Source: Fibrobacterota bacterium (lineage in GTDB: Bacteria > Fibrobacterota > Fibrobacteria > UBA11236). From it: 36,839 bases of DNA. Of this stretch, positions 1 to 36,839 are shown piece after piece. The stretch spans positions 1 through 36,839 of the forward strand of contig JAEKLQ010000062.1 of assembly GCA_019509785.1 (NCBI GenBank). The letters are read 5' to 3'. Position numbers and translations under genes: made by a program. Positions within the stretch are counted from its first letter, which is position 1. Every line of letters starts with the position of its first letter. The notes below the pieces were generated by a model. The model saw nothing but the letters and a program-made list of their open reading frames with translations, was not told where the DNA came from and searched no databases.

Positions 1-360
1 TACGTGACTCGCGGCCGCGGGGTATCCATCCACCGCTCCAATTGCCCCGAAGGCATGCTGCTCATGAAGGATCAGGACCGCATCATTCCCGTGCAATGGA
101 AGACCGAAGCGGGGCAGATTTTCGAAGTGGTGGTGGAGATCACGGGAAAAGACCGGCCGGATTTGCTGCGCGATATCACGGATTGCTTCTCCAAGTCCCG
201 CATCAACGTACAGCGCGCCTCCATCGTGACGGTGCGGGATCAGGTTCGCAACCGCTTCCGCATCCAGGTCTCCGACCTGGAACAGCTGGACAAGACCATG
301 GTGTTGTTACGAAAACTAAAGGGCATCGCTTCCGTTTCGCGGCGCCAATCGGGGTCTTGA
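1..360 (+). CDS. rel: RelA/SpoT-family (p)ppGpp synthetase/hydrolase, C-terminal fragment
   Basis: This is the last 119 codons of a stringent-response enzyme, open at the left edge of the window, so the hydrolase, synthetase and TGS domains are not visible. The visible part begins in the conserved RIS/zinc-finger-like segment (TRGRGVSIHRSNCP, with His and Cys), typical of long RSH proteins. It is followed by a C-terminal ACT domain (about residues 35-112: VVEITGKDRPDLLRDIT, then NVQRASI). In the family these regions sense the ribosome and amino-acid state and regulate (p)ppGpp turnover. The reading frame is open from base 1; the GTG at base 4 is internal, not a start. Two small genes follow on the same strand after 21 bp, probably co-transcribed. 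Whether it is RelA-like or a bifunctional Rel/SpoT cannot be told from this end. Confidence 0.93.
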   Translation, partial: YVTRGRGVSIHRSNCPEGMLLMKDQDRIIPVQWKTEAGQIFEVVVEITGKDRPDLLRDITDCFSKSRINVQRASIVTVRDQVRNRFRIQVSDLEQLDKTMVLLRKLKGIASVSRRQSGS

Positions 361-381
361 CGTGCGGAAGGGCCTCCGCGC

Positions 382-891
382 ATGATTTGGATCTGGGCGA
401 CCCTGGCGGCGACCTTGGCCGCCGCCGTGGGCGGCTTCCTCATCTGGCGCAGCACCCTCAATAAAGGGGAGCTGGCAGCGCTGGACATCTCCCTGGCCCG
501 GCATATCACCGAACGGTTCCCGGCCGTACTGAAGCACGCCCCCGATCCCGCCTTGAAGGCGGCCAAGGCTGGCGCTGGCCTGCAGGGGAATCTGGCGCAG
601 ACCCCTCTGCATGACCTGCTGCAATACCTATCCTTGGGCCATAAATCGGGGATCCTCGAGGTGGCCAGCGGCCGGCGCACGGGCCGCATCGTGCTCAAGG
701 ACGGACGCGTGTACAAGGATTCCTACCGCGGCAAGGACGGGATGGAGGCCATGTTCATGATGCTGGATCTGGCGGAGGGGGATTTCGAGTTCTACGAGCA
801 ATCCCTCGAGGACTCCGTCTCTTTCTCGGGCCTGGAAGCGGTGGACATCATCATGCTGTGGATGGAACGCAAACCCAAGAAGAAGGCCTGA
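382..891 (+). CDS. Membrane-anchored DUF4388 (PATAN-like) protein
   Basis: This 169-residue protein has one N-terminal hydrophobic segment (about residues 2-22, IWIWATLAATLAAAVGGFLI), likely a membrane anchor, then a cytoplasmic domain. Residues about 67-140 match the DUF4388/PATAN pattern: LQGNLAQTPLHDLLQYLSL, then GILEV and GRIVLKDGRVYKD, ending in an acidic GDFEFYEQ strand. Such domains occur in regulatory proteins of deltaproteobacterial, Fibrobacterota-like and cyanobacterial lineages, often beside receiver or GTPase modules, and are thought to mediate protein interactions. The ATG follows a GGAAGGG ribosome-binding site. It lies 21 bp after rel and 4 bp before the next gene, so the three probably form one operon. 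A link to stringent signalling is only suggested by position. Confidence 0.8.
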   Translation: MIWIWATLAATLAAAVGGFLIWRSTLNKGELAALDISLARHITERFPAVLKHAPDPALKAAKAGAGLQGNLAQTPLHDLLQYLSLGHKSGILEVASGRRTGRIVLKDGRVYKDSYRGKDGMEAMFMMLDLAEGDFEFYEQSLEDSVSFSGLEAVDIIMLWMERKPKKKA

Positions 892-895
892 GCGC

Positions 896-1507
896 ATGTT
901 CGCCAACATCTTCATCAAGAACCGCCCCTTCTTCGGGAAAATGCGGAACCAGAACTATCAGCGGGCGCATGCCCTGTTCAAGAAACTGCAATCGCTGGCG
1001 AGGCAGAATCCCTTCCAACCCAAGGAGATGATCCGACATCTGGAGGAGTACATCGGCCAGCTGGAACTGACGAACCAGCATGCTTCGGACGCCATCCGCG
1101 GCCTCAAGCGGCGCAAGCTGGGCATGTACCGGGTGGACAAGGTGTTCGGCGTACTGGAAGAGGAGGTGGTGCTGACCTACTTCCTGGAGGAAATGATCAG
1201 CAGTTCCCGCTTCCTCAAGAAGAGGATGGAGACCGATCTCAAGATCAAGATCTACCGCGAGCGCATCAAGCGCTTCCAATCGCAGACCCCGGGCGGCAGC
1301 GGCTTCCTGGCCAACATCCTGGAATCGCTGGACGCCATGACCCAGGCGGAGTTCATCGAGATCGAGAAGCTGATCCAAATCATGGAAGAGCGTTACCGCA
1401 TCGGCGACAAGTTGTTCGATATCATCCTGAACAAAGGCGCCAAGGCCGCCGAGGTTGCGCCCGCGCCCGCCGCCCCGGCGCCCCCGTCAGGGCCGGTAGG
1501 CGGATAG
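896..1507 (+). CDS. Helical protein of unknown function downstream of rel
   Basis: I do not recognise this 203-residue protein. It has no signal peptide or membrane segment, is rich in charged heptad-like helices (residues about 15-180), and ends in a low-complexity Ala-Pro tail (about residues 183-203, APAPAAPAPPSGP). The family could be a scaffold or a regulatory adaptor, but no catalytic motif is visible. Its ATG lies 4 bp after the stop of the DUF4388 gene, with AAGAAGG upstream inside that gene, which implies translational coupling. Its 3' end overlaps the convergent lipoprotein gene by 21 bp. The Ala/Pro tail is encoded just before and within that overlap, so it may be a poorly constrained extension. 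Confidence 0.75.
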   Translation: MFANIFIKNRPFFGKMRNQNYQRAHALFKKLQSLARQNPFQPKEMIRHLEEYIGQLELTNQHASDAIRGLKRRKLGMYRVDKVFGVLEEEVVLTYFLEEMISSSRFLKKRMETDLKIKIYRERIKRFQSQTPGGSGFLANILESLDAMTQAEFIEIEKLIQIMEERYRIGDKLFDIILNKGAKAAEVAPAPAAPAPPSGPVGG

Positions 1508-2470
1508 CATCGCTCCGGCATCGAGGACGGCCCGCCCGCCGGTTAGCTGATTCAGGAATACGAAGTTCCCGGGCCCCTCCAGGTAAGCCAACACGCCCGT
1601 ATCCGGATCCCACTCCGGTCGGATGACGCTCGCGGCGGCTTCGTCGAATGCCTCACGGAAACCGCCTATGCCCGGCGGCTCCCAGCAAGGCGGAAGGCCC
1701 AGGCTTTCTTCCGATATTTGGCAAACCAACTGCGTGCCTTGGCCGTGCACGCGCACCTCCCGGGGGGAAACCAACCAGACGCTGTCCGAACCGGAGGGAT
1801 CATCCACGGCGAATCCCCTCCACAGCGCGCTGTCCCCGTTGCCATGCCATTCCAGGATGGACGCCTCCAGGTTGCCGAAAGCGGCGTCCAACGCTTCCAC
1901 CCGCCACGCTCCGGTCGCCAAGGACTCGAACTGTTCCAGGTTGCTATTAAACAAATGCACGGTTCCCGCCGTGTCCGCGTAGATGGCCCGGTACCCGTTG
2001 GCGGTGATGGCCGGCTTGGCCGTGTCCACGCAAGTGCCTGCGGGGCCGGAAAAGCCCGCCGGGTGCACGGAAACCGGCGTTCCCGAATCGCAGGCGAAGA
2101 ACCACTCCGGGAATGTCGGGGCGGCGCTGACCGGTAAATCATCCAAGGTCCGTACTTGGCCCGTCTTCCGATCGAGGAGCGCGAATCCAATCTTGGGCCA
2201 GGGAGCCGTATCGGGCGGATTCACGACCTGCCAGGTCTCCAGTTGCAGAGCGATGGCCGAATCACCCAGCAGGGTGAAGTCGAGAATGCGATAGCCGGCA
2301 TGGCCCGCGGCCAATCCCGAGGGGAAGATGCCGCATCCGGACAACAGGGTTAGGGCGCCGCCCAAAAGGGCCAAGGCGATTAGAGTCGCGGGCGCAAGCC
2401 CCGTTCTCGCTATGGACCAATTGGTCCTGACTATGGATTTTCTTATAGGAATCGCGAGTTTGGATTTCAT
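1487..2470 (-). CDS. Lipoprotein of unknown function
   Basis: This is a predicted lipoprotein of 327 residues. I chose the ATG at 2470 because the sequence from there gives a classical lipoprotein signal: a basic N-terminus (MKSKLAIPIRKSIVR), a hydrophobic stretch (ATLIALALLGGALTLL) and a lipobox LLSGC with Cys at about residue 45. The open frame runs 46 codons further upstream, but that part looks like non-coding arginine/proline-rich sequence. The mature part is rich in Trp, Asp and Gly with repeated beta-strand-like segments (SAIALQLETWQV, IGFALLDRKTGQVRTLDD, VLAYLEGPGNFVFLNQLTGG), suggesting a WD40/TolB-like propeller; no enzyme motif is seen. It converges on the upstream operon with a 21 bp overlap of coding ends. 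The function is unknown. Confidence 0.75.
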   Translation of the reverse strand: MKSKLAIPIRKSIVRTNWSIARTGLAPATLIALALLGGALTLLSGCGIFPSGLAAGHAGYRILDFTLLGDSAIALQLETWQVVNPPDTAPWPKIGFALLDRKTGQVRTLDDLPVSAAPTFPEWFFACDSGTPVSVHPAGFSGPAGTCVDTAKPAITANGYRAIYADTAGTVHLFNSNLEQFESLATGAWRVEALDAAFGNLEASILEWHGNGDSALWRGFAVDDPSGSDSVWLVSPREVRVHGQGTQLVCQISEESLGLPPCWEPPGIGGFREAFDEAAASVIRPEWDPDTGVLAYLEGPGNFVFLNQLTGGRAVLDAGAMLSAYRP

Positions 2471-2647
2471 GGCGCAGTCCGGCGAGCTCCTTGGAAATGT
2501 TACTTCCCTCGGGGAGGGCGGGCATGCGTCTCTTGGGACATTCGCGATTATTGCATCCGCATGTGCGGATTCTTGCGCCCGTGTGTCCGGATCCCCGCCA
2601 TTCCGCATCCGGATTCCTCCGGATTTGCGCGGGTAGGCGTCCCACCC

Positions 2648-2676
2648 TTGGCCCTGGGCGCGAATTTTGCTAATTT
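2648..2676 (+). promoter_or_regulatory. Candidate sigma-70-type promoter for the EF-G gene
   Basis: TTGGCC (2648-2653) and TAATTT (2671-2676) are separated by exactly 17 bp, 40 bp before the EF-G start codon, in the only AT-rich part of the 246 bp intergenic space. The -35 box matches consensus poorly and the -10 box moderately. The rest of the gap (2471-2640) carries three copies of a TCCGGAT-like word and nothing else I can assign. Confidence 0.4.
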
Positions 2677-2716
2677 GGTCGGCTCATTTTAAGCAACTTT
2701 ACCTTGGAACATAGCC

Positions 2717-4876
2717 ATGAGACCTCTCGATAACCTCCGGAATATCGGCATCAGCGCCCACATCGATTCGGGCAAAACCACCCTGACCGAGCGCATCCTG
2801 TTCTACACCGGCATGATCCACCAGATCCACGAGGTGAAGGGCAAGGACGGCGTAGGCGCGACCATGGATTCCATGGATCTGGAGCGCGAACGCGGCATCA
2901 CCATCCAGTCGGCGGCGACCCGCGTGAAGTGGACCAAGACCCCGTACTATCTGGATCCCAAGGAAGCCGGCGGCACCCACATCAATATCATCGACACCCC
3001 CGGGCACGTGGATTTCACCATCGAGGTGGAACGCTCCCTGCGCGTGCTGGACGGCGCCATCCTGGTGTTGTGCGGCGTTTCGGGCGTGCAATCGCAGTCG
3101 ATCACCGTGGATCGCCAGATGCGCCGGTATTCCGTTCCGCGCGTGGCCTTCATCAACAAGTTGGACCGGTCGGGCGCGAACCCGTACCGCGTCACCGAGC
3201 AGCTGCGCGAGAAGCTGAACCATAACGCCGTGATGGTGCAGATTCCCATCGGCGTGGAAGACAAGCATGCCGGCCTCGTCGACCTTCTGACCATGAAGGC
3301 CTATACCTTCCATGGCCCCAACGGCGAAGAGATCAAGGAAGTACCGATCCCGGACGACCTCCAGGCCACCGCCAAGGAACGCCGCACCATCATGCTGGAC
3401 GCGCTGACCAACTTCTCCGATGAGCTGACCGAGCTCATCCTCGAGGACAAGGAAATCCCGCTCACCATGCTGAAGGACGTAATCCGCAAGGCCACCATCG
3501 AGATGAAGCTGACCCCCGTGTTCATGGGTTCGGCTTTCAAGAACAAGGGCGTTCAGCTCTTGCTCGACGGCGTGACCGATTTCCTGCCGTCGCCTTACGA
3601 CGTGTCGAATTACGCCTTGGACATCACCACCAAGAGCGAAGAGAAGATCGAGATGTATTCGGACGCGACCAAGCCGTTCGTCGGCTACGCGTTCAAGCTC
3701 GAAGAAGGCCGTTTCGGCCAGCTGACCTACCTGCGCGTCTATCAGGGCCGCGTGGACAAGGGCAAGCCCATCTACAACATGTCGACCAAGAAGAAGCATA
3801 ATGTGGGCCGCCTGGTCCGCATGCATGCCAATGAAATGGGCGAAATCCAGTCGGCGGAAGCCGGCGATATCGTGGCCCTTTTCGGCATCGATTGCGCGAC
3901 GGGCACGACGTTCACCGATGGCACGTTGGAAGTCAATATGACCTCCATGCACGTGCCGAACGCGGTTATCGACTTGGTGATCGAAGCCAAGAACCGCGAT
4001 CACTTGGCCAACCTCTCGAAGGCGCTCAACCGCTTCACGAAGGAAGATCCCACCTTCCGCGTGAAGCTGGACGAGGAGTCGGGCCAGACCATCATCTCGG
4101 GCATGGGCGAGTTGCATCTCGACGTGTACATCGAGCGCATGCGCCGCGAATACGGCGTGGAGCTTACGACCGGCCGCCCCCAGGTGGCTTATCGCGAGAC
4201 CATCACCCAGCGCGCCGAGTTCAACTACTCGCATAAGAAGCAGACCGGCGGCTCGGGCCAGTACGCCCGCGTGGCCGGTTATATCGAACCGACCCAAGAC
4301 ACCGTGGACGAGGAAGGCCAGACCGTGCCGGCCCCGGACTACGAGTTCGTGGACGATATCGTGGGCGGCGTGATTCCCCGCGAATTCATCCCGTCTTGCG
4401 ACAAGGGCTTCCAGGCCTGCTTGCCGAACGGTTCCATCATCGGATTCCCGATCGTGCGCGTGCGCGCGGCCATCAACGACGGCAACACCCATCCGGTGGA
4501 TTCGTCGGATATCGCTTTCCAGCTGGCGGCCCGCGGCGGTTTCCGCGAGGCCTATGCCCGCGCCAAGCCCCAGATCCTCGAGCCCATCATGAAGCTCGAA
4601 GTATCGACGCCAACGGAGTTCCAGGGTTCGGTCATGGGCCAGGTGAACCAGAAGCGCGGCCTCATCACGGGATCCACCGAAGAAGCCAACTTCACCATCA
4701 TCAACGCCGAAGTGCCGCTCTCCGAAATGTTCGGATACGCCACCGACCTGCGGTCGCTGACCCAGGGCAAGGCCGAGTTCACGATGGAATTCCTGAAATA
4801 CGCCCCGGTGCCCAAGAACGTGGGCGAGGAGCTGATCAAGAAGTACGCGTCGAACGCCGGCAAGCGGCTGGAGTAA
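2717..4876 (+). CDS. fusA: Elongation factor G
   Basis: This is a ribosomal translocase GTPase of 719 residues, full length. The G-domain motifs are intact: P-loop AHIDSGKTT (about residues 14-22), switch I region [16 protein letters not shown], and NKLDRSG for guanine specificity. Domains II-V follow, including [13 protein letters not shown] in domain IV and the C-terminal [16 protein letters not shown] region. The wording of switch I ([24 protein letters not shown]), and the close match I recall to the Leptospira protein, place it with the spirochaete/planctomycete-type EF-G (spdEFG-like) rather than the proteobacterial form. Family studies distinguish a translocating and a recycling paralogue in such lineages; this one looks like the conserved translocating form. 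It stands alone, not in a str operon with rpsL, rpsG or tuf. A promoter lies upstream and a strong hairpin terminator downstream. Confidence 0.96.
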
Positions 4877-4947
4877 GGCGCGGCCCGCAAGGGCCGGAAA
4901 AGCCAAGACCTTGGCCCGCGGGAAACCTGGGGGCCGTGGGAAACGGA

Positions 4948-4973
4948 GGGACGGTCTTAGGACCGTCCCTTTT
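4948..4973 (+). terminator. Rho-independent terminator after the EF-G gene
   Basis: GGGACGGTC and GACCGTCCC form a perfect 9 bp stem around a TTAG loop, followed directly by TTTT. It lies 72 bp past the EF-G stop codon. The remaining space to the next gene (4974-5143) holds a possible -10 box TACAAT at 5066-5071 without a good -35 partner. Confidence 0.9.
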
Positions 4974-5143
4974 GCGTTTACGCCCTCCGATCGTACGCCG
5001 AAGCGTTGGATCGGGCCGTCCCGGTAATCGACCAATTTCCCTGCTGATTTGCAGCTTGGCGGCGCTACAATAACGATGGCCGTAGCGTCCTAAATCCAGC
5101 TCCGTTGGAATTGCCATGCGGTCGATTTACGAAAGGCATCCTC

Positions 5144-7513
5144 ATGAAATTGCCCTTCTCTTCCCGGTCTACCGCATGGATGCTTTTCCTGTTGCCAGCT
5201 TCGATCGCCCAAGCCGCGACCCTGACCGTTTCCAAAGACGGACGCGGGGCTTTTACCACCGTCCAGGCCGCCGTGGATAGGGCCGGAAAGCGCGATATCG
5301 TCTTGATCCTCGATGCTGCCGTTTACCCGGAACAAGTCACGATCGACAGTACCAAGAACGGGCTGGAGTTGCGTTCCAGCGATCCCACCGCGACCGCCAA
5401 ACCGACCATCCGCTACCAGGACGTCATCCATCAGCATCCCAAGACATGCCAAGAAGCCCTGAATGCGGCCACCATCGATTACGAGGAAAACGGCGCCCTC
5501 CGACTCATCGGGACTACGAACGTCAGCTTGGATGGCATCGCCGTGGATGGCGGAGGTCCGGCGCCTTTCTCTAACCCTAACGTCTGGGGCAACGGGGTTT
5601 CCTGTACGGGGACCCTCTATCCGCTTTTCCACGGCAACGCCGCCCTGGTCCTATCCCGGACTTCCCAAACCAGCGTCCGGGATTGCGCTTTCACCAACGC
5701 TTTTTTCGGCGTGTGGGTGCGTGACTACAACCTGATCGGGGCTTTTTCCGACTTCCCGCAAAACAGCGCCACGGCCTGGGCGCCCTCGCCGCCGGGATTC
5801 GCGGGAACGGGAGGGCATCTATTCGAGAACGACCTTTTCGCAAATAATTCCTTCGGAGCCGCCGGAGCCGAGCTGTATGGATTGCCTAGCACCTTCCGCA
5901 ACAATTGGTTTTTCGCCAACGGACATACCACGCAGTCCACCGCGAAAGCGGTCTACCAAATGCCGGATGGCAGCAATTATCCCGGGGGCGCCTTCTACTT
6001 TTCCGGGGATTTGCTCTGCCCGTGGATCATCGAGCATAATACTTTTCAAAGCAATGCCATGATCTTCTGCGGCGGCTACCGGCCCAACGGGCCGCATCTG
6101 GCGCAGGCCAATTTGATCGGGCCGCCTTTGCGATACTCATCCTTGGACACTGTATTCGGCGCCCCTTTCCAGGAAACCTTTGGGCAGGTCTGGAAGGGCC
6201 TGCGGTGTAATCTGGTGGCGGGGCAAGTGATCCCTCCCGAAAAGTACGCTTGCAAGGTCCAGTTTTCCGCTTACGACAGCGTGGCCGCGAAGAACATCTC
6301 TGTTGATACCATTGTCGCCAATTGCGGTAATTTTCCGGTGATGTACTACATGCCCTATCCGGAAACCCGGTCCGATACGATCGGGCGGGATCTGGTTTCC
6401 GGGAACCGAACCTTCCACGTCGTGAAAACCATTCCGCGTGGCGGGCCCACGGCGCTGTTGTTGGACACCGCCTTCGGGGTCGAAGCCTCGCGGCTGATGG
6501 CCAACCACTGGTGGGAACCCAGCTTCGCGGGGATCGATCCCGCCGCAGCCGGATTCCTGGAACCGCAATGGCCCGCTTCGGTCCCTGCGGATCTGCGGCC
6601 GACCGATGCGCCTTATCGCAACGTGCGCGGCGAAACGGCCCTGCCCGGCCGCATTCCCTTGGCGGATCAAGCCGCTTCCGCCCTGCGCGTGATCCCGGTA
6701 GGGCCGGCGGTGGAAGTGGGGGGAGAGTTGGAGCTTTCCTTCGAGATCCAAGCCCCGGAAGCGACCTCGGACCTTCAGGTGGCGAATCTGGTTCCCGTGC
6801 AAATCAAATCCTTGATCACGGACGGTTTCGGTTACACGCGCAGGATAGCGGACTCCATGACGTTTTACCCGGCCTCTCTCCCCTCCGCGACCCTCCAGGC
6901 GGGATTCAACCGCATCCGCTTGGCGCGGCCTTGGTCGGCGGGCGGGATGGGGTTGGCGCAAATGCTGGTGCGAGGTAGGCTCTCCGACGGCAAGCCGGCT
7001 TACGGCAATTGGACCGCCTTCCCTTGCGGGATCATCCGGAAGGAGATCGGCATCTCTCTCGGGGGAACATCGGGGACCGGTCCCATGGACGCTCCCGCGA
7101 GCGGCAAGATGGAAATCGCTTTGACCCTACCGGCCAATCTGCCGGCGTCAACCAAGATCCTCCTGATCCGGCTTTCCGGACAGCCGATCTTGCGCGTTCC
7201 GACCTCCGGCGATCCGGTCACCTTGGGATGGATGAATTCCTCGGCGGATCCTATCCCGGTTCTTTTACCTGGCGATCCGGCCCAACTGCGTTACGATGGG
7301 GTGATCGCCATCAGCGATCCCCCAGGCTATACCGGACTGTCGCCTTTGCTGCGTTATCCCGGGGCCTTGGCCGGTGCGGCGCCCGCCAAGCCACGGTTTC
7401 GATCGGGGTCCCGCAGCGGCAGACTCGATGCCCTAGGCCGCCGGCTCCCGCCCTTCCGTCACCGGACGCCGTCCACGCCGGTCTTCGCGCCGCGGCAATC
7501 CGGCCGCCTTTAG
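5144..7513 (+). CDS. Secreted right-handed beta-helix (pectin-lyase-fold) protein
   Basis: This is an exported protein of 789 residues. The ATG at 5144 is preferred because GAAAGG lies 7 bp upstream and it opens directly into a signal peptide (MKLPFSSRSTAWMLFLLP, cleavage near AQA-ATL). The mature start TLTVSKDGRGAFTTVQAAVD is the classic opening of pectinesterase-like beta-helices. It is followed by helix rungs rich in Asn and small residues (about residues 25-350: LFENDLFANNSFGAAG, FRNNWFFANG, IEHNTFQSN). The middle and end look like Ig-like or beta-sandwich domains. No complete pectinesterase or polygalacturonase active site is obvious, so the substrate is unknown. The last 35 residues (SGRLDALGRRLPP onwards) are basic and resemble a Fibrobacter-type C-terminal sorting tail. 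The stop overlaps the convergent asparagine-synthetase-like gene by 4 bp (7510-7513). Confidence 0.8.
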   Translation: MKLPFSSRSTAWMLFLLPASIAQAATLTVSKDGRGAFTTVQAAVDRAGKRDIVLILDAAVYPEQVTIDSTKNGLELRSSDPTATAKPTIRYQDVIHQHPKTCQEALNAATIDYEENGALRLIGTTNVSLDGIAVDGGGPAPFSNPNVWGNGVSCTGTLYPLFHGNAALVLSRTSQTSVRDCAFTNAFFGVWVRDYNLIGAFSDFPQNSATAWAPSPPGFAGTGGHLFENDLFANNSFGAAGAELYGLPSTFRNNWFFANGHTTQSTAKAVYQMPDGSNYPGGAFYFSGDLLCPWIIEHNTFQSNAMIFCGGYRPNGPHLAQANLIGPPLRYSSLDTVFGAPFQETFGQVWKGLRCNLVAGQVIPPEKYACKVQFSAYDSVAAKNISVDTIVANCGNFPVMYYMPYPETRSDTIGRDLVSGNRTFHVVKTIPRGGPTALLLDTAFGVEASRLMANHWWEPSFAGIDPAAAGFLEPQWPASVPADLRPTDAPYRNVRGETALPGRIPLADQAASALRVIPVGPAVEVGGELELSFEIQAPEATSDLQVANLVPVQIKSLITDGFGYTRRIADSMTFYPASLPSATLQAGFNRIRLARPWSAGGMGLAQMLVRGRLSDGKPAYGNWTAFPCGIIRKEIGISLGGTSGTGPMDAPASGKMEIALTLPANLPASTKILLIRLSGQPILRVPTSGDPVTLGWMNSSADPIPVLLPGDPAQLRYDGVIAISDPPGYTGLSPLLRYPGALAGAAPAKPRFRSGSRSGRLDALGRRLPPFRHRTPSTPVFAPRQSGRL

Positions 7514-9432
7514 CAAGGCGGCCTGCTTCCGGAAGCTTCGATGTAGCGCCGATGCCAGAGCGCGAAATTGTAGAGGTACCACAGGTGATACCCTTGCGAG
7601 CGCGCCGCATACCCTTCCACGGCGCGGAAATCGATCAGTCCGGTGCGCTTGCAGAACGCCCCTAATTCCTCCCGCATCGTATTCCCAAGGCGCCGCAGGG
7701 CCCATTCATCCATAGGCCTACCCGTCTTCGGCATTTTCCGGTCGAGAATCCCGTCGGGAACCAGGCCGCGGAGAGAGGACTTGAGCAGGGATTTCAGTTC
7801 GCCTCCCGAGGCCTTCAGCCCGGCCGGAATCCCCATCGCGAACTCCACGAACTTGTGGTCGAGAAAAGGCAGGCGCGCCTCCAGACCCGCGCCCAGGCCC
7901 ATCTTGTCCACCCGCATGAGCAGTAGTTCCGGCACGCGAAGGTTGAGATCGAGGTAACTCATCCAATTGATGGGCGCGGTATCCCAAGCCTTAGCCAGGA
8001 AACGTTCGTGGATAGGGCGCAGCACCTCCCAAGAGGTGAGTCCCGCGAATTTGGAATTCAGCCGTGGCCCGAGCAGGCGCATCTTTTCGGCTTGGCCGAA
8101 TTTATCCTCGCCTCCCCAGAAAACCGGCAAGCCTTCGGCGCCGCGCCGCAACCATTCGGTATAGTCGGCGTTCCCCTTGCCCAGCAAGCGCAAGGCGGAA
8201 ATACCCAACCCTTTCAGGGCGCGCGGCACCGGCCAAGCGTCCAGGCGCTGTAGTCGCAGCGCGCGCTTCCAGGACGGATAGCTACAGAAGAGTTCATCGG
8301 CCCCTTCGCCTATTTGGCAAACCGCGACGCCGTTGTCCCGGGCCAGCTTGCCGGCGTAATACAGCAGCGCGCACATCGGGTCGGCGATAGGTTCGTCTTG
8401 CAGCCGTGTCAAGGCGGGCACGAAATCGATCAGATCCTCCACGGACAAAAAGCGTTCGTGGTAGCGTGCTCCCGCTTGTTCCGCCATGCAGCGGGCATAG
8501 CCGGTTTCGTCGCTATAGGAACTGTTTTCCCCATGGAACCCGATGGTAAAGGCCCGCATCGCGCGCTCTTCGCCCTCGGAAAACAGCGCCGCGTTGGCGC
8601 CGGAATCCACCCCTCCCGAAAGCATTACGCCCACGGGCGCATCGCCTTCCTTTTGCGCGCGCACCGCATCGCGCAGGTGCTCCAGAAGGCGGCGGCGGAT
8701 CTCTTCGACCGGCGTTCCCGTCAAAGGTTTCGCATGGTCCCATACGTCCCAATATCGCCGTTCGATGATTTGGCCGTCTTCCCGGATGCGCAACCAGGTC
8801 CCGGGCGGAAGCTTACGGATCCCTTCGAAGAAGGTTTCGGGAGCCGGGGAAGCCTGGAAACTCAGGTAATGGAAAAACGCCGTTTCGTTCAGGGCCCGCG
8901 GCTGTCCCGGATCCTCCAGCAGGGCTTTGATCTCCGAGGCGAAATTGAGACGGCCATGGTGGAGGCTATAGTACAGGGGCTTGATGCCGATCCGGTCCCG
9001 GACCAGCCACAGTTCGCGTGAGCGTCCGTCCCAGAGAGCCATAGCGAAGGCGCCGCGGAATCGGTGGAGGCATTCGATCCCCCATTGCTCGAAGGCGCGC
9101 AGGATGACTTCCCGATCGCCCCGATCGGTTTTCCAGCGGTGGCCGCCGAGGGCGATGAGTTCCTGTCGGATATCGGCATGGTTGTAGATCTCGCCGTTGC
9201 AGGCCAGGCAAATCGATCCGTCCTCGCTGCGCACCGGTTGCCCAACGCCGGCGGAAAGACCGATTCCGGGCGGGCCGTTATGGGCCATCCCGATCATCCC
9301 GTCCGGCGCGATCCAATCGGCTCCGTCGTCGGGACCTTGGCGGGGCATGGCACCGCGCATGTGCGCAAGATGCGCATGCGTAACCCGGAAGCTACCTGAT
9401 GCGAAAGCGAGGGACCCGGAGATGCCGCCCAT
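7510..9432 (-). CDS. Asparagine-synthetase-family amidotransferase with degenerate glutaminase site
   Basis: This 640-residue protein has the AsnB architecture. The N-terminal Ntn-glutaminase-like domain (about 1-200) includes NGEIYN at 79-84 and RDRIGIKPLYY. The C-terminal synthetase domain has the ATP pyrophosphatase loop SGGVDS (272-277), GEGADELF, and ARLPFLDHKFVEFAM. In the family, Cys2 (MCGI) is the glutaminase nucleophile; here the protein starts MGGI, so Cys2 is Gly. The usual HRRLS segment carrying a glutamine-binding Arg is also replaced (MAHNGPPGIGLSAG). Asp106 of the DxEV motif is kept. The synthetase half looks intact, so ammonia-dependent amidation or a different adenylation chemistry is likely. 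Such paralogues often occur in exopolysaccharide or capsule loci, but the only nearby glycosyltransferase is 2 kb away. Product specificity is not known. Confidence 0.88.
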   Translation of the reverse strand: MGGISGSLAFASGSFRVTHAHLAHMRGAMPRQGPDDGADWIAPDGMIGMAHNGPPGIGLSAGVGQPVRSEDGSICLACNGEIYNHADIRQELIALGGHRWKTDRGDREVILRAFEQWGIECLHRFRGAFAMALWDGRSRELWLVRDRIGIKPLYYSLHHGRLNFASEIKALLEDPGQPRALNETAFFHYLSFQASPAPETFFEGIRKLPPGTWLRIREDGQIIERRYWDVWDHAKPLTGTPVEEIRRRLLEHLRDAVRAQKEGDAPVGVMLSGGVDSGANAALFSEGEERAMRAFTIGFHGENSSYSDETGYARCMAEQAGARYHERFLSVEDLIDFVPALTRLQDEPIADPMCALLYYAGKLARDNGVAVCQIGEGADELFCSYPSWKRALRLQRLDAWPVPRALKGLGISALRLLGKGNADYTEWLRRGAEGLPVFWGGEDKFGQAEKMRLLGPRLNSKFAGLTSWEVLRPIHERFLAKAWDTAPINWMSYLDLNLRVPELLLMRVDKMGLGAGLEARLPFLDHKFVEFAMGIPAGLKASGGELKSLLKSSLRGLVPDGILDRKMPKTGRPMDEWALRRLGNTMREELGAFCKRTGLIDFRAVEGYAARSQGYHLWYLYNFALWHRRYIEASGSRPPC

Positions 9433-9534
9433 GGCTCAGGTTTTCCCGGTCGGGGAGGGCAGCGCGGGCATCAGGATAGTTTAACAAATATCCGCGGGGA
9501 ACCAGGAAAAATTGTCTAAATGGAAGGAAGGGAT

Positions 9535-10737
9535 TCAACCCTTCCGGAACCATTCGTTCAGGTCCTTCCCCGTCGGCGGGGCCAGCCGCCTGGCTTCGAT
9601 GCCCATCGCCGTCAGCCGTTCGATGGCCTTGGCCGCCCCCGTGTCCCCGGGACCGTCGGGATCGAAGGCCACGTGCACGGACTTATTCCGGAAGAGCGGC
9701 GCCCAGGCGGCCTTGAAGTTGGCGGCTCCCGGCACGCCCACCGAGGGAAAGCCTTGCTCAAGCAGGGTGAGCGTATCGATGACCCCTTCGCACAGGTAGA
9801 TCTGCCCCGGTTCCCCGTCGAGCAAGCGCGAGTTGTAGGGCAGGGGAATATGGCCCGCCAGGGAAAGTTCCTTCGGCATGGGGCTCCTAGTCCCCGCACC
9901 CATCGCACCTTGGCCTTTGACCCCCGAGCCTTTCGGACCCGGTCCCTTGGATCCCGCCGCATCGGTTTCGATGGCGCGGGCCTGCATGTACACCGCGCGT
10001 CCGGTGATGTCGTAATAGGGGAAGAGCAGCACGTGCCGGTAGAAGCGCAAATGGCCGGCCGCATTGAAGAACCCCATGCGCACCAGATCGTCGAGGCCGA
10101 AAGCGGCTTCGAGCTTACGGCTGATAGCCGCGTAATCGTCGATCATGCGCAGACGCTGGGCGTCCCAGGTCCGTTTGAAAATGCGGCGTTTGGCCAGATA
10201 GCGGCCCGCCGCGCCGCCCACCGGGGCGCAGGCTTCGAGCAAGGCGGCCAGGATGCGCTGCCGCAAGGCTTCCGCCTCCGCCTCTTCGGTTTCCGTCGGC
10301 AACGCGGAGGGCGATAGGACCTCGGAGGGGGACCTGGACAACGGCGGAATCGAAGCAGGTAAGCCGGAGGACGGTAACGCGGATGGTACCTGGACCGGGG
10401 ATTGCCCGGTGCCCGGTGTAGGCTGGACGGGAGAAGGCCGCGATGACGGGGAAGAAGGGGATGGTGCGGCGCCTAGGAAGGCTAGCGCATCCTTGAAGGA
10501 ACAACCGCGCGCCAACTTGACCAGATCGATGACGTCGCCCTTCACGTCCGGGCAGACCCAGCATTTGAATTGGTCCCGGTCCGTCCATATGGAGACCGAA
10601 GGGGTACGATCGCCGTTGGCATGGTTCTCGGGCCTGAGGCAGCGGATGCGCCCATGCTGGACGGGGATGCCCAGATCGCGTAGCACGTCCAGGATGGGGT
10701 GGGCGGCCTTTACGGCCTCGATGTCCGCCTTGGCCAT
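9535..10737 (-). CDS. Stand-alone DnaG-type primase (CHC2 zinc finger plus Toprim)
   Basis: This 400-residue protein is a compact bacterial-type primase. A CHC2 zinc-binding domain occupies about residues 1-90, with ligands C33, H39, C59 and C62 (CWVC). A Pro/Ser-rich linker follows (about 91-145), then the N-part of the primase core (RYLAKRRIFKRTWDA; FPYYDITGRAVYMQAR), a Gly/Lys low-complexity insert (about 262-285) and a C-terminal Toprim domain with E317 (CEG), D359 and D361 (FDPDG). It ends in KDLNEWF, common in phage and plasmid primases. It lacks the DnaB-binding C-terminal domain of cellular DnaG, so it is not the replicative primase. No helicase, integrase or phage gene lies next to it, so it may be a remnant of an integrated element or a domesticated gene. 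Its start is 25 bp from the divergent murB start. Confidence 0.85.
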   Translation of the reverse strand: MAKADIEAVKAAHPILDVLRDLGIPVQHGRIRCLRPENHANGDRTPSVSIWTDRDQFKCWVCPDVKGDVIDLVKLARGCSFKDALAFLGAAPSPSSPSSRPSPVQPTPGTGQSPVQVPSALPSSGLPASIPPLSRSPSEVLSPSALPTETEEAEAEALRQRILAALLEACAPVGGAAGRYLAKRRIFKRTWDAQRLRMIDDYAAISRKLEAAFGLDDLVRMGFFNAAGHLRFYRHVLLFPYYDITGRAVYMQARAIETDAAGSKGPGPKGSGVKGQGAMGAGTRSPMPKELSLAGHIPLPYNSRLLDGEPGQIYLCEGVIDTLTLLEQGFPSVGVPGAANFKAAWAPLFRNKSVHVAFDPDGPGDTGAAKAIERLTAMGIEARRLAPPTGKDLNEWFRKG

Positions 10738-10762
10738 GATGCCCTAAAGGTATATTTGTGCG

Positions 10763-11650
10763 ATGCCTCTCGCCCTTCGCGAAAACGTCCCCCTGGCTCC
10801 CCTCATCTCCTTCAAGGTCGGAGGCCCGGCCCGATGGTTCTGCGAGCCCGCCACCGCATCCGAATTCGCCGAGGCCATGGCTTGGGCCAAGCAGCGCGGC
10901 CTCGAGACATTCATCCTGGGCAAAGGCACTAATCTGGTCTTTTCGGACCGGGGATTCCCGGGCCTGGTCCTTTATACGGGGCGCTCTTTCACCCATATCG
11001 AGTGGAACGGGAACCATGTGATGGCCCAAGCCGGTGCGCTTCTGCATACCGTGGTCATCCAGGCGGTCGCGAAAGGCATGGACGGCATCCAGCACTTGGC
11101 CGGGATCCCGGGGACCATGGGCGGAGGGACCTATATCAACGCCGGCGCGTTCGGCCAGGAGTTGAAGGACGTCATCGTCAAGGTCGTTTCCACCACCCGG
11201 GACGGGACGCTCGTGACCCGCAGTAATGCGGAATGCGGTTTCGCCTACCGGCATTCGATCTTCTTCGGCCTGGACGAGATCATCCTGGGGACGGAACTGG
11301 CCTTGGTGCCGGGGGATGGGGAAAGCTTGAAAGCGGAGATGCATGAGACCCTGCGCAAGCGCAAGGAGAAGCAACCCTTGCAACTACCAAACGCAGGCAG
11401 CATGTTCAAACGGCCGCCAGGGCAATTCGCCGGGGTCCTCATCGAACAAGCGGGCCTCAAGGGCTTACGCATCGGCGGGGCCATGATCTCCGAGAAGCAC
11501 GCCAACTTCACCGTCAATGCCGGCGGGGCCACCGCCCAGGACATCCACGACCTCTCTTCCGAGGTGATCCGCCGCGTCCGCGAGCAGAGCGGCACGACCT
11601 TGGAGCGCGAGGTCATCTTCATCGGCGAATTCCTGCCCTGGCCCCGGTAG
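10763..11650 (+). CDS. murB: UDP-N-acetylenolpyruvoylglucosamine reductase
   Basis: This is the cytoplasmic flavoenzyme that reduces UDP-GlcNAc-enolpyruvate to UDP-MurNAc with NADPH in peptidoglycan synthesis. The 295-residue length fits type II MurB. The FAD-binding region includes ILGKGTN (51-57) and GIPGTMGGGTYINAGAFG (114-131). Catalytic residues by family comparison are Arg163 (AYRHS), Ser213 (NAGSMFKRP) and Glu283 (LEREVIFIG). The ATG lies 7 bp after a good -10-like TATATT (10751-10756), so a leaderless transcript is possible; the nearest purine-rich element (AAAGG) is 13 bp away. It is followed after 7 bp by a glycosyltransferase, probably co-transcribed. No other mur or fts gene is present here. 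Confidence 0.95.
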   Translation: MPLALRENVPLAPLISFKVGGPARWFCEPATASEFAEAMAWAKQRGLETFILGKGTNLVFSDRGFPGLVLYTGRSFTHIEWNGNHVMAQAGALLHTVVIQAVAKGMDGIQHLAGIPGTMGGGTYINAGAFGQELKDVIVKVVSTTRDGTLVTRSNAECGFAYRHSIFFGLDEIILGTELALVPGDGESLKAEMHETLRKRKEKQPLQLPNAGSMFKRPPGQFAGVLIEQAGLKGLRIGGAMISEKHANFTVNAGGATAQDIHDLSSEVIRRVREQSGTTLEREVIFIGEFLPWPR

Positions 11651-11657
11651 CCGTCCC

Positions 11658-12530
11658 ATGGCCCCCGACGTTTCCGTCATCATCCCCACCTTCGATCGCG
11701 CCGCCCTCCTGCCGCGGGCCCTCGCATCGGCGCTGTCGCAAATCGGCCCTTCCCTCGAGGTGATCGTCGCCGACGACGGATCCGCCGACGCCACGGCCGA
11801 GGTTCTCGCCGGATTCTCTTCCGATCCCCGCCTACGGGTATTGTCATTGGCCCATGGAGGCGTCTGCCGCGCCCGCAACGCCGCGGTCGCCGAGGCGCGC
11901 GCCCCCCTCCTCGCCTTCCTCGATTCCGACGACGAATGGTTGCCCGGAAAATTAGAGGTCCAATGCGCCCTGTTGCGGAAAACAGGCCTGGCCATCTGCC
12001 AAACGGAGGAGATCTGGATCCGCAACGGCGTGCGCGTCAATCCGCCCTCCCATTACGTGAAGCGCGACGGCGACCTTTACGACCTGTCCTTAAGGCATTG
12101 CCTGATCACCCCGTCGTCGGTGATGATGACCCGCGACTTATATGCGAACGCCGGGGGATTCGATCCCGATTTCCCGGCCTGCGAGGATTTCGAGTTCTGG
12201 CTGCGCATCGTCCCGTACCATCAAGTCGGGCTTATCCCCAAGCCGTACCTGGTGCGCTACGGTGGCCATGCCGACCAGTTATCCACGCGTTACCCCGCCC
12301 AGGACCGCTTCCGAATCCGCGCGATAGCATTACTATTGGAACGGAATAACCTGGGACCGGAACGGCGCGCCCGGGCGCTGGAGGCCTTGGAGGAAAAATT
12401 GGGGATTTATGAGGCAGGCTGCCGCAAACGCGGGAATGGGGAAGGATTGGCTTGGGGCGCGGCCATCCGCACCGCCATCGGCGGCATTGCTACTAATGGC
12501 ACCGGCACGATTCCCGGCGTAACCCCTTGA
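11658..12530 (+). CDS. Family 2 glycosyltransferase
   Basis: This 290-residue protein has a GT-A fold. It opens with VSVIIPTFDRAALLPRAL and has the nucleotide-binding VIVADDGSADAT motif and the metal-binding AFLDSDDEW (DxD-like, about residues 89-97). An acceptor-side acidic motif CEDFEFWLRI (about 174-183) supplies the likely catalytic base. No membrane segment is present. It starts 7 bp after murB without an independent strong ribosome-binding site, suggesting translational coupling. The sugar donor and acceptor cannot be deduced; wall polymer or surface glycan assembly is reasonable given the murB neighbour. The last 50 residues are less conserved in character. Confidence 0.9.
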   Translation: MAPDVSVIIPTFDRAALLPRALASALSQIGPSLEVIVADDGSADATAEVLAGFSSDPRLRVLSLAHGGVCRARNAAVAEARAPLLAFLDSDDEWLPGKLEVQCALLRKTGLAICQTEEIWIRNGVRVNPPSHYVKRDGDLYDLSLRHCLITPSSVMMTRDLYANAGGFDPDFPACEDFEFWLRIVPYHQVGLIPKPYLVRYGGHADQLSTRYPAQDRFRIRAIALLLERNNLGPERRARALEALEEKLGIYEAGCRKRGNGEGLAWGAAIRTAIGGIATNGTGTIPGVTP

Positions 12531-12593
12531 TTCCTAAGGCTTGCCAAGGGCTTCCGCAATTGTTCTTTTGGTCTGCCTCTCGAAGGAGTCGAC

Positions 12594-13148
12594 ATGAGCA
12601 AGAAGCATTTTTTCCTCTTCGATTTCCTGCTTCCCCTGGCCGGCATCGTTTCCATCGGCCGCTTCCTGGCCCAGCGCTTCGACGGCGCCCTGTTCCATCG
12701 CGTCGACACCATGCGCGCCTTCGGGATCGGATTCTGGTTCGCCCATAGCGATCTACGCGCCACCCTATGGGACTATTCCTGGATCGTCTTCGCCTTCATC
12801 CCCGCGGCCATCTGGCTGGTGTGGTGCCGCATCAATCTCGAACATGATTACTTGCAGAACCGCCGCAGGCTCGATAGGCCCATCTTCAAATTCTTCCAGG
12901 CCCTATTAGGTTGGATCGAAGGCGGAAAAGGTCCGGGCCAAGGGCCTGACGGCCTGATGCCGATCGGACAAGGGCCGGCTTTCCAAGGGCTGGGCGGCGC
13001 TAACCGGTCCGGTTCGGATTTGGAAAAGCGCCTCGCGCAATCCCATGATCATATCCATCGTCTCGAAGCCGAGTTGGCCGCCTTGCGCGCCCAATCCCAA
13101 TCCGAATGGCCCGATGACGTAATGCCGCCGGCCCGCCGCCAAGGCTGA
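12594..13148 (+). CDS. Small membrane protein with coiled-coil tail, unknown function
   Basis: This 184-residue protein has two likely hydrophobic segments: about residues 8-22 (LFDFLLPLAGIVSIG) and a stronger one about 62-80 (YSWIVFAFIPAAIWLVW). A cytoplasmic basic region (RINLEHDYLQNRRRLDR) follows, then a Gly/Pro-rich linker (about 110-140) and a short coiled coil (DLEKRLAQSHDHIHRLEAELAALRAQ). The ATG has a good GAAGGAG site 5 bp upstream. It sits 63 bp after the glycosyltransferase on the same strand. I recognise no family; it could be a membrane scaffold linked to envelope synthesis. Confidence 0.7.
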   Translation: MSKKHFFLFDFLLPLAGIVSIGRFLAQRFDGALFHRVDTMRAFGIGFWFAHSDLRATLWDYSWIVFAFIPAAIWLVWCRINLEHDYLQNRRRLDRPIFKFFQALLGWIEGGKGPGQGPDGLMPIGQGPAFQGLGGANRSGSDLEKRLAQSHDHIHRLEAELAALRAQSQSEWPDDVMPPARRQG

Positions 13149-13184
13149 ACGGCCTTCCCTCTTTCCGGCCTCCGTTTATCCAGC

Positions 13185-13199
13185 GCCCCGATTCGGGGC
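13185..13199 (+). repeat. Short GC hairpin between the membrane protein and DUF4380 genes
   Basis: GCCCCG and CGGGGC form a 6 bp stem around ATT, 36 bp after the membrane-protein stop. There is no T-run after it, so it is at best a weak or Rho-assisted end signal. Confidence 0.35.
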
Positions 13200-13244
13200 C
13201 GTTGCCCTGGCAATTCCCGCCCGATTTCACTAATGTAAAGACCC

Positions 13245-14141
13245 ATGTCCTTATCCATACAAGCAATCGAATTCGACGGCCTGGAAGCGATCGAAATCCT
13301 CACTTCCAAAGCCCGCATGATCATCGTCACCGCCCTCGGTCCCCGCATCGCCTGGTTCGGGACCCGCAAGGGCCGCAACCTTTTGTTCTGGGATTACGAT
13401 CGCAAATACAAGCGCGGCGCCTGGCAATTGCTCGGCGGCCATCGCGTATGGGCCATGCGCCCCCTGGGCGACGAGTCCGAAGAGACCTATGCCGACGACA
13501 ACGGCGCTTGCAGCGTGCGCGTCAGCGCCCGCGCGGTCGAGGTCCGGGGCGCGGCCCATCCCGCCTTCAAGATCGCCAAGACCATCAGCGTGAAGGTCCT
13601 GGCGGACGATACCTTCATCATCGATGACCGTCTCACCAACTCCTCCGAGATGATCTGGTCGGGCGGCGTTTGGGGCCTCACTTGCACCTTGCCCAAGTCC
13701 AATACCCGCTATGGCATCCCCCTGGGCCGCGAAGGCGAGTGGGATATGTTCGTGGTCGGCTACCCCAAGCGCTGGGGCGGCGGGCAGACCGCGCGCGTGG
13801 ACGATTCCGCCGTGCGCATGACCGAGGATTGCATGCTCATCTCCGGCAAGGGCCGCATCAGCAAACGCATGGTCCAGGCGCCGCAGGGCGTGATCGGCAT
13901 GACCGATCCCGGCGAGAAGATCAGCTTCATCAAGCATTGCGAGTACGCCGACGGGGCCATGTACCCGATGGGCTGCAACGTGGCCTTCTACGCGGGCAAG
14001 AACAACTTCATGGTGGAAATGGAATTCATGGGCGGATGCCAGAGCGTACTGCCGGGCCAGACCCTGGGCATGCGCGAGACCTGGATGTTGCGTAAGCCGG
14101 TGGATTGGGCGCGCCTGAAGGGCCCGCTCCCGCTGAAGTAG
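13245..14141 (+). CDS. DUF4380-like galactose-mutarotase-fold protein
   Basis: This 298-residue protein has no signal peptide. The pattern ARMIIVTALGPRIAWFGTRKGRNLLFWD, then WQLLGGHRVWAMRPLGDE, then ISVKVLADDTFIIDDRLTNSS resembles DUF4380 and the aldose-1-epimerase-like beta-supersandwich. It also has an RETWML-type end, as in carbohydrate-binding enzymes of this fold. Conserved His and Arg in GGHRVW would sit in the sugar pocket, but the usual mutarotase Glu/His pair cannot be assigned with certainty. A carbohydrate epimerase or sugar-sensing role is inferred only from fold. It is the last gene of the 10.8-14.1 kb plus-strand run and converges on the metallopeptidase gene 69 bp away. Confidence 0.75.
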   Translation: MSLSIQAIEFDGLEAIEILTSKARMIIVTALGPRIAWFGTRKGRNLLFWDYDRKYKRGAWQLLGGHRVWAMRPLGDESEETYADDNGACSVRVSARAVEVRGAAHPAFKIAKTISVKVLADDTFIIDDRLTNSSEMIWSGGVWGLTCTLPKSNTRYGIPLGREGEWDMFVVGYPKRWGGGQTARVDDSAVRMTEDCMLISGKGRISKRMVQAPQGVIGMTDPGEKISFIKHCEYADGAMYPMGCNVAFYAGKNNFMVEMEFMGGCQSVLPGQTLGMRETWMLRKPVDWARLKGPLPLK

Positions 14142-14155
14142 CTCGGGGGGGGCGC

Positions 14156-14202
14156 GCCGGCCCGGCCGGCGGGGCCGACGACCGCCGTAACCGGAACGTT
14201 AC
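14156..14202. repeat. Two inverted repeats in a convergent intergenic space
   Basis: The 68 bp between two converging genes contains GCCGGCC-C-GGCCGGC (14156-14170, perfect 7 bp arms) and GTAAC-CGGAAC-GTTAC (14187-14202, 5 bp arms). Either could act as a bidirectional end signal, but neither has a T-run. Confidence 0.4.
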
Positions 14203-14209
14203 CCTGCAT

Positions 14210-17077
14210 TCACAAGGATATGTCCACGGCCCAGGCCGGCTCGCGGCTGAAGTCCATGGCATCGAAGCGCAGGAAGGCCGACCAGAAGGCGGGATGGCCC
14301 GAAAAGGCCAAGGTCTTGAGGGAAAGGCCGAAGCCGACTTCCCGCGAGGTCGCCCATTGGATCATGCTTCCGAATCCGTCGATGCGGGGAGAAAGTCCCG
14401 GGGCCGGATCCCAGGGCCCGGTAGCGAAGGCCCCCGATCGTTCCCGGCCCTGTGCGGATAAACCGCTTGGAGTGCCCGGGCCTTGATCCTTGAAGCGGGC
14501 CATCTCGCGGTATTCCAGGGTGGGGTAGACCTTGTCCAGGTACAATCCGGCCCCGCCGCGCGTCCCGAGCTGCATCCCTAAGGGAACGGCCACATAGGCA
14601 TGCGCTCCGCCGTACAGCCAACGCTTGGTCGTATCCGCGAACTCCTCCGTATGGTACAGGCTTCCGTCCAGGAACAGGATGCGGGCCATGCTGGCGTATA
14701 GGGTGGCTCCCGCGTCCGCGCTCCATTCGGGCACTCGCGGACCGACCCGGGGCGGCATCCCGCCTTGGGCGAAGGCGGTAATCCCTTTCACGATCCCATC
14801 CGTCCCATCCTGCAGATCATGGAAATCCAACCTGCCGCGGAAGCCGAGAAAGCGATCGGAGCTATGGCTCCCTCCCAACCCGTCTTCGGCGAAATCCTGC
14901 TCCATCAGCCCCAGGCCCGAGACCATCCAATATTGGGTCAGCCGAAGGTCCGCCCCCAGGTAGGCGGAGAGCTCCGACTGCCAATAGGTCGTCTTGAGGG
15001 TATCCGAGGTAAAGTCGGGGAAATCGAAAGCCTGGTACGATCCGCCCGCTACGATCACCGGCAGGAAAGCGCGGACGCGCAGGTCCAGATCGGTCCGATC
15101 GAGATGCATCGGGCCCTCGTACCCCAACGGCTGCGAAAGGCCGAGATGGGCCTGCATGTCCATGACCCCGTTGGGGTTGGTCCAATACAGCCCTACGATA
15201 CCCAAGGCCCGGCTGCCGGCCGCGGCGGAAACGGTGTGTATCGTCCCTTCGCTATCGAGATCGGTTTCGCGGAATCCGCCCTGGCGTTCGATGCCCAGGG
15301 ACAGGTCGTAGCCCAGGAGCGACAGGCGGGAATGGTCATAGGAATCGGCCTCGAATTCGACCTGCTTCGGCGCGGACCATCCCGGCGTGGACAGCTCCAC
15401 GAAGAAGGGCGGGGGCTGACCGAGGGCCGGCGCGCGGGCCAGGCGGAAACCGGCGGGGCCGTAGGCCGAAACCCATAGTCCGTTCCGGGCGGGGAAGGGA
15501 TGGAAGACGCCTCCGTCGGCATGGGTCAGGCGCGTAACCGTTCCTTCCGCCAAGGCGTAGGCATCGAATGCGCCCGCGTAGTCGGCGGAAAAGTAAAGCG
15601 TATCGCCGCTCCAATGCGGATCGACCTCGTCCTGCGGCGAATCGGCCAAAGGCGTGAGCTCAAGCGATGCCAGATCCAACTCGCGGATATCATTGCCGAA
15701 GCCGGAAGTGGTTCCCAGGGTTAATGAACCGGCGGTCCGGCCGGGCGCCAGATCGGTGATCTCGATGCTGTCCGGCGCCGCGTATACCGTGGTCCAACCG
15801 GTCGCCTCGATGCGCACGATGCTGGTGCGGCCGCTTTGGTTGCGAAGGCCGTACACCTTGCCTCCCGCGCCGCAGCCCCGGATCAATCTCGCGCCCGAAG
15901 TCAATTTCCGGATGTCCGCGGTTTTCAAATCGTAGCCATATAATTCGGAGAGTTGATCCCCTTGCGAGTAGGCATAACGGGTGGCGGTGAAGTAAGCCAT
16001 GCCTCCCGCCAAATCCAGGCTTATCGAAGAGGCGTACCGGAACAATTTATCGGCATGGCCCTTGGGATCGCCGAGGAACAAATCGTCATCCCCGTTATCA
16101 TTGTCGCGCGACGACAAGTAGAGATACCGCCCATCGCCCAACGGCGTAGGAAAGGTCTCGACCGCGTAGGGCCCGGCCGGCGCGGGCAGGACGTAAGTCC
16201 CGTCCCCGGCGGGATCGTAATGGGACTGGGCCTCCAGGCCCTTGCGCCATTCGCCGTAGAGATCGGCCAGGTCCTTCCCGAAAGCCTCCTTGAAGGCGCT
16301 ACGCCAGCCCGATCGATTGGCGGCTTCGAGGTAATGGTTCAGGGTTCCCGGACCGTAGGTGGACGCGAGCCAGGAAACCAGGGCAAAGCCCTGGGCGTAG
16401 ATCATCTCGTTGCGGCGCGAATCCCAGGCGAAGCCCTTCAGCTCGGCGGGGCTCAGCAATTGCCCCGAAGCGGCCGCCACCCGCAGTTCCATGCGCCTGC
16501 GGTTGTCCAGCGTATCGAAGCCGCACATGGTGGCCGCGTACTGCGCCAACCCCTCGGCCAGCCAGGGCGGGACGCGTCCCCATTCCCATTGCAATTGCTC
16601 TTCGAAGCGCGAAGGCCCGCGCCCGAACCAGGCATGGAAAAGGCTCCAGCCCAGGAAGCGCGAGTCCTCGCCCATCTTGCGCAAGGTGAACACGTGGCCG
16701 ATCTCGTGGGACATCACGTTGGGAAGCCAACGCGTGCGGCCCCGCAAGGCGAACTCGGCCGAACGCATATAGATGACCACCCATTCCTGCGGCGCGTATG
16801 CCGAACCATTGGCGTAATCCTGCTCGTCCAGGAACACCATCTGGATGCGCCCCGGCGGTTGGAACTCGAAGACGCGCGCTTCCTTGGCCCAGCATGATTC
16901 CGCCAAGGCCGCCAATTGCGGCAGGATCTCGCTTTTGGACGCGTCGATGGTCAGGGAGAAATGATCGCTGAACCCCGTGACGCGCGGGATACCCGGGCGC
17001 AAAGCGGACGCCGGCGCGGCCGCCAAGAGGGATAGGGCAAGGGTCGAAAAGGCTAGGAACGGTCGCGGGTGAAGCAA
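14210..17077 (-). CDS. Secreted HEIGH metallopeptidase with propeller-like and beta-barrel-like regions
   Basis: This 955-residue exported protein starts with a signal peptide (FLAFSTLALSLLAAAPASA). Residues about 35-270 form a peptidase-MA-like gluzincin domain: zinc motif HEIGH at 124-128 and the third ligand Glu175 in WLAEGLAQY. Residues about 290-560 contain TolB-like strands (RYLYLSSRDNDNGDDDLFLGD, DELDPHWS-type DEVDPHWSGDTLYFSAD). The last 350 residues alternate aromatic and polar strands and end DFSREPAWAVDISL, like an outer-membrane beta-barrel. Comparable peptidase-propeller-barrel proteins are known as surface proteins in FCB lineages, function undefined. The start is a TTG with no strong ribosome-binding site, chosen because the signal peptide follows at once; a nearby alternative is possible. 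A small gene lies 84 bp upstream on the same strand. Confidence 0.82.
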   Translation of the reverse strand: MLHPRPFLAFSTLALSLLAAAPASALRPGIPRVTGFSDHFSLTIDASKSEILPQLAALAESCWAKEARVFEFQPPGRIQMVFLDEQDYANGSAYAPQEWVVIYMRSAEFALRGRTRWLPNVMSHEIGHVFTLRKMGEDSRFLGWSLFHAWFGRGPSRFEEQLQWEWGRVPPWLAEGLAQYAATMCGFDTLDNRRRMELRVAAASGQLLSPAELKGFAWDSRRNEMIYAQGFALVSWLASTYGPGTLNHYLEAANRSGWRSAFKEAFGKDLADLYGEWRKGLEAQSHYDPAGDGTYVLPAPAGPYAVETFPTPLGDGRYLYLSSRDNDNGDDDLFLGDPKGHADKLFRYASSISLDLAGGMAYFTATRYAYSQGDQLSELYGYDLKTADIRKLTSGARLIRGCGAGGKVYGLRNQSGRTSIVRIEATGWTTVYAAPDSIEITDLAPGRTAGSLTLGTTSGFGNDIRELDLASLELTPLADSPQDEVDPHWSGDTLYFSADYAGAFDAYALAEGTVTRLTHADGGVFHPFPARNGLWVSAYGPAGFRLARAPALGQPPPFFVELSTPGWSAPKQVEFEADSYDHSRLSLLGYDLSLGIERQGGFRETDLDSEGTIHTVSAAAGSRALGIVGLYWTNPNGVMDMQAHLGLSQPLGYEGPMHLDRTDLDLRVRAFLPVIVAGGSYQAFDFPDFTSDTLKTTYWQSELSAYLGADLRLTQYWMVSGLGLMEQDFAEDGLGGSHSSDRFLGFRGRLDFHDLQDGTDGIVKGITAFAQGGMPPRVGPRVPEWSADAGATLYASMARILFLDGSLYHTEEFADTTKRWLYGGAHAYVAVPLGMQLGTRGGAGLYLDKVYPTLEYREMARFKDQGPGTPSGLSAQGRERSGAFATGPWDPAPGLSPRIDGFGSMIQWATSREVGFGLSLKTLAFSGHPAFWSAFLRFDAMDFSREPAWAVDISL

Positions 17078-17161
17078 GACCCAATCTTAGCAACGCTTAG
17101 GGGCCGGGCGCAAGGTGGACGCAGGCGCGGACCGCGCCTGGAATCCGCGTATCATCCGGCT

Positions 17162-17422
17162 TCAATTTTCCTTGAGGACTTGGAATCCGGCTTCCGCTTC
17201 GGTCAGGTCGACCTTCTTGCGGTCCAGGCGCACGGCCACCCAATTCCCCTGCCGACGCTCCACTTCCATGATGACCGCCTTGAAAGGGCCGGAGCCTCCC
17301 CCGGCTCCATACCGGAAGCGCGTGCCTTCCCATCTTTCCGACGGCACGCCTTTGCCTTTCAGGTAGTCTTCCGCCAAGCGCGCCAGATCGGCGGGCTGGA
17401 AATGATCGCAATCGCCTTGCAT
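17162..17422 (-). CDS. Small cytoplasmic protein of unknown function
   Basis: This 86-residue protein is supported by a near-perfect ribosome-binding site (GGAGGA, 4 bp before the ATG) and balanced codon use. It is hydrophilic with no signal peptide: an N-terminal helix ([18 protein letters not shown]) followed by beta-strand-like segments ([24 protein letters not shown]). No family is recognised. It lies upstream of the large secreted metallopeptidase on the same strand (84 bp gap) and divergent from the trehalose synthase gene 142 bp away. Confidence 0.7.
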
Positions 17423-17564
17423 GGGTCCTCCGGATGGAAAGATATCAACGATTCAGCCAATGCCGCAAACCATCCGCCCCCGTAAACGACCTTCTCTCGA
17501 CATTATTCCTCTAGCCCGGCCCAAACTATATCTTCAGGATAAGACGAGGGCCGGAGGAGGCAGT

Positions 17565-20500
17565 ATGGCGGACGCGAACCCGGATCACGGCGACAAACCC
17601 CTTTGGTACCGTGAAGCGGTCATCTACCAGGCCCATGTGAAAAGCTTCCAGGACAGCAACGGGGACGGCGTGGGCGATTTCCCCGGCCTCACCCGCCGCC
17701 TGGGATACCTCGCCGACTTGGGGGTCACCGCCCTCTGGATCCTCCCCTTCTATCCCTCGCCCCTCCGCGACGACGGCTACGACATCGCCGATTATACCGG
17801 GGTCAATCCCGCCTACGGCACCCTCGACGATTTCAAAGCCTTCCTGGACGACGCCCACCGCCGCGGCATCCGCGTCATCACGGAGTTGGTGATGAACCAT
17901 ACCAGCGACCAACATCCCTGGTTCCAACGCGCGCGCCGCGCGCCGCCCGGCAGCCCCGAACGCGATTTCTACGTGTGGAACGAAACCCCGGACAAGTACC
18001 GGGAAGCCCGCATCATCTTCAAGGACTTCGAGTCCAGCAACTGGACCTGGGACCCGCTGGCCAAGGCCTATTATTGGCACCGCTTCTATTCGCATCAGCC
18101 CGATCTCAATTTCGAGAATCCCGCTGTCGAGAAAGCCATGCTGGAAGTGCTGGACTTCTGGATGGACATGGGCGTGGACGGCTTGCGCCTGGACGCCGTG
18201 CCCTACCTGTTCGAAGCCGAAGGCACCAACTGCGAGAACCTGCCCGCCACCCATGCCATTCTGAGGCGCGTGCACGCGCATATCCTGGAACGCTACGGCG
18301 CCGAACGCATGCTCCTGGCCGAAGCCAACCAATGGCCCGAGGACGCGGTTTCCTATTTCGGCAAGGGCGACGAATGCCAAATGGCTTTCCACTTCCCCTT
18401 GATGCCGCGCATGTTCATGGCCCTGCGCATGGAAGAACGCTTCCCCATCACCGACATCCTGGAGCAAACCCCGGACATCCCCGGCAATTGCCAATGGGCC
18501 CTCTTCCTGCGCAACCACGATGAGCTCACCTTGGAAATGGTCACCGACGAGGAGCGCGACTACATGTACCGCACCTACGCGCGCGACAAGGAGGCCCGCA
18601 TCAACCTGGGCATCCGCCGCCGCCTGGCGCCGCTGGTGGACAATGATCGGCGCCGCATCGAACTCCTGCACATCCTGCTCTTCTCCATGCCCGGCACCCC
18701 GGTATTCTATTACGGCGACGAAATCGGCATGGGCGACAACATTTTCCTGGGCGACCGCAACGGGGTCCGCACTCCCATGCAATGGAGCCCCGATCGCAAC
18801 GGCGGCTTCTCCTCCGCCCATCCCCAGCGCCTTTACCTTCCCCTCATCCTCGATCCCGACCATCATTACGAGTCCGTGAACGTCGAGAACCAGGAACGCA
18901 ATCCCTATTCGCTCCTCTGGTGGATGCGCCGCCGCCTGGAGCTTCGCCGCCGATTCCCGGTCTTCGGATCCGGCAAGCTGGAGTTCCTGCACCCGGACAA
19001 TCCCAAGGTGTTCGCTTTCCTGCGCCGCCATGGCAAAGGGGGCGTCGGCGCCGACGTCCCGGACGGCGACGTGGTCCTGGTCGTGGCCAACCTTTCCGCA
19101 TCGCCTCAAACCACCACGCTCGATCTCTCCGCCCTCATAGGCCGCACCGTGGAAGAGCTCTCCAGTCTGTCTACCTTTCCGCCCATCGCCGAAGGCGCCT
19201 ACCCGATCATGCTCGGGCCCTACGGCTATTATTGGCTGCTGCTCAAGCCCGTGCGACCCTTCGCGGGCGTCAGCACCCGGCCGGAAAGGATCCTCAGGAT
19301 GAAGCAGTCCGACTGGGCCGAAGTGCTGCAAGGTCAAGGCAAGGAAGCCTTAGAGCGGGAAATCCTCCCGGCCTGGCTGCCCACCCGCCGCTGGTTCGGA
19401 GGCAAGGGCCGCAGTATCGTAAGCGCCGCGGTTATGGATCGCGTTTTCCCGCCGGGCGCGGGCGACCCCGGCGCCGGGAACGCGACCGGCGCCGACTGGG
19501 CCCTGGCCTTCATCCGCGTGGATTACGCCGACGGGCCTCCCGAAGGCTATCTGCTGCCCCTGGCGCGGGCCCAGGGCCAAGCCGCCGAGGAAGTGCGCCG
19601 CGAGCATGCCGGCGCCATCCTAACCGAGCTCGCCGACGGCGCCGTATCCGTCCTCTACGAAGGCATCTACCATGGCGGCTTCCGCGCCGCCATGCGCCGC
19701 ATGATCGCCGGGAACTACTCCTGGCACGGCCTCACGGGCATCCTGCGCGGCCATTCCCGCCAGGAAGCCTTCGCCGGCCTGGAACCGGACGACGAAACCT
19801 CCCGCGTCCTCTCCGCCGAGCAGAGCAACAGCTCCGTCATTTTCCCCGGTCGGCACTTTGTGAAGTTCCTGCGCCGCCTGGAAGAAGGGGAAAACCCCGA
19901 TCTCGAGCTCCTCCGCTTTTTCGAAGAGCACACCAACTTCCGCCGCGTGCCTCCCTACGCCGGCCATCTGGAATTCGCGTCGGGAGCGGGCGGCACCTAT
20001 ACCTTGGCCATCGCCGAAGGCCTCATCGAGAACCAGGGCGACGCCTGGTCCTTCGCCCTCAAGTTGGCCGCCGATCATTTGCGCCGCGTCCTCAAGCCCG
20101 GCGCCCCCGCTTCGGATGAGGCTTCGGTAAACGCCCTGGACGCGCGCGCGGCCAATTTCGCCGGGCTCCTGGGCCATCGTACCGCCGAGATGCACCTGGC
20201 CCTGGCTTCACGCTCCGATCTCCCCACCTTCGCTCCCGAGCCCTTCTCGCGCCTGTATCAACGATCGCTCTACCAAAGCATGCGCAATCAAGCGGCCCGC
20301 ATCTTCGAGCGCTTATCCAAAGGCTTGTCCCGCCTGCCCCGGGAGCGCGCCGAACTGGGCCGGCGCGTTTTGGAGGCCCGCCCCAAGGTGATGGCCGCCT
20401 ACGCGGGCCTGTTGGACCACTTGATTCCTACGGTTAAGATCCGCGTGCATGGGGACTACCATCTGGGCCAAGTGCTCATGACCGGGGACGACGTGCTCAT

Positions 20501-20891
20501 CCTCGACTTTGAAGGCGAGCCCGCCCGCTCGCTCTCGGAACGGAAGCTGAAACGTTCGCCCTGGAAGGACGTAGCCGGCATGTTACGCTCCTTCCACTAC
20601 GCCGTCCATTCCGCCTGGCCGAAGGAGGAAGCCCAAGGCCCCGAAGCCAAGGCTATGGCCGAAGCCCGCGCGGAGAAATGGCCCCAGGCGATGGCGGAGG
20701 TTTTCGTGCAGGCCTATCTGGAGACCGCAAAGGACGCGTCCTTCATACCCGTAGGAGCGGATAGGGATATCCTGCTTAAGGCGTACCTGATGGAAAAAGC
20801 CGTGTATGAATTGGGCTACGAGCTGAATAACCGGCCGGATTGGGCCCACATCCCCATGGCGGGGATATTGAGGTTGGCGGAGGGCCCTTAG
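17565..20891 (+). CDS. treS: Trehalose synthase-maltokinase fusion
   Basis: This 1108-residue bifunctional enzyme starts at the ATG preceded by GGAGGAGG (17552-17559); the frame is open 48 codons further upstream without coding character. Residues about 10-560 are a GH13 trehalose synthase that interconverts maltose and trehalose: nucleophile Asp210 (DGLRLDAVP), acid/base Glu253 (LLAEANQWP) and stabilising Asp319 (RNHDE). Residues about 600-1108 are a maltokinase: the N-terminal cap [16 protein letters not shown] near 603, then HGDYHLGQV near 962 and LDFEGEP near 981 with the catalytic and metal residues of the aminoglycoside-kinase-like fold. Together they turn trehalose into maltose-1-phosphate, the donor for GlgE. 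No glgE, glgB or otsAB gene is in this window, so the downstream step must be encoded elsewhere. It appears monocistronic. Confidence 0.95.
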
Positions 20892-20992
20892 GTCCGTGTC
20901 CGTTTCCCCCGGCGACCGGAGAGGAAAACCATAATAAGTGATTACTTTTAACTTCGGTTATCCCGTAAATTATTTTGGAGCGCCTGGCATAA

Positions 20993-21550
20993 ATGAAAAT
21001 CCCGGTATCGGCGGTACTCTTTACCTTGCTATGGAACGGCTGCCTTTTTAGCCAGGATTCGAAAGAGAACGCGATGGACGGGGAATGGAAAACGGTTTCC
21101 TATACCGGTCGGTACTTCGAGAACAATGACACGTCGGCTTCGAGGGCCCTGACTGATCAGGAATGGAAGATCATTAATCATGATCCCGAATGGTATTCGA
21201 ATATCCGGTTTTTCGAATTCGAGAATTCCACGTTTCATATGGGGCAAATCGATAGTACGGATTCCGCCTCGAGCAAGGTTAAGAGTCTCAATGGGGATTA
21301 CAGGATTTATGATACCGGTCTGTTCCTGAATTTTCACGAATATCCCGATGGTTCCGTATCCTCCGAGACCTACCCGGTAGAACTCAAATCGGATTCCATA
21401 AGCATTTTCCTCTGTTACGTGAGTTTTTCGGATTCTTCTTCGAGTATCTATGCGCGCTTTTACGGTAAATGTCCTCCGGCGATCGAATCGGTTATTCCGC
21501 CGAAGAAATCCTTGGAGTTCGCCATTTCGATCAAAAAGGAAATCCGGTAA
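20993..21550 (+). CDS. Small exported protein, low GC, unknown function
   Basis: This 185-residue protein has an N-terminal signal (MKIPVSAVLFTLLWNGCLFSQ). Cleavage may be by signal peptidase I after FSQ, or a weak lipobox may be used at the Cys of WNGC. The mature part resembles a lipocalin-like or beta-sandwich domain: DGEWKTVSYTGRYFENND, LNGDYRIYDTGLFLNF, SISIFLCYVSF. I recognise no family. Codon use and base composition are clearly more AT-rich than its neighbours, as is the 101 bp upstream region, where TTACTT and TAAATT are spaced 18 bp apart as a possible promoter. It may be a recent acquisition. Confidence 0.7.
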   Translation: MKIPVSAVLFTLLWNGCLFSQDSKENAMDGEWKTVSYTGRYFENNDTSASRALTDQEWKIINHDPEWYSNIRFFEFENSTFHMGQIDSTDSASSKVKSLNGDYRIYDTGLFLNFHEYPDGSVSSETYPVELKSDSISIFLCYVSFSDSSSSIYARFYGKCPPAIESVIPPKKSLEFAISIKKEIR

Positions 21551-21629
21551 GAATACGCTTTCCATCCCGACCGGGATAAATGGCCCGGGTCACCCGATGC
21601 GCTCATTATGAAATGATGGAGAAAAGACC

Positions 21630-21932
21630 GTGCTATACGTGACCGTTAAACTTTTCGGACGAACCGGTAAGCGATGCGAGTTCAGGGACTATGAGGCCAA
21701 AGCCCTGGATATTTTCCGCAAACATGGCGGGGAAATAATGGTAGCTTACTCGCCGGCATTCGATAAAAACCAGGTTGATAGGCCCGATGAAATCCAGGTC
21801 TTGAAAATACCCGACCGATCCGCGTTCGAAGAATTCCTGAACGATCCGGAGCGAATCAAAATGGCCGGGGAACGCGACGGGGTAATCAGGAAAACGGAAA
21901 TTTATATTTCCGAGGAGATCATCAGCTATTAA
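21630..21932 (+). CDS. DUF1330-like dimeric alpha/beta-barrel protein
   Basis: This 100-residue protein starts at a GTG with GGAGA 9 bp upstream. It has the alternating strand-helix pattern of the dimeric alpha/beta-barrel superfamily: LYVTVKLF, then FRDYEAKALDIFRKHGGEIMVAY, then DEIQVLKIPDRSAFEEFLNDPE. The last of these is typical of DUF1330 (a strand, then a sentence-like FxxxxAFxxFxxDPx helix). Members are small cytoplasmic proteins without an agreed reaction. It lies 16 bp before a methyltransferase gene and is probably co-transcribed with it. The AT-rich bias of the previous gene continues here in weaker form. Confidence 0.7.
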   Translation: MLYVTVKLFGRTGKRCEFRDYEAKALDIFRKHGGEIMVAYSPAFDKNQVDRPDEIQVLKIPDRSAFEEFLNDPERIKMAGERDGVIRKTEIYISEEIISY

Positions 21933-21948
21933 GGCAGGAAGTATTCCA

Positions 21949-22818
21949 ATGCCGGACATCAATCCCGATAAGAAAATCCCGGCCCCCGACAATACCGCCG
22001 TCCGTGTGGCCCTATGGCGGGCCCTGCACGTGGAAGCCGATTCGGCGCCGCACGTTTTCGAGGATACGGTCGGTTTGCGGATCGCCGCTCCCGAGGAGGG
22101 CTGGCGGAACCGGCCGGACATGAGCCCCTTCACGAAACCCTTTCGCGCATCCATCTTGGCCCGGGCCCGCTTCATCGAAGACCTCGTTTCGGAACAGGCC
22201 GCCCGCGGCGTCGGGCAGTACGTCATTCTCGGGGCGGGCCTGGATACCTTCGCCCAACGTCGCCCGGAGCTAGCTTCCCGTCTGTTCGTGTTCGAAATCG
22301 ATCAGCCAGGCCCCCAGGCTTGGAAGCGCCAGAGGCTTACCGATCTCGGCCTTGGCCTCCCCGCTTTCCTACGCCTTGTTCCCGTCGATTTCGAAGCCGG
22401 CGATTCGTGGCGGGATCGCCTGGCGGCGGCGGGCTTCGACGGCAAGCGGCCGGCCATCGTGGCTTCCACCGGCGTCAGCATGTACCTGACCAAGGAGTCG
22501 GTGACGGCTACGTTACGCCAGATCGCATTCTTCGCTCCCGGGTCCACCCTCGCCATGTCTTTCTTGCTGCCCATCGAGCTGATCGATCCCGAGATCCGTA
22601 CGGGGATGGAGCGGGCGGTAGAGGGCGCGCGCGCCAGCGGAACGCCTTTCCTGAGTTTCTTCACGGCGGCGGAAATGGTCGCCTTGGCCCGGGAGGCCGG
22701 CTTTAAAGAAGCCCGGCACGTATCCTCCGCCTCCCTGGCGGAGCGTTACTTCGCAGGTCGGACGGACGGCTTGCGTCCGCCCAACCATGCCGAAGAACTC
22801 CTGGTCGCGACGACTTAA
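21949..22818 (+). CDS. PPM1/LCM-type SAM-dependent methyltransferase
   Basis: This 289-residue protein belongs to the leucine-carboxyl-methyltransferase-like family (COG3315 type). Recognisable features are an N-terminal substrate cap (AVRVALWRALHVE, then PFTKPFRASILARARFIEDLV), the SAM-binding motif YVILGAGLDTFAQR (about residues 90-103), the acidic strand end FVFEIDQPGPQAWKRQRL, and STGVSMYLTKESV. Bacterial members O-methylate small acids, polyketide intermediates or unknown targets. The start has GGCAGGAAG upstream and lies 16 bp after the DUF1330 gene. It converges on the marR gene 47 bp away. The substrate is unknown. Confidence 0.88.
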   Translation: MPDINPDKKIPAPDNTAVRVALWRALHVEADSAPHVFEDTVGLRIAAPEEGWRNRPDMSPFTKPFRASILARARFIEDLVSEQAARGVGQYVILGAGLDTFAQRRPELASRLFVFEIDQPGPQAWKRQRLTDLGLGLPAFLRLVPVDFEAGDSWRDRLAAAGFDGKRPAIVASTGVSMYLTKESVTATLRQIAFFAPGSTLAMSFLLPIELIDPEIRTGMERAVEGARASGTPFLSFFTAAEMVALAREAGFKEARHVSSASLAERYFAGRTDGLRPPNHAEELLVATT

Positions 22819-22865
22819 GGATATCCCGAGTCGCGCATCCTTAACGTCTTTTTGGCTCCTTCTCT

Positions 22866-23339
22866 TTAGTCCGTATCCAGCCGTGCCTGGGCGGCCAAGC
22901 CAAGCTTCTTCAGCAAGCCCACCAAGGCCGTCCGCTCCTTCACGTTCAGTCCATCGGCGGCGGTTTCCATCCTGTCGGCGTGGGCCCCGAAGGCTGCGCG
23001 GATGAGGCTATTCCCTTTGGCGGTGAGTTGGACGATCCGCGAACGGCTGTCCTCGCGATTGACCTCGCGGGACACCAGGCCCCGCGCCTGCAAGCGATCC
23101 ACCGCGGTGGTAATGGAACCGCTGGTGAGATCCACTTTGCGCCCGATGTCGTTGACCTTCATCGGGCCTTTGTGCAGTAACATTTCCAGCACCACGAAGT
23201 CGGACAAGCCGAGATCGAGCGAGGCGATGCTGTCAGCGGCGTGGCGCTGCATGGAACGGTAGGCCTTCATCAGCACCAGCCAGACATGGGTCCCCGTCGG
23301 ATCGTTCGTCGGCTTGTCCTGGGACGGTTTCGCCTTCAT
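22866..23339 (-). CDS. MarR-family transcriptional repressor
   Basis: This 157-residue winged-helix regulator has the HTH and wing in GPMKVNDIGRKVDLTSGSITTAVDRLQARGLVSREVNREDSRSRIVQLT (about residues 58-106 region), flanked by dimerisation helices. The ATG at 23339 follows AGGGG by 10 bp and is preferred over a TTG seven codons earlier. The gene is divergent from an NmrA-type oxidoreductase. The space between them contains two inverted repeats that overlap both promoters, so it most likely represses itself and its neighbour. MarR proteins of this kind respond to phenolic, quinone or oxidative signals; no Cys redox sensor is evident in the visible sequence, so a ligand-bound mode is more likely. 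Confidence 0.93.
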   Translation of the reverse strand: MKAKPSQDKPTNDPTGTHVWLVLMKAYRSMQRHAADSIASLDLGLSDFVVLEMLLHKGPMKVNDIGRKVDLTSGSITTAVDRLQARGLVSREVNREDSRSRIVQLTAKGNSLIRAAFGAHADRMETAADGLNVKERTALVGLLKKLGLAAQARLDTD

Positions 23340-23360
23340 TTCGTTGCTACCCCTGATCAA

Positions 23361-23389
23361 AATATACCTTGCACATATCTTGATGTCAA
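23361..23389 (-). promoter_or_regulatory. marR promoter
   Basis: Reading on the minus strand, a consensus TTGACA (23384-23389) is followed after exactly 17 bp by TATATT (23361-23366), 22 bp before the marR ATG. The -35 box is one half of the main inverted repeat, so repressor binding would block it. Confidence 0.75.
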
Positions 23390-23397
23390 GATATATT
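23369..23397 (+). promoter_or_regulatory. Promoter of the NmrA-type oxidoreductase gene
   Basis: TTGCAC (23369-23374) and TATATT (23392-23397) are separated by 17 bp. The inverted repeat at 23375-23394 fills the spacer and runs into the -10 box, and a second repeat lies just downstream of the likely transcription start. This gives tight repression geometry. Confidence 0.7.
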
Positions 23398-23412
23398 GTC
23401 TTGACGCCAAGA
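23375..23412. promoter_or_regulatory. Double MarR operator
   Basis: The main site is ATATCTTGA-TG-TCAAGATAT (23375-23394, perfect 9 bp arms). A second site with arms TCTTG and CAAGA (23399-23412) has its centre 21 bp away, two helical turns, on the same face of the DNA. MarR operators are typically 16-20 bp inverted repeats of this form. Assignment to the adjacent regulator is inference from position. Confidence 0.8.
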
Positions 23413-23444
23413 TATAAAAGGCGCCATCCATGGAGGAATCGATT

Positions 23445-24314
23445 ATGGCCAAGACCATCCTGATAACCGGGGCTACGGGTAACATCTCATCGGGCATCCT
23501 GAACAATCTGATGAACTCCGGGCACAAGCTGCGGGGCCTGGTCCGCAATCCGGAAAAGGCGGACGCGCTCAAGAAGCAGGGCGTCGACGTCCGCATCGGG
23601 GATCTGGAAAAGCCCTGGACCTTGGGGCCCGCCTTCGAAGGCGCGGATACGGTATGGCTGCTGACGCCTGGCGGCGCGCGGGCTCCGGAGCAAACTTCCA
23701 ACGGACTTTGGGCGGCCAAACAAGCGGGCGCGGAGCATGTCGTGCGAATGTCCGCCGTAGGCGCGGCCTTCAATGCGCCGACCATCAATAGCCGCCTGCA
23801 TGCCCTGTCAGACGCGGAAGTGGCCGCCTCGGGAATCCCGTATACCATCTTGAAGCCGCATTTCTTCGCGCAGAACCTGTTGATGATGGCGGCCGGGAGC
23901 ATCGCGAAGGAAGGCGCCATGTATCTGGCTTTGGGGGAGGGAAGGCTCGGCATCATCGATTCCCGGGACATCAGTGATTTCGCCGCGCATGTCCTGACCC
24001 ATACCGGGCATGAGGGTAAAACCTACACCCTGACCGGACCCGCGTCGTTGAACATGCATCAGGTCGCCGAAGCCATGGGCAAGGGGCTCGGGAAGCCGGT
24101 GAAATACATCCCCATCCCGTGGGAGGCCGCGCAGCAGGCGATGACACAGATGGGAATGGATATGTGGACGATCAATTTCCTGGGCGATTACATGAAAGCG
24201 TATAGCGCTAACTGGGGAGACATCGCCAATGGGGAGTTCCAAGCCGTAACCGGAAAGGCGCCACGCAGCATGGAGCAATTCGCCCGGGACTTCGCCGGCG
24301 CTTTCGGCAAGTAA
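23445..24314 (+). CDS. NmrA/SDR-type NAD(P)-binding oxidoreductase
   Basis: This 289-residue protein is an atypical short-chain dehydrogenase of the NmrA/NAD(P)H:quinone-oxidoreductase-like group. The Rossmann motif TILITGATGNISSGIL lies near the N-terminus. Further features are RGLVRNPEKADALKKQGVDV (Arg favouring NADP), VVRMSAVGA, and LKPHFFAQNLL, with a C-terminal substrate lid. The usual SDR Tyr-x-x-x-Lys pair is not evident, as in NmrA proteins. The ATG at 23445 is chosen because GGAGGA ends 7 bp before it. It is divergently controlled with the MarR regulator, as often seen for quinone or azo-compound-responsive pairs. A quinone or aldehyde reductase role is likely; the physiological substrate is unknown. 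Confidence 0.9.
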   Translation: MAKTILITGATGNISSGILNNLMNSGHKLRGLVRNPEKADALKKQGVDVRIGDLEKPWTLGPAFEGADTVWLLTPGGARAPEQTSNGLWAAKQAGAEHVVRMSAVGAAFNAPTINSRLHALSDAEVAASGIPYTILKPHFFAQNLLMMAAGSIAKEGAMYLALGEGRLGIIDSRDISDFAAHVLTHTGHEGKTYTLTGPASLNMHQVAEAMGKGLGKPVKYIPIPWEAAQQAMTQMGMDMWTINFLGDYMKAYSANWGDIANGEFQAVTGKAPRSMEQFARDFAGAFGK

Positions 24315-24337
24315 TAAGAACGGGCTTTCCTTTTCGA

Positions 24338-24366
24338 TTGACACCTGCCCATAAGTGCAGTATGTT
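24338..24366 (+). promoter_or_regulatory. Strong sigma-70-type promoter for the nuclease-like gene
   Basis: A consensus TTGACA (24338-24343) and TATGTT (24361-24366) lie 17 bp apart, 32 bp before the ATG at 24399. It is the only promoter in the window with a perfect -35 box apart from marR. Confidence 0.75.
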
Positions 24367-24398
24367 TTGGCGAACATCGTCCTTCGAAAGGGAAAGCC

Positions 24399-25028
24399 AT
24401 GATCGCTCGTATGACTGCCAACGCCACCCCGGTTCTCCTCCTCTCCTCCAGGCTCGGTTTGGTTTCGGTGCCGGACCTGGACTTGGGTTCGCTTTCCCGG
24501 GAGGAGGAGATCGATCGCAATACCGTTCGCGAATGCCTGCAATCATTGGGTGAAAACATGGGCCTTACCCTGCTGGCCCGCGGCGAGGCCTTCCCCGGAT
24601 CGCCGGCTCTCCCTGAATCCGGAGAAGCTGAATCGGAGGCGGAGTTTCCCGACGCCGCGGTGCGGAAATCCTTAGAAGGCTTGGATGCGGTTTGGCTTGA
24701 GGACGACGAGCCGGTCGCTTGTTTCGTAGTCGAGAGCGGCTTCGCGGGTTGGGAGGGGATTCGCCGCTTGGCCGATCTAGTGGCCTTGCATCCGAAGCTG
24801 AAGGCGCCCCTTTACGCCGTAACCTTGGCGTCCCTCAAGCCGGCCCTCTTGGCGGAAGTGCAACGTCCCGCCTTGTGCCTGCCTAAGAAACCGCTTTCCG
24901 AAAGGCTGCGCCTGCTCGATTGGGATCGGTTACGCACGGAGGCAGAGCAACTCGGAGAGCGCGTCCGATATCTGAAACCTGAATTCGTGGAAGGGATTTC
25001 CGAGCCCGTAGTCGCTCCGAAGGTTTAA
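24399..25028 (+). CDS. Predicted PD-(D/E)XK-nuclease-like protein
   Basis: This 209-residue cytoplasmic protein has a C-terminal half matching a widespread but unnamed family whose core reads D-x-V-W-L then F-E-V-E then a G-x-x-R-x-x-D-L helix, ending YLKPEF. Here it appears as LDAVWL (Asp96), CFVVES (Glu112), GWEGIRRLADL (118-128), APLYAVTLASLKPALLAEVQRP (in parts) and YLKPEFVEGISE (191-202). The family resembles restriction-endonuclease folds, but biochemical proof is not known to me. The first Glu of the usual FEVE is Val110 here, so catalysis may be altered or lost. The N-terminal 90 residues (SREEEIDRNTVRECLQSLGENMGL) may form a small DNA- or protein-binding domain. It is monocistronic with a strong promoter. 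No methyltransferase or other defence gene is adjacent. Confidence 0.6.
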   Translation: MIARMTANATPVLLLSSRLGLVSVPDLDLGSLSREEEIDRNTVRECLQSLGENMGLTLLARGEAFPGSPALPESGEAESEAEFPDAAVRKSLEGLDAVWLEDDEPVACFVVESGFAGWEGIRRLADLVALHPKLKAPLYAVTLASLKPALLAEVQRPALCLPKKPLSERLRLLDWDRLRTEAEQLGERVRYLKPEFVEGISEPVVAPKV

Positions 25029-25075
25029 ATCCTTCGAGAGGGGATGGCTGGAAAAAGAGAAGAAGGGGAAGGAAG

Positions 25076-25102
25076 GTCCCTGCCGCCAGAGGCGGCAGGG
25101 AC
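25076..25102 (-). terminator. Bidirectional hairpin between the nuclease-like and RRM genes
   Basis: GTCCCTGCCGCC and GGCGGCAGGGAC form a perfect 12 bp stem with an AGA loop. It lies 9 bp past the RRM gene stop and 48 bp past the nuclease-like stop. On the minus strand it is followed by a pyrimidine-rich tract with TTTTT some 25 bp on. It probably ends both transcripts. Confidence 0.75.
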
Positions 25103-25110
25103 AATAGGAT

Positions 25111-25443
25111 TTAGAACCGGCCGCGTCCGCCGCCGCCGCCACCGCCCTGGCGTCCGCCGCCATAGCCACCGCCGCCGCCGCCTCCGCCACCGCGGGGACG
25201 TTCTTCGGCTTCGTTGACCTTCACGGCGCGTCCGTCGATCATCTGACCGTTCAGTTGCGCAATGGCCGCGCTAGCGGCTTGGTCCGTGGCCATCGTTACG
25301 AAAGCGAAGCCGCGGGGTTGTCCCGTTTCGCGATCGGTCGGAATGGCGATTTCCTTTACTTCTCCGGCAGAGGAGAAGGCCTCGTGGAGGCTTTCTTGTG
25401 ATGTATTGTAGGACAGGTTGCCTACGTAGAGACGATTACCCAT
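25111..25443 (-). CDS. Glycine-rich RRM RNA-binding protein
   Basis: This 110-residue protein has one RNA-recognition motif: RNP2 LYVGNL (5-10) and RNP1 RGFAFVTM (44-51), with the aromatic residues that stack on RNA. A Gly-rich tail (about 84-110) with Arg and a Tyr, RGG-like, follows and is encoded by GGC/GGN repeats. Bacterial members, best known in cyanobacteria and FCB lineages, are often cold-induced and bind single-stranded RNA. The translation start has only a weak ribosome-binding site. A candidate promoter lies about 80 bp upstream, leaving a leader of roughly 70 nt that could be thermoregulated (inference). A strong terminator follows. Confidence 0.93.
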   Translation of the reverse strand: MGNRLYVGNLSYNTSQESLHEAFSSAGEVKEIAIPTDRETGQPRGFAFVTMATDQAASAAIAQLNGQMIDGRAVKVNEAEERPRGGGGGGGGGYGGGRQGGGGGGGRGRF

Positions 25444-25523
25444 AATGATACGACGCTTTCTGTGCTCCGTGCCGAATGGCTTTCATAAGGACCGAGAATG
25501 CAGTCCCTGATTGGAGCCCCTAA

Positions 25524-25552
25524 AGGATAGGTTGTTTTACGGGTTTCACCAA
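25524..25552 (-). promoter_or_regulatory. Candidate promoter of the RRM gene
   Basis: On the minus strand TTGGTG (25547-25552) and TATCCT (25524-25529) are separated by 17 bp, 81 bp before the RRM start codon, implying a leader of about 70 nt. The rest of the 121 bp gap to the upstream gene holds nothing else I can assign. Confidence 0.4.
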
Positions 25553-25564
25553 CAAAAAGAGTTT

Positions 25565-27106
25565 TTACCCCCTATTTCGGGAAATTTGGGCGTGGATCAC
25601 CCTCCCGCGGAGATCAAACCCCTTCCTAAGAGGGGCTTTTCCCGGTCCCGACCGGGTCCGGGACCTGTTTACCACCGCAACGGTCCCCCCGGCGTTCGCG
25701 GATATGAAGGCCTCGCCGGTAAAGGACGGGCCGCCTGCGGATGCGGAAACCACCACCGAATGGTTCAGGCCGTTCAATCCCGTTGAGTCTTCCCAAAGCC
25801 CGGCATTCGCGAGGCGGATCGAGTACTCCGGTCGATTACGCAATCGCGGCGCGGGGTCCGGCAGGTTGAGGAAGATCCGGTACCTTCCCGGAGGCATGCC
25901 GGTAGGTATCGCGCCGGTTACCCCCAGCGGCACGGTATCGCCCGCGCCCCATCGCCTGGGATCGTTCTTCAGCGGCAAGGCGTAGCGCGCTTTCGTCTTT
26001 TCCTCGCGTAGGACCAACTCCAGTCCGCGCGGATTGAAGGCTTTCCCCCAGCCTCCGTTGGCCAGGCGTAGGGAGACTTGCAAGCCGCCGCCGGGACGGA
26101 CGCTGTCCTGGATGTCCGAACTCAACAGCACGAAGCGATACCCGAGGTGCGTCTGGATTTCCGGATAGCACCCCGCTTGCTTCCAACCGCTCAGTACGTC
26201 GGGATGGTATCCCATGTTGAGCATATCCCAGCGCATCCTGCGCAAATCCTGCAGCATGGCGGCGCATTGCGCGAAGGGCCCGGGGTTGCAGGTTTCCCCC
26301 TCTTGCGGGACGAATCGGTTATCCAGGCTCAGGAAGTTTTTCTCGGCTTCGAGGGCGTTGTCGGTGTAGGTGCCGAAGTCGTCTTGCGATGCGCCCAGGC
26401 AATCGTTATGGGCGCCCACGCGGGAACGCGGACTGCCGTCGAAAGCGTCGTCCGGGCCCAAGGGCAGATCGCTTCCCAGGGCGCCGCGCTTGTAGAAGTT
26501 GCAACGCACGGCCACCATGCGTTCGGCCGGCAGGGCGGAAAGCAGCTTGAGCAGCACGGCCTTGCGGCTCGCGTCGTTCTCGAGACCATTGGTGGAGCTG
26601 TGCCATTCCCCCCATGCGCCGATGAAACCCGCTTCCACCAAGGCGAGGATGTCGGCATGGGCGGCCAAGACGGGAGCCAACTGATCGATATGCGACAGGA
26701 TGCGATCGAGCGAAGCATCCGGTTGCCCCTGATCCGAGTTATAGGCGAAGCGGACGATGACCTTGAGGCCGGCATCGCGGACCCATCCCAGTTGCTTATC
26801 CAATTGGATCAGGAAGGAGGCGGGCAGGGGGACGTTCCGATAGGCATCCAGTTGGAAGTTGCTCCGGATGACGCTGGCTTTTTGGACGCGGCGGATATCC
26901 CGGAGGCCATCTTGGGTGATGCCGTCATCGGGGAAAAAGAAACCGCGTTCGGGATTGATGAAGTCTTCCGTCGTCTGATCGTAAACCAAGTGCGTTGCCG
27001 AGGCCGCCTTCGCCTGGCCGAATCCGGAAGCGGCCGGAGCGGCGATGATGATGGCCGTAGTCGTGGCGGCCAGGGCGTGGAAACGCCCGGAAGAGCGAAA
27101 GGGCAT
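25565..27106 (-). CDS. Secreted DUF4874/DUF4832 protein with C-terminal sorting-like tail
   Basis: This 513-residue exported protein has a signal peptide (about residues 1-36). A TIM-barrel-like DUF4874 domain opens with INPERGFFFPD (50-60) and carries GAWGEWHSS (163-171), whose Glu and Trp look like glycosidase active-site residues. A DUF4832 beta-sandwich-like region follows (about 290-440; WDMLNMGYHPDVLSGWK, then YRIFLNLPDPAPRLRNRPEYSIRLAN). Proteins with this pair are common in soil and gut polysaccharide degraders, activity unproven. The last 45 residues (NRSRTRSGPGK, then KGFDLRGRVIHAQ) are basic with a DLRGR core, resembling the tails of other exported proteins in this window. It is divergent from the next esterase gene across a 229 bp space that holds a possible -10 box TATATT (27306-27311). 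Confidence 0.82.
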   Translation of the reverse strand: MPFRSSGRFHALAATTTAIIIAAPAASGFGQAKAASATHLVYDQTTEDFINPERGFFFPDDGITQDGLRDIRRVQKASVIRSNFQLDAYRNVPLPASFLIQLDKQLGWVRDAGLKVIVRFAYNSDQGQPDASLDRILSHIDQLAPVLAAHADILALVEAGFIGAWGEWHSSTNGLENDASRKAVLLKLLSALPAERMVAVRCNFYKRGALGSDLPLGPDDAFDGSPRSRVGAHNDCLGASQDDFGTYTDNALEAEKNFLSLDNRFVPQEGETCNPGPFAQCAAMLQDLRRMRWDMLNMGYHPDVLSGWKQAGCYPEIQTHLGYRFVLLSSDIQDSVRPGGGLQVSLRLANGGWGKAFNPRGLELVLREEKTKARYALPLKNDPRRWGAGDTVPLGVTGAIPTGMPPGRYRIFLNLPDPAPRLRNRPEYSIRLANAGLWEDSTGLNGLNHSVVVSASAGGPSFTGEAFISANAGGTVAVVNRSRTRSGPGKAPLRKGFDLRGRVIHAQISRNRG

Positions 27107-27335
27107 TTAGGATTTCCGGTAACGGGTACGGCATCATTGTAGGGCGGGGGCTTCGGCGATTAAAGGATCGCGTCGGGGGCGATTCACCAAAAAACTGAAA
27201 GAGTTGAGGCCGGCTCAAAGACTGGAAATCGGTCTATCCGGCCACCCACGTTCAAAACGGAGGATGAGCGTCAAATAGGGCTCTTTGGGGGCGGGGAATG
27301 GGCGTTATATTAGCCAGCACGAAGAGGGAGACATT

Positions 27336-28385
27336 ATGAATCGCTTAGGATATTTGGCGGCGTCCATCGTGGCGGCTTTGTCGGCAACCGGGTTCGCCCA
27401 GACGACGACAACCTTGAGTCTCCAGGTTTCGGGGGCCACCCACAGCACGGTCATCCACGTGCCCGCGGGAATCGATAAACCGCCGGTCGTGTTCTTCATC
27501 CATGGCGCTACCGGAAGCGGCTCGGGTTTCGCCAACGATACCAAGGGGAATACCACCGCGGATCGGGAAAAGTTCATCGCGGTCTATCCCAGCGCGGACA
27601 GCAAGGGCGGATCGGGAACTTGGGCGGACATGCAGGGCACCACCAATTTCCCCTTCTTCTTCGCCATCCTGGATACCCTGGACGCCCGGTATAAGATCGA
27701 TCGGAACCGGATCTATATGACCGGATTTTCCCAGGGGGGGTTCATCAGCTATGCCGCCGCTTGCTTCTACTCGGACAAGTTCGCCGCGGTGGCTCCCGTC
27801 TCCGGCCATTCCGGCACCTCATGCAGCATTAAGCGTCCCGTCCCGGTGTTCTCCACCTTCGGTTCCGCGGAAGGGGCCGCGAGTTTCAAGCCCGATCTGG
27901 ATACCTGGCTGAAGCTGGATAAATGCCCCACCACCGCGACCACCATCAAACCGTACCCGGCTTCCAGCGCTAACTCCAAAGCCGTGCGGGAGACATTCGC
28001 TCCTTGCGACCAGAACACGACGGTGATCCTGGATACCATCATCGGCGAGGGCCATCAATGGCCCGCCGCTTCGAGCCTCAACCAGTCCGACGAGGTATGG
28101 GCCTTCTTCAAGCAGTACTCCCTGGGCGGAACGGCGTTCGCCCATCCGCAACGGGTAGCCCAGTCCCGCGAACCGTTCACGGTCTCCTACGCGGCGGGCA
28201 TCGTCAGCGTAGGCGGGGTGGGGGGAAATTCCCGCGTGCAGGTGACCGATACCAAGGGCAAGTTGGTCGCGACCCCGGTCCTGACGCAAAACCAATTTTC
28301 CTTTAAGAACAAGCCGAGCGGGGTGTATTTGGTCAAAGCCCGTGGCAGCGCCGGGTTGTTTGTTTCGAAATTCATCGTCCCCTGA
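27336..28385 (+). CDS. Secreted PHB-depolymerase/feruloyl-esterase-like hydrolase with C-terminal tail
   Basis: This 349-residue alpha/beta-hydrolase starts at the ATG after GAGGGAG, at the head of a signal peptide (YLAASIVAALSATGFAQ). The oxyanion loop FFIHGATGSG (about 54-63), the nucleophile elbow GFSQGG (130-135, Ser132) and His240 (IGEGHQW) fit the LpqC/feruloyl-esterase family (CE1-like), which cleaves ester links in xylan side chains or short polyesters. The acidic triad member is not certain. A C-terminal module of about 75 residues follows the fold (VTDTKGKLVATPVL, then NKPSGVYLVKARGS), ending KFIVP. This is the form of secretion/sorting domains in Fibrobacterota and Bacteroidota (inference). 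It is followed by a secreted fibronectin-III-like protein 113 bp downstream. Confidence 0.87.
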   Translation: MNRLGYLAASIVAALSATGFAQTTTTLSLQVSGATHSTVIHVPAGIDKPPVVFFIHGATGSGSGFANDTKGNTTADREKFIAVYPSADSKGGSGTWADMQGTTNFPFFFAILDTLDARYKIDRNRIYMTGFSQGGFISYAAACFYSDKFAAVAPVSGHSGTSCSIKRPVPVFSTFGSAEGAASFKPDLDTWLKLDKCPTTATTIKPYPASSANSKAVRETFAPCDQNTTVILDTIIGEGHQWPAASSLNQSDEVWAFFKQYSLGGTAFAHPQRVAQSREPFTVSYAAGIVSVGGVGGNSRVQVTDTKGKLVATPVLTQNQFSFKNKPSGVYLVKARGSAGLFVSKFIVP

Positions 28386-28415
28386 TTTGCCCCTCACCGT
28401 ATGCCCGACTCGTCT

Positions 28416-28433
28416 CGGTGATCCCGATCACCG
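28416..28433. repeat. Inverted repeat between the esterase and FnIII-like genes
   Basis: CGGTGATC and GATCACCG form perfect 8 bp arms around CC, 31 bp after the esterase stop. A regulator site or a weak end signal is possible; there is no T-run. Confidence 0.45.
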
Positions 28434-28498
28434 GGCCGGAGCGCGGTAGGACATAGCTTTCCGGGTCATGTTGCTATTCTTTGCACCCGGAGGTCCAC

Positions 28499-31090
28499 AT
28501 GCAGTCCCATCGTTTGGCTTGGGTGGTAGCCTTGACGGCCTTGGCCCTGGGGTCGGCTTGGGCCGATCCCGTCGCTCCTGACAGCGCACCTCAGGCGATC
28601 CATCCCCAGTCCGGTCAGGTGAACGTTGCCCTGGATGCGTCGGGCGGCGTTACCGTAGAATGGGATTCGGTCCCGAGGGCCTTGGCCTATGAGTTGCAGG
28701 TCGGCAGCCCGACCTTTGGTTTTATCATTCCCCTATTTACTGTCCAAGGGCCCTTCACAACTTTTACCGTGCCCCATCTCCAGAGAGGCATCGGCTACAT
28801 ATGGCAGGTGCGAGGCAAGAACGCAGGCGGCGACGGCCCTTGGTCCCAGACCCTTACCTTTAGCACCGAGCCTTTGAAGCCTCCGGAATTGGTTTCGCCT
28901 GCGCTCACGAACATCGCGCCCAAGCCCTCGGTCCGGTTCGCATGGACGGAACCGAATCCGCCGGCATTTCCTGCGAGCGCGCCTTTCCCTACGGCCGGAG
29001 GATATACCTACCAATTGCAGGTATGCACCGACCCCGCGTTCCCGCTTTCCGCGTTTCCCCCGATGCCCGGTTTCCCGCCCCTGCCCCCCTATGTCATCGA
29101 CATGACCATTGCCGCCCCTTTCCTAACGGAGAACATCGATACCGCCATGACCGGATTCTCTTACGGCAAAACCTATTACTGGCGAGTTAAGACGGCGATC
29201 GGTAATACCGCGGGTAGCGAGTGGTCCATGGCGAGGGCCTTCACGACTTCGCCGCCTCCGCCGTCCACCATCACCTTTTTGAATCCCGCGCCCGGGGCCG
29301 TCGACGTCCCCGCTTCGCCCACCTTGAAATGGACCGATACGAATCGGCCGATCATTCCCGGTACCTCCGGGACAGGGGGAACCTTGGCTCCCTATTGGCT
29401 GCGCTTGGCGACCGACTCCACCTTCCCGGACTCCCCGGTTCCGATCCCCGCAATGAATCTTCCCCCCACTGCACCCTATCTGATTAATGAATCGCTCTAT
29501 GACACCACGAGGGTCGTGACCCCGGCTCTCCTTCCGGGCACGAAATACTATTGGCGGGTTATGGTTCCGGTAATTTACGGCGGGGATGAATCCTTTGCTT
29601 CCGGCTCGTTCACTGTCATGCCCCTTCCGCCGGAGATGCCGGTTACGATCGCTCCGGCGGCTGGCGCCAGCGATGTACCGCTGACGGGACCTCTGCAATG
29701 GGGCGCGGCCGAGAGGGCGAAGCTATATCGTTGCCAGATTGGAACGAACGCGGCTTTCAGCGATCCGGCGACCTTCACCGAGAATACGACCGCGGGACTT
29801 TCCCTTGAGCTGAACTTGCTCCCTTCCCAAGTCTATTACTGGCGCGTGCGTGCGGAGAACGGCGGGGGCAACAGCGGTTACAGCCAGGTCGGCCGATTTC
29901 TGACCTTGACTCCTCCGCCGGTTCCGGGCGCGCCCATCGCCGTGGCTCCGTCGGGCGCGATCAATATTCCGCTAACCCCGATCTTGATCTGGCGTTCGAC
30001 GGATTTGGCCCTTACCTATTCGGCGCAGCTGGATACCAATCCGGGATTGGCGGCTCCCTTGCTTTCGCGGACGGGCCTCGCCGACACGACCCTTGCGATC
30101 GGGCCCTTGGATAGGGCTAAGACCTACTATTGGCGCGTCGCCGCGGCCAATGCCCAAGGCGCTGGAGCCTGGTCCACGGTTTCGTCCTTCGCCACCTTGC
30201 CAAAGCCGCCTGCAAGCCCGATCCTATTGGCCCCGGACAGCAACGCGGTGAACCTGCCTGATACCCTCGCCTTGATCTGCCGTTCGGTACCGGGCGCGGA
30301 GGGCTACGCTTTCAAGCTCGCCAAGATCGTAAACAAGGCGAACGGACCCGAATTGGTGATCGTGGATAGCGCGGCCGGGCCGGATACGGCCCATGTATTC
30401 GGGCCGCTGGAGAAAGGCACGACCTACCTCTGGAGCGCTTTGGCCAGGAACGCCGGCGGAGTCTCCATCTCCAACTCGACCCGCGCCTTCGGAACGCTTC
30501 CGGAGCTTCCCTCCGGGGTAACCTTGGTGTTTCCCTCCCGCGGGGACACCGTGACCGGGGACAGCTTGATAGCCCGCTGGCATTCCGCGGGGCCGACGGC
30601 GGGCCGCTACCGGGTCCAAGTCGCCTACGATAGCGCTTTCGTTTCGCCCATCGGCGACAGCCTGATCCTGGATACCTTGAAGCCCATCACCTTCGCCGCG
30701 GGCAATGGCCGGTATTGGTGGCGGGTGCAGGCCTGGAACGCCGCCGGATGGGGACCCTATGGCGAAGCCTACTGGTTCCAGGTGGACAATCCCACGACAG
30801 GGCTGGCCGGAAGCTTACGGATTACGCCCGGCTTCGGAGGGGGCGGCGCGATCCTGCGCTATGCCTTAGCCGATGCGTCCCGGGTGACGATTTCGCTTTT
30901 CGACGTGCAAGGCCGCGATCGCGGCCGGCCATTGGATGGAATCCAAGCGGCCGGTCCCCATACGCTTTCGCTGGAAGGTAGCTCTGCCACCCATGGTTGG
31001 TACCTGTTGCGCTTCGAGGCGAAAGCGACGCGTAACCCATCGGCGCCGGGAACATTCAGAAAAGAATTGCCGGTTTTCTTGGGGCATTGA
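28499..31090 (+). CDS. Secreted seven-repeat fibronectin-III-like protein
   Basis: This 863-residue exported protein starts at the ATG after GGAGG (28489-28493), with a signal peptide cleaved near residue 22 (ALGSAWA). It consists of seven FnIII-like repeats, each closing on a Y-x-W-R-V-type strand: residues about 100-104, 226-230, 349-353, 447-450, 543-547, 642-646 and 739-742 (for example KTYYWRV, TKYYWRV, GRYWWRV). The repeats are joined by Pro-rich linkers (SPPPPS, TPPPVPG). The last 90 residues form a different module with ISLFDVQGRDRGR and HGWYLLRFEAK, like a FlgD/sorting-type C-terminal domain. No catalytic motif is present. Roles as an adhesin, scaffold or carbohydrate-binding surface protein are possible. 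The clear repeat boundaries suggest recent domain duplication in parts. Confidence 0.85.
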   Translation: MQSHRLAWVVALTALALGSAWADPVAPDSAPQAIHPQSGQVNVALDASGGVTVEWDSVPRALAYELQVGSPTFGFIIPLFTVQGPFTTFTVPHLQRGIGYIWQVRGKNAGGDGPWSQTLTFSTEPLKPPELVSPALTNIAPKPSVRFAWTEPNPPAFPASAPFPTAGGYTYQLQVCTDPAFPLSAFPPMPGFPPLPPYVIDMTIAAPFLTENIDTAMTGFSYGKTYYWRVKTAIGNTAGSEWSMARAFTTSPPPPSTITFLNPAPGAVDVPASPTLKWTDTNRPIIPGTSGTGGTLAPYWLRLATDSTFPDSPVPIPAMNLPPTAPYLINESLYDTTRVVTPALLPGTKYYWRVMVPVIYGGDESFASGSFTVMPLPPEMPVTIAPAAGASDVPLTGPLQWGAAERAKLYRCQIGTNAAFSDPATFTENTTAGLSLELNLLPSQVYYWRVRAENGGGNSGYSQVGRFLTLTPPPVPGAPIAVAPSGAINIPLTPILIWRSTDLALTYSAQLDTNPGLAAPLLSRTGLADTTLAIGPLDRAKTYYWRVAAANAQGAGAWSTVSSFATLPKPPASPILLAPDSNAVNLPDTLALICRSVPGAEGYAFKLAKIVNKANGPELVIVDSAAGPDTAHVFGPLEKGTTYLWSALARNAGGVSISNSTRAFGTLPELPSGVTLVFPSRGDTVTGDSLIARWHSAGPTAGRYRVQVAYDSAFVSPIGDSLILDTLKPITFAAGNGRYWWRVQAWNAAGWGPYGEAYWFQVDNPTTGLAGSLRITPGFGGGGAILRYALADASRVTISLFDVQGRDRGRPLDGIQAAGPHTLSLEGSSATHGWYLLRFEAKATRNPSAPGTFRKELPVFLGH

Positions 31091-31110
31091 GCAAAGTGGG
31101 GCGATGTCCC

Positions 31111-31464
31111 TTACCGCTTGACCCGCTTGGCAACGGGGTTCGCCGGTTCTTCCACCAATAATCGTAGCCGTTCAATCGCCTTATCCCAACCCGCGGAGAC
31201 CGCATCGAGATAGGCGCGCGCATCCTCGATCCGTCGCGGCTCGAGGGCGAAGAGGACTTCGCGACCGAGTTTTTCGTGCTTGACCAGACCGGCGGATTCG
31301 AGGACGCGAAGATGCTTCACGACGGCTTGGCGCGTAACTGGCGCGCGCTCGGCGAGGGAGGTGGCCGAGAGCGGTCCCGCGCCCAACCGGCGTAAGAGCT
31401 CCAGCCGGGTCCCATCCCCGAGCGCGGAAAAAACGCCCGCGGCCCCCGGCTCAACCTTCGACAT
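31111..31464 (-). CDS. ArsR/SdpR-type transcriptional regulator
   Basis: This 117-residue winged-helix protein contains FSALGDGTRLELLRRL and the HTH ATSLAERAPVTRQAVVKHLRVLESAGLV, followed by the wing HEKLGREVLFALEP. The metal-binding Cys motif of ArsR/SmtB is absent, so it belongs to the non-metal SdpR-like group that pairs with AHSA1/START-type proteins. Its ATG lies inside the end of the AHSA1 gene (14 bp overlap), so the two are translationally coupled. The order AHSA1 first, regulator second, is the reverse of the usual arrangement I know. It most likely binds the palindrome in front of the operon and represses it. Confidence 0.9.
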   Translation of the reverse strand: MSKVEPGAAGVFSALGDGTRLELLRRLGAGPLSATSLAERAPVTRQAVVKHLRVLESAGLVKHEKLGREVLFALEPRRIEDARAYLDAVSAGWDKAIERLRLLVEEPANPVAKRVKR

Positions 31465-31966
31465 GCTTCCGCAAATTCTCCGCCTGGGCGGCCCAGCCGC
31501 CCTGGTTCATAAGGAATGCGCGTTCGCGGCGATGCGCGGGTATCCTGTCGAAGCCCGATTCCACGATGGTCAAAAGCGTACCCCCCGCCATCGGCTCGAG
31601 GCGGAACTCGACGAGGGTTTTTTCTTCCCGTTCGGGGTCGGCTTCGGCGTCGATGCCGAAGGGCGTCCAGAGGAAGCTGAAGTATTTCTCCGGCTCGATC
31701 TTCTGGATGATTCCGAATACAGCATGCGGCCCGGGGAGTTTGATCTTCGCGGGTTTTACGCCCGATTTCCTTTGCGCCTCCATGATCATCTCTTCGTTGA
31801 AATCGCCGCGCCATGTGCCCTTGATCGTCCGTCCGGGCGCGAACCCGCCTTCCAGTTCCACCCCGAACCATTTTCCGAATTCGCCCGGGTCGGAAATCGC
31901 CTTCCATACCCTGGCTATAGGAGCTCGCAATTCCACCCGCTTTTCTATCCGATCCATTTCCATCAT
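31451..31966 (-). CDS. AHSA1/SRPBCC-domain protein
   Basis: This 171-residue protein has the helix-grip START/Bet v1 fold: VELRAPIARVWKAISDPGEFGKWFG, then GGFAPGRTIKGTW, then EYFSFLW-type KYFSFLWTPFG and LVEFRLEPMAGGTLLTIVESGFDRI, followed by the C-terminal helix NQGGWAAQAENLRKHVEG. Members bind hydrophobic ligands; partners of ArsR regulators are thought to sense or sequester them. I chose the first of two adjacent ATGs (31964-31966) because AGGAGG lies 6 bp upstream; the frame remains open far upstream across the divergent gene and that part is not real. The ribosome-binding site lies inside a perfect 8 bp inverted repeat. Confidence 0.9.
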   Translation of the reverse strand: MMEMDRIEKRVELRAPIARVWKAISDPGEFGKWFGVELEGGFAPGRTIKGTWRGDFNEEMIMEAQRKSGVKPAKIKLPGPHAVFGIIQKIEPEKYFSFLWTPFGIDAEADPEREEKTLVEFRLEPMAGGTLLTIVESGFDRIPAHRRERAFLMNQGGWAAQAENLRKHVEG

Positions 31967-31986
31967 GTGCAACCTCCTGGTTGCAC
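31967..31986 (-). promoter_or_regulatory. Palindromic operator covering the AHSA1 ribosome-binding site
   Basis: GTGCAACC and GGTTGCAC form perfect 8 bp arms around a 4 bp centre, immediately before the AHSA1 ATG. The centre and right arm contain the AGGAGG ribosome-binding site. The core TGCAACC-n4-GGTTGCA resembles sites I know in front of ArsR-AHSA1 units. It could act as DNA operator and, in RNA, as a hairpin that partly hides the ribosome-binding site. Confidence 0.75.
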
Positions 31987-31988
31987 TC

Positions 31989-32017
31989 AATATAATCTTG
32001 TTTCGATCCCGGGAAAA
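31989..32017 (-). promoter_or_regulatory. Candidate promoter of the AHSA1-arsR operon
   Basis: On the minus strand a TATATT -10 box (31989-31994) follows a poor -35 (TTTTCC, 32012-32017) by 17 bp. Transcription would start inside the palindrome, leaving a leader of about 16-20 nt. Confidence 0.5.
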
Positions 32018-32071
32018 GCGGGCCGGGCGCCGTTCGGTCCGGAAAATTAGTTTTAGGCATTCAAATCGGAT

Positions 32072-32088
32072 CCGGGCGCGACGCCCGG
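32072..32088 (+). repeat. Stem-loop before the PhnB-type gene
   Basis: CCGGGCG and CGCCCGG form 7 bp arms around CGA. The right arm ends at the first base of the ribosome-binding site GGAGGAGG, 11 bp before the ATG at 32099. It may modulate translation; it is unrelated in sequence to the neighbouring operator. Confidence 0.4.
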
Positions 32089-32098
32089 GAGGAGGAAC

Positions 32099-33028
32099 AT
32101 GGCTTCGAATGCAGGGAAAATCATCCCGCACCTTTGGTATGACAAGGAGGCCAAGCAAGCCGCGGCCTTCTATGCCTCGGTATTCCCCCAGTCCAAGGTT
32201 TTGCACGTAACCGACTTGGAGGGGACGCCCTCCGGCGACGTGGACGTGGTTTCCTTCGAAGTTTGGGGGCAACGGTTCGCGGCCATCAGCGCGGGGCCGC
32301 TCTTCAAATTCAACCCTTCCATTTCCTTCATGGTGAATTTCGATCCGCTCCTTTTCGGGCAGGGCGCTTCCGCGGCGCAAGAAGCGCGGAAATCCTTGGA
32401 TTCGATTTGGGGCAAGCTCGGAGAAGGGGGAAAGGTGCTGATGCCTTTGGATAAATATCCCTTCAGCGAGCGTTACGGGTGGATCCAGGATCGCTTCGGC
32501 CTATCGTGGCAATTGATCCTGACCAATCCCCAAGGCGATCCCCGTCCGCCCGTCATTCCCTGCCTGATGTTCGCCGACGCGAACAACGGGAAGGCGGAGG
32601 CGGCGATAGAATCGTATCTGTCGATCTTCCGGAACGCGAAGCCGGGCGTGCTTCACCGCTACGGCCCCGGCATGCCGAATCGGGAAGGGGCCGTCATGTT
32701 CGCGGATTTCATGCTGGAGAATAGCTGGTTCGCGGCGATGGACGGCGGTTTGCAGCATGGTTTCGGTTTCAACGAAGCGGTGTCCTTGATGGTGTCTTGC
32801 GATACCCAGGCGGAGATCGATCATTATTGGGGCAAGCTTTCGGCGGTGCCGGAAGCCGAACAATGCGGATGGCTGAAAGATCGCTTCGGCGTTTCATGGC
32901 AGATCGTTCCTTCGGCCATGGACGACATGATGCGGAACGGGAGCCGGGAACAAATTGGCCGGGTGACCCAGGCCTTCCTCAAGATGAAGAAGTTCGATCT
33001 CGCGGCGCTTAAACGGGCCTACGCCTGA
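32099..33028 (+). CDS. Tandem PhnB-type glyoxalase-fold (VOC) protein
   Basis: This 309-residue protein contains two homologous VOC units, about residues 6-150 and 155-290. Each opens with a strand-helix of the type IPHLWYDKEAKQAAAFYASVF / IPCLMFADANNGKAEAAIESYLSIF and closes on YGWIQDRFGLSWQLI / CGWLKDRFGVSWQIV. This is the PhnB / '3-demethylubiquinone-9 3-methyltransferase'-named group, whose members are not proven methyltransferases. Metal ligands of glyoxalases are largely missing. It has a strong GGAGGAGG ribosome-binding site. It is divergent from the AHSA1-arsR operon, a frequent association in soil bacteria, so all three may be under the same regulator. Its substrate is unknown. Confidence 0.9.
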   Translation: MASNAGKIIPHLWYDKEAKQAAAFYASVFPQSKVLHVTDLEGTPSGDVDVVSFEVWGQRFAAISAGPLFKFNPSISFMVNFDPLLFGQGASAAQEARKSLDSIWGKLGEGGKVLMPLDKYPFSERYGWIQDRFGLSWQLILTNPQGDPRPPVIPCLMFADANNGKAEAAIESYLSIFRNAKPGVLHRYGPGMPNREGAVMFADFMLENSWFAAMDGGLQHGFGFNEAVSLMVSCDTQAEIDHYWGKLSAVPEAEQCGWLKDRFGVSWQIVPSAMDDMMRNGSREQIGRVTQAFLKMKKFDLAALKRAYA

Positions 33029-33129
33029 GATTTCGGCCCACGCGGCCTCGAATGGGAAAACTTATAGGCAAATCGCCGGGGACGAAATAGTTTGGGGACG
33101 GCCGATGTAGGCACGGGAACGAACGGAAT

Positions 33130-34308
33130 ATGATGATTTCGATGATGAATAAAGCGCGACTTTCATTGACGGTATTATTGCTAGGCTTCGCCGCGGTTTT
33201 CGCCGATCAGTCGCAGCCTTGGAACAACCCGAGCGGCGGATCGCTACCCACCGGCTGCCAGCATCTGACCTACTATAGCCCGGCCAACAAGACCACCATC
33301 GGGTACGTCATCTACCTCCCTCCGGATTACAATAGTAACGCCACGGCGCGCTACCCCGTCGTTTATTCCCTCCACGGCATGGGCGGGAACGAATGGGGCA
33401 ATGTGCCCTACGCGCCGGTATTGCAATCGAAGATCCTTTCCAAGGAAATCAATCCCATGATCATGGTTTTCGTTTCCGGTAGGGGGAATACCTTCTACGC
33501 GGATTCGAAGGACGGCGCCGTCAAATGCGAGACCAGCATCGTCAACGAATTGATCCCGCATATCGACTCCCTGTTCCGGACCCTGCCGGACCGTGGCCAT
33601 CGCGCCGTCAACGGCATTTCCATGGGAGGCTTCGGCGCCTTGATGTTGGCGATGAAACATTTCGAATTGTTCGGGCACGTCTGTTCCGACATCGCCGCGC
33701 TCGTAAATTGGGATACCTTGAGCGCCCAGCAATTCGATCAATCCATCCCGAAGGGTATTTTCGGCTCCGATTCCAACTACTTCAATAGCAACTACTATCC
33801 GCCCACCTTCGTGAAGAAGAACGCAGATACCCTGAAGGCGCTCGGCATGACCGTGCATATGGCGGACAACCCGCAGGACACGCCCATGGGCCCGCTTTAC
33901 AGCTACAACCTGTCGATGCGGAACCTTCTGAAGAGCAAAGGCATTCCCGTGGAATTCGATTCCGCGGCGGGAGTCGGGCACTCCGCGGATTTTTCCGGCG
34001 CTTCGGGCATCGCCATCTTGAAGTTCCACTCCGCCGCATTCGCCGCGGCCCCCGTTACCTCGGTCTTCGCGAACCCGTCGCTACGGTTCGGAAGCGCGCC
34101 CGCCTTCGGGAGAATGAACGGGATTCGGACACTTGCGATCCCGGCGCAATGGCATGGGGCATCCGAGGAGGTGGTGGTTTATTCGCTGTATGGACGGGAC
34201 TTGGGACGACAGAACATCCAAGGCGCGGATGCGCTCGATGGCGCCGAATTGGGAAAGCGGTTCGGCTCCAACGTCCTCATCATCAAGCCCGTCGGAAAAT
34301 CAGAATGA
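33130..34308 (+). CDS. Secreted esterase-D/CE1-like hydrolase with C-terminal tail
   Basis: This 392-residue exported alpha/beta-hydrolase has a signal peptide (about residues 7-25, NKARLSLTVLLLGFAAVFA); several ATGs in a row (33130, 33133, 33142, 33145) make the exact start uncertain. The family is esterase D / CE1 (acetyl xylan or feruloyl esterases): YVIYLPPDY (59-67), YSLHGMGGNEW (79-89), nucleophile elbow GISMGG (162-167, Ser164) and His284 (GVGHS); the acid is probably in the 240-260 region. The last 80 residues form a separate module with VVVYSLYGRDLGRQNI and a final VLIIKPVG strand, again of the D/S-x-x-G-R tail type. It ends exactly where the convergent transporter gene ends, with zero spacing. 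Confidence 0.87.
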   Translation: MMISMMNKARLSLTVLLLGFAAVFADQSQPWNNPSGGSLPTGCQHLTYYSPANKTTIGYVIYLPPDYNSNATARYPVVYSLHGMGGNEWGNVPYAPVLQSKILSKEINPMIMVFVSGRGNTFYADSKDGAVKCETSIVNELIPHIDSLFRTLPDRGHRAVNGISMGGFGALMLAMKHFELFGHVCSDIAALVNWDTLSAQQFDQSIPKGIFGSDSNYFNSNYYPPTFVKKNADTLKALGMTVHMADNPQDTPMGPLYSYNLSMRNLLKSKGIPVEFDSAAGVGHSADFSGASGIAILKFHSAAFAAAPVTSVFANPSLRFGSAPAFGRMNGIRTLAIPAQWHGASEEVVVYSLYGRDLGRQNIQGADALDGAELGKRFGSNVLIIKPVGKSE

Positions 34309-35580
34309 CTATAAATCCTGGCCCTTCGTCTCCCTAGCGAAAAACAGGGCCAACAAGGTGATGGCCGCCGCCGCCGCCAGGTAATATCCCACGAAGGGAA
34401 GGCCGAAACGGGTGGCCAGCCAGGTCGCCGCGTAGGGCGCCAAGGACGCCCCGAATATCCCCGCCAAGTTAAAGGTCAGCGAGGCTCCCGTGTATCGTAC
34501 GCGGGTGGGGAAGAGCTCCGAGAGCATCGCGCCCAAGGGGCCGTAGCACAGGCCCATCAGGGCCAATCCCAGGCACAACGACAACAGGACCAAGGGCGTC
34601 CGGCCCGATCCGAATAAGGCCCCGAAGCCCAGGCCGAACAGGATGATGGCCCCCATGACGGCCATTTGCGTGCTCCGACGCCCGAAGCGATCGGCCAACC
34701 AGGCGGCGATGGGGATGGTCAGCCCGAAGAAAACCACCCCGAACATCTGCATCAGCAGAAAAGAGCCGCGCGGATAGCCCAAGGACTTGGTGCCCCAAGC
34801 CAAGGTGAACACGGTCATCAGGTAGAAGTCCACGAATACGGTCAAGGCCAGCATGGTTCCCAGGACGATGAGCGGCCCGTGCGAGCGGAAGACCTCCAGC
34901 AGGGGAACGCCCGCGCGCTCTTGCTTTTCCAGGGCCTTACGAAACACGGGCGTTTCCTCCAGGCGCAGGCGCACGTAGAGGCCGACCCAGACCAGCAACG
35001 CGCTGGCCAGGAAAGGGATGCGCCAGCCGAAAGAGAAGAATTGCGCGTCGGTGAGAAAGCGGCTCAAGAGCAGGAAAGATCCGTTCGACAGGATGAATCC
35101 GATGGGCGCGCCCAGCTGCGGGAACATCCCGTACCATGCGCGTTTCCCCGGCGGGGCGTTCTCGGTGGCCAAAAGCACGGCGCCGCCCCATTCGCCTCCC
35201 AGGCCCAGGCCTTGCCCCAGCCGGCACAGCGACAGCAACAGGGGGGCCCATACCCCGATGCGATCGTAACCGGGCAATAGGCCGATGGCGATGGTCGAAA
35301 GGCCCATGGTCAAGAGGGCCGCCACCAAGGTGGCCTTACGGCCTACGCGATCCCCGAAATGGCCGAACACGGCGGAACCGACGGGGCGGGCGAAGAAGGC
35401 CAAGGCGAAGGTGGCCAGCGATTGCAAGGTCGCGGAAGCGGGATCGGATTTGGGGAAGAAGAGGTGGGGGAAGACTAGCACGGCGGCGGTGGCATAGATG
35501 TAGAAGTCGAAGAATTCGATGGCCGTGCCGATGAGGCTGGCGAAAAGGATATGCGCAGTGGAGTTGGAACGGGAGGGCAT
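34309..35580 (-). CDS. MHS-family MFS transporter
   Basis: This 423-residue inner-membrane protein has about 12 hydrophobic segments. It carries the metabolite:H+ symporter signature: an opening IGTAIEFFDFYIYATAAVLVFP, the loop 2-3 motif GHFGDRVGRKATL, RLGQGLGLGGEWGGAVLLATENAP, and a second AWLADRFGRRSTQ in the C-half. Relatives take up organic acids, osmolytes or aromatic acids with protons. No regulator or catabolic gene is directly linked, so the substrate is not predictable. It converges on the esterase gene with abutting stop codons (34308/34309). Confidence 0.93.
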   Translation of the reverse strand: MPSRSNSTAHILFASLIGTAIEFFDFYIYATAAVLVFPHLFFPKSDPASATLQSLATFALAFFARPVGSAVFGHFGDRVGRKATLVAALLTMGLSTIAIGLLPGYDRIGVWAPLLLSLCRLGQGLGLGGEWGGAVLLATENAPPGKRAWYGMFPQLGAPIGFILSNGSFLLLSRFLTDAQFFSFGWRIPFLASALLVWVGLYVRLRLEETPVFRKALEKQERAGVPLLEVFRSHGPLIVLGTMLALTVFVDFYLMTVFTLAWGTKSLGYPRGSFLLMQMFGVVFFGLTIPIAAWLADRFGRRSTQMAVMGAIILFGLGFGALFGSGRTPLVLLSLCLGLALMGLCYGPLGAMLSELFPTRVRYTGASLTFNLAGIFGASLAPYAATWLATRFGLPFVGYYLAAAAAITLLALFFARETKGQDL

Positions 35581-35627
35581 GGCTAAAGGATAGGAAAGCC
35601 ACGCTGCGGGGCGCGGCGACCTGCCGC

Positions 35628-35656
35628 TACGTAAGCTGGCCGGAACCAGCCACGTA
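35628..35656 (-). repeat. Imperfect hairpin after the Asp-box gene
   Basis: TACGT-AA-GCTGG pairs with CCAGC-C-ACGTA around CCGGAA, 15 bp past the stop of the Asp-box gene. There is no T-run on either strand, so it is a weak end-signal candidate only. It lies in the 91 bp between that gene and the upstream end of the MHS transporter gene. Confidence 0.35.
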
Positions 35657-35671
35657 AACCGACCGGAAACC

Positions 35672-36839
35672 TTACGGCGTAGCCGGAACGAATCCGGTTA
35701 CCTGCCTACCGGGGACCGTATAGTGTTTCCCCTTCCGGTCCTGGGCAAAGATGCCGCTGCGCCAGGGCCGCAAGGCGGGCTCCGCGGTTCGGACACCCGG
35801 CCCGCCCAAGGCCCGAGGCCGCACGGCCGCGTCTTCCGGCGCGGTCTTCAAGGCATAGAGCCCGCCCCAATTCGCGGAGTAGACGATGCCGTTGACCGTG
35901 TCGCAGAACATTTCGAAGGGCTCTTGGGCGGAGAAGGTTTGCGCTCCCTTGCGGTAGGAAGACCAATTCATCCCGTCCGTTTCGGGGGAGACGAAGAACG
36001 GGCGCGCATCTCCGACGCCGGCGGTGTACAGGGTTTTACCGTCCCCGGTGATGCCCATGTACCAACTGTAATCCAGCCCGGTCGTAACTTGGGCCCAGGT
36101 TTTCCCGCCGTCGGTACTGCGCGTGGGATACTGGTATCCTCCGGAGTACAGGACGCCGGATTTGGAACAATAAATCTGGTTGCCGCCATGGGTCATCTGC
36201 TTGTCGTATGCCAGGCTCCAGCTCGAGCCGCCATCGCTGGTGCGGAAGAAGCCGCCTTGCTGGGCGGTGAAGAGCCAGGTCTTGGCGTCGCCGATCCCGA
36301 AGGCGGGGTAATCGAGGAAGAAGACGGCCATGCCGTAACCTCCGGCCGAGCCCGCCGGGGGATTATGCGCCGCCCAAGTGTCCCCGCCATCCTCGGTTTC
36401 CAATACGCCGGCATTGTTGCCCGTCTTCCAGGGGGAATGGTAGCTGACGAGTACGTGCTTGAAATTCCCGGGTTCCACCGATAAGGAATAAAGATCCTGG
36501 GTCCCCACGGGATCGGCGCTGGCCGCCACGAATCCGGCCGGCTTGCTCCACGTCTCGCCTCCGTCATGGGAGGTCCAGAATCCCTGGGTGTTCCCGCGTA
36601 CCCCATCGACGGCGTACAGATGTTTGGAGTCGGCGGGATCGATCGCGATGTGCAAGGGTTCATCCAGATCGCCGACGCGTTTCCAAGTCGAGCCGCCGTC
36701 GGTGGATTTATACAGGCCGACAGGCTTGGCGATATCGAAGGCGCAAACGCAGAGGTAGAGCACCGAAGGGTCGTTGGGATCGATGGCCATCCCTTGGCAG
36801 AAGATATTGTCGGAAAGCTTGACTTGGGCGGCGGCGGGG
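35672..36839 (-). CDS. Asp-box (BNR/sortilin-like) beta-propeller protein, partial
   Basis: This is the C-terminal 389 codons of a protein whose start lies beyond the right edge. It carries repeated S/T-x-D-G-G-x-T/S-W Asp-boxes: STDGGSTWKR, SHDGGETWSK, TEDGGDTWAA, TSDGGSSWSL and STDGGKTWAQ, with a degenerate sixth SPETDGMNW. Each sits at a blade turn, and the framework LHIAIDPADSKHLYAV is typical of Vps10/sortilin-like and xyloglucanase (GH74-like) propellers. The acidic catalytic pair of GH74 cannot be judged because the N-terminal half is missing. After the last blade there is a basic tail (APEDAAVRPRALGGPGVRT, then FAQDRKGKHYTVPGRQV), like the tails of other exported proteins here. It is probably secreted, perhaps a polysaccharide hydrolase. 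Confidence 0.85.
   Translation of the reverse strand, partial: PAAAQVKLSDNIFCQGMAIDPNDPSVLYLCVCAFDIAKPVGLYKSTDGGSTWKRVGDLDEPLHIAIDPADSKHLYAVDGVRGNTQGFWTSHDGGETWSKPAGFVAASADPVGTQDLYSLSVEPGNFKHVLVSYHSPWKTGNNAGVLETEDGGDTWAAHNPPAGSAGGYGMAVFFLDYPAFGIGDAKTWLFTAQQGGFFRTSDGGSSWSLAYDKQMTHGGNQIYCSKSGVLYSGGYQYPTRSTDGGKTWAQVTTGLDYSWYMGITGDGKTLYTAGVGDARPFFVSPETDGMNWSSYRKGAQTFSAQEPFEMFCDTVNGIVYSANWGGLYALKTAPEDAAVRPRALGGPGVRTAEPALRPWRSGIFAQDRKGKHYTVPGRQVTGFVPATP

Follow-up and report, generated by a model that had tools for sequence, protein, structure and literature searches.

A full-length amidotransferase paralogue with losses in both catalytic halves, a probable pseudoenzyme in a Fibrobacterota genome

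The minus-strand gene at 7510-9432 of the window (the whole stretch of 36,839 nucleotides analysed) is a single open frame of 640 amino acids with the N-terminus MGGISG, and its product is most closely related to glutamine amidotransferases of exopolysaccharide loci, not to AsnB proper. Its full-length frame has outlasted what would be expected under neutral drift, and the protection of its invariant residues is almost gone. The gene was considered, as the reading that fits best and with fair rather than high probability, to be a lineage-specific duplicate turned pseudoenzyme and kept for a non-catalytic role. The features on which this reading is based are collected in Table 1.

Table 1. Features of the degenerate gene and of its insertion slot (positions in the window)
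Feature	Position	Strand	Basis
Full-length degenerate paralogue of exopolysaccharide-locus glutamine amidotransferase, asparagine-synthase family, 640 aa	7510..9432	-	translation, Pfam, 73% identity to L002
Codon 2, GGC (Gly); nucleophile Cys in 20 of 20 compared relatives (L045 aside)	9427..9429	-	
Residues 31-36, RQGPDD replacing HRGPDG	9325..9342	-	alignment
Residues 52-58, NGPPGIG replacing RRLSIID, including R53G	9259..9279	-	alignment
Residues 79-81, NGE, glutamine-pocket residues, kept	9190..9198	-	alignment; roles from PMC6748925
Residues 272-277, SGGVDS, pyrophosphate loop, kept	8602..8619	-	translation, alignment
Residues 376-385, EGADELFCSY; E376, D379, E380 and Y385 kept, invariant Gly384 to Ser	8278..8307	-	
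Residues 512-516, GLGAG replacing SMGVS	7885..7899	-	alignment
Residues 565-570, RKMPKT replacing RKKRGF; Lys567 to Met	7723..7740	-	alignment
Slot between fusA and the TOPRIM gene with a lineage-specific insert (beta-helix gene and degenerate gene)	4877..9534		synteny, five same-genus genomes

Pfam domains Asn_synthase (1.5e-68) and GATase_7 (1.5e-35) cover almost the entire protein. Among the NCBIfam models, TIGR01536 «asparagine synthase (glutamine-hydrolyzing)» is matched with 356 bits (cut-off 267) and TIGR03108 also with 356 bits, below its curated cut-off of 816.9, which the intact paralogue L002 likewise misses (474 bits). An in-frame TGA lies immediately 5' of Met1 (TGA GCC ATG), so that Met1 is the only start aligning with the MCGI of the relatives, and an alternative start restoring the Cys is ruled out by this stop. 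The promoter scan gave no candidate on the minus strand for the gene, no clear Shine-Dalgarno sequence was seen 5' of it, and its GC3 (0.74) is lower than that of L002 (0.84), all of which speaks against the pseudoenzyme reading. A terminator-like hairpin (9526-9545, minus strand; hairpin count not above that of shuffles) overlaps the TOPRIM stop codon, which makes simple co-transcription of the TOPRIM gene and the degenerate gene questionable.

A sequence-only reading of this DNA, in which the strand of the gene is not given, had noted MGGI instead of MCGI at the protein start and a Cys to Gly change by one base, TGC to GGC; the first is borne out by the translation and the second by codon 2 of the paralogue L002, which is TGC. 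Whether close relatives share Gly2, a question raised in that reading, was answered by comparison: Cys2 is present in all of the relatives considered (11 of 11 orthologues and 9 of 9 paralogues). The other changes of the glutaminase half are H31R, R32Q, R52N, R53G, I56G and D58G, the first two altering the HRGPD motif, a change absent from the sequence-only reading. That reading had described the HRRLS segment as lacking; the motif and its glutamine-binding Arg are indeed gone, but HRRLSIID became HNGPPGIG by substitution, without deletion. Gly53 occupies in the alignment the position of the glutamine-binding Arg (AsnB Arg49, human ASNS Arg48), and human Arg48 is part of the glutamine-binding network (PMC6748925). 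The pocket residues N79, G80, E81 and D106 are kept. Compensating frameshift pairs were sought by eye in the codon alignment as a source of HNGPPGIG and of KMPKTG, and none was seen. With the Cys, the Arg and HRGPD all missing, the Ntn-cysteine mechanism of glutamine use is closed to the protein, which would be inactive in this half.

In the synthetase half, the P-loop SGGVDS had been read as intact and is so, and the residues of the GEGADE motif and of the Glu-Tyr dyad are found as well. The later synthetase motifs had also been taken as intact, which is wrong: seven or more positions, invariant or near-invariant among the 20 relatives, have changed (G384S, S512G, M513L, S516G, K567M, G569K and F570T). 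Position 567 aligns with AsnB Lys449 and human Lys466 (1ct9 and 6gq3, aligned via the paralogue L002), and is Lys in all 20 intact relatives compared and Met in the window protein; human ASNS Lys466 is placed within the ATP site (PMC6748925). By these residues the protein is very probably dead as a synthetase too, and some ATP chemistry may be left to it, as SGGVDS, E376, D379, E380 and Y385 survive. The same survivals, beside a lost glutaminase, would fit an active synthetase using free ammonia or a substrate amine, and both AsnB-like PesC and canonical asparagine synthetases accept ammonia. The superfamily also offers clear precedent in beta-lactam synthetase, carbapenam synthetase and lasso peptide cyclases, in which the glutaminase Cys is lost and the synthetase site is functional; these enzymes, however, keep the synthetase lysine, whereas the window protein has lost it together with G569, F570, S512, M513, S516 and G384, and an active synthetase is thus considered improbable. 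The same losses at Lys567 and in the neighbouring synthetase motifs weaken the proposal of the sequence-only reading that free ammonia or another nucleophile may be used, or that adenylation may be the only step left.

An artefact of sequencing, assembly or binning would be conceivable in one draft assembly with 106 contigs, of which the window is one entire contig (C62), and for a Cys to Gly change of one base. It is nevertheless very improbable, as independent codon changes number in the dozens, with two or three codon bases differing from the paralogue at 50 of the 96 derived residues, and as the frame is unbroken and synteny with same-genus genomes holds on either side. The earlier argument for a true loss of the glutaminase, and not a base-call error, is supported, Cys2, Arg53 and HRGPD being lost among 39 changed invariant sites. 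It had been set against the possibility that close relatives have Cys2 and Arg and that this gene carries a sequencing error; the relatives do have both residues, but the changes are too many and too widely spread to come from such an error.

The closest relative of the window protein is L002, an intact paralogue with 73% identity on contig C23 of the same genome, in which the motifs MCGI, HRGPD, HRRLSIID, SGGVDSS, GEGADELFWGY, DKMSMGVSLE and RKKRGFGIP are all found. Its neighbours (a Wzx-like flippase, a methyltransferase, GT4 glycosyltransferases, a Wzz-like chain-length protein and a heparinase II/III-like protein) place L002 in a polysaccharide locus, and its orthologue in the same-genus genome G001 has the same methyltransferase downstream. 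All motifs are kept in the 11 orthologues examined, L002 included, which come from several phyla. WbpS-type amidotransferases make uronamides (PMC7468200), and by analogy L002 may do the same. Contig C23 (132 kb) carries five AsnB-family genes, of which one or more belong to a polysaccharide locus.

The degenerate gene sits outside any polysaccharide cluster, between fusA and the TOPRIM gene, in a slot whose flanking gene order is conserved in five same-genus genomes. It is absent from the visible part of the slot in all five (one contig ends inside the slot). One of the six genomes of the genus carries it, and neither the genomes of 61 relatives nor the 13 loci from a scan of genome contigs yielded an orthologue of the degenerate copy. 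The fusA-TOPRIM interval is variable (roughly 0.8 to 2.2 kb in same-genus relatives, 4.7 kb here) and holds unrelated ORFs in at least one of these relatives. A recognisable mobile element was sought as the inserter, and only short, chance-level repeats were found in 4700-9700. The same insert contains, at 5105-7513 on the plus strand, a gene for a parallel beta-helix-like protein of about 800 amino acids without Pfam match, whose relatives elsewhere in the genus are only 32-40% identical. Elsewhere in the window, 17421-20891 (plus strand) encodes a fusion of 1156 amino acids with an alpha-amylase/trehalose-synthase-type domain and a maltokinase N-cap region, and GC content dips to 0.48 at 21001-22000, the rest of the contig being at about 0.56-0.67.

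In the phylogenetic tree the degenerate gene and L002 are joined at 100/99 support, with branch lengths of 0.46 and 0.064 respectively, a difference of about seven-fold. At the columns invariant in the 11 orthologues, the window protein has changed at 39 of 227; in a leave-one-out comparison L002 has changed at 1 of 228, and the counts for the remaining members range from 1 to 30, with the high values in the two most divergent sequences. Since the split, 96 derived residues have accumulated on the window branch against 21 on the L002 branch, whereas third-position nucleotide changes are alike (126 against 99), which indicates that the difference comes from selection and not from age. Using a custom codon model fitted with six and with three taxa, omega was estimated at 0.15-0.17 on the window branch against a background of 0.024-0.039, absolute values that are rough because synonymous change on the other branches is close to saturation (in the six-taxon fit the synonymous branches are saturated, one having reached its bound; the order of the values is the same with three taxa). 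Equality with the background was rejected (2dlnL 35 with six taxa, 17 with three), and so was omega = 1 (2dlnL 18 and 22, respectively), the estimate being an average over the whole window branch from one genome, from which a late relaxed phase is inseparable.

The main alternative is that of a decaying gene, kept for a time after duplication and then released from selection, that is, a pseudogene not yet interrupted. On the window branch, invariant sites have changed at a rate of 0.17 and variable sites at a rate of at least 0.14, and this near-equality has the look of lost catalytic constraint; it favours decay, and tells against a pseudoenzyme in that such an even spread also fits relaxed constraint without new function. 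The substitutions are intermediate in severity (BLOSUM62 mean of -0.23 on the window branch, between -0.55 under neutrality and +0.52 for the paralogue), and decay is further favoured by the presence of the gene in a single genome of the genus and by its lowered GC3; with one genome only, conservation of the dead state cannot show, which counts against the pseudoenzyme reading. Decay is, however, opposed by the intact frame: in neutral simulations run to 39 invariant changes, about 172 mutations were needed and brought 4.3 stops on average, with a probability of no stop of 0.003 (0.005-0.05 under simpler mutation spectra), and several indels would probably be expected as well, whereas no internal stop or indel relative to L002 was found over 634 codons. 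It is also opposed by the rejection of omega = 1 and by the distribution of changes, residues 101-250 having changed far less (0.067) than residues 1-100 (0.22) or 251-400 (0.21). Decay is regarded as a serious but less likely explanation.

A structure model of the protein (alignment of 13 sequences, mean pLDDT 84.9, pTM 0.89) tells only of a normal architecture, as the alignment behind it is one of intact relatives and point changes do not register in such models; its sole internal stretch with pLDDT <50 is residues 55-62, in the altered HRRLS loop. The best PDB match in Foldseek is 7ylz (TsnB9), with TMq 0.75 and TMt 0.83, further matches being AsnB, human ASNS, beta-lactam synthetase (1jgt) and 1q15. 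Pfam and Foldseek agree on the GATase + Asn_synthase two-domain architecture and on the fold.

Under the pseudoenzyme reading, the ancestor would have been an exopolysaccharide-locus amidotransferase of AsnB fold and of the WbpS / eps_aminotran kind, which was duplicated and relocated, the parent enzyme presumably converting a sugar carboxylate to an amide using glutamine. The window copy has lost the glutaminase residues as well as the invariant Lys of the synthetase and the adjoining motifs. The protein is probably still AsnB-folded and may bind ATP or pyrophosphate via SGGVDS. Its retained role would be non-catalytic, most simply that of a binding or regulatory partner, and as a guess it might assemble with the intact paralogue into a hetero-oligomer or bind the sugar substrate of that paralogue.

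Among known systems, the XrtA/PEP-CTERM eps_aminotran_1 (TIGR03108) and WbpS/WbqG type gives, with TIGR01536, the best NCBIfam match and is collinear over the full length of both domains, and L002 likewise lies in a polysaccharide locus; the window protein differs from this type by its missing Cys and Lys. E. coli AsnB and human ASNS share the two domains, the fold and the TIGR01536 assignment, but with about 22% identity over the fold, without equivalents of Cys, Arg49 and Lys449 in the window protein and, by contrast, with polysaccharide genes around its paralogue. The beta-lactam synthetase group has matching folds (1jgt, 1q15) and the loss of Cys in common with it, but keeps the synthetase site; since the window protein is 73% identical to an intact amidotransferase, its loss of Cys is separate from, and more recent than, that of this group. 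The closest solved structure by sequence and fold is the hydroxyamidotransferase TsnB9, which has the MCG and HRRLS that the window protein lacks.

Another, independent dead-looking AsnB homologue, at 4218-6146 of L045 (cyanobacterial assembly, CALAJO010000127.1), has 643 amino acids in an open frame, is 27% identical to the window protein and carries MGGI, TGSLAS for the P-loop, GIGANPLF for GEGADELF and RLVGPEI for RxKxGF. No second match to L045 was found in its own genome, and conservation of its dead state in kin was rejected, the nearest relative (L067, 42%) and six others having MCGI and intact main motifs. That AsnB-fold amidotransferases repeatedly yield retained non-catalytic binders, of which the window protein and L045 would be two independent cases, is put forward as a tentative and rather doubtful generalisation.

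Loss of the Cys is known in the AsnB superfamily, and in the well-known cases the synthetase site has a new job; it is less common for both sites to be damaged in a copy that has an intact sister. A search of one collection of open-access papers gave none joining «pseudoenzyme» with asparagine synthetase, a weak sign of novelty. The window protein is an annotation trap, since it clears the curated cut-off for a glutamine-hydrolyzing asparagine synthase by a wide margin, and, if the pseudoenzyme reading is true, current family models label such pseudo-amidotransferases as asparagine synthase. With both sites damaged and an intact sister in the same genome, the two genes offer a clean comparison by which to ask whether amidotransferases that have lost their activity are retained for a binding or regulatory role.
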